From NCBI GenBank assembly GCA_937899625.1, contig CALCCB010000052.1:1-52961 (forward strand): 52,961 nucleotides of DNA, read 5' to 3'. The notes below the pieces were generated by a model, which did not search any database, was not told the DNA's origin, and was given only the letters and a program-made list of their open reading frames with translations. This stretch comes from an uncultured Bacteroidota bacterium (lineage in GTDB: Bacteria > Bacteroidota > Bacteroidia > Flavobacteriales_D > Crocinitomicaceae). This document shows positions 1-52,961 of the stretch, in pieces (positions within the stretch are counted from its first letter, which is position 1; the number at the start of each line of letters is the position of its first letter). The position numbers and the translations under genes were made by a program.

Positions 1-219
1 AAAAGGATCGTGAGATATTACCAGCTCATGATCTTTATTCACCACAACGTCTAGCTCAATACCATCGATTGGAAGCTGAAGGGCCTTCTGAAAACCGACT
101 AAGGTATTTTCAGGATATACACCACGGAAACCTCGGTGTCCGATGATCATGCAATTGTTATTTTGTGCTTCAATTGAATTCGAGGTGATCAAAGAGATAA
201 ACAATAAAATACCCTTCAT
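1..219 (-). CDS. Glycerophosphodiester phosphodiesterase, partial (C-terminus off the left edge)
   Basis: This open frame is read from an ATG at 219 to the window edge (73 codons). Enzymes of this family hydrolyse glycerophosphodiesters to glycerol-3-phosphate and an alcohol. The visible part holds an N-terminal signal-like stretch (residues 1-18). It is followed by the family hallmarks GHRG (about residues 28-31), PENTL (about 37-41), an IELDV metal-site motif (about 55-59) and an SHD motif near the edge. The signal sequence suggests an exported, periplasmic enzyme. It lies 13 bp downstream of the DUF6629 gene on the same strand and ends a minus-strand series with a PhoR/PhoB-like pair. An organophosphate-scavenging role under phosphate control is an inference. 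The catalytic C-terminal half is not in the window. Confidence 0.88.
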   Translation of the reverse strand, partial: MKGILLFISLITSNSIEAQNNNCMIIGHRGFRGVYPENTLVGFQKALQLPIDGIELDVVVNKDHELVISHDPF

Positions 220-232
220 GAACTATAGTATT

Positions 233-877
233 TCATACCCCAAGGGTTTTAGGGTTTTTAGCATCTACGAGTAATACTAAAGAGCTAAGGATAGCAGCAA
301 AGAAGCACCAGATCGAGATCACATGATAGAAGTAGAAGATCATTGCAACGATTAGGGATCCTACTAGAATTGTCCCAACAAGTTTCATATATTTTAAACT
401 GGAAACATAGAAAGGAATTGCCGTGCTGATCACGTACAACACCTGATGTATACCTAAACGCTGAATTTCAATATCGTAGTGAATGTGGTTTTGGGAACTA
501 GTTGCTTCGACATCGTAGAAGATCAGACTATAAACGAGTTGTAATGATGCAAGTATTCCAATCATAAACGGATAGAAAAGTATCTTCTTGCGCTTGCTGT
601 CAGGTTCCATATTCCATATCGCATAAGGGATCCATATAGGCCAGAACACTTGTGCAAAGAAGATGTATATGTACATGGATACATCCAACATAAGAGATTG
701 GTCTCCACTATTTAAACTCACCCACAAAAAACCTTCAGAAATTTGTTGGAGTCCAAAAAAAATCGGCACGGATGCAAAAGCGATCTTCTTTTTGGAATTT
801 ACTTTTTTAAGGGCATAGGCACCCACTCCAACCAGAGCTACACCAGCGCTAAAACTGACCTCAGCTGAAAAACACAT
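233..877 (-). CDS. DUF6629 family integral membrane protein
   Basis: A 214-residue protein that starts with MCFSAE and continues with a hydrophobic helix, the typical N-terminus of the DUF6629 family. About seven hydrophobic segments are spread over its length, with a conserved-looking LQQISEGFLW stretch near residues 43-52. The function of the family is not known to me. It lies 63 bp downstream of the sensor kinase on the same strand and 13 bp upstream of the glycerophosphodiesterase, so co-transcription is plausible. The gap to the kinase gene holds an 11-bp-spaced direct repeat that may be a regulatory site. Confidence 0.8.
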   Translation of the reverse strand: MCFSAEVSFSAGVALVGVGAYALKKVNSKKKIAFASVPIFFGLQQISEGFLWVSLNSGDQSLMLDVSMYIYIFFAQVFWPIWIPYAIWNMEPDSKRKKILFYPFMIGILASLQLVYSLIFYDVEATSSQNHIHYDIEIQRLGIHQVLYVISTAIPFYVSSLKYMKLVGTILVGSLIVAMIFYFYHVISIWCFFAAILSSLVLLVDAKNPKTLGV

Positions 878-892
878 ACAATCGAATTTCTT

Positions 893-911
893 AAATCTAA
901 GAAAAATCTAA
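893..911 (-). promoter_or_regulatory. 11-bp-spaced direct repeat upstream of the DUF6629 gene
   Basis: On the minus strand the octamer TTAGATTT occurs twice with starts exactly 11 bp apart (plus-strand AAATCTAA at 893-900 and 904-911), ending 15 bp before the DUF6629 start codon. OmpR/PhoB regulators bind direct repeats of this spacing. I see no good -7 element in register with it, so this is a weak candidate. Confidence 0.25.
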
Positions 912-940
912 CTAACGAAATTGGAGATTAAAGATTTTAC

Positions 941-2023
941 TTATTTAATTTGTACACCCCTAGATGAATAAATTGCTGACGTTCCCGACCCTTTATCCAA
1001 ACTGAAGGTAAATGTGCTTCCGACACCAACGGTACTTCTCACAGAAATCGTTTGACCGTGAGACTCAATAATGTGCTTAACGATCGAAAGTCCAAGTCCT
1101 GATCCGCCTTCATTTCGGTTTCTGGATTTTTCAACACGGTAAAAACGTTCAAAAAGTCTTGGGATGTTATTCTCATCAATACCGGGTCCGTTATCCGAGA
1201 CTTCAACAGTGATGATGTCGTCAATAATGTAAAATCTAACCTCGGTTGTACCTTCAGTATTTCCATAGAAAATCGAATTGATCAATAAATTCGTCAATAC
1301 CTGAGCGATCTTTCCTCTATCCGCACGAACAATAATTGCAGAGTAAGGTTTTGAAAATTTAAGTTTGATCCCTTTTTCCTTTGCTTTCAATTCAAGGGCT
1401 TCAAAGATCTCTTTCGTCAACTCTACAATATCGAAATTCTTATAGTCAAGATGGAGACTCTCTGCTTCAAGTTTAGTGATCTGATCCAGATCTTCAAGGA
1501 TGTTCACAATTCGATCAGTAGCTTTACTGGCTCGTTCGAGAAACAGCCGGTTGACTTCTTCGTCTTCAAGTCCTCCTTCCAGTAACGTAAGGATATATCC
1601 CTGAATACTAAAAACGGGTGTCTTTAATTCATGGGCAAGATTTCCTAAAAATTCTTTGCGGTACTCTTCACGTTCTTTCAGCCGATCGATTTCAGTATAC
1701 CGTTCTTCTGCCCACTTTTTCGTCTCCTCTTCAGCGGTAGCGATGATGTCTTCTCGTAAACTAAATTTTAATGCTTCTGAATTGGTTATTTTCCCTTTTC
1801 GGATTGACCTGTATAACAGTTTCAGTCGATCATTTATAAAATTCTTGATAAAGAAATAGAAAACTCCGAATGATACAATTCCCGTAGCAAAGGGTAATCC
1901 AAACATTAACCAGTATGGGAGGTTATGAAATTTAAAATCCAGAAATAGTATCAACAGAAAGGTCAGGAACATTGTCACCGCACTTCCTCCGAGTACAATA
2001 TGGATAGGCTTGAGGTTTTTCAC
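941..2023 (-). CDS. PhoR-like sensor histidine kinase
   Basis: A 360-residue membrane histidine kinase. There are two membrane helices (about residues 8-29 and 37-59) joined by a loop of only some seven residues, so there is no periplasmic sensor domain. A linker follows, then a HisKA domain with the phospho-acceptor His131 in HELKTP, and a HATPase domain with an N-box around Asn249, DNGPG at about 277-281, an FERF F-box and GGSGLGL near 306-312. It overlaps the upstream response regulator by 4 bp, so the two form a cognate pair. The lack of an external domain is like PhoR proteins that sense through the Pst transporter, but the signal is not shown by the sequence. Confidence 0.93.
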   Translation of the reverse strand: MKNLKPIHIVLGGSAVTMFLTFLLILFLDFKFHNLPYWLMFGLPFATGIVSFGVFYFFIKNFINDRLKLLYRSIRKGKITNSEALKFSLREDIIATAEEETKKWAEERYTEIDRLKEREEYRKEFLGNLAHELKTPVFSIQGYILTLLEGGLEDEEVNRLFLERASKATDRIVNILEDLDQITKLEAESLHLDYKNFDIVELTKEIFEALELKAKEKGIKLKFSKPYSAIIVRADRGKIAQVLTNLLINSIFYGNTEGTTEVRFYIIDDIITVEVSDNGPGIDENNIPRLFERFYRVEKSRNRNEGGSGLGLSIVKHIIESHGQTISVRSTVGVGSTFTFSLDKGSGTSAIYSSRGVQIK

Positions 2024-2706
2024 ACGTCTTGAAATGTATATCCGACACCTTTAATAGTACGAATATACGCATCTCCCAGTTTTTCTCTTAATTTTCGAAT
2101 ATGTACGTCTATTGTCCTTTCACCTACAATGGTATCATTTCCCCAAATTAAGGATAGAATTTGTTCACGGTTATAAACTTTACCTGGTTTACTGACGAGT
2201 AATTCCAATAATTCGAACTCTTTTTTAGGCAATGAAATTTCTTCACCTTTAACTAGTATGAGAAATCTCTCACGATCAATCTTTACGGATTGAGTGGGCG
2301 CAACCATGGATTCTCTTGGTGAATTTATGTCACGACGAAGTAATGAGATCACTTTACTAACCATGAGTCTTGGACGAATTGGTTTTGAAATATAATCATC
2401 TGCCCCAGCTTCAAAGCCAGCAATTTGAGAATAATCTTCTGATCGTGATGTTAGAAATGCTATGATAGGCTGATTGATCGAAATGTCTTCACGGATCAAC
2501 CGACAAGTTTCAATACCATCCATTTTTGGCATCATAACGTCCAATAGTATCAGATTGGGCGAGATTTGTTTGGTGATCTTAAGTGCCTCGATTCCATTAT
2601 TGGCGGTGACTACTTTGAATCCTTCTTTTTTCAGATTGTAGGAAAGGAAATCTATTATATCCGGTTCATCATCGACAAGAAGGATCGTAAATTTTTTGTT
2701 TTCCAT
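2020..2706 (-). CDS. PhoB-like response regulator (OmpR family)
   Basis: A 228-residue regulator with a receiver domain (acidic DDE near residues 12-14, phospho-acceptor Asp56 in LDVMMP, Lys108 in SKP) and a C-terminal winged-helix DNA-binding domain ending in KGVGYTF. The recognition segment ERTIDVHIRKLREK is nearly the same as in the second regulator at 7563-8231. It overlaps its kinase by 4 bp. A terminator separates it from the T9SS protein gene upstream, and I found no convincing promoter in the 55 bp between them. It may be expressed by read-through or from a site inside the terminator region. It is the best candidate for binding the phased repeats at 4425-4479 and 7484-7549. Confidence 0.93.
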   Translation of the reverse strand: MENKKFTILLVDDEPDIIDFLSYNLKKEGFKVVTANNGIEALKITKQISPNLILLDVMMPKMDGIETCRLIREDISINQPIIAFLTSRSEDYSQIAGFEAGADDYISKPIRPRLMVSKVISLLRRDINSPRESMVAPTQSVKIDRERFLILVKGEEISLPKKEFELLELLVSKPGKVYNREQILSLIWGNDTIVGERTIDVHIRKLREKLGDAYIRTIKGVGYTFQDV

Positions 2707-2723
2707 ACGACAGGATATAAAAA

Positions 2724-2748
2724 GGGCTATCTGATGTCCAGATAGCCC
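2724..2748 (-). terminator. Rho-independent terminator of the T9SS beta-helix gene
   Basis: A perfect 10-bp stem (GGGCTATCTG at 2724-2733 with CAGATAGCCC at 2739-2748) has a five-base loop. On the minus strand it is followed by TTTTTAT. It lies 14 bp past the stop of the gene at 2762. Confidence 0.9.
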
Positions 2749-2761
2749 CCATTATTTTTAA

Positions 2762-4390
2762 TTATTTCTGGATGATCAAACGACGTGTTACAACGCTATT
2801 TGAATTTGAAACAGAAACTGTATAGATTCCTGCAGGAAGATCATTAGTTGATAATTCAACATTGTTCTTTCCAGTGTTAAGATCAACATTTACATTGCTT
2901 ACCATTTGACCCATTTGGTTGTAGATCGCGATGTTTACAGATGAGTTCTCAAGAGAAGAGATCATCAATGTTGCGTTGCTCGCAGTTGGGTTAGGGTAAA
3001 GGATCATATCGCTAATTACGGCCATTTCTTCAAGTCCGACGAATGAAGTAAATACGTCAGAAGGATAATCAGCACCGGTAGCAACTGTTGAAGAAGCTGC
3101 CAAACGAGCATCTGGCTTCGAAGTTAAACCAGGGAACATATCCACCCAGTTGATCTGAGAAATAGTTGTTACTGAATCGTTCATCTGTGTTCCAAACATT
3201 GTTGCGTAGAATACCGGCGTTGCCGTCACTGTAACTGTTGCATTTGCAAAGTTTGAATAAACAACATTGTGAGAGAATCTTGTTGTAGAATCAGCTCCAA
3301 CTGCAAGATAATTATCTTCATTCCCTTCCAATGAAAGTCCTTTTTCCCAACCTGTTACCAAAGAGTTGTAAATTGAGATTGATGAATTTCTTCTGATACG
3401 GAATGCCTTTTCAAATTTCTCTCCTACAGGAAGTACTGCGGTACCATCGTATTTTGGTCCAACCATTGTGATGTTTGAGAATACAGCTTTTGTACGTGGC
3501 AAAGCAGCTGAACCTGTCGCATCATTGTCTGATTCAAATGAATTAGAATCACCGGCAGCATCAGATAAATTTGGGTCACGAACGATCAAACCGAATTGTA
3601 CATTTCCTCTATATCCGAAGTCAGTATCAAAATCGTCATCTAAACCTCTGTAGGCGATCAAGTGCTTACAGTTCACAGTTCCACCGAACCATTCGAAAGA
3701 ATCGTCTCCTGAAAAAGAAACTTGTACATAATCTACTTGCGTAGCACTTCCTACAGATCCAAAAGTCAACCCATTGATCTCCTTATTTGGTTGTAAAGGA
3801 ATACCAGGGAATTCAATTCGCACATATTTTAATGATCCGGAGTTGTCAGCGTCATCTGATCCACCGAATTCTGTATCTGTAGAAACCGTTAAACCTTCAA
3901 TGTTGGCAATTCCTCCAGGCTGATTGTTTCTTGCTTTCCCAAGGATCACTAAACCTCCCCAGTCACCTTCTGCTCTGTCACCAATAGCTTCGTTTGATGT
4001 AAACACAACTGGATTTGCAGCTGTACCCTCGGCAATGATTTTCGCGCCTCTGGTGATGATCAGTGTACCTTGAGTTGCAAGATCTCCTCTGATAATAGTT
4101 CCTGGCTGGATAGTTAAAGTTGCATTGTTCTTAACGAATACTTTGTTTTGTAATAAGATCACCCCACTCCAAGTCGTATTTGATGTAATATCTGTAGATA
4201 CTGTAGATGTTGTTGCTGGATATACAGTGTTCTCAGGATCGAAATTTGCCCATGAATCTGTCCAGTCTGTTGCAGGAGTGTTGTCTGTTACTGGAAAAGC
4301 ACCCAAATAAGGTACAGCTTCCCAAAATCCTTGTGCCGATAGTGTGGTACTAAGTAGACCAGCGGCAATTGTCATGTAAATCTTCTTCAT
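2762..4390 (-). CDS. Secreted beta-helix protein with T9SS type A sorting domain
   Basis: A 542-residue secreted protein. A signal peptide (about residues 1-19, ending in SAQ) is followed by a region rich in short beta repeats and Gly/Asn turns (about 75-440) that reads as a right-handed parallel beta-helix. The C-terminus carries a T9SS type A sorting domain beginning LYPNPTAS near residue 463, so the protein should cross the outer membrane through the Por system. It ends before the regulator gene with its own terminator. Its promoter (4411-4479) carries the same phased repeats as the neighbouring TonB receptor, which implies that the two are co-regulated and probably work together at the cell surface. 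Its substrate is unknown; a role in binding a phosphorus source is only inferred. Confidence 0.85.
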   Translation of the reverse strand: MKKIYMTIAAGLLSTTLSAQGFWEAVPYLGAFPVTDNTPATDWTDSWANFDPENTVYPATTSTVSTDITSNTTWSGVILLQNKVFVKNNATLTIQPGTIIRGDLATQGTLIITRGAKIIAEGTAANPVVFTSNEAIGDRAEGDWGGLVILGKARNNQPGGIANIEGLTVSTDTEFGGSDDADNSGSLKYVRIEFPGIPLQPNKEINGLTFGSVGSATQVDYVQVSFSGDDSFEWFGGTVNCKHLIAYRGLDDDFDTDFGYRGNVQFGLIVRDPNLSDAAGDSNSFESDNDATGSAALPRTKAVFSNITMVGPKYDGTAVLPVGEKFEKAFRIRRNSSISIYNSLVTGWEKGLSLEGNEDNYLAVGADSTTRFSHNVVYSNFANATVTVTATPVFYATMFGTQMNDSVTTISQINWVDMFPGLTSKPDARLAASSTVATGADYPSDVFTSFVGLEEMAVISDMILYPNPTASNATLMISSLENSSVNIAIYNQMGQMVSNVNVDLNTGKNNVELSTNDLPAGIYTVSVSNSNSVVTRRLIIQK

Positions 4391-4410
4391 GTTTATAATT
4401 TTTTACTGAT

Positions 4411-4479
4411 GCAAAGTAAGTCCAAACTTCTTTGATGATAGTTATGTACTATTTATCTGTTTCTTAAGGTTATGTTAAG
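4411..4479 (-). promoter_or_regulatory. Promoter with five 11-bp-phased TTAA-like boxes (T9SS protein gene)
   Basis: Read on the minus strand, a -7 element ending CTTTGC (4411-4416) is preceded by 11-mers at 4425-4435, 4436-4446, 4447-4457, 4458-4468 and 4469-4479. Their positions 2-5 are CAAA, ATAA, ATAA, TTAA and TTAA. The first box begins 13 bp from the G of CTTTG, exactly as in the receptor promoter at 7471-7549. No TTTG -33 element is visible, which fits an activator-dependent promoter. The predicted transcript starts about 15-20 bases before the ATG at 4390. Binding by a PhoB-type regulator is inferred. Confidence 0.55.
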
Positions 4480-4503
4480 AAATACAAATAAACTGGTAAC
4501 ATT

Positions 4504-4537
4504 AAAAAGAGGGAAGCAGTAATGCTTCCCTCTTTTT
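4504..4537 (-). terminator. Strong terminator of the TonB receptor gene
   Basis: A perfect 15-bp stem (4504-4518 with 4523-4537) closes a GTAA loop, with A runs on one side and T runs on the other, so it can act in both directions. It lies 20 bp past the receptor stop codon and separates the receptor from the T9SS gene. Confidence 0.93.
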
Positions 4538-4557
4538 CTTATCCTAAAGGATTTTTC

Positions 4558-7449
4558 TTAAAAAGTATATTTTACTTGTAAGGTAACTGTCTGTCCGTAA
4601 GTGACTTCTTGCCATACGTTGTCAGGTCCAGCTTCGTATTTATTGTTTGTCGTCGGATCCTCACTTTCAAAGATGTTCTTGTTCTTCTTGTTGTCAAATT
4701 TTCCATTTCCATTCAAATCCTGGAAGAAAATTAAGTCTTGTGCAAGTAGATCTTTAATATTCAATTTGAACTGCCAGTGGTCTCCCACTTTTTTCGCAAC
4801 CTGAAAATCAAGTACGTTTCGACCATTTTCCCACACGTTTGGTTCTTGAACGTTACCTACGATGTAAATACGTTGTCCAACTCTGTTGAATGATGCACTA
4901 ACGTTCCATGTTGTATCAGGAGAAGTATAATAAGCACCACCATTAATGATGTATGGAGATTGACCTTGCAAAGGACGAGGGTCAGATCCTGGAAAATCCG
5001 TCAGGTCAACTTGTGAGTTGATGTATGAAAGGTTTGTGTAAAGTGTCAAGTTACTCCAGAATGGGTGGTTTTCTTGCTTCGAAACAAAATCCATTTTCAC
5101 ACGGTACTCTAATTCAGCACCAACATTTGTTACAGATGGTACATTCGTGTAATACAATTCAGGAGCCCCTGATGTACCTGTTCTATTGATCAATTCAATT
5201 GGATTTGTAAAGTTCTTGTAGAATCCTGATACACTTAGGATCTGTCCTTCGCCTGGATAGTATTCGTAGCGAAGATCGAAATTGTCAATCGTAGCACGCT
5301 GCAAATTAGGATTACCGCTTAGGATGTTATCCATAACGAAGTTATAGAATGCGAATGGCGCTAATTCTCTGAATTCAGGTCTTGATAGCGTTCTGTAATA
5401 GCTTGCTCGAAGGTTCACCTTTTTACTCAGTGCATATACTAAGTTCAATGAAGGTAATAGGTCATTCACTGTTGTATCAAGACTGCGAGCAACGTTCGAA
5501 CCGAATTCTGTATAATTGAATTCCTGTCTGTACGATTCAAATCTTAATCCTCCGATCATTCTAAGTTTCTTAAGGACAGTTGCATCAGCCATCAAGAATC
5601 CAGCATTTAACATTGAGCTAGCTTGATAACTATCATCAACCTTTGAAGCCTCTTCCAATTTGAAACCTCCTAACCCTGAATCCAGTAACCCAAGGTTTTC
5701 TGGAGCGAAGATCTCATCTTCAGGTAACAGTAACAATTGACTATCAAAATTGCTTCCACTAGGCTTGTATTGAGAGAACCCAAAATTTCTTGCAGCAAAA
5801 TCTCTAGTTCTGAACTGATTCATTCCTCCGAATTTCAATTCTACACGATTGGTGTCTTTTTCTTCTCCGAATTTGTAAGAATAATCATATTTCAAACTTC
5901 CGATCTTTTCATTTGATGTGGACCAGAACATGTTTCCCGCTGCAGTTGGAATTGTACCATTGTTCTGAATGATAGCAACAAAAGACTCATTTGGATCATC
6001 CTCACTCATTGCATATTTACGGTAAACAACTCGTCGCTGGTTAGGAATTTCTCTGGTTATGTCACTAAATCCTGCTGTCCAGTTTAATTTTGACTTGTCG
6101 AATTCATGATTACCAACGAGTTGACTTGTCAATAGATTATTCTGAGTATACATAAAGTTTGTTGAACGTTCATATTGATGAGGATCATTGTCCAGTTCTC
6201 TTACCCCATGTCTGATGTTAACTTTATCTTCAGAATTGATCGAATAAAGATTCTTTAAAGAGATTTTGTTCTTACTGTTCCACTTGTACTGTAAGTTTAG
6301 CATACCACTATTAACAATGCTCTTAGTGAAGACAGAGTCATCCAGTTCCATTTTCAGGATTGTTCCTCCGGCTTGTTCTTCATAATCTCTTCTGATCTGC
6401 TGGTTGTATTGAGCATTGTTGTTATAGTTATAGGCGAATACGAATCCAAGTTTTTTCTCCTTGATCGTGTAATTTCTACCTATTACATATTGAAGAGAGG
6501 TATTTGGCATCGCAATTCCGTGTTGTGCTGCCCAATTGAAATTCATCAATTTTGCTAGCTCTGCTTTATCAGCTTTGGAGCTTGGGAAATCAATGGTTGA
6601 AGGTAGATCGCCCGGTAGTGATCTTGCACCAGCACCAAGTCCAAGAAAATCCGTACTACTTCCTTCTGATCGAGCAAAATCTTTAAACGTAGTAATGGCG
6701 TTGTATCCACCAGATAGTTGTATTTCCTGAAAATTTTCCGCTTTTGGTTCTTTTGTATTAATGTCAATAACTCCTCCTGCGAATTCTCCTGGTAGATCAG
6801 GTGTAGCAGTCTTGTAGACAACTAAATTGTCTAGCATGTTTGAAGGGAAGAGATCAAATGAAAAAGCTTTTCGATCACTTTCAGTACTAGGTAATGATGC
6901 TCCATTAAGCAATCCAAAATTATAACGATCACTTAGTCCTCGAATAACAACGAATTTGTTGTCTTGAACACTTGCGCCACTGATTCTCTTTAAAACGTCA
7001 CTTGCTTTGTTATCTGGTGTTTTTTGGATGGTCTCAGCCGTAATTCCATCCATTACACTTGCACCATTTCTTTGCATTCTGATCAATTCACTATTGGATT
7101 GCTTGTCAACAGTGTGAGAAACTTCAATTGGTCCGATCTCAAGAACATCAGAAACCAGAGAAACATTAATGACTGTGTTTTCTCCGTCGTTTACAACGAT
7201 ATCATTGACCACTTGAACCTTATAGGTATCATATTTAAAGGATAAAGAGTAGGTTCCAGGTGTCAGGTCTTTAATGAGATAATTACCGTCAAGATCCGAA
7301 AAGGCCCCTTTTTGTTGACCTTCAACCATAATTTTGGCTCCCGGAATGGTCTCTTTAGATTTTGCATCTGTAACTTGCCCACTGATCGTACCTTGTGCAA
7401 AGATCAAGGTTGGCGATAAAAGTAATGCTGCGAAAAATACGATTTTCAT
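4558..7449 (-). CDS. TonB-dependent outer-membrane receptor with carboxypeptidase-regulatory N-terminal domain
   Basis: An outer-membrane active transporter of about 963 residues. A signal peptide is followed by a carboxypeptidase-regulatory-like beta domain (about residues 20-105), a plug domain (about 120-245, including a GGVIDINTK stretch) and a long barrel ending in an aromatic residue (KYTF). No SusD partner is adjacent. The frame is open up to a codon at 7485, but the ATG at 7449 is preferred. It begins a proper signal peptide (MKIVFFAALLLSP), and the longer form would put its first codons over the promoter's -7 element (7471-7475). The gene has its own promoter and terminator and shares promoter design with the T9SS protein next to it. 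The ligand is unknown; the regulator context suggests a phosphorus compound. Confidence 0.9.
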   Translation of the reverse strand: MKIVFFAALLLSPTLIFAQGTISGQVTDAKSKETIPGAKIMVEGQQKGAFSDLDGNYLIKDLTPGTYSLSFKYDTYKVQVVNDIVVNDGENTVINVSLVSDVLEIGPIEVSHTVDKQSNSELIRMQRNGASVMDGITAETIQKTPDNKASDVLKRISGASVQDNKFVVIRGLSDRYNFGLLNGASLPSTESDRKAFSFDLFPSNMLDNLVVYKTATPDLPGEFAGGVIDINTKEPKAENFQEIQLSGGYNAITTFKDFARSEGSSTDFLGLGAGARSLPGDLPSTIDFPSSKADKAELAKLMNFNWAAQHGIAMPNTSLQYVIGRNYTIKEKKLGFVFAYNYNNNAQYNQQIRRDYEEQAGGTILKMELDDSVFTKSIVNSGMLNLQYKWNSKNKISLKNLYSINSEDKVNIRHGVRELDNDPHQYERSTNFMYTQNNLLTSQLVGNHEFDKSKLNWTAGFSDITREIPNQRRVVYRKYAMSEDDPNESFVAIIQNNGTIPTAAGNMFWSTSNEKIGSLKYDYSYKFGEEKDTNRVELKFGGMNQFRTRDFAARNFGFSQYKPSGSNFDSQLLLLPEDEIFAPENLGLLDSGLGGFKLEEASKVDDSYQASSMLNAGFLMADATVLKKLRMIGGLRFESYRQEFNYTEFGSNVARSLDTTVNDLLPSLNLVYALSKKVNLRASYYRTLSRPEFRELAPFAFYNFVMDNILSGNPNLQRATIDNFDLRYEYYPGEGQILSVSGFYKNFTNPIELINRTGTSGAPELYYTNVPSVTNVGAELEYRVKMDFVSKQENHPFWSNLTLYTNLSYINSQVDLTDFPGSDPRPLQGQSPYIINGGAYYTSPDTTWNVSASFNRVGQRIYIVGNVQEPNVWENGRNVLDFQVAKKVGDHWQFKLNIKDLLAQDLIFFQDLNGNGKFDNKKNKNIFESEDPTTNNKYEAGPDNVWQEVTYGQTVTLQVKYTF

Positions 7450-7470
7450 AGATAAATTCGTTTTACGCTG

Positions 7471-7549
7471 CAAAGGAAAGGACAAGGTCTGATTCAGTGT
7501 TTAAGACCGTATTAATATTACATTAATATGGGATAACAATTACTTAACA
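7471..7549 (-). promoter_or_regulatory. Promoter with five to six 11-bp-phased TTAA-like boxes (TonB receptor gene)
   Basis: On the minus strand a -7 element ending CCTTTGC (CTTTG at 7471-7475) is preceded, 13 bp from its G, by 11-mers at 7484-7494, 7495-7505, 7506-7516, 7517-7527, 7528-7538 and 7539-7549. The five distal ones read CTTAAACACTG, ATTAATACGGT, ATTAATGTAAT, TGTTATCCCAT and TGTTAAGTAAT. The TTA/TTAA core keeps the same place in each (shifted by one base in the last two). The register matches the promoter at 4411-4479. This looks like a Pho-box-type array for head-to-tail binding of an OmpR/PhoB regulator. Confidence 0.6.
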
Positions 7550-7562
7550 TTAGGTGCCGGAT

Positions 7563-8231
7563 TTATTCCGGTATGTAAGAATAACCAATTCCTTTTACTG
7601 TTTTGATCGAATTTTCCCCGATTTTTTCACGAAGTTTTCGAATATGAACATCGATGGTTCGGTCACCGACAACAACTCCATCTCCCCAAACATTTTCAAG
7701 GATGATTTCTCGTTCAAAAACATGATAAGGCCTCGAATGCAAAAGTGCGAGTAATTCAAATTCCTTTTTAGGTAAATGAAGTGTTTCTCCCTTAAAGACA
7801 ACATGGTATCGATCACGATTGATGACCAGTTGATCGTTCATGGGTTCATCAGTTTTGTTTATCGAGGTTCTTCGAAGAAGAGCGTTTAATCTGCTGATGA
7901 GTACTTTGGGTTTAATAGGTTTTGAAACGTAATCATCTGCACCGGCTTCAAGCCCCGCTATTTGCGAATAATCCTCACTTCTTGCTGTTAAAAAACAAAT
8001 AAGAACATGAGCAATTTTAGGCATTGATCGAATTGCTTCACAGACTTCTATGCCATCCATACCAGGCATCATGACATCCAGGACGATTAAATCGGGCACA
8101 AAGGTTTTTGCGACTTCAATCCCTTGTTCCCCGTTTTCAGCTGTCAATACCTCAAACCCTTCCTTTTTGAGATTATATTCCAAAAGGGTTCTGATATCTT
8201 CTTCATCATCTATGATTAAGATCTTTGCCAT
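7563..8231 (-). CDS. Orphan PhoB-like response regulator
   Basis: A 222-residue OmpR-family regulator. It has a receiver domain with acidic DDE near residues 8-10, phospho-acceptor Asp52 in LDVMMP and Lys104 in SKP, then a winged helix ending KGIGYSY. It resembles the regulator at 2020-2706 along its whole length, and the DNA-contacting segment RTIDVHIRKLREK is the same in both, so the two may recognise similar sites. No kinase gene is adjacent. It ends 13 bp before the phased-repeat array of the receptor promoter, on the same strand. The upstream gap contains a perfect 9-bp inverted repeat (8288-8315). It may be served by the kinase at 941-2023 or by one outside the window. Confidence 0.92.
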   Translation of the reverse strand: MAKILIIDDEEDIRTLLEYNLKKEGFEVLTAENGEQGIEVAKTFVPDLIVLDVMMPGMDGIEVCEAIRSMPKIAHVLICFLTARSEDYSQIAGLEAGADDYVSKPIKPKVLISRLNALLRRTSINKTDEPMNDQLVINRDRYHVVFKGETLHLPKKEFELLALLHSRPYHVFEREIILENVWGDGVVVGDRTIDVHIRKLREKIGENSIKTVKGIGYSYIPE

Positions 8232-8287
8232 TGTCTAAAATTATATAAAAGAAATTCAGCCTTCATCAAATTGGTCTAAATATATTG

Positions 8288-8315
8288 GAATCTTAACTAG
8301 TAAAAATTAAGATTC
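8288..8315. repeat. Perfect 9-bp inverted repeat
   Basis: GAATCTTAA (8288-8296) and TTAAGATTC (8307-8315) flank a 10-base spacer, 57 bp upstream of the start of the regulator at 8231. The centre-to-centre spacing is close to two helical turns, as in dimer operators. There is no T run, so it is not a terminator. Confidence 0.45.
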
Positions 8316-8521
8316 ATACTCAATCTAAAGTTTTAAGTAATTGATTAAATCTTTATTTATCAGAAGTCGTATAGATGTTTTTAAAGTTGGGATTTCACAA
8401 AAAAATATACAATCCTTAAGAACCTTAATGTTGAACAAAATGAAGCAGATCGTTAAACAGAAGTCCTTCTTAAGATATTTTTTTACTTTTGTCGCAGTAG
8501 TAGTAGGTTAGGTTGATTAGT

Positions 8522-8569
8522 GTGATAAGAGCTTCGGAATCCCGTCTGGAGCTCTTGTCATTTTATCAC
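8522..8569 (+). repeat. Nested stem-loop ahead of the RprY-like gene
   Basis: An outer stem GTGATAA (8522-8528) with TTATCAC (8563-8569) encloses an inner stem AGAGCT (8528-8533) with AGCTCT (8550-8555). It lies downstream of a TACTTTTG -7-like element (8484-8491) and upstream of the regulator start, so it may be a folded leader or a small RNA. It has no terminal U run. Confidence 0.35.
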
Positions 8570-8612
8570 GGGTTGAATTTCTTTGTACTTTTATCTCACC
8601 CAACTTTCAAAT

Positions 8613-9299
8613 ATGAAAATTAAGATCCTTCTCGTTGAAGACGATACAAATCTTGGATTTGTGATCTCCGATAATTTAAGGTCCGAAGGTTATCAGGTAA
8701 CTCTTTGTACGGATGGTGCAGATGGCTTTAAGCGATTCAACGAAGAGCAATTTCATTTATGCGTTTTTGATGTCATGATGCCAAAACTGGACGGTTTCAG
8801 CTTAGCGAGAGAGATTCGTAAAATGAATTCGGATATTCCAATTCTTTTTCTCACGGCTAAATCCATGACAGAAGATAAGGTGGAGGGGTTTAAAGCTGGG
8901 GGAGATGATTATCTCACCAAACCGTTCAGTACTGAGGAGTTGCAATTAAGAGTTGCGGCCCTACTGAAAAGAGTAAAGATCCAACCCGAAAAAGAACTGG
9001 AAAAAGTTATTCAGATAGGTACTTATACTTTTGATACGGAGAACTACACGTTAACCCATAAAAATTTCGAAAAAGGCCTGACGAAAAAAGAAGCTCAGAT
9101 ACTGAAGGTGCTGTGCAAATTCAAGGATCAGGTGGTTGCCAGAGAGGTCGTTTTGAATGCTGTTTGGGGTCAGGATGACTATTTTGTAGGAAGAAGTCTT
9201 GATGTTTTCATTACCAAATTGAGAAAGTACTTTAAGGAAGATCCAAGTATTCAAATACAGAATATTCACGGTATCGGCTTTAAACTGGAGACAATATGA
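8613..9299 (+). CDS. RprY-like response regulator (OmpR family)
   Basis: A 228-residue regulator with phospho-acceptor Asp53 (VFDVMMP), Lys103 in TKP and a winged-helix domain with the segment GRSLDVFITKLRKY and an IHGIGFKL end. These features are closer to the RprY group of Bacteroidetes than to the two PhoB-like regulators nearby. The frame is open from a TTG at 8583, but the ATG at 8613 is chosen because the receiver begins there and a TTTCTTTG -7-like element overlaps 8578-8585. It overlaps tsaB by 4 bp (ATGA), so the two are translated together. No kinase partner is present. Confidence 0.9.
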   Translation: MKIKILLVEDDTNLGFVISDNLRSEGYQVTLCTDGADGFKRFNEEQFHLCVFDVMMPKLDGFSLAREIRKMNSDIPILFLTAKSMTEDKVEGFKAGGDDYLTKPFSTEELQLRVAALLKRVKIQPEKELEKVIQIGTYTFDTENYTLTHKNFEKGLTKKEAQILKVLCKFKDQVVAREVVLNAVWGQDDYFVGRSLDVFITKLRKYFKEDPSIQIQNIHGIGFKLETI

Positions 9300-9967
9300 G
9301 CCTTATTCTTCACCTTGAAACTTCCACTAAAAGTTGTTCTGTTGCCTTATCTGAAAATGGCGAATTGATTGCCTTGGAAGAGATCCATACAGCTGAGTTT
9401 ACTCATGCAGAAAACCTAACTGTTTTCATTCAAAAGGTGATGTTAAGCGCAGGAAAAGAAATGAAGGAGCTGAAAGCCGTTTCTGTTTCGTCTGGACCCG
9501 GTTCATATACTGGATTAAGAATAGGTGTTTCAACTGCGAAGGGATTATGTTATGCTCTTGAAATTCCTTTGATAGCCGTCGACTCACTCATTTCACTCGC
9601 TGTTCTTGCACGACAAAAATACCGAGGAAAGAAGATCTGCTCAATGATCGATGCTAGAAGAATGGAGGTGTATTCTGCGATCTATGATGAAGAGTCGAAC
9701 CTTCTTAAGCCTATCTCAGCAGACATTCTCGACGAACAAAGCTATCAGGAGTTTGAGCCATTCGTCGCTGTCGGTGATGCCACAGATAAGATGATCGATG
9801 TATGGAGTTCAAGAAACGTAAGTATTGATAATGAATTGAAAGCTTCAGCTAGAGGACAGATCGAAATCGCATATCAAAAGTTTGATAATAAAGAATTTGA
9901 AGATGTGGCGTATTTCGAACCGTTCTATCTTAAAGAATTTATTGCTGGCAAGCCGAAAGGAAATTGA
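9296..9967 (+). CDS. tsaB: tRNA threonylcarbamoyladenosine biosynthesis protein TsaB
   Basis: A 223-residue protein of the TsaB (YeaZ) family, the partner that binds and activates TsaD in making the universal t6A37 modification of ANN-decoding tRNAs. The N-terminal LHLETSTKSCSVAL segment and the SGPGSYTGLRIG motif (about residues 68-79) are the family hallmarks. It is translationally coupled to the upstream regulator through a 4-bp overlap. Its 3' end overlaps the convergent hydrolase gene by 29 bp. Confidence 0.95.
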   Translation: MSLILHLETSTKSCSVALSENGELIALEEIHTAEFTHAENLTVFIQKVMLSAGKEMKELKAVSVSSGPGSYTGLRIGVSTAKGLCYALEIPLIAVDSLISLAVLARQKYRGKKICSMIDARRMEVYSAIYDEESNLLKPISADILDEQSYQEFEPFVAVGDATDKMIDVWSSRNVSIDNELKASARGQIEIAYQKFDNKEFEDVAYFEPFYLKEFIAGKPKGN

Positions 9968-10760
9968 CCAGATTCGATCGATAGACGATATTCTCTTCGA
10001 AATTATTGTGGTCCTGACCTTGAATGGGTACAAATCGATCCTTCTTTTTCAAAAAGTTAGATAACATTTTGGAACCTTCAAAAGGAAGAATGTCGTCGTT
10101 GTCTCCGTGTACCAGGAAGATTGGAGATTTTGTTTTTTTAACGAACTCGTTGGTTTCAAAACGATATTTAAGCAAAAAGGAAGGGATGTATGGATAGTTT
10201 CTGTTCGTCATATTGATCAATGAATAATAGGGTGCGATCAAAACCAACCCGGCAGGATTTTTTCGCGAAGCGATCATGGCTGCAGGGGCAGTACCAACGG
10301 AATAGCCTATCACAATAACTTCTTTTTTTGAATATCCCTTGGAAACATGATCAAAGGTAGTCTCGATGTCTTCGAAAAACTGTTCTTCAGATGTTATTTC
10401 GCCTTCACTTTTTCCAAATCCTCTATAATCCATAGTGAAAAAATCATAGCCAAGCTGATTGTAGAAATTCGCTGCTTCTTTTTGATTTGTCAGATTACCG
10501 GCGTTCCCGTGAAGAAAAAAAACAAGCCCTTTGGATGTGCTATCAGTTTTACTGATCACACAACTTAAATTTTTTCCATCTGCCGTCTTGATCATAAGCT
10601 CTTCAGTTTTTGCTCCGTAGCTTATTGTCGTTGACTTCGACAATTGATCGGGATGGAAGATCAGGGATTCCTGTGCTAAGTACATGTATCCACAGATAAT
10701 GAGATAGATGGATGCCGAAATGGATAAAATCCAGATACTTGTTTTCTTCAACTTTTTCAT
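9939..10760 (-). CDS. Membrane-anchored alpha/beta hydrolase
   Basis: A serine hydrolase of about 273 residues with a single N-terminal membrane helix (about 7-28), of the BEM46/YfhR-like type. It shows an HGNAGN oxyanion-hole motif near residue 84, the nucleophile in GYSVG (about 152-156), an Asp in HGDNDDILP and a His in GQDHNNF near the C-terminus, completing a catalytic triad. The frame is open to 10778, but the ATG at 10760 gives a normal basic start before the membrane helix. Its substrate is unknown. It converges on tsaB with a 29-bp overlap, so the two may interfere. Confidence 0.87.
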   Translation of the reverse strand: MKKLKKTSIWILSISASIYLIICGYMYLAQESLIFHPDQLSKSTTISYGAKTEELMIKTADGKNLSCVISKTDSTSKGLVFFLHGNAGNLTNQKEAANFYNQLGYDFFTMDYRGFGKSEGEITSEEQFFEDIETTFDHVSKGYSKKEVIVIGYSVGTAPAAMIASRKNPAGLVLIAPYYSLINMTNRNYPYIPSFLLKYRFETNEFVKKTKSPIFLVHGDNDDILPFEGSKMLSNFLKKKDRFVPIQGQDHNNFEENIVYRSNLVNFLSACQQ

Positions 10761-10803
10761 AGGGAATTCTGATCTCAAATTTACATAAATGAACTTAACG
10801 CAG

Positions 10804-10811
10804 TACCTTTA
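10804..10811 (+). promoter_or_regulatory. -7 element of the DAHP synthase gene, 5 bases from the ATG
   Basis: TACCTTTA matches TANNTTTG except for its last base and is followed by only five bases before the ATG at 10817. Transcription would begin at or next to the start codon, giving a leaderless message. No clear -33 TTTG was found. Confidence 0.45.
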
Positions 10812-10816
10812 CATTA

Positions 10817-11881
10817 ATGGAGTTGAAGAGGTTAATAGCAAACCAGCCAAAACCATTTGTCATCGCAGGGCCATGCAGTGCAGAGTCCAGAGAACAAATG
10901 ATTTCAACCGCAAAAGAAATTGCGCAAAAGGCTGCTGTGAGTGTGCTGAGAGCAGGGATATGGAAGCCGAGAACACGCCCGGATTCATTTGAAGGAATAG
11001 GAGAAGAGGCACTTACATGGTTGGTGGAAGCTGGGAAGATCACAGGTCTACCGGTCACGACAGAAGTGGCAAATAAGGATCATGTAGAAAAAGCATTATC
11101 TGCAGGAGTAGATATTTTATGGATCGGCGCGAGAACAACTGTGAATCCATTTGCGGTTCAGGAAATTGCGGATGCTTTGCAAGGAGTCAAAATTCCGGTA
11201 ATGATCAAGAATCCGGTTAATCCGGATCTGGAGTTGTGGATCGGGGCTTTTGAGCGTTTGGAGAAAGCAGGGGTCACTGATCTGGGTGCGATTCACAGAG
11301 GTTTTTCTTTCTACAATCATCCCAAATATCGAAATGTACCCAATTGGGAAATTCCTATCGCTTTCCGAGAGAGGAATAGTCAAATTCCAATGATCTGTGA
11401 TCCCAGTCATATTACAGGAAACAGAGGGATGGTAGCAGAAGTTGCACAAAAAGCACTGGATCTGAATTTTGACGGACTCATGATAGAGACTCACCTTGAT
11501 CCGGATCATGCGCTTTCTGACCCGGCACAGCAAGTAACACCCAATAGTCTGAAGTCTTTACTTGATTCTCTGATATTGAGGACGAGTAATGTCCCTTTAA
11601 ATGCGAGAGATTTTCTGATTGAGATGAGGGACAAAATAGAAGTGATCGATGACCGGATCTTCGAATTATTGACAGCAAGGATGGCATTGAGTGAAGAAGT
11701 TGGTCAATTTAAGAAGGAGAATAAGATCACTGTTTTGCAGCAAGAACATTGGGCGCATTTGATCCAAAACAGGTTGTCAAAGGCACAGGATATTAACTTG
11801 ACTCAAATATTCATCCGCCAGATCATGGATGCTATTCATCAGGAATCTATTCGTCATCAGGTGAAGATCATGAACAAATGA
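10817..11881 (+). CDS. Bifunctional DAHP synthase / chorismate mutase
   Basis: A 354-residue fusion. Residues about 1-260 are a type I-beta 3-deoxy-D-arabino-heptulosonate-7-phosphate synthase (GPCSAES near residue 18, a KNPVNPD stretch near 135, and CDPSHITG near 193). It condenses phosphoenolpyruvate and erythrose-4-phosphate, the first step of the shikimate pathway. Residues about 265-354 are an all-helical AroQ-type chorismate mutase starting at MRDKIEVIDDRI, which turns chorismate into prephenate. This order is normal for Bacteroidetes, where the mutase part also acts as an allosteric sensor of the synthase. It overlaps aroA by 4 bp, forming an aromatic-synthesis operon. Confidence 0.95.
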   Translation: MELKRLIANQPKPFVIAGPCSAESREQMISTAKEIAQKAAVSVLRAGIWKPRTRPDSFEGIGEEALTWLVEAGKITGLPVTTEVANKDHVEKALSAGVDILWIGARTTVNPFAVQEIADALQGVKIPVMIKNPVNPDLELWIGAFERLEKAGVTDLGAIHRGFSFYNHPKYRNVPNWEIPIAFRERNSQIPMICDPSHITGNRGMVAEVAQKALDLNFDGLMIETHLDPDHALSDPAQQVTPNSLKSLLDSLILRTSNVPLNARDFLIEMRDKIEVIDDRIFELLTARMALSEEVGQFKKENKITVLQQEHWAHLIQNRLSKAQDINLTQIFIRQIMDAIHQESIRHQVKIMNK

Positions 11882-13113
11882 TAGTAAGGCGGGAGAATTA
11901 TCAAGGAACTATTCATGTCCCGGCATCTAAGAGTGACGCTCAACGGGCTTTGATTGCTGGAGCACTGGCAGGGAATTCTGCTATTCGAAATATAGGAAAA
12001 AGCGAAGATGTATTCAATTTGATTGATGCATTAAGGTTATTAGGTGCTGAAATTGATCTTTCTCATGGATCAGCATTGATCTCAAAACCCATAGTGGCTC
12101 CGTTTTCTGGAAGAGTAATTCCCGGTGAAAGTGGATTGGCAAGTCGATTGTTGATCGCGATCCTTGCGACAAATGCCCAAGATGTAGTTCTTGACGGAAA
12201 AGGATCTTTGCGGACGAGAAAAGTAGACGTCTACAGTGAATTGTTTCCCGAATTAGGTGTTCAAATTGAAACTACGAATGGAAGTGTGCCTGTCCGTTTG
12301 AATGGAAAGTTATCCGGAGGGGAAATGATCGTGGATGGTAGTCACGGCTCTCAATATATTTCCGGTTTACTTATGGCTCTTCCACTTTGCGAGAAGGATT
12401 CAATAATTAAGGTGGAAAATCTCAAGAGTAGACCCTATGTACTCATGACCATAAATACGTTGAAAGAATTTGGCATCTCTGTTAAAGTAATGGCGAATGA
12501 TACCTTTGAAATAAAAGGAAATCAAAAGTACCAAGCGACTGATTACCTCGTTGAAGGTGATTGGAGCGCTGCATCTTATTGGATCGTTGCATCCGCATTA
12601 GGATATAACCTTCAGATTAAAGGTCTAGCTTTAAATAGTCTCCAAGCGGACAAAATGATACTGGATGTGTTGCTTGCATCAGGATGCAAAATAAAAAATG
12701 AGAATGATGGAATGAAGGTGGAGGGTAGTAATTTGCATCCATTTGAATTCGAAGCATCGCATTGCCCGGATCTATTCCCTGCTTTGGTAACATTAGCTGC
12801 ATTCATTTCGGGGACAAGTAAAATTAAGGGGACAAACCGACTTTATAACAAAGAAAGTAACCGTGCCGAGTCGCTCATCAGTGAATTTTCAAAGCTTGGA
12901 TTGAACATTTATGAAGAAGACAACTCGTTGATCATTGAAGGGATGAGTCAATTGAATTCTGCCCAAATTGATCCACACGGAGACCACCGAATTGCGATGA
13001 GCGTGGCCATTGCAGCTATGTTCATTGAGGATGGTGTCTCGATCGGTCATCCTGAAGTAGTCGCAAAAAGTTATCCCGATTTTTGGCAGGATCTAAACAG
13101 TTTGAAAGAATAA
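11878..13113 (+). CDS. aroA: 3-phosphoshikimate 1-carboxyvinyltransferase (EPSP synthase)
   Basis: A 411-residue EPSP synthase, which transfers the enolpyruvyl group of PEP to shikimate-3-phosphate. The N-terminal PASKSDAQRALI motif binds shikimate-3-phosphate. An SGLASRLL stretch near residue 84 stands where TAMR/TSTR motifs occur in better-known enzymes. The later DHRIAMS motif (about 371-377) is conserved. The length is a little short of the usual 425-440. It is translationally coupled (4-bp overlap) to the DAHP synthase/chorismate mutase gene, placing two shikimate-pathway steps in one operon. Confidence 0.94.
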   Translation: MIVRRENYQGTIHVPASKSDAQRALIAGALAGNSAIRNIGKSEDVFNLIDALRLLGAEIDLSHGSALISKPIVAPFSGRVIPGESGLASRLLIAILATNAQDVVLDGKGSLRTRKVDVYSELFPELGVQIETTNGSVPVRLNGKLSGGEMIVDGSHGSQYISGLLMALPLCEKDSIIKVENLKSRPYVLMTINTLKEFGISVKVMANDTFEIKGNQKYQATDYLVEGDWSAASYWIVASALGYNLQIKGLALNSLQADKMILDVLLASGCKIKNENDGMKVEGSNLHPFEFEASHCPDLFPALVTLAAFISGTSKIKGTNRLYNKESNRAESLISEFSKLGLNIYEEDNSLIIEGMSQLNSAQIDPHGDHRIAMSVAIAAMFIEDGVSIGHPEVVAKSYPDFWQDLNSLKE

Positions 13114-13169
13114 TTTAGTTGAAATGTAACCTTGACTATGTTCTTCGTTATCCTTTTCAAAACTAGATT

Positions 13170-14036
13170 ATGAAAACTACTTCTTGCTCAATTGCACTAT
13201 TATTAGGTGCTCTGCTACTGTTCTCCGCAAAGGTCGAAAAAGACAAAAGTGATCTTAAAAAGATCCTTACGAAATCATTTGTATATGTTCCTTCTGGTAA
13301 TGCAATAGTTGGCGAAGATACCGTTGCGGTGAATGGATTTTATATCTATCACATAGAAGTGACAAACATTGATTATAAAGAATTTCTGGCGGATCTGAAG
13401 AAAGAAGGGGATCTAGAGAAATTAAAAATTGCAATGATCGATTCAGTCCGATGGAATGGAAAAAATCAGTTGAATGAAAAATACGTTCAATTTTACCATA
13501 CTCATCCAGCGTACAATGAATATCCCGTCGTGAACATTTCATACGAAGCAGCTCAACTGTACTGTGAGTGGATCGGTAAAAAATATGAGGTGATGCACAG
13601 TCGAAAGCTTAAGTTTAGATTAATGGAAAAAGCGGAGTACATCCGTGCTGCAAGAGGAGATTCTCAAAGTACGTATTCTTGGGGCACTCATTACCTGAGA
13701 AATCAAAAAGGACAAGTAATGTGCAATCACACCCAACTGACAGGTGAACACATTCATCGAGATCCGGAAACAAATGCCTACCAGATCAAAGTTGCACGAA
13801 TGGATCATAACACGTTCATGGATGTTCTTGCTCCTTCAAAATCATATTGGCCGAATCAATTTGAATTGTACAATATGAATGGGAATGTTTCAGAAATGAT
13901 CTCAGAAAAAGGCATCGCTATGGGTGGTTCATGGAAAGATCCAGGATATGATGTAAGAGTAGAATCTGAAAGAACATATACAGACCCTTCTCCTACAGTA
14001 GGATTCCGATTCGTAGTGACTCCTGTTGATAACTGA
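13170..14036 (+). CDS. SUMF1/formylglycine-generating-enzyme-like exported protein
   Basis: A 288-residue protein with an N-terminal signal sequence (about 1-20) and one SUMF1 (FGE-sulfatase) domain. Typical marks are the start VYVPSGN, the CEWIGKKYE helix, the GNVSEM motif near residue 243, MGGSW and the closing GFRFV. The paired cysteines that real formylglycine-generating enzymes carry near the C-terminus are not present, so catalysis of that type is unlikely. GldJ and GldK of the T9SS/gliding machinery have the same fold but are lipoproteins, and no lipobox is visible here. The role is not established. Confidence 0.72.
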   Translation: MKTTSCSIALLLGALLLFSAKVEKDKSDLKKILTKSFVYVPSGNAIVGEDTVAVNGFYIYHIEVTNIDYKEFLADLKKEGDLEKLKIAMIDSVRWNGKNQLNEKYVQFYHTHPAYNEYPVVNISYEAAQLYCEWIGKKYEVMHSRKLKFRLMEKAEYIRAARGDSQSTYSWGTHYLRNQKGQVMCNHTQLTGEHIHRDPETNAYQIKVARMDHNTFMDVLAPSKSYWPNQFELYNMNGNVSEMISEKGIAMGGSWKDPGYDVRVESERTYTDPSPTVGFRFVVTPVDN

Positions 14037-14048
14037 GGAAAAAAGTGC

Positions 14049-14080
14049 TTCGCGAAAGCGGAAACGGCATTGTATCTTTG
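14049..14080 (+). promoter_or_regulatory. Bacteroidetes-type promoter of the MazG/NUDIX operon
   Basis: TTCG (14049-14052), a 20-bp spacer and a perfect TATCTTTG -7 element (14073-14080) lie 16 bp before the ATG at 14097. This fits the TTTG-N17-23-TANNTTTG consensus of the primary sigma factor. Confidence 0.6.
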
Positions 14081-14096
14081 AGGAAAATCGAATAAA

Positions 14097-14489
14097 ATGA
14101 CATTAAAAGATACGATAGGAGCTGTTGAAGAATTTCACGAAGCATTTGGAATTGGAAACAACTATTCACCAACGGCGGATCTTAGTGATGCAGATGTTCT
14201 TCTTCGTTATAAATTGATGCGAGAAGAGAATGAAGAATACCTTGAGGCAGCTCAGAAGGGCGACCTGGTTGAAGTTGCTGATGCCTTGGGAGACATGCTC
14301 TATATTCTTTGTGGTACCATTTTAAAACACGGACTTCAGGATAAGATCGAAGAGGTTTTCCAAGAGATCCAGAGATCAAATATGAGTAAACTTGATGAGA
14401 ACGGAAAGCCGATCTATCGTGAAGATGGCAAGGTATTGAAGTCTTCACTTTATTTTAAGCCAGACATTCAATCGATCCTTGATAAGTAA
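14097..14489 (+). CDS. MazG-superfamily nucleotide pyrophosphohydrolase
   Basis: A 130-residue all-alpha NTP pyrophosphohydrolase of the HisE/MazG superfamily. The metal-binding acidic motifs are EENEEYLEA (about residues 43-51) and DALGDMLYI (about 60-68), matching the EExxE and ExxD pattern. It is probably a house-cleaning enzyme for a non-canonical or excess NTP; the exact substrate is unknown. Its stop overlaps the start of the next gene by one base (TAATG), so it is coupled to the NUDIX hydrolase. Confidence 0.82.
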   Translation: MTLKDTIGAVEEFHEAFGIGNNYSPTADLSDADVLLRYKLMREENEEYLEAAQKGDLVEVADALGDMLYILCGTILKHGLQDKIEEVFQEIQRSNMSKLDENGKPIYREDGKVLKSSLYFKPDIQSILDK

Positions 14490-14923
14490 TGAAGCAATTT
14501 AATCTGAGGGTATACGGATTGTTGATGAATGATCTCGATGAGGTGCTTGTATCCGATGAATGCAGAAATGGTTATTCATTTACCAAATTTCCGGGTGGAG
14601 GTGTTGAATTTGGAGAAGGAATCAAGCATGCACTTCAACGTGAATTTATGGAAGAGCTCAACATTGAAATTAAAGTAGGTGAATTGTTTTATTTCAACGA
14701 ATTTTATCAGGAATCTGCCTTTAATTCAAATCATCAGATCTTTAGCTTCTATTATCTTGTGAGCTCTGATTCGATCGATCTGATCGAACATGGCAAACAT
14801 AATGTACCTTTAACCGAAGATGGTGAAAAGCATCGTTGGATCAGTAAATCGGAACTGGATGAAGAGCTGTTCAACTTTCCGATCGATAAGATCGTTTCCA
14901 AACATTTAAAAGAAAGAGGTTAA
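14489..14923 (+). CDS. NUDIX hydrolase
   Basis: A 144-residue hydrolase of nucleoside-diphosphate-linked compounds. The Nudix box is complete in the metal-binding part: a Gly, five residues, Glu, seven residues, then REFMEELNI (about residues 46-54). The usual Gly near the end of the motif is Asn. The substrate cannot be told. It shares a transcript with the MazG-like enzyme upstream, together a nucleotide-pool-cleaning pair, and converges on the gene at 14920 with a 4-bp overlap. Confidence 0.88.
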   Translation: MKQFNLRVYGLLMNDLDEVLVSDECRNGYSFTKFPGGGVEFGEGIKHALQREFMEELNIEIKVGELFYFNEFYQESAFNSNHQIFSFYYLVSSDSIDLIEHGKHNVPLTEDGEKHRWISKSELDEELFNFPIDKIVSKHLKERG

Positions 14924-15531
14924 TCTTCTATCGTTTCGTAAACAGGGAGGAATTCTTCAATAAATTCCTCAATACGCGAGTCGCTAAAACTGTAGGATAG
15001 AAGTACACGTCTACAATTAGGTAAGCTTTCAGTGATTCTTGAGATCTGCATTTTTTTTCCTGCGCGCATGATCTCTAAAGCACCGAAAAGGACAAAAAGG
15101 TTCACTTTTCCAATGTTAAATCCATTCTGGATATATAGATCAAAAAGACGTTGAGGCGTACCAATAATGATCTCCGTTCCATCAAACAGATCATTTCTTT
15201 GTTGCAACATGTTGCCCTTCTCAACAACAAGATCAACTGTCAGGTCAAATTTTCGAGTAAAGTTCTCCAGTCTTGCGTGAAATCTTCTGGCAGTTTCATC
15301 ATCTTTTACAATGATTATTGCTCGTGGTGAACCCTCTCCTGGTTCCGGGATTAACTGCAACAACGCTGTACTAATCACCGAAAACATTTCTTGTTCGTCC
15401 TGATCTTCGATCAGTAGATTTTTTCCTCCTCGGATCGCTTTATAGATCCTAAGGTGCATTTCATTTACTGGATCGAATCCCAAATCACCTAAAATAGGGA
15501 TCAATTCTTCCCTGATCTTTAATTTACTCAT
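14920..15531 (-). CDS. Degenerate DEAD-box RecA-1-like protein
   Basis: A 203-residue protein that follows the layout of the first RecA domain of DEAD-box RNA helicases but has lost the active motifs. GGKNLLIEDQDE stands where the Walker A loop AxxGxGKT is expected. GTPQRLFDLYIQ matches motif Ib (TPGRL). LFVLFGALE replaces the DEAD Walker B segment, and LLSYSFSDS stands in place of motif III (SAT). The second RecA domain is absent. It should not hydrolyse ATP and may be an RNA- or protein-binding remnant that was kept. It is the last gene of an operon with rsgA, dtd and a MazG enzyme (overlapping the latter by 4 bp), which suggests a link to ribosome or RNA quality control. Confidence 0.65.
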   Translation of the reverse strand: MSKLKIREELIPILGDLGFDPVNEMHLRIYKAIRGGKNLLIEDQDEQEMFSVISTALLQLIPEPGEGSPRAIIIVKDDETARRFHARLENFTRKFDLTVDLVVEKGNMLQQRNDLFDGTEIIIGTPQRLFDLYIQNGFNIGKVNLFVLFGALEIMRAGKKMQISRITESLPNCRRVLLSYSFSDSRIEEFIEEFLPVYETIED

Positions 15532-15854
15532 TGCAATTTCTCGTTGTTCTTGTGTCGGTTGTGATCACGGTTCGTTTTCTTTTCCAGATTCTTTTTGAGT
15601 GCCTCTTCCAGGTCAATGCCAGTCTGATTTGCAATACAGATCAGAACAAAAAGAACGTCGGCCAGCTCATCTCCAAGATCTTTGTTCTTATCCGATTCCT
15701 TTTCACTTTGTTCTCCATAGCGTCTTGCCATTATCCTGGCGACTTCGCCAACTTCCTCCATTAGGATCGCCGTATTGGTCAATTCATCAAAGTATCTTAC
15801 TCCATAGTCTTTGATCCATTGATCAATGATCGTTTGTGCTTCCGAAACTTTCAT
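15528..15854 (-). CDS. MazG-like nucleotide pyrophosphohydrolase
   Basis: A 108-residue MazG-family NTP pyrophosphohydrolase of the short type. Metal-binding motifs are EEVGEVARI (about residues 29-37) and DELADVLFV (about 62-70). It is distinct from the MazG-superfamily gene at 14097. It lies between dtd (overlap of one base) and the degenerate DEAD-box gene (overlap of 4 bp) and is presumably co-translated with both. Such enzymes remove aberrant dNTPs; the substrate here is not known. Confidence 0.9.
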   Translation of the reverse strand: MKVSEAQTIIDQWIKDYGVRYFDELTNTAILMEEVGEVARIMARRYGEQSEKESDKNKDLGDELADVLFVLICIANQTGIDLEEALKKNLEKKTNRDHNRHKNNEKLQ

Positions 15855-16306
15855 TATTCTCTGTTTTTTGAATCGATCAGGATGGTAACCGGACCATCAT
15901 TGATCAGTGATACTTTCATATCGGCACCGAAAATTCCTTCTTCAACCTTGAGTGTACTAACGGTTTTTAGTTCCATGATGAATCTTTCATACAACGGAAT
16001 TGCCGTTTCAGGTCTTGCTGCTTTAATATAGCTTGGTCGATTTCCTTTCTTCGTCGAAGCATGCAATGTAAATTGACTGATGACAAGGAACTCACCCTTT
16101 AGTTCCTGAATGGATAGATTCATTTTCCCATTCTCATCAGAAAAGATGCGAAGTTGTGTGATCTTTTGAACCAGCCATTCAATATCCTGATTGGAATCTT
16201 CCTCTTCGATCCCAAGCAGGATCAGGATCCCCAGACCGATCTTTCCTTTGATCTTTTGATCAATGGTTACACTGGCTTCACTCACACGCTGCAGTACGAC
16301 TCTCAT
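15854..16306 (-). CDS. dtd: D-aminoacyl-tRNA deacylase
   Basis: A 150-residue Dtd enzyme, which hydrolyses D-aminoacyl-tRNA (and glycyl-tRNA-Ala) so that D-amino acids are recycled. The two active-site motifs are visible: SQFTLHA (about residues 76-82) and NRPSY (about 87-91, followed by the IKAARPE helix). The C-terminal NDGPVTIL stretch is also conserved. It overlaps rsgA by 4 bp upstream and the MazG gene by one base downstream, in a translation-quality operon. Confidence 0.96.
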   Translation of the reverse strand: MRVVLQRVSEASVTIDQKIKGKIGLGILILLGIEEEDSNQDIEWLVQKITQLRIFSDENGKMNLSIQELKGEFLVISQFTLHASTKKGNRPSYIKAARPETAIPLYERFIMELKTVSTLKVEEGIFGADMKVSLINDGPVTILIDSKNRE

Positions 16307-17253
16307 CCGTAAATGTTTTTCCTGTGTACTTCGCTTTCATCCTCAGTCATCAATTGTAGATACGTTTTGTATCTGCTTTGTTCGATGCTTCCATTTTCGA
16401 TCGCCTCTTTAACGGCGCATTTCGGCTCGTTGATGTGCATGCAGTTGTGGAATTTACACTCACCGATCAGCGATCTCATTTCAGGAAAATAATGCGAGAT
16501 ATATTCCTTCTCCAGATCGACGATCCCGAAGGCTCTGATACCTGGTGTATCAATGATGTAACCACCGGACGATAATTTATGCATCTCGGCGAAAGTGGTC
16601 GTATGTTGTCCTTGTAAATGTGCTTGAGAGATCTCACCAGTTCGCAGGTCTAATTCAGGATCGATCGAATTGACGAGTGTACTTTTCCCCACACCACTGT
16701 GCCCAGAAATAATGACCTGTTTGCCATCGATCTCTTTTTTCAAAAATGCAACAGTTTCCGGATCTTCTGCTTTGATCTTGAAACATGGATAACCAATTGT
16801 CTCGTACATTTTTGACAATCGTTCGATCTCTTCTAGTTCTTTCTCGTTATACAGATCGATCTTATTGAACAGTATGGTGACGGGTATTCTGAATGATTCT
16901 GCTGCCACCAGGAATCTGTCGATAAATGCAAGTTGAGTCACCGGTGAGCGCAAAGTAACAATGAGGTATGCTCTGTCCACATTTGCAGCCAATATCTGCA
17001 TTTGTTTACTGAGATTCGTAGATTTCCGAACGATGTAGTTGGTTCTTGGTTCGAAATCACTGATGACCATTTTTCCTTCTTCGTCGCGGTCATTCTCAAG
17101 GATGACAGTGTCTCCTACAGCAATTGGATTCGTCGTTTTCAACCCCTCCAGTCGCAATCTGCCTCGGATACGACAGTTGACGACGGTACCATCCGGTATT
17201 TCAACGGTGTACCATTTTCCTGTCGATTTCCTTACTTTTCCTGTTTTCGGCAT
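16303..17253 (-). CDS. rsgA: Small-ribosomal-subunit biogenesis GTPase RsgA
   Basis: A 316-residue circularly permuted GTPase that checks late 30S maturation. An OB-fold N-terminus (about residues 1-70) precedes the permuted G domain, with G4 FNKIDL coming before G1 GHSGVGKST and G3 DTPG. The C-terminal zinc site has the pattern Cys-x4-Cys-x-His-x5-Cys. It begins the operon rsgA-dtd-MazG-DEAD-like gene. Its -7 element lies only five bases from the ATG, suggesting a leaderless message. Confidence 0.96.
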   Translation of the reverse strand: MPKTGKVRKSTGKWYTVEIPDGTVVNCRIRGRLRLEGLKTTNPIAVGDTVILENDRDEEGKMVISDFEPRTNYIVRKSTNLSKQMQILAANVDRAYLIVTLRSPVTQLAFIDRFLVAAESFRIPVTILFNKIDLYNEKELEEIERLSKMYETIGYPCFKIKAEDPETVAFLKKEIDGKQVIISGHSGVGKSTLVNSIDPELDLRTGEISQAHLQGQHTTTFAEMHKLSSGGYIIDTPGIRAFGIVDLEKEYISHYFPEMRSLIGECKFHNCMHINEPKCAVKEAIENGSIEQSRYKTYLQLMTEDESEVHRKNIYG

Positions 17254-17258
17254 GATGA

Positions 17259-17266
17259 CAAAGATA
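17259..17266 (-). promoter_or_regulatory. -7 element of rsgA, 5 bases from the ATG
   Basis: On the minus strand a perfect TATCTTTG is followed by TCATC and the start codon at 17253. No clear -33 TTTG is seen. A message made from it would be essentially leaderless. Confidence 0.55.
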
Positions 17267-17357
17267 GTTGTTTCATTTGAGCCTTATTTTGTTTTTTAGA
17301 TTGATTGAACTGCAACTTCTGATGACTGGACGAAAGCCAATTCAACCAATAATTACC

Positions 17358-17365
17358 TATCTTCG
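17358..17365 (+). promoter_or_regulatory. -7 element of the gldA-tyrS operon
   Basis: TATCTTCG, one base from TANNTTTG, lies 18 bp before the gldA ATG. The -33 half is not obvious. Confidence 0.4.
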
Positions 17366-17383
17366 CAATTCAAATTATCAGAC

Positions 17384-18283
17384 ATGTCAATTGAGGTAAA
17401 GAACCTTTTTAAATATTACGGAGAACAGGCTGCTGTGCGTGATGTTTCTTTTTCTGTCAAAAAGGGAGAGATCCTGGGATTTCTTGGACCTAATGGAGCA
17501 GGTAAATCTACTACCATGAAGGTGATCACCGGGTTTATTTCTGCAACTTCAGGAGAGGTAAAGGTTTGCGGTGTTTCAGTTGAAGAAGATTCTTTGAGAA
17601 CAAAGGAATTGATCGGTTACTTACCTGAACATAATCCACTTTACACGGACATGTACGTGAAAGAATATTTGGAGTTTGTCGGGCAGATCTACCATGTTAA
17701 GAATTTGAAAAAAAGAGTTGCCGAAATGATCAAATCTGTTGGACTTGAAGTTGAGCAGAATAAGAGAATTGGGGAACTTTCAAAAGGATATCGTCAACGT
17801 GTGGGATTAGCTGCAGCGATCATCCATGATCCGGAGGTATTGATCCTTGATGAACCTACGTCTGGTCTCGATCCCAATCAATTGGTTGAGATTCGTGAAT
17901 TGATCAAAGAGATCGGTAAATCCAAGACAGTCATGCTGTCAACTCATATCATGCAGGAAGTAGAAGCAATCTGCGACCGTGTTATCATCATTAATAAAGG
18001 TCAGCTTGTTGCAGATAACACAGCGTTTGAGCTGCAGCACGACCATACACATCAAACGGTGTACACAGAATTTGAAGGGAATGTTTCGAAAGGTCTTTTG
18101 AACAAAATTCCTCACGTAAGAAAGGTAGAGAAAGTAGGAGAGGGATGGTTACTTGAGACGACAGATGATGTGGATTTGAGAAAGGAGATCTCGCGTTTCG
18201 CACAGAAAAATAACTTACTCGTTCTCACCCTGAAAGCGGAAGAAAAGTCTCTAGAAGAAGTATTTAAACAATTAACGAAGTAA
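17384..18283 (+). CDS. gldA: Gliding-motility-type ABC transporter ATP-binding protein GldA
   Basis: A 299-residue ABC ATPase with Walker A GPNGAGKST (about residues 36-44), signature LSKGYRQRVG (about 133-142), Walker B VLILDEPTSGLD (about 153-164) and a switch His in STHIMQEVEA. Sequence and length match GldA, the ATPase that works with the permease GldF and GldG in gliding flavobacteria. No gldF/gldG is nearby, and many non-gliding Bacteroidetes keep homologues, so motility is not proved. It is followed by tyrS after 6 bp. Confidence 0.87.
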   Translation: MSIEVKNLFKYYGEQAAVRDVSFSVKKGEILGFLGPNGAGKSTTMKVITGFISATSGEVKVCGVSVEEDSLRTKELIGYLPEHNPLYTDMYVKEYLEFVGQIYHVKNLKKRVAEMIKSVGLEVEQNKRIGELSKGYRQRVGLAAAIIHDPEVLILDEPTSGLDPNQLVEIRELIKEIGKSKTVMLSTHIMQEVEAICDRVIIINKGQLVADNTAFELQHDHTHQTVYTEFEGNVSKGLLNKIPHVRKVEKVGEGWLLETTDDVDLRKEISRFAQKNNLLVLTLKAEEKSLEEVFKQLTK

Positions 18284-18289
18284 CAAACT

Positions 18290-19570
18290 ATGCCAGCAAA
18301 TTTCATCGCTGAATTGCAATGGAGAGGTATGATCCATGATATCATGCCTGGAACGGAAGAAGCATTGAATAAAAAAGTATCCTCAGGATATATCGGATTT
18401 GACCCTACCGCAGATTCTCTGCATGTAGGTCACCTTGTTCAGATCATGACGCTTGTTCATTTTCAGCGTGCAGGACATAAACCTTTTGCTTTGGTTGGCG
18501 GAGCAACAGGAATGGTAGGAGATCCTTCAGGGAAATCCCAGGAAAGAAATTTATTGGATGCAGCAACATTGCAACACAATGTAGATTGCGTTCAAAAGCA
18601 ACTTGAGAAATTCCTTGATTTTAACTGTGGTGACAATTCGGCTGAAATGGTCAACAATTATGACTGGTTTCAAAACATGACGTTCCTGGACTTTATCAGA
18701 GATGTGGGGAAACACATTTCGGTAAATTACATGATGGCGAAGGACTCGGTAAAGAAGCGACTTGAAACTGGAATGTCCTTTACTGAATTTTCGTATCAGT
18801 TAGTGCAAGGCTACGATTTTTACTATTTGAATCAGCACAAGAATTGCATCATACAGTTGGGTGGTTCTGATCAGTGGGGAAACATTGTGACCGGAACAGA
18901 ATTGATCAGAAGAAAATCTGGAGGTGAGGCATATGCCGTAACAACACCGTTGATCAAAAAAGCGGACGGAACAAAATTCGGAAAAACTGAAGGAGGTAGC
19001 GTCTGGTTAGATCCGGAAAGGACCACTCCATATGAATTTTACCAGTTCTGGTTGAATTCAAGTGATGCCGATTCAGGAAATTACATCAGGATCTTTACCT
19101 TAAAGTCCAAAGAGGAAATTGAAGAATTGGAGCGCCAGCATGCTGAAGCACCTCATCTGAGAATATTACAAAAAGCAATCGCTGAGGATATCACGATTCG
19201 AGTACATGGAGAGGATGCTTTAAGAACTGCGATTGCTGCTTCTAACATTCTATTCGGAAAATCTACAGCTGATGACTTACGCTCTTTATCAGAGAAAGAT
19301 TTTTTCAGTGTGTTTACAGGTGTACCTCAGGCAACAATTTCACGAGAAGAATTTGGTGCTGAATTGTCTATTATCGATGCGCTGGCCTCAAAAACAGGTT
19401 TTCTTTCTTCAAATGGAGAGGCGAGAAGAGAGTTGAAAGCAAATGCCATAGCGGTAAACAAAGAGAAAGTAGGTGAGTCTTTCATGTTGACAAAGGAACA
19501 TTTGATCAACGATCGTTACATCTTGTTTAGTAAGGGTAAAAAGAACAACTACATCCTTATTCTGGAGTAG
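18290..19570 (+). CDS. tyrS: Tyrosyl-tRNA synthetase
   Basis: A 426-residue class I synthetase. The HIGH motif appears as HVGHL (about residues 44-48), the KMSKS loop as KFGKT (about 228-232), and the QLGGSDQWGN segment (about 186-195) forms the tyrosine pocket. The C-terminal 70 residues form an S4-type tRNA-binding domain. The length is normal for a TyrS of the bacterial main type. It follows gldA by 6 bp and is probably co-transcribed with it. Confidence 0.96.
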   Translation: MPANFIAELQWRGMIHDIMPGTEEALNKKVSSGYIGFDPTADSLHVGHLVQIMTLVHFQRAGHKPFALVGGATGMVGDPSGKSQERNLLDAATLQHNVDCVQKQLEKFLDFNCGDNSAEMVNNYDWFQNMTFLDFIRDVGKHISVNYMMAKDSVKKRLETGMSFTEFSYQLVQGYDFYYLNQHKNCIIQLGGSDQWGNIVTGTELIRRKSGGEAYAVTTPLIKKADGTKFGKTEGGSVWLDPERTTPYEFYQFWLNSSDADSGNYIRIFTLKSKEEIEELERQHAEAPHLRILQKAIAEDITIRVHGEDALRTAIAASNILFGKSTADDLRSLSEKDFFSVFTGVPQATISREEFGAELSIIDALASKTGFLSSNGEARRELKANAIAVNKEKVGESFMLTKEHLINDRYILFSKGKKNNYILILE

Positions 19571-19619
19571 GAATTTCAATCAATAATGGTTAATTTGCTC
19601 TTGAATTAGCGTGACCATT

Positions 19620-21572
19620 ATGAAATTGATATCTACTACTATCGCCCTGAATACTATTCTATTATGTCTCGCTCAGGCGCCAACTTGGTCGACTGATGTT
19701 GCCAAGATCATTTACGGGAATTGTACCACCTGTCATCGTCCGGGGGGTATTGGTCCATTCTCTTTGCAAACGTACGATGAGGTTAGTGCCATGGCAAATT
19801 GGGTACAACAGGCAATTGAACAAAGAGATATGCCACCCTGGACACCCGATCACACCTACAAGAATTATGTACATGAGAGAGTAGTCTCCGATGCAGACAT
19901 CACAACTTTTCAAAATTGGGTTGCAGCGGGTACTCCTTCAGGAGATCTTAGATTTGCACCTCCTGTTCCAACTTATCCTTCGGGTTCTCAGTTAGGGACA
20001 GCAAATCTCAATCTATCCATTGGATCATACATGGTATCAGGAAATGGTGATGTTTATCGCAATTTCGAAATACCAAGTGGTTTGAGTCAAGCTGAATACG
20101 CAACGGCGATTGAAGTGTTACCGGGTAATTCTTCAATCGTTCACCATGTGTTGGTTTTTACAGATTCTACAGCAAATCCAATTAATCCAAATAGCATAGG
20201 AGGCACAGGTTCATCTGCATCTCAATTGCTTTACAGTTGGGTGCCAGGCGCAGCTCCTTACTTTAGCCCTGAAGGAACGGGATTCAGACTACCGGCTAAC
20301 ACCAGAATAATTTTACAAATACATTATGCGCCTGGTAGCGCCGGACAAACGGATAACACAGAGATCAACTTTAAAACATCAACTACACCGCTGAGGAAGA
20401 TTACTGTTTCGCCTGTCCTTAACCAGACTAATCTTGAAAATGGTCCTTTAGTGATTCCTGCTAATACCATTCAGTCGTTCACTGAGTCGGTTACAATTCC
20501 GGCGAAGTTCACTGCGTTATACATTTTCCCTCACATGCATTTGTTGGCCAGAAACGTTATTTCATATGGCCTTAAACCAGTTACTGGTGATACCATTCGA
20601 TTTGTAAAGATCGATGACTGGGATTTTCACTGGCAGGATAATTTTGCTTTTGCCAATTCAGTGGTTCTACCCGTTGGAACAACACTAAAGGCGACAGCCA
20701 CATACGATAATACTTCTTCGAATCCTGAAAATCCAAACGTTCCTCCTCAAACTGTGACCCTTGGAGAAGGAACAGGAGATGAAATGATGTTGATGTTTTT
20801 TGCTTACATGCCCTTCTTGCCAGGAGACGAAAATTTGATCATGGATAAGCGAGTGATTCCAAAGGGATCAACCACCTTTTGTGATGGGCAAACTGTTGAG
20901 CTAACCACCATACAAGGAGAAGGATATACCTATCAATGGAAAAAAGATGGTGTTGATATTCCTGGAGAGAACAATTATTCACTCATTGCGAATTCCTCCG
21001 GATCGTACTCAGTGGAGATAACGTTAGGACCAAATGTTGCATTGTCGGATCCTGTTTCAGTGACTGTAAACCCAACGCCTACTGCTCAAATCGTGCCTCC
21101 AGGAAACACAGATATTCCTTTAGGAGGAACCATTGATTTGAGTGCTGTTCAAGGAACAGGGTATTTGTATCAGTGGTATTTGAATGGGTATGCAGTACCA
21201 GGTTGGACCAATCCGGATTTGACAACTGAATATAATGGAGAATACGTTTTGGAGGTCTTTAGTGGAGGTTGTTATCAAATATCAGAGACTTTGACTTTGA
21301 CAGGTGGAATTGCTGCTCTTGAAGAATTATCAAGTACGATTAGAATTTTCCCGAATCCATCTAAAGATATTTTTACCATTGAATGCAATGCGACTGATGC
21401 CACAGTAATTCGTGTTGAGGATATTACGGGTTCTGAAATACGAAAGTTTGATTTCAACGGAACATCCATATCGATAGATCTTCGAGATCAATCGGAAGGA
21501 GTCTATTTTGTCGAAATAATTGGTGATGGCAATAAAATACTTCAGCGTAGAAAGATCATTAAGGTGGATTGA
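19620..21572 (+). CDS. Secreted copper monooxygenase-like protein with CxxCH motif and T9SS sorting domain
   Basis: An exported protein of about 650 residues. After a signal peptide (about 1-20) comes a CTTCH haem-c attachment motif (about residues 35-39) in a cytochrome-like segment. A type II copper ascorbate-dependent monooxygenase (PHM-like) region follows, with the His motifs IVHHVLVF, ILQIHYAPG and FPHMHLLA spaced as in the two copper lobes. Two Ig-like segments (YTYQWKKDG and YLYQWYLNG) precede a T9SS sorting domain starting IFPNPSK. The GTG at 19611 is rejected because the ATG at 19620 starts the signal peptide. It may be a surface oxidase for an organic substrate; the reaction is not known. 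Confidence 0.83.
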   Translation: MKLISTTIALNTILLCLAQAPTWSTDVAKIIYGNCTTCHRPGGIGPFSLQTYDEVSAMANWVQQAIEQRDMPPWTPDHTYKNYVHERVVSDADITTFQNWVAAGTPSGDLRFAPPVPTYPSGSQLGTANLNLSIGSYMVSGNGDVYRNFEIPSGLSQAEYATAIEVLPGNSSIVHHVLVFTDSTANPINPNSIGGTGSSASQLLYSWVPGAAPYFSPEGTGFRLPANTRIILQIHYAPGSAGQTDNTEINFKTSTTPLRKITVSPVLNQTNLENGPLVIPANTIQSFTESVTIPAKFTALYIFPHMHLLARNVISYGLKPVTGDTIRFVKIDDWDFHWQDNFAFANSVVLPVGTTLKATATYDNTSSNPENPNVPPQTVTLGEGTGDEMMLMFFAYMPFLPGDENLIMDKRVIPKGSTTFCDGQTVELTTIQGEGYTYQWKKDGVDIPGENNYSLIANSSGSYSVEITLGPNVALSDPVSVTVNPTPTAQIVPPGNTDIPLGGTIDLSAVQGTGYLYQWYLNGYAVPGWTNPDLTTEYNGEYVLEVFSGGCYQISETLTLTGGIAALEELSSTIRIFPNPSKDIFTIECNATDATVIRVEDITGSEIRKFDFNGTSISIDLRDQSEGVYFVEIIGDGNKILQRRKIIKVD

Positions 21573-21573
21573 T

Positions 21574-22152
21574 TCAGCTTTTTTTTGAGTTCAAATTGAA
21601 TCCAAAGAACACTATCGCAGACAAAACGGCTAGTAAGGTTATTGGCGGCAAAAACAATGGCCATTTACTGATTGATCCCCATCCGGAATAACCCAATAGG
21701 AGTGGATGTAGAATATTGATGAGGTATCCTACCTTGGCAATTCCAAACATTTTGGATATTGAGGGAAGGTCCTTAAGGGTGGCAACAAGGGGAAAAAGAT
21801 AGATCAAGAATGATAAAGCTCCACTGACGATAAAGCTGTAGAACATGAAATCTTTGGTTTCAAGTTTGCTCCAGATGAGATGATTCCCATCATAAAGCAA
21901 GTAAAAACTTATACTTATATGAATACAACCGAAAACGAAACCATAGATTCCGGTGATTCTTTTTGTCAATCGAATCCTTTCAATTAATGTCACCGGTAAT
22001 AGACTTAAGCCAATGCATGTGAAACCCGTCCAGGCAATGCTTTTATTTAGAATAAAGATCCATTCCTGTAAGGGGATTTCCGCTCCTATATGATATCGTA
22101 GGATACTATACGTGTAACAGAATAGAAATAATGTAAGTAGTGCCGGTCTCAT
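21574..22152 (-). CDS. Multi-pass membrane protein, ferric-reductase-like
   Basis: A membrane protein of about 192 residues with six hydrophobic segments. The arrangement, with a His in the second or third helix (CIHISISF) and another near NILHPLLLGY, is like the haem-binding ferric reductase-like/MsrQ domain, but I cannot confirm haem ligands, so the family call is tentative. The ATG at 22152 is preferred to 22170. It overlaps the stop of truA in an ATGA arrangement, so the two are translationally coupled. Confidence 0.6.
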   Translation of the reverse strand: MRPALLTLFLFCYTYSILRYHIGAEIPLQEWIFILNKSIAWTGFTCIGLSLLPVTLIERIRLTKRITGIYGFVFGCIHISISFYLLYDGNHLIWSKLETKDFMFYSFIVSGALSFLIYLFPLVATLKDLPSISKMFGIAKVGYLINILHPLLLGYSGWGSISKWPLFLPPITLLAVLSAIVFFGFNLNSKKS

Positions 22153-22883
22153 TCGTATTGGATCTCCCAAAGAAAAAGTCCACAGGCAGGGGCACTTGTT
22201 GATGCCTCACCTCGATCCATATTTTCTAGTATCTCAACTATTTCCTCAGATTGTATCTTTCCGAGACCCACATCAACCAGGGTGCCAACGATTGCTCTCA
22301 CCATGTTTCTTAAAAAACGATCAGCTGAGATCTCGAAATAAAGCTCTCCCTCATTAGATATTTTCCATTCCGCTTTTGAAACGGTACAAATGTTTGTCTT
22401 GACATCTGTATGCAATTTGGCGAAGGAAGTAAAGTCTTTTTTGCCGATCAGAAGTTTAGCTGCAGAATTCATTTTTTCTACATCTAACACTTGATTCAAA
22501 TACCAGCTTTGAGTATAACGAAATGGATCCTTTTTAGAATGAATAAAATATCGATAGGTTCTTAATGTCGCATCGAAACGAGCATGCTTCTCTAATTTAA
22601 AAATGCGTTGAACCGAAATATTTGGCGAAAGCATTTTATTCAGCTTATAACGCATCTGATCTTCTGTGCCTGCATCTAGATCGAGATCAACGTGGAAAAA
22701 ATATTGTTTGGCGTGGACACCCGTGTCTGTTCTTCCACAGCCAACGATCTCGATCTTTTTATTCGAATAGAGTTTACTCAGGCAAGTTTCGATCTCCTCC
22801 TGAACGGAAATTTGCTTCGGCTGTCTTTGCCAGCCAAAATATTCAGTTCCGTTATAACTGATCTCGAAGAAAAAGCGTTCCAT
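22149..22883 (-). CDS. truA: tRNA pseudouridine(38-40) synthase
   Basis: A 244-residue TruA, which makes pseudouridine at positions 38-40 of the anticodon arm. It opens with FFEISYNGTEYFGWQRQP, and the catalytic Asp lies in GCGRTDTGVHA (about residues 48-58). The FLRNMVRAIVGTLVDVG helix near residue 190 is also typical. The next gene downstream overlaps its stop by 4 bp. It starts 41 bp downstream of the multicopper oxidase gene on the same strand. Confidence 0.96.
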   Translation of the reverse strand: MERFFFEISYNGTEYFGWQRQPKQISVQEEIETCLSKLYSNKKIEIVGCGRTDTGVHAKQYFFHVDLDLDAGTEDQMRYKLNKMLSPNISVQRIFKLEKHARFDATLRTYRYFIHSKKDPFRYTQSWYLNQVLDVEKMNSAAKLLIGKKDFTSFAKLHTDVKTNICTVSKAEWKISNEGELYFEISADRFLRNMVRAIVGTLVDVGLGKIQSEEIVEILENMDRGEASTSAPACGLFLWEIQYE

Positions 22884-22924
22884 GTCTCAAAATTACTTCT
22901 TTTAAGATATGAAACGAAGTTCTC

Positions 22925-24610
22925 TTAATTTCTTATGAAACGGGTATTGATCTGTTGATCTGGAATAGAGAGTAGATATATACCATTGGATATTTCCCCA
23001 AGATCAAGATGAAGTGATCCCCCAATCAAATTTCCTTCGAACACTTCTCTTCCGAATTGATCGGTCACCATGTATGTTTCATTTGAATAAGCAGATTCAA
23101 AGAATAGTGATGTGTTAGAAGGGTTAGGGTATAGCTTGTAATTCGTTTGAGCCTCTTTGATTCCAAGTGGATCATAAACTATAAACTGTCCCATCATACC
23201 CATGTCCTCATGAGTCAAAATATGACAGTGATACATATACGGAAGGGTATCATTCGCAAAATTCTCAAATTTCGTAATGAAACGAACCGTTCCATTTCCA
23301 GAAGGGACATGAACTACATCCTTTCTTCCTTGCATATTTGGAGGAGGAGGTGTACCATTAATATCCAGAATGTAAAAGCTGATGTCATGAATATGGAAAG
23401 GGTGACCAATTGGAGATTGATTAAAAAGCGTCCAAACTTCAATGTTGTCAAGTGGAATTTGATAATTGATCACATCCATGTTAAACATTGCATTATTGAT
23501 AAGGAATGGACCTTGAATCGCAGTTGGTCCCATGGTCTGTGGAGTAAACGTTAGAGTTTTCAATGCATCTGCATTCGCTTCAAGCCATGGGGTATGAGTT
23601 GTTAAGGCTGCTGAAATCGATGTAATTGGGTTTGCAGTTGGAGCTACAACTTTGATGTCCATCACCGTAAAGTTTGCGCCGTTTAATGGGTTCAATGCAT
23701 AGTTAGGAATAGTCTGTCCGGCACCCATTCCAGGTTGTGCGGCACCGTAAATTCCTGATGCAAGCTCAGCTCCATAGCTCATTAACTGAATCGTATTCCC
23801 TTGCAAAGCCGAAAGGTCAATAACGATCTCTGCTCTTTCTCCCGGAGCCACCATAACTCTTGTCAGATCAACAGGAGCAGTTAACAATCCTCCATCCGTT
23901 GCTATCTGTTTAAAGGGAAGGTTGCCCGAAAATCCGAAATTGTAATAGCGCTCTGAAGAACCGTTCAATAAACGCAATCTTACCCATTGAGCCGGTGCAT
24001 CAAGGTATGGATCTTTTGTTCCATTTACGAGTAACGTAGTATCCAGCGCCGTTTCAATAATGATCTGATTGTTTGCATCAAAGCCTTTGGTCTGAACCAC
24101 GATCGGGAAATCATCTTCTCCGTATGTTCTGGGCAAGGAAAGTGCTGCTTCTTCAGCATCGCGCACAATGATCATTCCTGCAATACCTTTTTGAACATGC
24201 TTGTTGGTATTCATATGCAAATGCGGATGATACCAGTTGGTCGAAGCGAAATTACGCACCATAAAAGCAGGAGACCAAGTCGTATTTTCTGGAATTTCGG
24301 TATGTGGGCCACCGTCAGCAATAGCCGGTACGTGCATACCATGCCAGTGGATCGTAGAGGCTTCACCAAGGTTGTTTGTAACATTGATCGTTACATTATC
24401 ACCTTCGTTCATGATCAATGTTGGTCCAAGTAATGAACCGTTCGCTCCCATAGTATTTGTAGCGGTCCCAGGAAAGAATTGAGTAGTCCCGGTTTGAAGA
24501 GTCAGATCAAAGGTTGTACCTGTTAAGGCGGTTGGAATGATAATGGGATTTTGAGATAAACCAAGGAGTGAAATTCCGACAAAAAAGATAGTACCGTATA
24601 TTTTGGTCAT
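22925..24610 (-). CDS. Secreted multicopper oxidase with T9SS sorting domain
   Basis: A three-domain cupredoxin oxidase of about 561 residues. All four copper-binding motifs are seen: IHWHGMH, WYHPHLH, HPFHIHD and a C-terminal YHCHILTHEDMGMMG with the T1 Cys, His and axial Met. It therefore couples one-electron oxidation of a substrate (a phenol or metal ion such as Cu or Mn) to oxygen reduction. A T9SS sorting domain starting LYPNPSN follows at about residue 490. The frame is open to 24643, but the ATG at 24610 starts a good signal peptide ending LGLSQ. Closely related enzymes resemble CueO/CopA; the physiological substrate is not given by the sequence. Confidence 0.92.
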   Translation of the reverse strand: MTKIYGTIFFVGISLLGLSQNPIIIPTALTGTTFDLTLQTGTTQFFPGTATNTMGANGSLLGPTLIMNEGDNVTINVTNNLGEASTIHWHGMHVPAIADGGPHTEIPENTTWSPAFMVRNFASTNWYHPHLHMNTNKHVQKGIAGMIIVRDAEEAALSLPRTYGEDDFPIVVQTKGFDANNQIIIETALDTTLLVNGTKDPYLDAPAQWVRLRLLNGSSERYYNFGFSGNLPFKQIATDGGLLTAPVDLTRVMVAPGERAEIVIDLSALQGNTIQLMSYGAELASGIYGAAQPGMGAGQTIPNYALNPLNGANFTVMDIKVVAPTANPITSISAALTTHTPWLEANADALKTLTFTPQTMGPTAIQGPFLINNAMFNMDVINYQIPLDNIEVWTLFNQSPIGHPFHIHDISFYILDINGTPPPPNMQGRKDVVHVPSGNGTVRFITKFENFANDTLPYMYHCHILTHEDMGMMGQFIVYDPLGIKEAQTNYKLYPNPSNTSLFFESAYSNETYMVTDQFGREVFEGNLIGGSLHLDLGEISNGIYLLSIPDQQINTRFIRN

Positions 24611-24673
24611 AGATTTTGTTTTTTGGAACGTCAAGTTAGGCAATTACTCCCCCTTGATTGTAACCTTAGTAAC

Positions 24674-24699
24674 AAAACAGGGGCTTTCGCCCCTGTTTT
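24674..24699 (-). terminator. Terminator of the MuiA-like gene
   Basis: A perfect 11-bp GC-rich stem (24674-24684 with 24689-24699) has a tetraloop that reads GAAA on the minus strand and is followed there by T-rich sequence. It overlaps the stop codon of the gene at 24699. Confidence 0.9.
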
Positions 24700-26669
24700 T
24701 ATTCGATATAAATAACCCTTCCATTGAGATAGTCAACGCTGTAGTCAAAGAACAGCGATTTACTCTGACCTGAATTTAGCAGTAATCGCCAGGTCAGTAT
24801 ACCTGTTTTATCGTCAAGACTCGCTTCATTATAATCTCCTCTCTTTATTTTAATATCTGCATCTGTTGAGATAGGGAACTGATCTTTGATCAACAATGGG
24901 ATTGCAGCTCCACCATTGTTTCTGATCTTAATTTCCCAACCTACTTCAAATTTTCTTCTGTTTCCAATAATCTTGTTGGATGATTTTTCCTGAATTCTAA
25001 CTCTTTCGATCTGAACTTTACTGTCTTTCCCTAAAGAGAAGGTCAAAGTATCTTTCGTAGAGTTGATATCTACATATGTCTTACCAATAAAGGTTCCGTC
25101 AAAATACAAGTTTGATTCACCACTAAGAAGATTCAGCTTTTCCCATCCTGTAACCTGAGCAGTTAAGAATACCGAAGGATCCAGTTTAGGAGCTGCATGA
25201 TATTCGTAACTGGCAGGGAGAATATGATCATTGATATGTACCCTGTGATCAGCTCCGTCAGATGGAATGGTGAATTTCGTTTCAATCACAAATTCAACTC
25301 TAAGATCTTTTTGAATAACGGTTGTGGCCGCATTGTTTGACCAAGTGTAAGAGGCTCCTGCTGCAGCACGAGAATCATCATAATCATACATCATCTGAGA
25401 CTTATCTTTCTTGCGTCGACTTCCTCTTGTGCTCATCATTTCAACAGATACAGCATCAATGCTTTTCGATTCCAGACGGCTAACAGAGCCTGATGTCACC
25501 TGAACTTCCTGAAGTTCCATTTTTTGAGGCTTTAGAAAGAACTTAAGGTATGGAGAGGAGATTTGCAATTGCTTGGTGTCGTACCCAATGAAAGTTGCAT
25601 TCACCCATTTTTCTCCTTTAGGTACTGTAATTTCAAATTTACCGTCAAAGTCAGTCATCGTTCCTTGATTTGGATAAGAAGGGAAATTGATCTTGGCAAA
25701 GGCCAGTGGCTCACCTGTTGAAGCATCAATAACCTCGCCTCTCAATTTTTCACCCGAATAATCATAGGTTGGAACTTGTCTTTGTCCAACCTGACGTTGT
25801 TGCGGATAGTTATTGTAATGAATGTACCATGGATTTAGTTTCGGCTCTGCCGAATTTTCATAAGGATCATTGGTGGATAAAACTAGATCGATGTTCTTCC
25901 ACTCGATGCCGGTTGTTTGGCTCACTAAGGCTTTAGATTCGAGACGGACAGGCTTACCAATTCCCTCACTTCTCATGTCATAGTAGGGCTTCCAGGAAGC
26001 ATTTGGAGAAATGTATGAAAAGAAAAATTCTCCCTTTGTAGGTTTTGGTGCATCAACCTCTACGATAACTTCGGTATAATTAAGCACTGGCTTACTTCGT
26101 TGTGCGTAGATCTCTTGTTCGATACGATTGATCTCTTTATCAATGCCTTCCAATTCACTTTTTATTGCACTTTGTCTGGCAGTGATCTCAGTTAGTTTGG
26201 TATGCATAAACGCATAGGCCTCTTTGAGCTCAGTGACTTTCAATCCCTGATCATTTCCTTTAAGGTCTCTGTTCTTAAGTAAAAGGTCTTTGTCGTAACT
26301 CAAAATATTAAACTCATCCCTAAGGATCAGATCTTTTGCTTCGAGTTTTTCTTTTTGCTTGTTCAGCTCATTAAGTTCTGCATTACTGATCTTAAGATCT
26401 TCATAGTTTTTTCTGGTTCTTACAGAGAGTATGGTAAGTTCCCCCTTTGCTTTCACTTGAACCGAGTTTGGATCGACGAAATCTGTCAATTTTGTAAAAA
26501 CCAGTTCCTGACGTCCGGCTTTGAGCTCGCTACTTTTGTAGTGCTCGATCTGAGCTCCTGAAAAGAAAACGGTAACCTTCTTGATCTCTGAATCAAGATT
26601 TACTTCCTTTTGTGCAAAAATTGACAAAGTGGAAAGAAGGAAAATGACAATTGAATAGTGTGTTTTCAT
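24699..26669 (-). CDS. MuiA family (DUF4139) exported protein with inserted carboxypeptidase-regulatory domain
   Basis: A protein of about 656 residues related to 'mucoidy inhibitor A'. After a signal peptide there is an N-terminal DUF4140 region (about residues 20-115), a coiled-coil stretch (about 80-180), and a DUF4139 beta region in the C-terminal half. Between these a carboxypeptidase-regulatory-like domain (about 295-375, with EVIDASTGEPLAFAKI) and a Ser/Lys/Asp-rich low-complexity linker are inserted. The function of the family is unknown; an envelope role is inferred from export. The ATG at 26669 is chosen over 26702 because it begins the signal peptide and the longer form would run into the upstream terminator. 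Confidence 0.83.
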   Translation of the reverse strand: MKTHYSIVIFLLSTLSIFAQKEVNLDSEIKKVTVFFSGAQIEHYKSSELKAGRQELVFTKLTDFVDPNSVQVKAKGELTILSVRTRKNYEDLKISNAELNELNKQKEKLEAKDLILRDEFNILSYDKDLLLKNRDLKGNDQGLKVTELKEAYAFMHTKLTEITARQSAIKSELEGIDKEINRIEQEIYAQRSKPVLNYTEVIVEVDAPKPTKGEFFFSYISPNASWKPYYDMRSEGIGKPVRLESKALVSQTTGIEWKNIDLVLSTNDPYENSAEPKLNPWYIHYNNYPQQRQVGQRQVPTYDYSGEKLRGEVIDASTGEPLAFAKINFPSYPNQGTMTDFDGKFEITVPKGEKWVNATFIGYDTKQLQISSPYLKFFLKPQKMELQEVQVTSGSVSRLESKSIDAVSVEMMSTRGSRRKKDKSQMMYDYDDSRAAAGASYTWSNNAATTVIQKDLRVEFVIETKFTIPSDGADHRVHINDHILPASYEYHAAPKLDPSVFLTAQVTGWEKLNLLSGESNLYFDGTFIGKTYVDINSTKDTLTFSLGKDSKVQIERVRIQEKSSNKIIGNRRKFEVGWEIKIRNNGGAAIPLLIKDQFPISTDADIKIKRGDYNEASLDDKTGILTWRLLLNSGQSKSLFFDYSVDYLNGRVIYIE

Positions 26670-26689
26670 AAGTTGATTTTTTAGTAACA

Positions 26690-26716
26690 AAAAACACCAC
26701 ATGTAGTGGTGTTTTT
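26690..26716 (-). terminator. Terminator of the TPR-PD40 gene
   Basis: A perfect 11-bp stem (26690-26700 with 26706-26716) closes a five-base loop, with T runs on either strand. On the minus strand it follows the stop of the gene at 26757 and precedes the MuiA-like gene. Confidence 0.88.
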
Positions 26717-26756
26717 CAGATGCATATACAATGAAATTTTCACAAAGTTCATGCGA

Positions 26757-28133
26757 TTATTTTTTCGATGCAGCAGGAATTGACCAACCTGTCATATCCA
26801 ATTGATACATATCCATACTTGCCTTTTGTCCAATTAACTCAATGCCAGTCATGACTGCTTTGTTCATTTTTGGGTAATACTTAAAATGAATATCATTGTT
26901 AACACTATTCACCATTCCTCCAAGATTTATTGGTTCTCCCCATTGGCCTCCGCCCATGTTTTCAACCACGTACACATCAAGTCCTCCCATTCCTTCTAAA
27001 CCATCTGAGGAATAGAATAGGAAACGCCCATCTCCTGAAATAAAAGGTGTAGTTTCATAACCAGTGGTATTAACTCCCATCGGAAGGGCTTTTGGTTCAC
27101 CCCATTTCTTTCCAACTTTTTCAACTATATAAATATCAACAGAACTTTTATTTCCTTTTCGGTCTGAAGCAAAATACATAGTGTTACCATCATCTGTCAT
27201 GGTTGCACTTCCATCAAAGAAAGTTGAGTTCAACAACTTATTGGAGATTCTTTTTGGAGTAGACCAAGTTCCTTTACTTGTCATTTCCACCTCAAAAATA
27301 TCAGAACCCTTTGTCGTTTTTTTCTTGTCAAGCGCTTCCGTATTTACCGTTAACAAAGCACGCATCCCATCAGGAGAAATGTAAGTTAGGGCATCAAATC
27401 CTTCAGAATTTAATCTTCCCAATTCATTGGTAAGACTATCCCAGTCGTTAATTTCATCATTCCAAACGGCATGATAGATGTCTTCGAAGAAGTTCTGATC
27501 TTCAGGATTCATATTACCACCTTTCGTATCACTTCTTCGTGAAGCGAAGTAGATCTCCTTCCCGTCATTTGTGAAAATCGGTAGATAATCATCATAACCT
27601 GAGTTGATCACATCCGACATTCTTTCTCTTTTTGGTTTGGCACCCGAAGCCAATTCAGCCTGTGCGAATCTGGCCTGTTTAATTCGTAATTCAATGAACA
27701 ATTCCTTAGCTCTCGCTCCTGACATTGACTTCTTGGCATTTTCATAGTTTATGATTGCTGAATCCAGAATACCCAAGCGATGCTGTGATCTAGCAAGAAC
27801 TTCATATGCCTCCTTGTCAACGTCATCTTTACTTAAAGCAACTGCTTCATAAGCGTATTTTAATGCATACCCGTAATTCGTTTGTGCATAATGACACTGA
27901 GCGATCCAATAAGGTGCTTTAGAAGAATTAGGATCCTTAACCGCTGCAGATCTGAATTCTTGCAGAGCATCTCTAACTTTTCCCTGAAGGAAAAGTGTTT
28001 TTCCCTTATCGATCATTAACAGTGCGGAGGCCCTGTCCGTTAAATTAGTCGTGCTGTCAGGAGGAGTTGAACCGTTAGCGAATGTTAATGTGCTAATGAA
28101 CAAAAAGCTCAAAATGATAATGGTTGAACGCAT
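26757..28133 (-). CDS. Exported TPR and PD40 beta-propeller protein
   Basis: A protein of about 458 residues. A signal peptide is followed by three or four TPR-like helix pairs (about residues 40-160) and a WD40-like PD40 propeller (about 190-430) with repeats such as IYFASRR, MYFASDRKG and FLFYSSDG. PorE and other T9SS-associated proteins join TPR, PD40 and an OmpA domain, but this one ends right after the propeller with no OmpA domain. It may be a periplasmic scaffold. The ATG at 28133 starts the signal peptide and is preferred to the open codon at 28172. Confidence 0.8.
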   Translation of the reverse strand: MRSTIIILSFLFISTLTFANGSTPPDSTTNLTDRASALLMIDKGKTLFLQGKVRDALQEFRSAAVKDPNSSKAPYWIAQCHYAQTNYGYALKYAYEAVALSKDDVDKEAYEVLARSQHRLGILDSAIINYENAKKSMSGARAKELFIELRIKQARFAQAELASGAKPKRERMSDVINSGYDDYLPIFTNDGKEIYFASRRSDTKGGNMNPEDQNFFEDIYHAVWNDEINDWDSLTNELGRLNSEGFDALTYISPDGMRALLTVNTEALDKKKTTKGSDIFEVEMTSKGTWSTPKRISNKLLNSTFFDGSATMTDDGNTMYFASDRKGNKSSVDIYIVEKVGKKWGEPKALPMGVNTTGYETTPFISGDGRFLFYSSDGLEGMGGLDVYVVENMGGGQWGEPINLGGMVNSVNNDIHFKYYPKMNKAVMTGIELIGQKASMDMYQLDMTGWSIPAASKK

Positions 28134-28221
28134 AGATCGTCGTTGTTGAATTGCAGATACAAAAGAAAGCAATTTTTCCTTGTTCTTAAAATTAAATGAG
28201 TGAAAACCTTTTACTTCCTCT

Positions 28222-29052
28222 TTAAATTTTTCGAGTTGATTTTTTTAGATCGACAAGGTCATGCATCGCAAGCGTTGCAGCTACTATTGCAAGGATTGGA
28301 GCGCAAGCTGCACTTATCCAAAGGATCAACTGAACGATATACGAACTTAAGCCGGTGAGAAAGCCATCAGAAAAATGTTCTCCCGAGAATAAGATGCTAA
28401 TATTAACCGGGACAAGGATCATCAATGAATAGATCATTCCTATTCCAACGACGAGTCCTCTGTGTTGTCTCATAAATACGATACTCTCTTCTACATTGAG
28501 ATCCATGCGCTCGTTCACATAATCAAGAAAGCTAAACCCGTAGTAAAAGAATCCGATGATGAAAGTCAAATAAAATATCGGCGATGAGGTCGGGTCTTCC
28601 CAGCCAAAATAAGAAATGAGATAAATGATCGTGAAAAAGAAATAATGCCAGAGAATGTTCCTGAAGGCTATTCTCATCCCTCGTATGATATCCTTCATCA
28701 ACTGTTTCAAGTCAAAGGGATAGGTTTTCCCTGTTAAGATCTTTTCGCATTTCATGCTTAGATAGGACAATAATGGCGAAAGAATAATTACGACGAGATA
28801 CTTCGCAAATTTCATCAATGTCAAGCCGATCGTTATTTCAATTAACATTCGGATGAGGCTCCATACAATTCCATTCATGGAGTCTGCTTCGATCTCGGTT
28901 TGTCGCTCTTGTAAATGATTGCCCAACTTATAAAGGATGAGCATCAATATAGCAGGAGGGATAAAAAACCAGTACAATTTATGCGTTCGTATAAAACGAA
29001 TGGCTTTAACATATGCTTTAAGGCCAAGAATAAGATCTTTTAAGAAGCGCAT
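28222..29052 (-). CDS. EI24-domain (CysZ-like) membrane protein
   Basis: A protein of about 276 residues with an N-terminal GLKAYVKAIRFI amphipathic segment and four or more hydrophobic helices, matching the EI24 domain of the CysZ/etoposide-induced 2.4 family. CysZ moves sulfate in proteobacteria; the substrate in Bacteroidetes is unknown. Two Met codons are close together (29058 and 29052); the second fits the usual MRFLKD start. It is divergent from purB with only 84 bp between them. Confidence 0.8.
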   Translation of the reverse strand: MRFLKDLILGLKAYVKAIRFIRTHKLYWFFIPPAILMLILYKLGNHLQERQTEIEADSMNGIVWSLIRMLIEITIGLTLMKFAKYLVVIILSPLLSYLSMKCEKILTGKTYPFDLKQLMKDIIRGMRIAFRNILWHYFFFTIIYLISYFGWEDPTSSPIFYLTFIIGFFYYGFSFLDYVNERMDLNVEESIVFMRQHRGLVVGIGMIYSLMILVPVNISILFSGEHFSDGFLTGLSSYIVQLILWISAACAPILAIVAATLAMHDLVDLKKSTRKI

Positions 29053-29080
29053 GATCAAAATTAATCAAACTCATTTGTTC

Positions 29081-29111
29081 TTCGGGGCAATCGAGGGATT
29101 TCTTATCTTTG
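29081..29111 (+). promoter_or_regulatory. Promoter of purB
   Basis: TTCG (29081-29084), a 19-bp spacer and a perfect TATCTTTG (29104-29111) precede the purB ATG by 25 bp, in the pattern of the Bacteroidetes primary promoter. Confidence 0.6.
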
Positions 29112-29136
29112 ACCCTTGATTTTTCAATTTTTGTAA

Positions 29137-30492
29137 ATGTCATTGAGTCCATTAACAGCAATTTCTCCCATAGACGGAAGATACAACAGTAGAACAGTAG
29201 AACTGCAGAAATACTTCTCAGAATTTGGGTTGATCAGATACAGGGTGATCGTTGAGATCGAGTATTTCATTTCTCTATGCGAAAATAAAGTTGGACCATT
29301 AAATGATTTTCCTTTGGAGAAGATCGTTGGGATTCGAAAAATAGGCGATGATTTTTCAGAAGATGATGCACTGAGGATCAAAGAAATTGAAAAAACGACG
29401 AATCATGATGTCAAGGCAGTGGAGTATTTTCTAAAAGAAGAAATGACAAAACTGGGCTTGGAAAAGTATCTTGAATTTATCCATTTCGGCTTAACTTCTC
29501 AGGATATTAATAATACTTCAGTTCCTCTTTCATTGAAAGAAGCAATTAGTGAAGTTTACATACCACAACTTGAACAATTGATCGGTAAGCTTGAAGAAAT
29601 GAAGCATGACTGGAAGGAAATCCCGATGTTGGCCAGAACACATGGTCAACCGGCTTCTCCAACGAGATTGGGGAAGGAGATCCAGGTGTTTTCGGAGCGT
29701 CTTTCTATTCAGTTAAATCAGTTAAAGAACATTCCGTACTCTGCGAAATTTGGTGGCGCAACAGGAAACTTCAATGCTCATTTTGTTGCTTTCCCAGAAA
29801 TTGATTGGGTGGCTTTTGCGAATCGCTTTGTGAATGACCAGTTGGGATTAAACAGAAGTCAAACGACTACCCAGATCGAACATTACGATAATCTGGCTGC
29901 TCTTTTTGACTGTTTGAAAAGAATAAACACGATCATTCTTGATCTGGACAGAGATATGTGGACGTATATCTCCATGGACTACTTTAAGCAGCGTCTAAAA
30001 GAAGGAGAAGTAGGATCTTCTGCAATGCCTCATAAAGTGAATCCTATCGATTTCGAAAATTCTGAAGGGAATATTGGAGTGGCGAATGCTTTATATGAAC
30101 ACCTTGCAGCGAAGCTTCCGGTGTCGAGATTACAGCGAGATCTAACTGATTCAACAGTATTAAGGGTTGTGGGCACTCCAATTGCTCATTCAATGATTGC
30201 GATGAAAGCTACCATGACGGGATTGAGTAAGTTATTATTGAACGAATCTGAATTTCAAGTCGATCTTGAAAATAACTGGGCGGTAGTCGCCGAAGCAATT
30301 CAGACCATCTTAAGAAGAGAGGGTTTCCCGAAACCTTATGAAGCGCTAAAAGGACTGACAAGAAAAAATGAAAAGGTTTCTATGCAGTCGGTACACGCAT
30401 TTATTGATACATTAGACGTCTCAGAAAGTTTGAAATCTGAATTAAAAAGAATAACTCCGCAGAATTACACCGGAGTACAATTAGTAAAGTAA
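29137..30492 (+). CDS. purB: Adenylosuccinate lyase
   Basis: A 451-residue lyase of the fumarase/aspartase superfamily. It acts twice in purine synthesis, splitting SAICAR and adenylosuccinate to release fumarate. The signature SSAMPHKVNPIDFENSEG (about residues 290-307), with its flexible Ser loop, is complete. The RTHGQPASPTRLGKE region (about 167-181) holds the catalytic His. The start SPLTAISPIDGRY is typical of the PurB type found in Bacteroidetes and enterobacteria. It is followed after 18 bp by an unknown exported protein. Confidence 0.96.
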   Translation: MSLSPLTAISPIDGRYNSRTVELQKYFSEFGLIRYRVIVEIEYFISLCENKVGPLNDFPLEKIVGIRKIGDDFSEDDALRIKEIEKTTNHDVKAVEYFLKEEMTKLGLEKYLEFIHFGLTSQDINNTSVPLSLKEAISEVYIPQLEQLIGKLEEMKHDWKEIPMLARTHGQPASPTRLGKEIQVFSERLSIQLNQLKNIPYSAKFGGATGNFNAHFVAFPEIDWVAFANRFVNDQLGLNRSQTTTQIEHYDNLAALFDCLKRINTIILDLDRDMWTYISMDYFKQRLKEGEVGSSAMPHKVNPIDFENSEGNIGVANALYEHLAAKLPVSRLQRDLTDSTVLRVVGTPIAHSMIAMKATMTGLSKLLLNESEFQVDLENNWAVVAEAIQTILRREGFPKPYEALKGLTRKNEKVSMQSVHAFIDTLDVSESLKSELKRITPQNYTGVQLVK

Positions 30493-30510
30493 CCAATAAC
30501 TACTATTATA

Positions 30511-32097
30511 ATGTTGAAACAAACCCTTACATTTTTTGCATTGACGGCTGTCTCTCTGCAAATGTTCATGGCTCAGTCCTACTCAATAAAGTGGGGTGAT
30601 CTGGAAAAGAGATCTGCTCGAATGGTGAGTATCCTTCCTAAATCAGGAGCTGATTTCTATGCCTTAAGATATTCCGGAGGAATGTTCGGATCGTACAAAT
30701 TTTCAATGCACGATAATTTTAAAATTACGGCTACTGGAAAGATCGAAATGATGGCAGATGGGAGCATGGCCAATTTCGAAACAGCGAGAGTTATTGGAGG
30801 GAAATTATATGTGTTTCTTACAGACAAAAAGGAAGGAAAGAATAGCATCTTCATGCAGGAGTATGCAAACGATATGACGCCTAAAGGAACAGCAAAAAAA
30901 TTGGCATCATTTGATTTAGAAAAAAATAGATCAAGAGGTTTCTTTGATGTGATCAATTCGAGATCGAAGGAATTTTTTGGTGTGATCTGGGAAATTCCAG
31001 GTAAGAAAGAAGAAAAAGATCTTTACGGTTTCAAAATCTTCGATGATGAAATGAATGAGGTTTCAGATGGAGAATATAAGCTTCCTTTTGAAGGGAAATT
31101 GTCAACCATTCATCAGCATTACCTGTCAAACACAGGAGATTATTTCATCTCTGTGATGGAATATGAGGAAGGGGATAAGAAGTTGTTCAAATCATATGTG
31201 AATTACAAAGCAACTCACATTTTACAGATTACGCCGGAAGGGATCGAAGAATTTGCGATCAATCTCGAAGGGAAGAGAGTAGAGGCAATGACAATGAATT
31301 CTGACAATGACAGAGTCATGACTTTGACTGGGATCTATGGTGATCAGGGTAAGGCAGGTGTTTCTGGATTGTTCTATATGAGAGCAGATTTCGCCAAGCA
31401 AGAAGTGATCGATGAAGGATTCTCTAAGTTTGGAAAGGACTTCATTACTCAGGGATGGTCAGATCGTCAGAAAGAGAAAGCAGATAAGAAGTCGGCGAAA
31501 GGCAAAGGAGACCCACAGTTGTACAACTACGTAATGAGACAGACGGAAGTACTAAAAGACGGAAGTATCGTTGGATCACTTGAGCAATATTATGTGGTAG
31601 TAACTACGTATACTGATCCTAAAACAGGGGCCACAAGAACGACTTATACGTATTACTACAATGACATCGTAGCGTTTAAAGTAAACAAGGATGGTGATTT
31701 CGACTGGTTGAAGAAGATCAATAAGTATCAGGTTTCTACAAATGATGGAGGTCCTTTTAGCTCTTATGCACGATTCGTCGACAATGGTAAGCTTTGTTTC
31801 ATTTTCAATGATAACGTGAAGAATTACGATGAGACTGCAGGTAAATTCATTAAGCCTGCTTCAGGTAAATCAGTGTCTCCAGCTAACTTTGGAAAGAAAA
31901 AGAATGTTGTTGCGATCGTAGAGATCGATCTTGAATCAGGAGATGAATCGCGTAAGACATTCTTCGATAGAAAAGAGATCACTGCTGTTGCTGTGCCGAA
32001 GGAGTTCGTGATCGATTACTCTACCAATGAGATGTTATTGTATGCAGTATACGGTAAGAAAGAAAAATTTGGTTTGATGAGTCTTGATATGGATTGA
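30511..32097 (+). CDS. Exported protein of unknown function
   Basis: A 528-residue protein with a signal peptide (about residues 1-21, ending in MAQ). It is rich in beta strands and Gly/Asp turns, with repeating segments that read like irregular propeller blades, and a Lys-rich insertion near residues 325-335. I do not recognise a family. It has no T9SS sorting domain and no lipobox, so a periplasmic location is likely. It starts 18 bp after purB and ends in a shared bidirectional terminator with lnt. Confidence 0.7.
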   Translation: MLKQTLTFFALTAVSLQMFMAQSYSIKWGDLEKRSARMVSILPKSGADFYALRYSGGMFGSYKFSMHDNFKITATGKIEMMADGSMANFETARVIGGKLYVFLTDKKEGKNSIFMQEYANDMTPKGTAKKLASFDLEKNRSRGFFDVINSRSKEFFGVIWEIPGKKEEKDLYGFKIFDDEMNEVSDGEYKLPFEGKLSTIHQHYLSNTGDYFISVMEYEEGDKKLFKSYVNYKATHILQITPEGIEEFAINLEGKRVEAMTMNSDNDRVMTLTGIYGDQGKAGVSGLFYMRADFAKQEVIDEGFSKFGKDFITQGWSDRQKEKADKKSAKGKGDPQLYNYVMRQTEVLKDGSIVGSLEQYYVVVTTYTDPKTGATRTTYTYYYNDIVAFKVNKDGDFDWLKKINKYQVSTNDGGPFSSYARFVDNGKLCFIFNDNVKNYDETAGKFIKPASGKSVSPANFGKKKNVVAIVEIDLESGDESRKTFFDRKEITAVAVPKEFVIDYSTNEMLLYAVYGKKEKFGLMSLDMD

Positions 32098-32113
32098 TTC
32101 TAATCAACAAAAC

Positions 32114-32139
32114 AAAAGGCCGGGAGATTCCGGCCTTTT
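32114..32139. terminator. Bidirectional terminator between the exported-protein gene and lnt
   Basis: A perfect 10-bp stem (AAAAGGCCGG at 32114-32123 with CCGGCCTTTT at 32130-32139) and a six-base loop, with T runs on both strands, sits between two convergent genes. It is adjacent to the lnt stop codon. Confidence 0.93.
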
Positions 32140-33744
32140 TTATTTTATAAAGTTCTTTTTGAAGTACCTGACAAATGTTAGTAACAGTAACAGAACAGAA
32201 ACGAAGAGGAAAGATCTTCCCATGACGTCACCATATGTACTGTAGAATGTGAGCTCCTTGTTGTTTTGGACCTGTCCTTTGATCACTGCTGGTTCCCACC
32301 ATTTCGTTTGCTGAAGCACATCTCCTCTCTGATTGATGATGCAGCTGATACCCGTGTTAGCTGAGCGCGAAACATATCTTCTCGATTCGATCGCTCTCAA
32401 TCTCGAAAAACTCATGTGTTGCTTATATCCCGGTGTATCTTTCCACCAACCATCATTGGTGATCACAAAAACGGCTTCAGCACCTTTTCGGCATTGAACA
32501 GATAACATTTCTCCCCAAATGGATTCATAGCAGATCATTGGAGCGATCGTCGTTTGATTAGAAGTAAAAACCTTAGGCTCTTTTTCAATTCCCAATGACC
32601 CAGAAGTACCTCCATTATCAATGGAAAGATCTTCAAGAAAAGGAAGGTAGTGTGAAAATGGAATGATCTCTACTCCCGGTACTAAAAGAGATTTATGGAT
32701 ATAAGACAATTCATTCTTTTCATCAACCAGCATTGAAGTATTGTAGTATTCAACGAATCCTGGTCCGTCCATTATTGGTCTAGAAGCCCTTGAATTTTTC
32801 TGCTCGAAAACTTTGGCCGTTGAAGCACCTGTCAATAGCGTTGGTACTTTCCAGTTTTTCTTTCGATCGATGAGGTATCTGATATAATCGATCACTGGTG
32901 CGTCCTCCTCATAGAAACCCCTACTGATAGCAGTCTCCGGAGCGACAACGATATCGGTCAGAGAATCGATCATTGGATTTGCGAGATCACAAAGTTTTTT
33001 TAATTGAACATGGACTGGATCACTAAATTTTTCATTGTAGGGATCAATATTCGGTTGGATCAACACGACGTTCATAGGATCCTTTTTTTCTTCGTAGCTA
33101 TTGTAGGAAATGAGTGACCCCAAAATAGGTATGAATAGTATTGCGAAAAGCACAATATACAGTGGGGTCTGAATCCGTTTGGATTCTCCTTTGAAATACA
33201 CGTTAGAAACGATCCGAAAAACCATTAGGTTCACGAGGATCACCCAGAATGTTCCTCCAAGAACACCCGTGTAGCTGTACCATTGTACCCAGGATGGGAG
33301 AATGGAAAAGAAATTTCCAAAATGGATCCAAGGCCACGAAAGCTCCCATTGGTAATGGATGTACTCAAAAGCGATCCAGAAAAAAAATAAAGACAAATAC
33401 CCCTCTTTTTTGCCGACAAATTTTTTTGTCCAGTGAAAAAACTGAAAGATCGTTGCCATGAAGATCGTGTTGAAGACAAAAGCCAGAATTGCACCTAAAG
33501 GACTTGCGAACCACACCCACCATGTTGTACCAATGTTGAAAATGAAAAAGGTGATCAGTGCATTGGTGAATACTTTTCTAGACCTGTAGTTTTTTGTAGA
33601 GATCGTTTCTTCAACCAGCAATAGGGGAACCCAGGCAACAAAGACAATTGGAGTGATACTTCCTGTATAAGGAAAAGCAATAACCATCAGGAGCCCTGAG
33701 AGTAAGCTCAATAACAATCTGCGATTTTTACTCAATTCTATCAT
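32140..33744 (-). CDS. lnt: Apolipoprotein N-acyltransferase
   Basis: A 534-residue inner-membrane enzyme that adds the third acyl chain to lipoproteins. About six to eight membrane helices (residues 8-215) precede a periplasmic nitrilase domain whose catalytic triad is visible as Glu in VAPETA (about residue 270), Lys in IHKSLLVPG (about 335) and Cys in MICYESIWGE (about 387). A final membrane helix follows. Its -7 element sits four bases from the ATG. Lipoproteins such as the DUF4920 protein in this window would be its substrates. Confidence 0.94.
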   Translation of the reverse strand: MIELSKNRRLLLSLLSGLLMVIAFPYTGSITPIVFVAWVPLLLVEETISTKNYRSRKVFTNALITFFIFNIGTTWWVWFASPLGAILAFVFNTIFMATIFQFFHWTKKFVGKKEGYLSLFFFWIAFEYIHYQWELSWPWIHFGNFFSILPSWVQWYSYTGVLGGTFWVILVNLMVFRIVSNVYFKGESKRIQTPLYIVLFAILFIPILGSLISYNSYEEKKDPMNVVLIQPNIDPYNEKFSDPVHVQLKKLCDLANPMIDSLTDIVVAPETAISRGFYEEDAPVIDYIRYLIDRKKNWKVPTLLTGASTAKVFEQKNSRASRPIMDGPGFVEYYNTSMLVDEKNELSYIHKSLLVPGVEIIPFSHYLPFLEDLSIDNGGTSGSLGIEKEPKVFTSNQTTIAPMICYESIWGEMLSVQCRKGAEAVFVITNDGWWKDTPGYKQHMSFSRLRAIESRRYVSRSANTGISCIINQRGDVLQQTKWWEPAVIKGQVQNNKELTFYSTYGDVMGRSFLFVSVLLLLLTFVRYFKKNFIK

Positions 33745-33748
33745 GGAC

Positions 33749-33756
33749 CAAAGGTA
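33749..33756 (-). promoter_or_regulatory. -7 element of lnt, 4 bases from the ATG
   Basis: On the minus strand a perfect TACCTTTG is followed by GTCC and the start codon at 33744. The next in-frame Met is some 20 codons on, inside the first membrane helix, so a leaderless message is likely. Confidence 0.5.
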
Positions 33757-33763
33757 AAAGAAA

Positions 33764-33784
33764 AAGGCCGGATAAACCGGCCTT
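33764..33784 (-). terminator. Terminator of the OmpA-family gene
   Basis: An 8-bp stem (AAGGCCGG at 33764-33771 with CCGGCCTT at 33777-33784) is followed on the minus strand by TTTTTCTTTT. It lies 20 bp past the stop of the gene at 33805. Confidence 0.9.
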
Positions 33785-33804
33785 CTATCTGATCTTGCAA
33801 TCTG

Positions 33805-36351
33805 TTATTTGAAAATGATCTTCATTTCAACGCGTCTGTTCTTCTGACGTCCTTCGGGAGTATCATTCGAAGCAATTGGCATTGTTTCCCCGAAGTAAAG
33901 AACATATAAACGAGTTCCGTCGATTCCTTGAGAAATCATAAAGTTTCTAACTGCTTCCGCTCTCTTCTTAGAAAGGATCATGTTCTTTTGGTCATCACCA
34001 ACATTATCAGTATGCCCAGTGATTTGAAGACCCCATTCAGGCTTCTTCTGAAGAACCTCTGCCAGTTCAGTTAGTGAAGGGATAGAAACACTCTTTATGA
34101 TGTCTTTTCCTGTTTCAAATTCAAGGTTATCAAAGGCTGTTTTTAAGATTTCTTCGACTTCCTTTTCAATTTCTGGACATCCTTTATTTGCAATCGTTCC
34201 TGGAGTGTTTGGACAATCATCATCCTTATCAAGAACTCCATCGTTATCAGTATCCTGGTAAGGACAACCTTTGTTTGCAATTGGTCCTTTCAATGTAGGA
34301 CAGTCATCATCCTTATCCAATAAACCATCAGCATCAGTATCTGGCCAAGGACATCCATTGTTTTCTTTCGGTCCGAATACTGTTGGACATCCATCAAGGA
34401 AGTCAAGGATCTGATCACCATCTGTATCAGGACATCCGTCGTATACAAGTGGACCAGGTACATCTGGACACGCATCTTCGTCATCAATAATGCCGTCACC
34501 ATCCGTGTCAGGACATCCGTCGAATGCAACTAGACCAGCTACTTCAGGACACTTATCGTTTTTGTCAATAATACCATCTCCGTCAGTGTCAGGACAACCA
34601 TTGTACTCGCGTGCACCGTATACATCCGGACAAGCATCATCCTTGTCAGGAATTCCATCATTATCCTTATCCGGGCATCCCTGGAATTGAGCCAAACCAG
34701 CTTCTTGCGGACAAAGATCTTCAAGATCTTTGATTCCATCACCATCCGAATCAGGACATCCTTTGAACGCCCAAACACCTGGTACAACCAAACACTCATC
34801 AAGGTCATCAGATACTTTGTCTCCATCGATATCAGATGGGTGAATATAAAGTACAGGCACTCTCAATCCAGCATAAACAGCTCCACCGTTGATCTTCTTT
34901 CCTGAAGCGAAAAGGAATCCAAAGTCGTTTACTCCAACTGTAAGTGGTCCTAAGCGTGTAGCCATACCAGCTTTAAATCCAGAGTAGTTATTGTAAGAGA
35001 TCGGCAAGTGAAGACCAAACCATGCATGATCAAAGCTAGGTGTCAAAGCAAATTGATTTGGTACTCTAACTCTATGCGGGTTCTTTCTGTTTTGAACATT
35101 GATCATTCCTGTAGCGCTCACATAGAACCACTTCCAGATATGATAATCGTACTGAAGACTAATTGCAGTTGGTAATTGCATGAAGAAAGTACTTCCTGTA
35201 TTCTCCTGTGCGGTCCAGTCAGCGTCAGTTTCAATTAAGTTATTGATAACAGAATCTACTTCGTTTAAAGAATTTACTCCATCGAACACATCTCTAAAGT
35301 AGAAAGGATTATCTGTGTTAACAGAGAAGTCACGACTCAAACCACCCTTAGCGAATTTCATACCACCAATGTCCAGAATCGAGATTCCTGCTCTCATTTT
35401 ATACTTCTCTTTGTCCTTTCTCCAAAGATCGGTCTCACCATCCATGTCGTACTTGTATTCTTTCCAGTCAGGTCTCCATTCGTATACAAATCCAAGATCA
35501 AGACCAATACCGAATTTTGATGCCGACTTTAAACTTGGGGTAACATCAGATCCTCCCAATGCATCCAACATTCCACCTGAGTGACCGTAAGACATATCAC
35601 CAGACAAATGAATAAAAGTTGTGTCGTTATCAACGTTGTATTTGAAGTTATTTGTATGAATATAAGCAGCTGTTAGTCCACTTAACCACTTCACTTCTCC
35701 TCCAAATTTCATGAAGTGCTCTCCGTCATCTTTCAGTACCTGTCCATAGTTTAGACCGTATTCTATCCATGTCATGTGGTTCATGTCCAACAGCTCTTCA
35801 TTGAACTTTTGATCCCATAATGATTGATAATCCCAGTCTTCTTCAAACAAAATTGCCAACTTCGGGTCAACATCATCCAGATTGGTGATCGAACGTAATC
35901 TTACCCCCGCTCCAACTGCAATGTTTGGTTTCACATGGAAAGCAAAGTTTAGGACATCTACCTGTACATTATTGTATATACCAAGTACTCTGTTTGTAGT
36001 GGCATCGTAATTTCTCGAAAGATATCGATCCATGAACGTTGAATCCGGAGCCATCCAGTCATTGTATGGATTGTCATATCCCGTTGTGGAGTTGTCGGGT
36101 TGGAATGATTTGTTCCACCATTTTGGCATGTCCACAGTGTTGAACGACCATCCGTTGTTCCATACAGCAAATCCCGAACTTCCCAAATTGATGTCTACAA
36201 TGAAACGGCTGTCCACAAAACTGGCAGGCTGAAGATCAAGAGACATAATTCCTCCGTAGTTACTGCTATGTACTCCAAGAAAAGTCTGAGCATTAAATAG
36301 TGAAGGAATTGCAATGAATCCTGCAAGGACAAATTGATACAGTTTTCTCAT
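33805..36351 (-). CDS. DUF5723 / thrombospondin type 3 / OmpA-family outer-membrane protein
   Basis: An 848-residue outer-membrane protein. A signal peptide (about 1-21) is followed by a DUF5723 beta-barrel region (about residues 22-500), a linker of about seven thrombospondin type 3 calcium-binding repeats (about 505-725, pattern DTDGDGIxDxxDxCP), and an OmpA C-terminal peptidoglycan-binding domain (about 735-848) with TGHTDNVG and a NRRVEMKI end. It would tie the outer membrane to the cell wall, with the calcium repeats making a stiff spacer. It lies 16 bp downstream of an unknown membrane-anchored protein on the same strand and ends in a strong terminator. Confidence 0.9.
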   Translation of the reverse strand: MRKLYQFVLAGFIAIPSLFNAQTFLGVHSSNYGGIMSLDLQPASFVDSRFIVDINLGSSGFAVWNNGWSFNTVDMPKWWNKSFQPDNSTTGYDNPYNDWMAPDSTFMDRYLSRNYDATTNRVLGIYNNVQVDVLNFAFHVKPNIAVGAGVRLRSITNLDDVDPKLAILFEEDWDYQSLWDQKFNEELLDMNHMTWIEYGLNYGQVLKDDGEHFMKFGGEVKWLSGLTAAYIHTNNFKYNVDNDTTFIHLSGDMSYGHSGGMLDALGGSDVTPSLKSASKFGIGLDLGFVYEWRPDWKEYKYDMDGETDLWRKDKEKYKMRAGISILDIGGMKFAKGGLSRDFSVNTDNPFYFRDVFDGVNSLNEVDSVINNLIETDADWTAQENTGSTFFMQLPTAISLQYDYHIWKWFYVSATGMINVQNRKNPHRVRVPNQFALTPSFDHAWFGLHLPISYNNYSGFKAGMATRLGPLTVGVNDFGFLFASGKKINGGAVYAGLRVPVLYIHPSDIDGDKVSDDLDECLVVPGVWAFKGCPDSDGDGIKDLEDLCPQEAGLAQFQGCPDKDNDGIPDKDDACPDVYGAREYNGCPDTDGDGIIDKNDKCPEVAGLVAFDGCPDTDGDGIIDDEDACPDVPGPLVYDGCPDTDGDQILDFLDGCPTVFGPKENNGCPWPDTDADGLLDKDDDCPTLKGPIANKGCPYQDTDNDGVLDKDDDCPNTPGTIANKGCPEIEKEVEEILKTAFDNLEFETGKDIIKSVSIPSLTELAEVLQKKPEWGLQITGHTDNVGDDQKNMILSKKRAEAVRNFMISQGIDGTRLYVLYFGETMPIASNDTPEGRQKNRRVEMKIIFK
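34170..34840 (-). repeat. Coding tandem repeats (thrombospondin type 3 units)
   Basis: About seven degenerate units of roughly 75-100 bp within the OmpA-family gene encode Asp-rich calcium loops, each closed by a GCPD or GCPY/GCPW stretch. The units differ in sequence, so this is a protein repeat rather than a recent DNA expansion. Confidence 0.8.
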
Positions 36352-36367
36352 AAGTTGGTAGATTTAT

Positions 36368-38530
36368 TTACAATTCATATTGAACGACAAAATCATCAAC
36401 TATGGTGGTAAGTATAAGGTTTGAAACAATTGCTTTCTTCATCCCCTGATACTTTCCTTTACTGATCTTTTGACCATTCAATGCATACAAATATACATCA
36501 TTCTCTAAATCGTCAAAGGCTAGCACGCAAGAATTGCCTGAATTACCCATGAAACCATCAAGAAAACCAATGTTCTTACCTTCGAATTGAACTTCACTCA
36601 GAACGTTTCCGTTTTTCGAGATCACTTTGTACATTTTTCCGTTGGAAACGAAAATGTCGTTCGATCCTTTGCGCTCTACAACTCGCTCCAATTTAAAGTC
36701 TGTCAACCCTCTCAGTAAGGCTTTTTGATTTCCTTTCTGATCGAGCAACACAAGCTCATCTCCCCGAATTCCGGTAAGAAAAATCTCACCCTCTCCCTTG
36801 ATCAACTTTGAATTCGGAATTACGGCGAAAGAGCGATATTCTTTGTTGCGGTCTGCATCGATCATTTTAAACTTGTCGGCGTTCCACACTCCAAGGAACA
36901 ATTTACGCTGACTAACCCAAGCCACAGGTAATTCAATAATTTGCTCCATGCCTGTAGGAAAGCTTGAGATCTTTTTCCCGCCTTGATCGATCCTGATCAT
37001 TTCATTCATAGCGTTTAGGTAGATCACATTCAATTTTCCTCTCCACAGGAATGTGGATGGGCCAGAAATTATTTGTTTGTCAGCTGCGATGAATGGGTAT
37101 CCGTTCAACGGATTTCCTTGTTGATCGAGAGCATGCACTGAGGATTTTGTACAAACCACACAGATTTGTCTTCCATTCACTTCAACGATTGAAATATTGC
37201 CAACGGGTTTTGACCCAAGATATCTTTCCCATTGACGTTTTCCATTCTGGAAATAGATCAAGTTACCGTTTGATGTGGTAATAAAGAGATTTCCTTTTCC
37301 ATTCAAAGTCGCAAAATCATGAATTTCTGCACCTGCCTTGTAGCTGGAATATTCGTCTTTACTTGTTTTACTTCCTGAATCTTGTGATCCGGATGAAGTC
37401 AATAACGTTTGGAACAAGTGCCCACGATAAAATGTTTTGGTGATCTTTGATGACGATTTGATCTCTCTTACGGTCACTCTTCCTGGCAGAGACCCGTAAA
37501 TGGATGCCAACTGATCTTCTTTCAGAATTAAGGTGTTTCCCAGCTTGTATGCGGCAACCACTTTTTCACAGATCTGTTGGTCCTGACACATTACTACGTA
37601 ATCATCCATGCTGTACGCGTAAAATCCTTTTGATAATGAGATCGGAAATTCTTGCGTCAGCTTTAGATTTTTGAAATATCCATATTGCTGATTCAACGGA
37701 TCTTGTTTCATAAAGTCAAACAAGGAATTGACAGGATCTTGATTATCAATAAAGTCAGTTATAATAACGTGTTTTCCCTGGAAATCAAATTCAACGATTC
37801 CTTTGTCCACCCAATGCGACATTGGGCTTTCTTTGAAGATTGGATCCATGGAGATCAAATACTCTTTTTCGGTAAAATGATAGTTGGTCAAGCCCTGCGG
37901 AAGTACATGAGCAAAAAGTTCCCTGTCATCGACCTGATTTCCTTTGATCTTATCAGCGAGTTGAGCTTTATACTGGATCTGTCCATCAGTTTTGAAATAA
38001 ACATCATTTCGTTTCACCTTATCTGCCAAGTCAAATAAGGTGGCTGAAGATTTACGATCAAAAAGGAACCAGTTGCCCTCAATCAATTTTGTCTGTTGAA
38101 CGTCCAAATTGACATAGATCCGGTTTTTCTCCGTTCTTACCAGAAAAGGCCCCGAGCTGAAAGCCGTAATTGAGTTATCCGGAAGATCGTTTGGAGCATT
38201 TTCAAAAAGTGATTTCACCAGGCTTTTATTCCATCTTTCTTTTCCAATGATCAAGAAATGATCTCTGTTTTCAGAAATGATCAGGTTGGAAAAATTTTCT
38301 TTGAGGACCAATGAATTGATCAATTCATTTGATTTTTCGGGGATTGAAAATTCGACAAACGAAAGATCGAGTTCTTCTGGTCTATTGACAACAAGAAGTT
38401 TACCGTCTTCGACCCCAAATAAATTCAATGGAGATAGATTGTCTTTCGAATCGATCAACTGAACCGAAAGATAACCTGTCCAAAGAAGCGCAATGAGACC
38501 GAGGCCGACAAGAAAATAACGTCCTAACAT
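36368..38530 (-). CDS. Membrane-anchored protein with PQQ-like propeller segments, function unknown
   Basis: A 720-residue protein with one N-terminal membrane helix (about residues 4-24) and the rest probably in the periplasm. The N-terminal half (about 30-380) is not recognised. The C-terminal half (about 410-720) has repeated strands of the type GNLIYFQNGKRQWERYL and MYKVISKNGNVLSEV, like PQQ/BamB-type propeller blades. It lies between rnhB and the OmpA-family gene, 16 bp from the latter, so the two are probably made together; a role in envelope assembly is a guess. A promoter with a perfect TATCTTTG lies 18 bp before the start. Confidence 0.72.
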   Translation of the reverse strand: MLGRYFLVGLGLIALLWTGYLSVQLIDSKDNLSPLNLFGVEDGKLLVVNRPEELDLSFVEFSIPEKSNELINSLVLKENFSNLIISENRDHFLIIGKERWNKSLVKSLFENAPNDLPDNSITAFSSGPFLVRTEKNRIYVNLDVQQTKLIEGNWFLFDRKSSATLFDLADKVKRNDVYFKTDGQIQYKAQLADKIKGNQVDDRELFAHVLPQGLTNYHFTEKEYLISMDPIFKESPMSHWVDKGIVEFDFQGKHVIITDFIDNQDPVNSLFDFMKQDPLNQQYGYFKNLKLTQEFPISLSKGFYAYSMDDYVVMCQDQQICEKVVAAYKLGNTLILKEDQLASIYGSLPGRVTVREIKSSSKITKTFYRGHLFQTLLTSSGSQDSGSKTSKDEYSSYKAGAEIHDFATLNGKGNLFITTSNGNLIYFQNGKRQWERYLGSKPVGNISIVEVNGRQICVVCTKSSVHALDQQGNPLNGYPFIAADKQIISGPSTFLWRGKLNVIYLNAMNEMIRIDQGGKKISSFPTGMEQIIELPVAWVSQRKLFLGVWNADKFKMIDADRNKEYRSFAVIPNSKLIKGEGEIFLTGIRGDELVLLDQKGNQKALLRGLTDFKLERVVERKGSNDIFVSNGKMYKVISKNGNVLSEVQFEGKNIGFLDGFMGNSGNSCVLAFDDLENDVYLYALNGQKISKGKYQGMKKAIVSNLILTTIVDDFVVQYEL

Positions 38531-38542
38531 GATAGTTTTTTA

Positions 38543-38567
38543 CTTTTCAAAGATACCTTTTGAAAAG
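38543..38567 (-). promoter_or_regulatory. -7 element inside a 9-bp inverted repeat
   Basis: On the minus strand TATCTTTG (38548-38555) is a perfect -7 element. It is embedded in a dyad CTTTTCAAA (38543-38551) / TTTGAAAAG (38559-38567). A protein binding the dyad would block the promoter, so it could be an operator for the gene starting at 38530. Confidence 0.45.
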
Positions 38568-38619
38568 GCAGTGTATGGAAAGAAATCAGAATGTAATGAA
38601 CATGGTTTTGTTCAATCGG

Positions 38620-39225
38620 TCAGAACAAACTGAGTTGTTCTGGAGGTAAAAGTGTAAAGGTGGTCCTGTGGTATTTTGTCGGGCCATGAATTTTTATTGC
38701 ATTTCTGTGATCTGCGGTGGGATAACCTTTGTTTCTGTTCCATGCATAATCCGGGAATTCTTTGTGAAGCGTTTCCATGATCTCGTCTCTGTAGGTCTTG
38801 GCCAGAATCGACGCCGCTGCGATACTCATGAATTTTCCATCGCCCTTGATAATACAATGATGTTCAATTTCGTTGTAGGATTTAAAACGATTGCCGTCTA
38901 CAAGTATAAGATCCGGCACTGGATCGAGTTGATCCAAGGCTCTGTGCATCCCATAAATACTTGCATTCAAAATATTTATTTCGTCAATGATGGATTCTTC
39001 AATTACAGATACAGCAAATGCAATGGCTTCCTTTTCGATGATCTCCTTTAAAACGAGCCTTTTCTTCTCACTGATCTGTTTGGAATCGTTTAACCATTCA
39101 TGTGAAAAGTCTGGCGGTAAAATAACTGCTGCAGCTACCACTGGTCCTGCTAAACAGCCTCTGCCAGCTTCGTCGCAACCTGCTTCTGTGCGACCTTTCG
39201 AATGAAAAGGTGAAAGTTTTAACAT
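38620..39225 (-). CDS. rnhB: Ribonuclease HII
   Basis: A 201-residue RNase HII, which removes ribonucleotides embedded in DNA and RNA primers. The acidic catalytic motif GCDEAGRG (about residues 16-23) gives Asp18 and Glu19. Another Asp lies in ILVDGN (about 107-112) and the last in [13 protein letters not shown] (about 136-148). The length is normal. An 89-bp gap with its own promoter separates it from the next gene downstream. Confidence 0.96.
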
Positions 39226-39262
39226 TGAAAAACAAATTTGGCGAAAATATTGTAGCTTAGCA

Positions 39263-39292
39263 TTGTAAAATCAGATACAACTATTACGTTTG
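39263..39292 (+). promoter_or_regulatory. Promoter of the small exported protein gene
   Basis: TTG (39263-39265), a 19-bp spacer and a perfect TACGTTTG (39285-39292) fit the Bacteroidetes consensus. The predicted start at about 39298 excludes a translation start at 39295 and supports the ATG at 39322. Confidence 0.6.
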
Positions 39293-39321
39293 TTTTGTCG
39301 TCTGAGAATAAATTGAAAATT

Positions 39322-39696
39322 ATGAAAAATATCTTTTTTGCCCTTGTATCTATCTTGACGTTGAGCTTTACTTCTTATGCGCAGGAACATTCTGGCGTTG
39401 TAGTAGCTTCGTCTAAAACTGAATTGGCAGCTTCGAAAGAAAACGGTAAATATGTTTTTCAATTTCCAGAAGGGATCTCTTCTGAATCAGTTGAGCAAAC
39501 AACAAAATATTACACGCATTATTTTAATGTTCAATTCGATGGTTCGTCAAGAAAAGCGATCGTAACAATGGTTAACAATGACGAAAAATCGAGAAGTGTG
39601 ATCGGTCGATTCTTTGTCGCTAATGGAATTGAGCATGTGAATGTTGAAGGGACATTGGTAACAATAGGCGAGTTTTTTGAAGGTTATTTGAAATAA
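39322..39696 (+). CDS. Small exported protein of unknown function
   Basis: A 124-residue protein with a clear signal peptide (about residues 1-20, ending SYAQ) followed by a compact domain of about 100 residues with alternating strands and a helix. I do not recognise the family; the fold could be an HMA/BON-like ferredoxin-type domain, but this is a guess. The ATG at 39322 is chosen because the frame's earlier codon at 39295 lies at or before the expected transcription start. It is monocistronic, with a promoter and a terminator of its own. Confidence 0.75.
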   Translation: MKNIFFALVSILTLSFTSYAQEHSGVVVASSKTELAASKENGKYVFQFPEGISSESVEQTTKYYTHYFNVQFDGSSRKAIVTMVNNDEKSRSVIGRFFVANGIEHVNVEGTLVTIGEFFEGYLK

Positions 39697-39716
39697 TGTA
39701 GTTCTGACATTATACG

Positions 39717-39746
39717 AAGCCGTTTCTGAGGAGACGGCTTTTTTTT
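39717..39746 (+). terminator. Terminator of the small exported protein gene
   Basis: A stem AAGCCGT (39717-39723) with ACGGCTT (39734-39740) and a ten-base loop, followed by an eight-base T run, lies 20 bp past the stop codon. Confidence 0.9.
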
Positions 39747-39804
39747 GTCCATTTATCATGGATATGATGCGCTAATCCAATTTTATAATCCTGAATGACC
39801 CGAG

Positions 39805-39822
39805 TTTTGCATGTTTGCAAAA
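39805..39822. repeat. Short inverted repeat just upstream of the DUF4920 gene
   Basis: TTTTGCA (39805-39811) and TGCAAAA (39816-39822) lie on either side of a four-base spacer, five bases before the ATG at 39827. It overlaps a -7-like CATGTTTG. It may be an operator or a hairpin at the 5' end of the message. Confidence 0.35.
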
Positions 39823-39826
39823 ATAA

Positions 39827-40324
39827 ATGATGAAAAAATTCTTTTTCGCTCTGATTACCGGTTTGGCATTACTTTCCTCTTGTGGCAATGAAAATAAAAC
39901 TGATGGAGCTGATTCAGTTGAGCTTGGAAAGAGCTATGGACCAGTGAAAGTGGATACTTCCAAAAGTGTTACGTTGGATGAAATGTTATCTTCATTTGAG
40001 GTTCAAAAGGATGAAATGGAATTTACCTTCAAAGCACCAATGCTAGAGGTTTGCTCTAAAGCAGGTTGCTGGGTGAACATTGAAAAGAAGAATGGGGAAA
40101 CATTCATGGTGCGATTTAAAGATCACTTTACTATTCCAACAAAAACAGAAGTTGGTACTGAGGCCTATTTTCATGGAAGAGCATATTGGGATACAGTATC
40201 CGTTGAACTATTGAGACATTTTGCTGAAGATGCTGGAAAGAGCAAAGAAGAGATCGAAAAAATAACAGAGCCCAAATTTGAAATGGGATTTGAAGCCGAT
40301 GGTATTGCGCTTGTAAAAAAATAA
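39827..40324 (+). CDS. DUF4920 lipoprotein
   Basis: A 165-residue lipoprotein. The signal sequence ends in a lipobox LLSSC (Cys at about residue 19), after which a DUF4920 domain begins with GKSYG and contains the conserved CSKAGCW pair of cysteines (about residues 77-83). The family's function is unknown; the Cys pair suggests metal or redox binding. ATG codons at 39827 and 39830 are both possible. It has its own terminator. Confidence 0.85.
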   Translation: MMKKFFFALITGLALLSSCGNENKTDGADSVELGKSYGPVKVDTSKSVTLDEMLSSFEVQKDEMEFTFKAPMLEVCSKAGCWVNIEKKNGETFMVRFKDHFTIPTKTEVGTEAYFHGRAYWDTVSVELLRHFAEDAGKSKEEIEKITEPKFEMGFEADGIALVKK

Positions 40325-40345
40325 TACCTACCACTATTCACAATG

Positions 40346-40369
40346 AAGGCTCCAAAAGAGCCTTTTTTT
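40346..40369 (+). terminator. Terminator of the DUF4920 gene
   Basis: A 7-bp stem AAGGCTC (40346-40352) with GAGCCTT (40358-40364) and a CAAAA loop is followed by a T run to 40369. Confidence 0.88.
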
Positions 40370-40393
40370 ATGTCCATTCTTTGCATTTAACAT

Positions 40394-40401
40394 TACCTTT
40401 A
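40394..40401 (+). promoter_or_regulatory. -7 element of mnmH, 5 bases from the ATG
   Basis: TACCTTTA, the same octamer as before the DAHP synthase gene, is followed by five bases and the ATG at 40407. A TTTG lies only 10 bp upstream, too near for a -33 element. A leaderless message is likely. Confidence 0.4.
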
Positions 40402-40406
40402 TTGCC

Positions 40407-41426
40407 ATGAAAAGGACAGGGTTATCTGACTTTATTGAACTTTCCGAGAAGTATGTGATCATTGATGTTCGTAGTGAATTGGAATTTGATGCAGGTCATA
40501 TTCCTGGAGCTGTCAATGTTCCAATTTTGAATGATGAAGAAAGAAAAGCCGTCGGAACCATGTATAAACAACAGAGCAGGGAAGCGGCAGTTTTTAAAGG
40601 ACTTGAATTATCCGGTCCTTACCTGAAGGATCGATTAAAGAAAGTGATCAAGGTTTCAAAAGAAGATAAGGTCCTTGTTCACTGTTGGAGAGGTGGAATG
40701 AGAAGCGAATTTATGTCCTTTCTTATCGGGTTTTATGGTTTTGAACCGATCGTTTTGAACGGGGGTTATAAAACTTTTCGTCAGGCCGCTCATGACCTTT
40801 TCGACTCACCGATTGATTTCAGGATTCTTGGCGGAAAAACGGGAACAGGAAAGACTGAGGTGCTTAAACAATTGAAAGTAAAGGGTGCTCAGGTGATTGA
40901 TCTAGAAGGACTTGCCAAACACCGGGGATCAAGCTTTGGTTCTATCGGGATGGGGAGTCAACCTACTCAGGAGCAATTCGAAAATAATCTTTACGATGAG
41001 CTTCGAAAAATGGATCTCTCAAGTCCAGTGTGGATCGAAAATGAAAATCGAACGATCGGAGATAAGGTTATTCCGGAAGGGATCTGGAAGAAAATGATTG
41101 TTGCAAAAAGATACGTCCTTGAAAAAAGTGACGCCAGGCGTTTGGAACAGATCGTACATGACTATGGTAGTTTCGAGATCAATGATTTGATTGTGGCAAT
41201 GCAAAGGATCGGAAAAAGATTGGGGCCGCAACATGTTAAAAGAGCCGTTGAGTTTTTGGAAAATGGACAGATTGAAGATGCTTTTTCAATTGCTTTAGGC
41301 TATTATGATAATGCCTACGAATTTCACAATGAAAAAAATCACCTTTCGATCTTTGCCAGAATAGAAGCAGACAAGCTTTCACATGAAGAAGTGGCAGATT
41401 TAATAGTAAAAGAATATGGAAGTTAA
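40407..41426 (+). CDS. mnmH: tRNA 2-selenouridine synthase
   Basis: A 339-residue MnmH (SelU). An N-terminal rhodanese domain (about residues 5-125) has the catalytic Cys93 in HCWRGGMRS, and the C-terminal P-loop domain has the Walker A GGKTGTGKT near residue 140. The enzyme replaces the sulfur of 2-thiouridine at the wobble position of Lys, Glu and Gln tRNAs by selenium, through a geranylated intermediate, using selenophosphate. The 11-bp overlap with selD puts the enzyme and the donor's synthase in one operon. Confidence 0.95.
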   Translation: MKRTGLSDFIELSEKYVIIDVRSELEFDAGHIPGAVNVPILNDEERKAVGTMYKQQSREAAVFKGLELSGPYLKDRLKKVIKVSKEDKVLVHCWRGGMRSEFMSFLIGFYGFEPIVLNGGYKTFRQAAHDLFDSPIDFRILGGKTGTGKTEVLKQLKVKGAQVIDLEGLAKHRGSSFGSIGMGSQPTQEQFENNLYDELRKMDLSSPVWIENENRTIGDKVIPEGIWKKMIVAKRYVLEKSDARRLEQIVHDYGSFEINDLIVAMQRIGKRLGPQHVKRAVEFLENGQIEDAFSIALGYYDNAYEFHNEKNHLSIFARIEADKLSHEEVADLIVKEYGS

Positions 41427-42441
41427 ACTTACGTCTTTAACCAAGGGAGGCGGATGTGGTTGCAAGCTTCCACAGTCCAGCCTGGAAGATATTCTTCAAG
41501 GCCAAAAAATGACCAATGAATTTGGATTGGTCGTGGGTAATTCTTCCGGGGATGATTGTGCAGCCTGGGATTTAGGGAATGGGGAATATCTTTTGTCGAC
41601 ATTGGATTTTTTCACGCCCATTGTAGACGATCCGTTTGATTTCGGAAGAATCGCAGCTGCAAATTCAATTTCTGATGTCTATTCGATGGGAGGTAGACCC
41701 GTTGTGGCTACTGCCATCTTAGGCTGGCCTGTCGACAAATTAGAACCAACCATCGCATCCAAAATAATAGAAGGAGCCAGAGCAATCTGTGATGAGGCTG
41801 GGATTGCTATAGGAGGGGGACACTCAATTGAAAATCCTGAACCGATCTTTGGGTTAAGTGTGAACGGGATCGTTGAGTCGAATCGTCTTAAGAAAAATCA
41901 AGGAATGAAGGAGGGTGATCTTATCGTGATCACTAAAAAGGTTGGAACCGGGATGTTGTCCACGGCATTAAAAAGAGAAGGACTTTCTTCAGATATCTAC
42001 CAATCGTTTTTATCAAGTATTACCGAATTGAACAAGATTGGGCGGGATTTATCCTCTTTTGATCAGGTTCACGCAATGACCGATATTACCGGCTTCGGAA
42101 TCCTTGGGCATCTTTTGGAAATGGTTGGAGATTCAAAACTCACGGTAGAATTGAACTATGAGAATGTACCATTATTGGATGGTGCAAAAGAACTTGCTGG
42201 CAGATTTGTCTACGCAGATAACACGATGCGCAACTGGAAATCATACGGTGAGAAGGTGGAAGGAATTTCTGGGGATTCAATGCTTACGCTTTGCGATCCT
42301 CAGACGAACGGAGGAATTATGTTCGCTGTTGATGGAAAGCGCTTTGTCGAGATTCAGGAAATGCTGACTCAAAAAAGTCAATTCTATGCTGTGATAGGAA
42401 AAGTCGTTGGAAAGAGGAAGAATCAGATACAAATTGTTTAA
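41416..42441 (+). CDS. selD: Selenide, water dikinase (selenophosphate synthetase)
   Basis: A 341-residue SelD, which makes selenophosphate from selenide and ATP. The Gly-rich N-terminal stretch GGGCGCKLP carries Cys14, Cys16 and Lys17, corresponding to the catalytic Cys and Lys of the known enzymes. This is the Cys form, with no in-frame TGA for selenocysteine. The ATP-binding Asp motifs GDDCAAWD and the NSISDVYSMGG segment follow. It overlaps mnmH by 11 bp. No selA, selB or selC is in the window, so the product is probably for tRNA modification. Confidence 0.95.
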   Translation: MEVKLTSLTKGGGCGCKLPQSSLEDILQGQKMTNEFGLVVGNSSGDDCAAWDLGNGEYLLSTLDFFTPIVDDPFDFGRIAAANSISDVYSMGGRPVVATAILGWPVDKLEPTIASKIIEGARAICDEAGIAIGGGHSIENPEPIFGLSVNGIVESNRLKKNQGMKEGDLIVITKKVGTGMLSTALKREGLSSDIYQSFLSSITELNKIGRDLSSFDQVHAMTDITGFGILGHLLEMVGDSKLTVELNYENVPLLDGAKELAGRFVYADNTMRNWKSYGEKVEGISGDSMLTLCDPQTNGGIMFAVDGKRFVEIQEMLTQKSQFYAVIGKVVGKRKNQIQIV

Positions 42442-42451
42442 CAAAAATATC

Positions 42452-45061
42452 TTAGTACTTTACAATTTTAGAAAATCCTTTTTCGTTTTTTAAATTACAA
42501 TTGATGTAATAAATACCATTTGAGTAGTTACTCATTGAAAATGAGAATGGGGATTGCGGATTTTTCCATTCAGCTATTTTTTTTCCCGTGACATCTACAA
42601 GAATAATTTCAAAATCTTCATTTAAAGGGATATTATGGGATAAAATCAGTTCATTTTGAGTAGGATTTGGGGATGAAATAAATTGGATATTACCATCTGT
42701 GCAAAACAAAAATTGTGAGCTTGATTTAGTGCAACCTAATGAATCCGTAATAGTTAATTCTACAGAATAGCTTCCTGACAAAGCATAAGTATGTGAAACT
42801 GAGTTCCCACCCATTTGATAGGTATTATCTCCGAAATCCCATGAACATTCACCTTCAGTTGCATTACTCTGGAAATAAAAGACAGATTCATCAATGTATT
42901 GAGAAATAGTAAAATCAGGATTTGGGATTGATAATGTTACATTTATTGGAAGGATATTCAAGCAACCGAATTCATCTCTGACCTTCAATTGATAAAAGCC
43001 GCTTGATGGAAAAATAATCTCAGGAGTTTCCGGGCCCGGCACCCAATTATACGAATAACTTGAATCGTATGGTGCATAATAAATTGAATTTTCACAAATA
43101 ATAGTGTCTGAAGGGATCGAAATTAAAGGAGTTTCCGCTCCAAACCCAGATAAGTTTTGATCCATCCAAGTCAGTCTATCTGCTAAAAGAGTTTTTAGAC
43201 TTTCAACTTTCTGACTGTGAGATTGATTTCCCAAGGTCTGCCAAATGGCAAAATTTCTTTCGGCGGGTCCTTGACTTAATAGATTACCTAAACTATCAAT
43301 GAAATTGTGAAACTCACTCGTTCTGAATATATCTTGCCTTAAATTCAACCATCTGCAAGCCAACTCATGTTTATATGTTGGGTCTGTATAAAATTTAGAC
43401 CACCAAAAAGGATATGGCCAGTAGAAATGCGTATTTTGCCATACCCAGCCAGAATTTGCCGGATCGGCCATCGCTCTGTCGTAATCCCATGGTGGACCTA
43501 TGCAGAGCTTCCCCCCTTTGTTTTCTTTGTGCTTGAACATATATGTACTTCTCCCATAACTATCATAATTCATACTGAATTCGTTGACAATTAGAAAGTC
43601 GATAAAAGTTCCAACATCAATGAATTTTCGATACCCTTCAATTGGATCCTGAAAACTGGATGAATTCAAAGAATTCTCAAATGAATCAACATATAATTTA
43701 ATATAATTTGATTGAGAAACGAGTATCGAATCTGGTTTAGGATAAACATACTTGAATTCAACTGGGTATGAACACGTTGCAGAATTGATTGGAGGATAAT
43801 TTGAATTCCAAGCACCTGGATCTCCATTTATATTCATTTCTATGATGTATCCACCAGTAAGCTCAATTCCTGAGGTGTCAATTGAAGTTAGTTTGGAAAT
43901 ATCAACACGGTTTTTATCACGTTTTACTTTTTCGGTCAATGTATAAACTCCTATATAATTGCCATCAAGAAATAATTCACACAATTGAGTCCTAGGAGCG
44001 TAATTTCCCATGCGCCTCGCAAACTCATAGGTAAATGAATTTATCAATAAGCTGTTATCCAGGTATTCAGCCTTAAAAATCCAATCGTTTTCAGAAGGTA
44101 ATCCTAACAAGGATGTATCTATTTTATTTCCATTCTGGTCAATTAAATCAAAATCGTAGTTTTTTTTAGGATAAGATGGTCCTGAGAATCCTTGCCATTC
44201 AGTTAAAATAGTTCCTTCATAGGCGATTTGCTCTTGATTTAAAAAGTTCAGCTCTCCTGCACCATTATCAATTATTTCCATATAAACTGGAACTTTAATG
44301 TCGTTATTTATTGAGGCATTTAGGGTGGTTAACTTAACGATTGGCAGGACACTAGATAGTTGGCTATCAAATTCTACATTAAATGGAATATCTATTCCAC
44401 ACGATCCAGAGCCTAAAGATCCAACTCTAATGATGTAGTCGATCCCCTCTCCAAGAAATGCAATTATTTCAGCTTGATTAGCACAGTAATCATCGTTGTA
44501 ATAGAGTGCTCCATTATTAGAACTTACGTCAACATCCATACAATTATCATATATCCATAATTGTGTATTACAATTGCTGAGCCCGCAAGTAGAGATTTTA
44601 TAATTTCCTGATGAATCAGGAGTGAAGGTAAAATAAGTATTATTAGTTGGAGCTACATGATTACCAAGAGTAATAGAAATAGGATTTTCACAAATTGTTC
44701 CTGTATCACAATTAAAAGAATGATTTGCTTGAAATTGAAATTCACCTCCTTCGGCTACTAAATCTCCATTCCATAAAACGTTATAAGAACCCAATCCGTA
44801 ACCACAGCACATCCCATCTCCATAGGAGTCGTAAATTTCAAATCGAATACATGAATTAGTATCGATGCAACTATTTAATCCATTGGTGGTCCCATTATTT
44901 GTTAAGATATTATCTACAAATAGGCTCCAGGTTGTTTCATTCGGGTAACTATCTGGATTGATATTGATTTGCAAGGGATATTGCCCGCTTGGGCATTGGG
45001 AATATAAATTCCCAGTGATTGAAAATAAAATGAAGAAAATAAATAATGCCCTATGACTCAT
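42452..45061 (-). CDS. Secreted CotH-kinase-family protein with T9SS sorting domain
   Basis: A multi-domain secreted protein of about 869 residues. After a signal peptide comes a Cys-rich N-terminal region (about residues 20-240) with a pre-peptidase-C-like segment. A CotH kinase domain follows (about 250-620), with the YTLTEKVKRDKNRVD and GPPWDYDRAM motifs of the atypical protein kinase fold. Then come a PKD domain (about 690-770, with CSWDFGDNTYQ) and a T9SS sorting domain (about 790-869). The frame is open to 45130, but the Met at 45061 gives the best signal peptide; 45091 is an alternative. The gene is visibly richer in A+T and Asn codons than its neighbours, which may mean recent transfer. 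The protein partner it might phosphorylate is unknown. Confidence 0.85.
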   Translation of the reverse strand: MSHRALFIFFILFSITGNLYSQCPSGQYPLQININPDSYPNETTWSLFVDNILTNNGTTNGLNSCIDTNSCIRFEIYDSYGDGMCCGYGLGSYNVLWNGDLVAEGGEFQFQANHSFNCDTGTICENPISITLGNHVAPTNNTYFTFTPDSSGNYKISTCGLSNCNTQLWIYDNCMDVDVSSNNGALYYNDDYCANQAEIIAFLGEGIDYIIRVGSLGSGSCGIDIPFNVEFDSQLSSVLPIVKLTTLNASINNDIKVPVYMEIIDNGAGELNFLNQEQIAYEGTILTEWQGFSGPSYPKKNYDFDLIDQNGNKIDTSLLGLPSENDWIFKAEYLDNSLLINSFTYEFARRMGNYAPRTQLCELFLDGNYIGVYTLTEKVKRDKNRVDISKLTSIDTSGIELTGGYIIEMNINGDPGAWNSNYPPINSATCSYPVEFKYVYPKPDSILVSQSNYIKLYVDSFENSLNSSSFQDPIEGYRKFIDVGTFIDFLIVNEFSMNYDSYGRSTYMFKHKENKGGKLCIGPPWDYDRAMADPANSGWVWQNTHFYWPYPFWWSKFYTDPTYKHELACRWLNLRQDIFRTSEFHNFIDSLGNLLSQGPAERNFAIWQTLGNQSHSQKVESLKTLLADRLTWMDQNLSGFGAETPLISIPSDTIICENSIYYAPYDSSYSYNWVPGPETPEIIFPSSGFYQLKVRDEFGCLNILPINVTLSIPNPDFTISQYIDESVFYFQSNATEGECSWDFGDNTYQMGGNSVSHTYALSGSYSVELTITDSLGCTKSSSQFLFCTDGNIQFISSPNPTQNELILSHNIPLNEDFEIILVDVTGKKIAEWKNPQSPFSFSMSNYSNGIYYINCNLKNEKGFSKIVKY

Positions 45062-45161
45062 GCCGTGAAAGTAAGCTATTAAATTATTCATTCTACAGTT
45101 TGAATCTTTTTTTGCGAAAATTACACCCATAAGTGAGGAAATCCTGATAAGCTGACAGTAA

Positions 45162-45183
45162 AAAAGGGCCCTGAGGCCCTTTT
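45162..45183 (-). terminator. Terminator of the beta-oxidation operon
   Basis: A 9-bp stem AAAAGGGCC (45162-45170) with GGCCCTTTT (45175-45183) and a CTGA loop is followed on the minus strand by T's. It lies two bases past the stop of the acyl-CoA dehydrogenase. Confidence 0.92.
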
Positions 45184-45184
45184 C

Positions 45185-46984
45185 TTATAACGTGTATTTG
45201 TTTTCTGCGATGATCTTCTGTGCGATGATCTGTCTTGCTTCTTTCGGGTTGAACGGTTCTGTTTTCGTGAAACGTTTCAATCCCATCAACATCATTCTCA
45301 ATTCGTCACCTTCAGCGAAAGAGTTCAGGGCATCTTTTGCAGCCTTGTTGATTCGGTCCGCTGTATCGTAGAAGTAACACTTAACAATAGCGATCTGAAC
45401 TGCGCAATTTTCTTCACCTTTCAATTCGATCATTTTCTGAAGTCTCAGCAATGCCGATTCAGCCTGATAGGTCCATATCGACATATCCGCAATGTTCATC
45501 AGAACCTCTTGTTCCTTACTTAAGGATTGCATTAGTTTCTGAACTGCACTTCCTGCTACCATCAGAATGGTCTTCTTGAAGCCTTCAAGATACTTTTCTT
45601 CATAACCAAGCGTTCCTTCAGGCGCATAACCGAAGTCGGGAATAGACATCAATTCATTGGCAACGCTCATTGCCGGACCCATCAGATCCAGTTCTCCTTT
45701 CATTGCTCTTCGGAGGATCATGTCTACTGTTAACATTCGGTTGATCTCATTGGTTCCTTCGAAGATCCTGTTGATACGTGCATCTCTATACGCTCTTTCC
45801 ACAGGAGATTCTGCTGAATATCCCATACCACCATAGATCTGAACCGCCTCGTCTACACAATAATCCAGACATTCAGATCCTGCGACCTTAAGCATTGCGC
45901 ATTCTGCTGCGAACTGTTCAATACCTTTCAAAGTCGCCTGTCCTTTCGGCATTCCTGAAGCGATCAAACCTTGAATTGCGTCATCAATATTCTGACCTGC
46001 GCGATAGGTTGCAGCTTCCAATACCCAAGTACGGATCACACTTTCGGCCAATTTAAAACGGATCGCACCATACTTCGAAATAGGTCTTCCGAATTGTTCT
46101 CTTTCATTGGAGTAATTCACCGCGTCATTGATCGTTGCTTTTGCTCCGCCCAATACACCTGCAGCCAATTTGATCCTTCCGATGTTCAAAATATTGATTG
46201 CGATCTTGAATCCATTCTCTCTCTCTGAAAGCATGTTCTCTAAAGGAACTTTCACATTGTTAAAGAAAACCTGACGAGTGGATGATCCCTTGATACCCAT
46301 TTTCTTTTCTTCCGGGTTCAATGAGATCCCTTCAGAATCTGCTTCCACAATAAATGCTGTGAGATTTTTGTCATCATCTATCTTAGCGAACACGGTCATC
46401 ATGTTAGCAAATCCACCATTGGTGATCCACATCTTCTGACCATTGATGATGTAATGCTTTCCATCGTCACTTAATTTCGCCTTTGTTTTTCCTGAATTCG
46501 CGTCAGAACCAGAACCCGGTTCAGTTAAACAATAAGCTGCTTTCCATTCACCTGAAGCAAGCTTTGGAATATACTTCGCTTTTTGTTCTTCTGTTCCGTA
46601 ATACAAAAGTGGTAATGTTCCGATCCCGGTATGAGCACCGTAAGCAACTGAAAAAGAATATCCTTTACCCAGATGTTCTGTTGCGAGAAGTGATGTTTTG
46701 AAATCCATTCCCATTCCTCCAAGATCTTCGGGTACTGACATACCAAGCAGTCCTAATTCACCTGATTTATCGAGTAGAGAAGGCATCAGGCCTTCTTCCA
46801 TTTTATCAATGCGTTCGATGTTTGGAACGATCTCCTGATCGATAAAATCATCACACATCTGTGCGATCATTCTTTGCTCTTCAGTCCATTCTTCCGGAAT
46901 AAAGATTTCACTTGGGTTTGTCTTTCGGATGAGAAATTCTCCTCCTTTGATCGGATTGTTATTTGCTTCCATTTCTTTTGACAA
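45185..46984 (-). CDS. Acyl-CoA dehydrogenase (long-chain type)
   Basis: A 599-residue flavoprotein that oxidises acyl-CoA to trans-2-enoyl-CoA in the first step of beta-oxidation. FAD and substrate motifs CLTEPGSGSDANS and WITNGGFANM (about residues 150-190) are complete, as is the C-terminal YGGMGYSAESPVERAYRD followed by RIFEGTNEINR, whose Glu is the catalytic base in very-long-chain enzymes. A C-terminal helical extension (about residues 430-599) is like that of the VLCAD/ACAD9 group. It is the last gene of the operon, 32 bp after the thiolase. Confidence 0.94.
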   Translation of the reverse strand: MSKEMEANNNPIKGGEFLIRKTNPSEIFIPEEWTEEQRMIAQMCDDFIDQEIVPNIERIDKMEEGLMPSLLDKSGELGLLGMSVPEDLGGMGMDFKTSLLATEHLGKGYSFSVAYGAHTGIGTLPLLYYGTEEQKAKYIPKLASGEWKAAYCLTEPGSGSDANSGKTKAKLSDDGKHYIINGQKMWITNGGFANMMTVFAKIDDDKNLTAFIVEADSEGISLNPEEKKMGIKGSSTRQVFFNNVKVPLENMLSERENGFKIAINILNIGRIKLAAGVLGGAKATINDAVNYSNEREQFGRPISKYGAIRFKLAESVIRTWVLEAATYRAGQNIDDAIQGLIASGMPKGQATLKGIEQFAAECAMLKVAGSECLDYCVDEAVQIYGGMGYSAESPVERAYRDARINRIFEGTNEINRMLTVDMILRRAMKGELDLMGPAMSVANELMSIPDFGYAPEGTLGYEEKYLEGFKKTILMVAGSAVQKLMQSLSKEQEVLMNIADMSIWTYQAESALLRLQKMIELKGEENCAVQIAIVKCYFYDTADRINKAAKDALNSFAEGDELRMMLMGLKRFTKTEPFNPKEARQIIAQKIIAENKYTL

Positions 46985-47016
46985 ATTTCTATTTAGGTTA
47001 TTAGATTCAATTCGTA

Positions 47017-48195
47017 TTATAACATTTCAATAACTCCAGCTGCACCTTGTCCGGTGCCAACACACATCGTTACGATTCCATATTTCTGGTCTTTTCGCTT
47101 AAGCTCGTTCATGATCTGAACAGTTAGCTTTGCTCCGGTACAACCAAGCGGGTGTCCAAGAGCGATCGCACCTCCGTTCACGTTCACGATGTCCGGATTA
47201 AGTCCTGTTTCTCTGATCACTGCCAAAGATTGTGAAGCGAAAGCTTCATTCAATTCAAACAGGTTAATATCATTCAGATTTAATCCTGCCATTTTGATTG
47301 CCTTTGGAATAGCGTCCACTGGACCGATTCCCATAATTCTTGGTTCAACACCAACCACTGCGTATGAAGCCAGACGAGCAACCGGTTCAAGATTTAATTC
47401 TTTCACCATTCTTTCAGACATTACCAATACAAATGCGGCTCCGTCAGAAGTCTGTGATGAGTTTCCTGCTGTAACTGATCCACCATTGGCAAATACAGGT
47501 TTAAGTCTGCCCAGTGCATCCAAAGTACTGGCTCTTGGACCTTCATCAGTATCTACAATGTAATTTTTTACCTGGCGCTTCTCATTCTCATCAAGGAAAA
47601 TATGTTCCACTGAAACAGGCGCGATTTGATCTTTAAACCGACCTTCCTTGATCGCAGCGATTGCCTTTTCATGACTTTTTAAGGAAAACTGATCCTGTTC
47701 TTCACGACTCACCTTGTACTGTTCAGCAACTGCTTCGGCAGTAAGCCCCATTCCCCAATACCAGGTTGGATTTTCCTTTCCTACTTTAGGATTTGGAACA
47801 ATTCTCCATCCTCCCATCGCCATTACAGACATTGATTCCACACCACCAGCGATAATACAATCTGCCATTCCATGTTCGATCTTCGCTGCCGCAATGGCAA
47901 TTGTCTCCAATCCAGATGAACAATATCTGTTCACCGTCATTCCAGGCACTTTATCGGTGTTTAATCCCATTAAAGAGATCATTCTACCCACGTTCAATCC
48001 TTGTTCGGCTTCTGGTGTTGCATTCCCAACGATCACATCGTCAACTCTTTCTTTATCCAGTTGAGGAACACTTGCCATCAAATGTTTGATAACATCAGCA
48101 GCAAGATCGTCAGGGCGGTAAAATCTGAATCCACCTTTTCCGGCCTTACCAACCGCTGATCTGAATCCTGTTACAATATATGCTCTTTGTCCCAT
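47017..48195 (-). CDS. Acetyl-CoA C-acyltransferase (3-ketoacyl-CoA thiolase)
   Basis: A 392-residue thiolase that splits 3-ketoacyl-CoA in the last step of beta-oxidation. The nucleophilic Cys is in NRYCSSGLE (about residues 86-94), the ALGHPLGCTG region (about 343-352) holds the His, and the second Cys is in MCVGTGQGAAG near residue 380. It follows the four-helix-bundle gene and its repeat array in an operon with the dehydrogenase and the FadB-like protein. Confidence 0.95.
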   Translation of the reverse strand: MGQRAYIVTGFRSAVGKAGKGGFRFYRPDDLAADVIKHLMASVPQLDKERVDDVIVGNATPEAEQGLNVGRMISLMGLNTDKVPGMTVNRYCSSGLETIAIAAAKIEHGMADCIIAGGVESMSVMAMGGWRIVPNPKVGKENPTWYWGMGLTAEAVAEQYKVSREEQDQFSLKSHEKAIAAIKEGRFKDQIAPVSVEHIFLDENEKRQVKNYIVDTDEGPRASTLDALGRLKPVFANGGSVTAGNSSQTSDGAAFVLVMSERMVKELNLEPVARLASYAVVGVEPRIMGIGPVDAIPKAIKMAGLNLNDINLFELNEAFASQSLAVIRETGLNPDIVNVNGGAIALGHPLGCTGAKLTVQIMNELKRKDQKYGIVTMCVGTGQGAAGVIEML

Positions 48196-48201
48196 TTTTA
48201 T

Positions 48202-48233
48202 TGATTTTAGGATGTTTGGATGTTAAGACAACA
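48202..48233 (+). repeat. 8-bp-period repeat array, right-reading (thiolase side)
   Basis: On the plus strand four 8-mers follow without gaps: TGATTTTA, GGATGTTT, GGATGTTA and AGACAACA. The array lies between the thiolase start (48195) and the four-helix-bundle gene, pointing towards the latter. It is the counterpart of the array at 48625-48664 in the opposite orientation. Confidence 0.65.
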
Positions 48234-48252
48234 TGATTTACCAAACATATTT

Positions 48253-48612
48253 TTACAATTCATTTTTTAATTTCCTTTTAAATGCTCCAATCATTTTCTG
48301 AAGTGACTCTAACTTCTGCAACGTCGAAGCTATCTCTCTTTTGTATAGTTCTTGAATAAGGATCAATTGTGTTTCAAGTTCATATGACGAAGAAATGGCA
48401 ATATTTAAAAAGTGAACAAATTCCTTTTCAGATGATCTGCCAGAGCCCTCTGCAATATTCGATGGAATTGATATCGCAGACCTGTTAATCTGAGAAATTA
48501 AAACAAACTTTTCATCAATAGGAAGTTCGGATGTAATGACATAAATGTCTTTGACAAGATCCATTGAATCTTTCCAAATCTTTAATTCCCTGAAGTTATG
48601 ACCCTTTTTCAA
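48253..48612 (-). CDS. Four-helix-bundle protein (S23 / 23S rRNA intervening-sequence family)
   Basis: A 119-residue helical protein of the S23/IVP family. The start HNFRELKIWKDSMDLV, the middle SIPSNIAEGSGR (about residues 53-64) and EFVHFLNIAISS (about 69-80) are family marks. Relatives are encoded in rRNA intervening sequences, and others (Avd) help diversity-generating retroelements; free-standing copies have no known role. It starts with TTG, since no in-frame ATG lies before the conserved FREL segment. It interrupts the beta-oxidation operon and is flanked by 8-bp repeat arrays. No reverse transcriptase is near, so it is not an Avd of a retroelement here. Confidence 0.88.
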   Translation of the reverse strand: MKKGHNFRELKIWKDSMDLVKDIYVITSELPIDEKFVLISQINRSAISIPSNIAEGSGRSSEKEFVHFLNIAISSSYELETQLILIQELYKREIASTLQKLESLQKMIGAFKRKLKNEL

Positions 48613-48624
48613 TGCTATATTTTT

Positions 48625-48664
48625 ATTAATCCAAATGTCTTGGAGTCTTAACGTCTTATTGTCT
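48625..48664 (-). repeat. 8-bp-period repeat array, left-reading (FadB side)
   Basis: Read on the minus strand, five 8-mers follow without gaps: AGACAATA, AGACGTTA, AGACTCCA, AGACATTT and GGATTAAT. In plus coordinates GTCT recurs at 48637, 48645, 48653 and 48661. The first unit overlaps the stop codon of the FadB-like gene (48663-48665). It reads into the four-helix-bundle gene. Confidence 0.75.
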
Positions 48665-51068
48665 AATTTCTTAAGATTTTTCCATACTTCACCAGACTCT
48701 CCAATCGTTCAAGCGTCTTTCTTTCGGTACATAATTCCACAAACGCCTTTCTTTCAAGATCAAGCAGATACTGCTCTGAAACAACCGTGTTTTCACTTAG
48801 GTCACCTCCACATAAAACAAAACCAAGTTTTTCAGAGATCACACGATCATGATCCGACATGTATTTTCCGGAAAGCATTGAATTGGCACCAACGTATACG
48901 ATTCCCAATCCTTCCAGTCCCATAACTGTGATGTTCTTTTCACGTTTTGGAGCAACATACCCTTTGTTAGACATTTCAAGGACAGCGGCTTTCGCTCTAC
49001 CCAATTGATGGTCACGGCTCACTACCACTTCATCAATACCTTCTCTCAAGTATCCAAGATCAAAGGCTTCATAGGCTGACGTCGCAACTTTTGCCTGTCC
49101 GATCGTAAGGAATCGTTCTCTCATTCGGTTGATCTTGATGTCACCATCCTTCAGCTCCTGAGAAAGTCGTTTTGCGAATTCTTTCGAACCACCACCACCA
49201 GGGATCAATCCTACTCCGAATTCAACCAGTCCCATATAAAGTTCTGCATGAGCAACAACTTTATCCGCATGCATTGACATTTCACATCCTCCTCCAAGAG
49301 CTAGATTGTGTGGTGCTACCACCACCGGAATATTTGAATAACGAATTCTCATCATGGTATCCTGGAATGCTTTTACTGCAAAGTTGAGCTCCTCCAGTTC
49401 CTGTTCAATGGCCATCATAAAGATCATTCCCACATTGGCTCCGGCCGAGAAATTCTGTCCGGTATTGGAGATCACTAATCCTTTGTAGTCTTTCTCAGCA
49501 ATTTCAATTGCTTTGTTAATTCCCTGGATCACTCCTCCACCAATGGTATTCATCTTCGTGTGGAATTCAAGATTCAAGACGCCATCTCCCAAATCAACAA
49601 GTGTAGTATCGGAATTACCCCAAACTTTATTCTCATCGCGAAGTGCGTCCAGAAGCACCAGATTTTCTGTTCCTGGAATTACCTTATATGTTTTGGAAGC
49701 AACATCATAATATTGCTTCTGTCCTTTTTCTGTTTTGTAGAAACTTGTTGCTCCGGAAGCTTTCATTTCTGAAACCCATCCTGCCACATTCTTTCCATTT
49801 GCTGCGATCAGTTCAAGACCTTTGTCCAGTCCAATGATATCCCACGTTTCAAAAGGACCGAGCTCCCATCCGAAACCGGCTTTCAGCGCATCATCGATCT
49901 TGTAAAGATTATCTGTGATCTCAGGAAGTCTGTTTGAAACATATGCGAATAATCCTGCAAATAATGTTCGATAGAATTCACCCGCCTTATCCGCTCCTGC
50001 AAAAAGCATTTTTGTTCGTTGCTTCAAGTCTTCAACCGGCTTCGTCATCTCTAAAGTTGCAAACTTCACTTTTTGAGATGGCTTATATTCCAAAGTATTC
50101 AGATCCAACACCTGAATCTCACTTTTCCCACCTTCTCCTTTAACTTTCTTATAGAAACCTTGTCCTGATTTAGAGCCCAACCAGTTGTTCTCAACCATTT
50201 TTGAAATGTAATCAGGCAATTCGAACAATTCTTTCGCCTCGTCATTCGGACAATTGGCTTTCAAACCGTTTGCTACGTGCACCAAAGTGTCGAGACCAAC
50301 AACATCACAAGTTCTGAAGGTGGCAGATTTTGGCCGTCCTAAGACAGGGCCAGTTAATTTATCGACCTCTTCTACAGTAAGCCCCATACTTTTTACCGCA
50401 TGGAACAGCGCCATGATGGAATAAACCCCAACTCGGTTTGCGATGAATGCCGGAGTGTCTTTACAAAGAACGGTCTTCTTACCAAGGATCTTTGAACCAT
50501 AATCCATCAAAAAGTCAACGATCGCAGGATCAGTTGATGGGGTAGGAATGATTTCCAATAACTGAAGATATCTCGGAGGATTGAAGAAGTGTGTTCCACA
50601 GAAATGTTTTTTGAAATCATCGCTTCTGCCATCAAGCATCATGTGGATCGGAATACCAGAAGTATTTGAGGTGATCAGAGTTCCCGGTGTACGGTATTGT
50701 TCTACTTTTTCAAATACTTGTTGTTTGATATCCAGTCGTTCGATCACCACTTCGATCACCCAGTCACAATCTTTGATCAAAGCCATATCATCATCAAAAT
50801 TTCCGGTCTTGATCCTTGTAGCAAAAGATTTCCTGTAAATAGGTGATGGATTCGATTTCAATGCAAAGTCAAGTGATCCATTAACGATCCTGTTTCTAAA
50901 AGCAGGATGCTCCATGGTAAGACCTTTAGATTGTTCCTCTGGAGTTGGTTCTCTGGGAACGATATCCAATAGAACAACCTGGCATCCGATATTGGCAAAG
51001 TGACATGCGATCCTTGACCCCATGACACCAGAACCCAATACGGCTACTTTTCTGATGTGTCTGTTCAT
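48663..51068 (-). CDS. 3-hydroxyacyl-CoA dehydrogenase / enoyl-CoA hydratase fusion (FadN-like)
   Basis: An 801-residue multifunctional beta-oxidation enzyme. The N-terminal half is a 3-hydroxyacyl-CoA dehydrogenase, with the NAD-binding LGSGVMGSRIA (about residues 11-21) and the FCGTHFFNPPRY substrate region. The C-terminal part (about residues 490-700) is an enoyl-CoA hydratase/isomerase with NFSAGANVG and LALGGGCEMS forming the oxyanion hole. This order (dehydrogenase first) is that of FadN of Bacillus, the reverse of E. coli FadB. It overlaps the MarR-family regulator by 4 bp, and its stop lies in a repeat array. Confidence 0.93.
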   Translation of the reverse strand: MNRHIRKVAVLGSGVMGSRIACHFANIGCQVVLLDIVPREPTPEEQSKGLTMEHPAFRNRIVNGSLDFALKSNPSPIYRKSFATRIKTGNFDDDMALIKDCDWVIEVVIERLDIKQQVFEKVEQYRTPGTLITSNTSGIPIHMMLDGRSDDFKKHFCGTHFFNPPRYLQLLEIIPTPSTDPAIVDFLMDYGSKILGKKTVLCKDTPAFIANRVGVYSIMALFHAVKSMGLTVEEVDKLTGPVLGRPKSATFRTCDVVGLDTLVHVANGLKANCPNDEAKELFELPDYISKMVENNWLGSKSGQGFYKKVKGEGGKSEIQVLDLNTLEYKPSQKVKFATLEMTKPVEDLKQRTKMLFAGADKAGEFYRTLFAGLFAYVSNRLPEITDNLYKIDDALKAGFGWELGPFETWDIIGLDKGLELIAANGKNVAGWVSEMKASGATSFYKTEKGQKQYYDVASKTYKVIPGTENLVLLDALRDENKVWGNSDTTLVDLGDGVLNLEFHTKMNTIGGGVIQGINKAIEIAEKDYKGLVISNTGQNFSAGANVGMIFMMAIEQELEELNFAVKAFQDTMMRIRYSNIPVVVAPHNLALGGGCEMSMHADKVVAHAELYMGLVEFGVGLIPGGGGSKEFAKRLSQELKDGDIKINRMRERFLTIGQAKVATSAYEAFDLGYLREGIDEVVVSRDHQLGRAKAAVLEMSNKGYVAPKREKNITVMGLEGLGIVYVGANSMLSGKYMSDHDRVISEKLGFVLCGGDLSENTVVSEQYLLDLERKAFVELCTERKTLERLESLVKYGKILRN

Positions 51069-51523
51069 TTGTTTTCTATTTTGTTCTTTAATTCTTCTTC
51101 TATCAATGCATCAACCTTAAAAGCCACTTCATAGAATGCTTTCATCTTGGTTGCCGGTATCTTTGCAAAGATCTTGTCGTTGAAACCTACCACGAAGTCT
51201 CTCACCAACTTTCTCTTTTCTACTCCTTCTGGGGTCAGGAAAACAAGCACCTTTCGTTTATCAATTGCGTCTTCCTTTCGAATGATCAAACCTTTGTCTT
51301 CCATTGACTTTAATGTTCTGGAAAGACTGGTGGGTTCCATCCCCATTTTTGGACCCAAAGCAGTACTAGGGGTACCCTCCTTATCTACATTCATTAAAAG
51401 AAAGCCGATAGACATAGTCATTTCATAATCAGCAGCTTTCGTATTGTACATTCTGGAGATGCGGTGCCAGGAATGGCGGATCACAAAGTCATAGAGAAAA
51501 TCAGGGTTGTCACTCATGGCCAA
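51065..51523 (-). CDS. MarR family transcriptional regulator
   Basis: A 152-residue winged-helix regulator of the MarR family. The recognition region MEPTSLSRTLKSMEDKGLI (about residues 62-80) and the wing with REDAIDKRKVLVFLT (about 83-97) are typical. It is the first gene of the beta-oxidation operon and overlaps the FadB-like gene by 4 bp, so it is likely to control the operon, perhaps in response to an acyl-CoA. A partly symmetric site next to its -7 element is a candidate operator. Confidence 0.93.
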   Translation of the reverse strand: MAMSDNPDFLYDFVIRHSWHRISRMYNTKAADYEMTMSIGFLLMNVDKEGTPSTALGPKMGMEPTSLSRTLKSMEDKGLIIRKEDAIDKRKVLVFLTPEGVEKRKLVRDFVVGFNDKIFAKIPATKMKAFYEVAFKVDALIEEELKNKIENK

Positions 51524-51545
51524 AAAATGATTCGGCTAAAAGTAA

Positions 51546-51569
51546 CAAAAATATTTTATGCATACATAA
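51546..51569 (-). promoter_or_regulatory. Promoter and candidate MarR operator of the beta-oxidation operon
   Basis: On the minus strand a perfect TATTTTTG -7 element (51546-51553) is followed upstream by a 14-bp near-palindrome (plus-strand TTATG-CATA-CATAA, 51556-51569; 12 of 14 positions symmetric). This lies between the -7 and -33 positions, where a bound MarR dimer would block polymerase. Autoregulation is inferred. Confidence 0.45.
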
Positions 51570-51583
51570 GTAATTTTAAAAAA

Positions 51584-51991
51584 TTACCATGTTTCTGTGG
51601 AGATAAAAACAGTACCCTTAAAATGGGAAACTTTGACTTGATTTTGGTTGAAGATCTCCACTTCGTAGATGCCGATCGTTCTGCCTCTGCTTACTTCTTT
51701 TGCATATGCAGTAAGAGTATCGCCGGGAAAACATCTTTTAATGTGGGAGATCGAGGTTTCAATACTAACGGCTCTGAAGCCTCTTGAATTGGAAGAGAAA
51801 GCCAAAGCTGAATCTGAAATTGAATAGGTAATTCCTCCGTGAAGTGTTTGATGACCATTGGTCATTTCTTCGGTTACGATTGCTTTTAGCGAACAATGAC
51901 CCAAACCTACTTCAAGGTCCTCAATGCCCAACCATTGGCTGAAGGCATCCTTCTCCATCATTAGTTGAACAATTTCCTGAGGAGACTTCAT
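51584..51991 (-). CDS. PaaI-like hotdog-fold thioesterase
   Basis: A 135-residue acyl-CoA thioesterase of the hotdog fold, close to PaaI. The motif LHGGITYSISDSALAF (about residues 50-65) carries the catalytic Asp and the Gly-Gly. The substrate may be hydroxyphenylacetyl-CoA or another acyl-CoA. It begins right after the stop of the upstream unknown gene (no gap) and ends 60 bp before the MarR gene, so it may belong to the same region's CoA metabolism. Confidence 0.9.
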   Translation of the reverse strand: MKSPQEIVQLMMEKDAFSQWLGIEDLEVGLGHCSLKAIVTEEMTNGHQTLHGGITYSISDSALAFSSNSRGFRAVSIETSISHIKRCFPGDTLTAYAKEVSRGRTIGIYEVEIFNQNQVKVSHFKGTVFISTETW

Positions 51992-52471
51992 TTATTCGAT
52001 AATGGCTCTGCCTAATAGTGTAATGATAGCAAGGCTTACAATGAAAAGTTGGGTTGCAGTCTCATCGTCAAGTGAAGTACCGTCATCATCCTCTGTTGAT
52101 ACTTCGATGGCCATGAATTGTGTCAAATTCGGTTGGTCACAGAATTCTTCCAGTAGATCATCATTGTCAGTGTCGAAATAGGTATCAAGAAGTTCGAAAT
52201 AAGGATCTTCAAATTCGTCGATATCGGCCTCGGTCACGGCACGTAAACGGAGACCCTCCTGAACAAAACATTCATTCAATAAACAGAAATAATAGATCAG
52301 TAGACCTTCAAGCTTTGGGTTATTGTATTCGATCGCAGCAGACATTGCATAGCCAAGAAGTGTTTCTTGAGCGAGCGCTACTGTTTCTGAAATTCTTTCC
52401 AGTCCATCGTCGTCAAGGTTGTCTATTTTTTTGATCGCATTCTCGATGCTCTGAAGGGATACATGTCTCAT
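51992..52471 (-). CDS. Acidic protein of unknown function
   Basis: A 159-residue protein that I do not recognise. It is acidic, with Asp/Glu clusters (about residues 85-110 and 125-140), helical in its N-terminal two thirds, and ends in a hydrophobic segment (about 142-156) that could be a tail anchor. The frame is open to 52627, but the ATG at 52471 is chosen. The extra N-terminal residues look non-coding and a TACTTTCG -7-like element lies at 52491-52498, 20 bp before this ATG. It abuts the thioesterase gene directly. Confidence 0.65.
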   Translation of the reverse strand: MRHVSLQSIENAIKKIDNLDDDGLERISETVALAQETLLGYAMSAAIEYNNPKLEGLLIYYFCLLNECFVQEGLRLRAVTEADIDEFEDPYFELLDTYFDTDNDDLLEEFCDQPNLTQFMAIEVSTEDDDGTSLDDETATQLFIVSLAIITLLGRAIIE

Positions 52472-52490
52472 AAATCGAATATTTGTTTGA

Positions 52491-52498
52491 CGAAAGTA
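52491..52498 (-). promoter_or_regulatory. -7 element of the acidic-protein gene
   Basis: On the minus strand TACTTTCG, one base from TANNTTTG, lies 20 bp before the ATG at 52471. It supports the short form of the protein. Confidence 0.45.
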
Positions 52499-52543
52499 CT
52501 TAATTATCAAATGATGCCCTGAAAATGGCTTGGAATACTTTGT

Positions 52544-52551
52544 TATTTTTG
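52544..52551 (+). promoter_or_regulatory. -7 element of the DUF2461 gene
   Basis: A perfect TATTTTTG lies 17 bp before the ATG at 52569 in a 97-bp divergent gap. No -33 element is clear. Confidence 0.4.
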
Positions 52552-52568
52552 AAGAAATAAATTGATCA

Positions 52569-52961
52569 ATGGCACATTTTGACAAAGATTTCTTGCAGTT
52601 TTTCATCGATTTGGCACCGAATAACAATAAAGACTGGTTTGACCTGAATCGTAAACGTTACGAAAATTCTGTTCGAGAGCCTTTCCGAAATTTTGTTCAA
52701 AGTGTGATCGATGCAATTGCTGCAGATCAACCTGAATTCAAAGGGTTGGAAGCCAAAGACTGTATGTTCAGGATCAATAGAGACATTCGTTTTTCTTCGG
52801 ATAAAACACCCTATAAAATGATGATGTCGGCGGTTGTCGCTCCAGAAGGGAAAAAGAGCAAAGCGATCAATGGTGTGTATTTTGAATTTGGGCCCGAACA
52901 TGTTCGCGTTTATGGAGGAATTTATGAGATCGATAAGGAAGATCTTCAGTCAGTTAGAGAA
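52569..52961 (+). CDS. DUF2461 domain protein, partial (C-terminus off the right edge)
   Basis: The frame is open from the ATG at 52569 to the edge (131 codons). The start FLQFFIDLAPNNNKDWFDLN and the segment FRINRDIRFSSDKTPYK (about residues 68-84) are hallmarks of DUF2461 (TIGR02453). The function is unknown. The full protein is usually about 220 residues, so some 90 residues are missing. It is divergent from the acidic-protein gene. Confidence 0.9.
   Translation, partial: MAHFDKDFLQFFIDLAPNNNKDWFDLNRKRYENSVREPFRNFVQSVIDAIAADQPEFKGLEAKDCMFRINRDIRFSSDKTPYKMMMSAVVAPEGKKSKAINGVYFEFGPEHVRVYGGIYEIDKEDLQSVRE

What the first reader, a model, noticed from the sequence alone, without database searches (positions are those of the whole stretch)
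48202..48664. Four-helix-bundle gene flanked by inward-facing 8-bp-period repeat arrays inside a beta-oxidation operon
The gene at 48253-48612 is bracketed by five 8-mers on one side (48625-48664) and four on the other (48202-48233). They are in opposite orientations, with a shared pattern of roughly (A/G)GA(C/T)NTTA. The array on one side overlaps the FadB-like stop codon, and the other ends just before the thiolase start. This looks like an insert between two operon genes that would otherwise adjoin. S23-family proteins are known from rRNA intervening sequences and, as Avd, from retroelements, but an element made of such a gene plus 8-bp-periodic ends is not one I can name. A non-autonomous mobile element or an RNA-based insert is an inference.
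Basis: partly seen in the sequence, partly recalled or inferred. Interest (0 to 1): 0.8.

Follow-up and report, generated by a model that had tools for sequence, protein, structure and literature searches.

The report
S23 gene between inward repeat arrays
A small gene called S23, bracketed by two facing runs of 7-8-letter repeats, sits like a removable insert between two fat-burning genes, and the same gene-plus-repeats unit turns up in many bacteria, where it seems to spread between species by landing in the same gaps between genes.

Summary
Window 48200-48664 is a 465-bp insert, present here and absent from an otherwise 97.0% identical stretch of the nearest relative: an S23/23S_rRNA_IVP gene (PF05635, 114.9 bits) between two inward-facing 8-bp-period arrays. 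This copy's arrays are weak on their own. Across S23 loci the pattern is strong: sets of 108, 78 and 30 loci and 12 on cyanobacterial plasmids show sharp 7-bp (partly 8-bp) periodicity, and arms that match within a locus better than between loci. The G-rich strand of the arms reads inward in 113 of 136 well-paired loci and outward in 4; in 625 ordinary genes the ratio is 228:191. Well-matched arms occur in 75 of 108 S23 genes and 14 of 670 control genes. In 6 of 17 same-site species pairs S23 is at least 5 points more alike than both neighbouring genes. Best reading: a widespread selfish element, the protein-operon counterpart of S23-encoding 23S rRNA intervening sequences, spreading by homing-like lateral transfer. 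How it moves, and whether its RNA is excised, is inferred.

The parts
48200..48664 (-). the insert: 465 bp present here and absent from the 97.0% identical stretch of the nearest relative G014
   Evidence: G012 has the same empty junction. Ends uncertain by a few bases
48253..48612 (-). S23 / 23S_rRNA_IVP four-helix-bundle gene, 119 aa, TTG start
   Evidence: PF05635 114.9 bits against cut-off 33.8; TIGR02436 113.2 against 24; PDB 2gsc_A E 3.7e-17
48625..48664 (-). 5' array (upstream of the gene): five 8-bp units of the TTAAGACN kind, overlapping the stop codon of the FadB-like gene
48202..48233 (-). 3' array (downstream of the gene): four 8-bp units, opposite orientation, 6 bp before the thiolase start
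   Evidence: periodicity not significant after choosing a lag
48663..51068 (-). host gene on the 5' side: 3-hydroxyacyl-CoA dehydrogenase / enoyl-CoA hydratase (FadB-like)
   Evidence: PF02737, PF00725, PF00378
47017..48195 (-). host gene on the 3' side: acetyl-CoA C-acyltransferase (thiolase)
   Evidence: PF00108, PF02803, TIGR01930
45185..46984 (-). acyl-CoA dehydrogenase, next gene of the operon

Best explanation
The insert is one copy of a widespread selfish genetic element made of an S23 gene and two inward-facing arrays of 7-8-bp direct repeats. It is the counterpart, in protein-coding operons and other intergenic sites, of the S23-encoding intervening sequences of 23S rRNA. Shown here: (1) gene plus arrays are present or absent as a block between close relatives at this junction; (2) the two arrays of one copy tend to match each other although the unit differs between copies; (3) the G-rich strand of well-paired arms nearly always reads inward; (4) S23 proteins cluster by gene junction, cleanly at sdhA-sdhB, less so at fadB-thiolase; (5) in some species pairs the S23 gene with its 3' array, and often the 5' array, is much more alike than the genes around it. 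Inferred: the matching arms fold the element out as a hairpin in nascent RNA or single-stranded DNA, so that an insert just after a stop codon is tolerated, as in 23S rRNA. The S23 protein (a homopentamer in its solved relative, by the literature) binds the arms or hairpin and helps a host copying or recombination machine to place the element into empty homologous junctions, which is homing rather than free transposition. The arrays grow and shrink by slippage.
For: Insert and empty sites. Of 46 genomes examined at this junction 19 carry an S23 gene (one, G024, inferred across a contig break), 25 do not, 2 are unresolved. Three close relatives (91.6-94.2% identical here) have three states: G023 one S23 subtype, G021 another (54% identical to it), G005 a palindromic insert without S23. 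Arms: 74 of 108 loci rank in the top 6 for their own partner, median score 31 against 17 for swapped arms; 61 of 78 at score 26 or more against 8.9% of swaps; 12 of 30 against 3.8%. Lags 7/14/21 with a smaller 8/16 peak; 7/14/21 again; 7/14 in cyanobacteria. Controls: score 26 or more in 75 of 108 S23 genes and 14 of 670 genes, 3 of the 14 being S23. Polarity 63:2 and 50:2 (neither: 10 and 9) against 228:191 in 625 control genes. Site clustering. Identity islands. dN below dS in all 11 pairs printed, which share some members. A 23S rRNA IVS with 28-bp terminal stem, S23 gene and heptameric repeats of variable number: PMC4990558 (passages and Discussion read).
Against: This copy's own arms pair poorly, its 3' periodicity is not significant after choosing a lag, and its RNA fold is unremarkable (z -1.07). 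Per-locus periodicity is individually significant (p <= 0.02) in only 41 of the 5' and 47 of the 3' flanks of the 108 loci; 33 of 108, 17 of 78 and 18 of 30 loci stay below arm score 26. No G-U over A-C excess. Only 6 of 17 same-site pairs show S23 at least 5 points above both flanks; in those six the 90 bp after the gene are above both flanking genes in 6, the 100 bp before it in 4, one of them by 1.4 points. FadB-site S23 proteins are mixed with proteins from other sites in the tree, 72 rows of which were in no group. Solo arrays without S23 exist. Gain in G000 is not proven: the branching of G000/G014/G012 is unresolved (support 56). No copying enzyme: RVT_1 is absent from G000 and from S23-rich genomes such as G029 (8 S23, 0 RVT_1); Y1_Tnp absent from G000. 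In the rRNA element of PMC4990558 the authors think S23 is probably not made in vivo and the RNA matters more, against a role of the protein there.
Confidence: 0.63

Rival explanations
1. An ordinary vertically inherited operon gene, for example a regulator, with slippage-prone arrays that serve translation or mRNA processing of the operon.
For: S23 proteins cluster by junction across genera; 85 of 108 are co-directional with both neighbours; dN below dS; 11 of 17 same-site pairs show no S23-specific excess of identity of 5 points.
Against: 97% identical relatives with and without it; close relatives with dissimilar S23 subtypes at one junction; S23 96-99% identical between species whose neighbouring genes are 85-88% identical (G005/G023, G004/G008, G005/G007); copies whose neighbours run the other way on one or both sides.
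Confidence: 0.16
2. mRNA-level intervening sequence: the arms pair in the polycistronic transcript, RNase III cuts the stem, the S23 segment is excised and the mRNA is left in two pieces, which is why it sits between cistrons. (Compatible with the best explanation as its RNA step.)
For: Arms match within a locus; the arms of L083 fold into a stem enclosing the gene (z -1.73, 1 of 20 shuffles as good); a 23S rRNA IVS is cut this way (PMC4990558).
Against: No G-U over A-C excess (83:86); 23 of 108 copies are not co-directional with both neighbours; a cyanobacterial copy lies antisense between nrdB and nrdA; the target's fold is weak.
Confidence: 0.3
3. The arrays are primary (slippage-made or mobile short tandem repeats of the STRR kind) and S23 genes are passengers or insert into them.
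For: Solo arrays without S23 and short repeats at S23-free junctions of G051, G055, G043; heptamer repeats are common in some bacteria, in places as pairs on opposite strands (PMC4679880, PMC4692102, PMC2700814).
Against: Both-sided arrays at the 17/24 threshold: 31 of 108 S23 genes, 0 of the 669 control genes other than the target; fixed inward polarity; the 3' array is conserved with the gene in the six pairs.
Confidence: 0.13
4. Chance: an AT-rich short intergenic sequence that looks periodic.
For: Marginal p values for this copy alone.
Against: Recurrence in four sets of S23 loci and controls for the first.
Confidence: 0.02

Closest known systems
S23-encoding intervening sequences (IVS) of bacterial 23S rRNA (for example that described in PMC4990558)
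   Same: S23-family gene; complementary ends; heptameric direct repeats of variable number beside the gene; sporadic distribution; tolerated insert (literature)
   Different: Here the site is a protein-coding operon or other intergenic place; no 23S motif was found near the S23 loci tested; arrays lie on both sides with a locus-specific unit; often several copies per genome
Short tandemly repeated (STRR/heptamer) sequences of cyanobacteria, Beggiatoaceae and Xanthomonas (PMC4679880, PMC4692102)
   Same: 7-bp direct repeats in intergenic sites, sometimes as convergent pairs (70 and 75 cases in two Xanthomonas genomes, PMC4692102)
   Different: In the searched main texts 23S and four helix have 0 occurrences in both, S23 0 in PMC4692102; here the arrays bracket an S23 gene
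Tandem hepta- and octanucleotide repeats, some paired on opposite strands, annotated as predicted regulator binding sites in Geobacter metallireducens (PMC2700814, passages)
   Same: 4-5 tandem units of 7 or 8 nt, in pairs on opposite strands at variable distance
   Different: Interpreted there as regulator sites; four helix has 0 occurrences in the text; what lies between the pairs was not checked
Avd of diversity-generating retroelements
   Same: weak sequence relationship (22.4 bits)
   Different: cut-off of the DGR Avd model is 80; no RVT_1 in this genome
Palindromic-repeat element with a GIY-YIG-like gene (seen here in G002)
   Same: a small gene between inverted repeats
   Different: different gene, different repeat, array scores at lags 7/8 of 11 and 14 of 24

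Membership tests
S23 / 23S_rRNA_IVP protein family | match over Pfam gathering score of PF05635 | tested here: met
   114.9 bits against 33.8; TIGR02436 113.2 against 24
23S rRNA intervening sequence (IVS) | lies inside a 23S rRNA gene | tested here: not met
   lies between a FadB-like gene and a thiolase; no match to two conserved 23S motifs (recalled from memory) in the fetched flanks of the S23 loci held
23S rRNA intervening sequence (IVS) | complementary termini forming a stem | tested here: inconclusive
   this copy: score 17, rank 58, fold z -1.07; family: 75 of 108 and 61 of 78 loci at score 26
23S rRNA intervening sequence (IVS) | excised by RNase III without ligation | not testable with these tools
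   no transcript data
23S rRNA intervening sequence (IVS) | heptameric repeats beside the S23 gene (reported for one IVS) | tested here: inconclusive
   this copy has period 8, significant in the 5' flank only; family period 7, partly 8
DNA transposon or MITE | terminal inverted repeat sequence conserved between copies | tested here: not met
   unit differs from locus to locus; swapped arms score 17 at the median
DNA transposon or MITE | target-site duplication | tested here: inconclusive
   none seen by eye at the filled and empty junctions; ends uncertain by a few bases
IS200/REP-associated Y1 transposase system | Y1 transposase in the genome | tested here: not met
   0 hits in G000, 94.6% complete; 39 of 60 genomes searched have one
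Diversity-generating retroelement (Avd) | reverse transcriptase partner; Avd equivalog score | tested here: not met
   22.4 bits against 80; 0 RVT_1 hits in G000
STRR / heptamer repeats | tandem short direct repeats of about 7 bp in intergenic DNA | tested here: inconclusive
   period 8 here, 5' flank p 0.012, 3' flank p 0.31 after choosing a lag; family period 7 dominant

The most novel reading that the evidence does not exclude
A cross-phylum class of homing selfish element, S23 gene plus inward G-rich heptad/octad arrays, of which rRNA intervening sequences are one special niche. It would explain at least part of the classic heptamer repeats (STRR) of cyanobacteria and other bacteria as the ends, or the relics of ends, of such elements. 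It would move without any recognised recombinase, by S23-assisted copying into homologous gene junctions.
Probability: 0.4. Interest if true: 0.87.

Novelty: new variant of a known kind. Interest (0 to 1): 0.74.

Why it matters
S23 genes occur in 232 of 296 sampled genomes of this phylum, with up to 15 counted copies (at most 15 candidates are scored), and S23 proteins have no known function according to PMC4990558. Short heptamer arrays have been described separately. Linking the two gives both a testable role: S23 as the protein of a mobile element and the arrays as its ends. It also supplies natural presence/absence pairs and identity islands with which to find out how it moves, and bears on where rRNA intervening sequences come from.

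Tried and rejected
RNA-level selection: tested by G-U against A-C mismatches between arms; no bias, so RNA pairing was not made the main claim. Reverse transcriptase as partner: RVT_1 absent from G000 and from S23-rich genomes such as G029, so not adopted. Y1 transposase as partner: not in G000. Phage origin: tblastn of this genome's other S23 protein found no match in 50,697 phage records. Free transposition to new sites: the one same-genome pair compared (L119/L140) is 85% identical, not recent. Integron cassettes were considered and set aside without a test. Rows left out: 3 of 111 S23 loci for short flanks, 2 of 80; 12 of the 38 plasmid records with a match were fetched. The 111 loci are those fetched from a listing that was itself cut short. 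The control genes include the S23 genes of the same stretches.

Full report
What is there. On the minus strand the window carries a beta-oxidation operon: a 3-hydroxyacyl-CoA dehydrogenase/enoyl-CoA hydratase (48663-51068), a thiolase (47017-48195) and an acyl-CoA dehydrogenase (45185-46984). The 5' array overlaps the stop codon of the FadB-like gene by two bases; 6 bp separate the 3' array from the thiolase start.

Is it more than chance? For this copy alone the evidence is moderate. The 5' flank has 27 of 52 agreements at lag 8 (p 0.002; 0.012 after choosing a lag), the 3' flank 21 of 49 (p 0.05; 0.31 after choosing). The best local match between the arms scores 17, and 58 of the other 107 downstream arms do as well. 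An exact 8-mer and its complement (GTTAAGAC/GTCTTAAC) do occur in the two arms. So the case had to be decided on the family.

The family. The genome has two S23 genes; 54 of 60 genomes of the set of relatives have at least one, and 232 of 296 genomes spread over the phylum. I took 111 S23 loci (31 through through); 108 had both flanks. Mean autocorrelation of the flanks peaks sharply at lags 7, 14 and 21, with smaller peaks at 8 and 16, on both sides, and not in control windows 400-690 bp upstream. Taken singly, 41 5' flanks and 47 3' flanks of the 108 loci are significant at p 0.02, the best lag being 7 in 30 and 33 and 8 in 8 and 14 of them. The repeat unit differs between sites (TTAGTGA, GGCAATA, GAATTAT, CTGAGAGA and so on), but the two arms of one locus tend to match: median score 31 against 17 for swapped arms; 37 of 108 loci prefer their own partner over all others and 74 rank in the top six. 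Within one site the effect persists for sdhA (25 against 19) and fadB (30.5 against 18) but not for the dinB-dnaE-like site, where arrays are alike between species (37 against 36.5).

Replication and controls. Eighty named loci from a separate collection (78 usable; mostly Bacteroidota, with a few labelled Clostridia, Oscillospiraceae, Ignavibacteriae, Betaproteobacteria or Nomurabacteria, all of these metagenome bins whose labels may be wrong) give the same lag 7/14/21 peaks, and 61 of 78 reach score 26 against 8.9% of swaps. Thirty loci from a phylum-wide sample give 12 of 30 against 3.8% of swaps. Twelve loci on cyanobacterial plasmids include textbook cases, for example GGGAACA arrays before and GTTCCCT arrays after the gene; 8 of 12 reach score 26, and lags 7 and 14 dominate; in one (L284) the arrays nearest the gene run in the same direction and the match comes from farther out. 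Of 670 control genes from 0.85 Mb, 14 reach score 26 (three of them S23, one a GIY-YIG-like gene with a different palindromic repeat), against 75 of 108 S23 genes; arrays on both sides at the 17/24 threshold occur in 31 of 108 S23 genes and 1 of 670 control genes, that one being the target itself. Ordinary-gene controls were compared with scores of the first set only; the polarity control serves both sets.

Polarity. In well-paired loci (score 26 or more) the arm before the gene is G-rich and the arm after it C-rich in 63 of 75 (opposite in 2, neither in 10) and in 50 of 61 (opposite in 2, neither in 9). In 625 control genes the same count is 228 to 191, and 10 to 8 among the 30 with score 24 or more. 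An inverted pair can face inward or outward; these nearly always face inward. The target follows the rule (skew +0.13 and -0.29).

Insert and empty sites. G000 and its nearest relative G014 are 97.0% identical over 4.9 aligned kb at this locus and differ by 465 bp, which is gene plus arrays. G012, the next nearest, has the identical empty junction. Among 46 genomes whose junction I could examine, 19 carry S23 there (G024 by inference across a contig break), 25 do not and 2 are unresolved. Gain in G000 is a simple reading, but the three-way branching is unresolved (support 56), so loss is not excluded. Three close relatives (91.6-94.2% identical here) have three different states: two S23 subtypes only 54% identical to each other, and a palindromic insert.

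Site fidelity and lateral transfer. In a tree of the 111 S23 proteins those at sdhA-sdhB (15) need one change, those at fadB-thiolase (18) two and those at dinB-dnaE-like (6) one, against 5.8-13.1 in shuffles (124 columns, many forks unresolved; junctions recognised by peptide motifs recalled from memory, one example each checked). The sdhA proteins make up 15 of the 16 rows of one clade; the fadB proteins are mixed with proteins from other sites, and 72 rows in no group were not counted. Of 17 same-site pairs of species with both flanks, S23 exceeds both flanking genes in identity by at least 5 points in 6 and falls below both by that much in none. In these six pairs the 90 bp after the gene are 95-100% identical, above both flanking genes in all six; the 100 bp before it are 82-96%, above both flanking genes in four, one of them by 1.4 points. 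In G005/G023 the high-identity island runs from the 5' array to about 70-100 bp inside sdhB (gene 96%, 3' side 99%, against 85%); in G004/G008 the gene is 99.4% against 86%, with the outer 5' array no better than the flanks; in G005/G007 the 5' array is not shared. Purifying selection on the protein alone does not explain this, since synonymous sites and the 3' array are conserved too. The remaining 11 pairs do not show it. Whether such islands are rarer elsewhere in these genomes was not tested.

Mechanism. Shown: a unit with matching, polarised ends, preferring certain sites and in some pairs moving laterally. Constraint on the protein (dN below dS in all 11 pairs printed) says that S23 works. 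Inferred: hairpin formation by the arms and recognition by S23. The RNA version is plausible by analogy with rRNA intervening sequences but lacks support from wobble pairs (83 G-U, 86 A-C, 199 other mismatches over 74 loci), and the target's own RNA fold is ordinary (z -1.07), while that of G002's copy does enclose the gene in a stem (z -1.73). I found no enzyme that could do the copying.

Comparison with what is known. The closest known thing is the S23-encoding intervening sequence of 23S rRNA. In PMC4990558 (passages and Discussion read) one such element has a 28-bp terminal stem, RNase III excision, and two or three heptameric repeats before the S23 gene whose number varies between strains. 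S23 proteins are said to have no known function and the Xanthomonas homologue to be a homopentamer (2gsc, annotated XCC0516, is also the best PDB match here); the authors hold that S23 is probably not made from that element in vivo. The present element fails the defining feature of position in rRNA but resembles it in anatomy. Heptamer repeats are described from cyanobacteria, Beggiatoaceae, some Bacteroidetes and Xanthomonas (PMC4679880: passages and one section; PMC4692102: passages) and hepta- and octanucleotide arrays paired on opposite strands from Geobacter (PMC2700814: passages); in none did the terms searched for S23-type genes occur. Nine searches for a published link between S23 and flanking repeats or for the repeats themselves (only the listed top of each was seen) showed only PMC4990558 as a link. 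The library lacks most subscription papers and all bioRxiv preprints.

Verdict. A real, widespread and, as far as these searches go, undescribed association; lateral movement supported for part of the family, mechanism open; this particular copy is a rather degenerate example.

Noticed in passing
L162-L181 (G002:C21), about 334403-335150 of the joined stretch: A 99-aa GIY-YIG nuclease-like gene (family name recalled, not searched) lies between inverted palindromic repeats of the CTTCGAGAGCCTCAG kind (arm score 59): a second small gene with inverted repeats.
   Followed up: partly
L035 (G005), FadB-thiolase junction: A palindromic insert (CCCCCTTTAAAGGGGG type) of about 100 bp occupies the same junction where relatives carry S23.
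   Followed up: no
L284 and L292 (Pseudanabaena and Anabaena plasmids): S23 with heptamer repeats sits between cas6 and cas4 of CRISPR operons in two cyanobacteria, another recurrent junction.
   Followed up: partly
L286 (Nostoc edaphicum plasmid): S23 with long arrays lies antisense between the two ribonucleotide reductase subunit genes.
   Followed up: no
L162-L181 (G002:C21), around 77664, 95477, 305147 and 354227 of the joined stretch: Solo 7-8-bp arrays without an S23 gene, mostly intergenic as far as open frames show (95477 may lie within a gene start); possible relics or seeds of such elements.
   Followed up: partly
window 29176-29217: A solo 8-bp-period array (AACAGTAG) about 120 bp upstream of the minus-strand open frame 28224-29052.
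   Followed up: no
window 34175-34596: 81- and 87-bp tandem repeats, not examined further.
   Followed up: no
L273 (G045), FadB-thiolase junction: A nucleotidyltransferase-like gene (reading from memory) occupies the junction without visible arrays, so the site accepts other inserts too.
   Followed up: no
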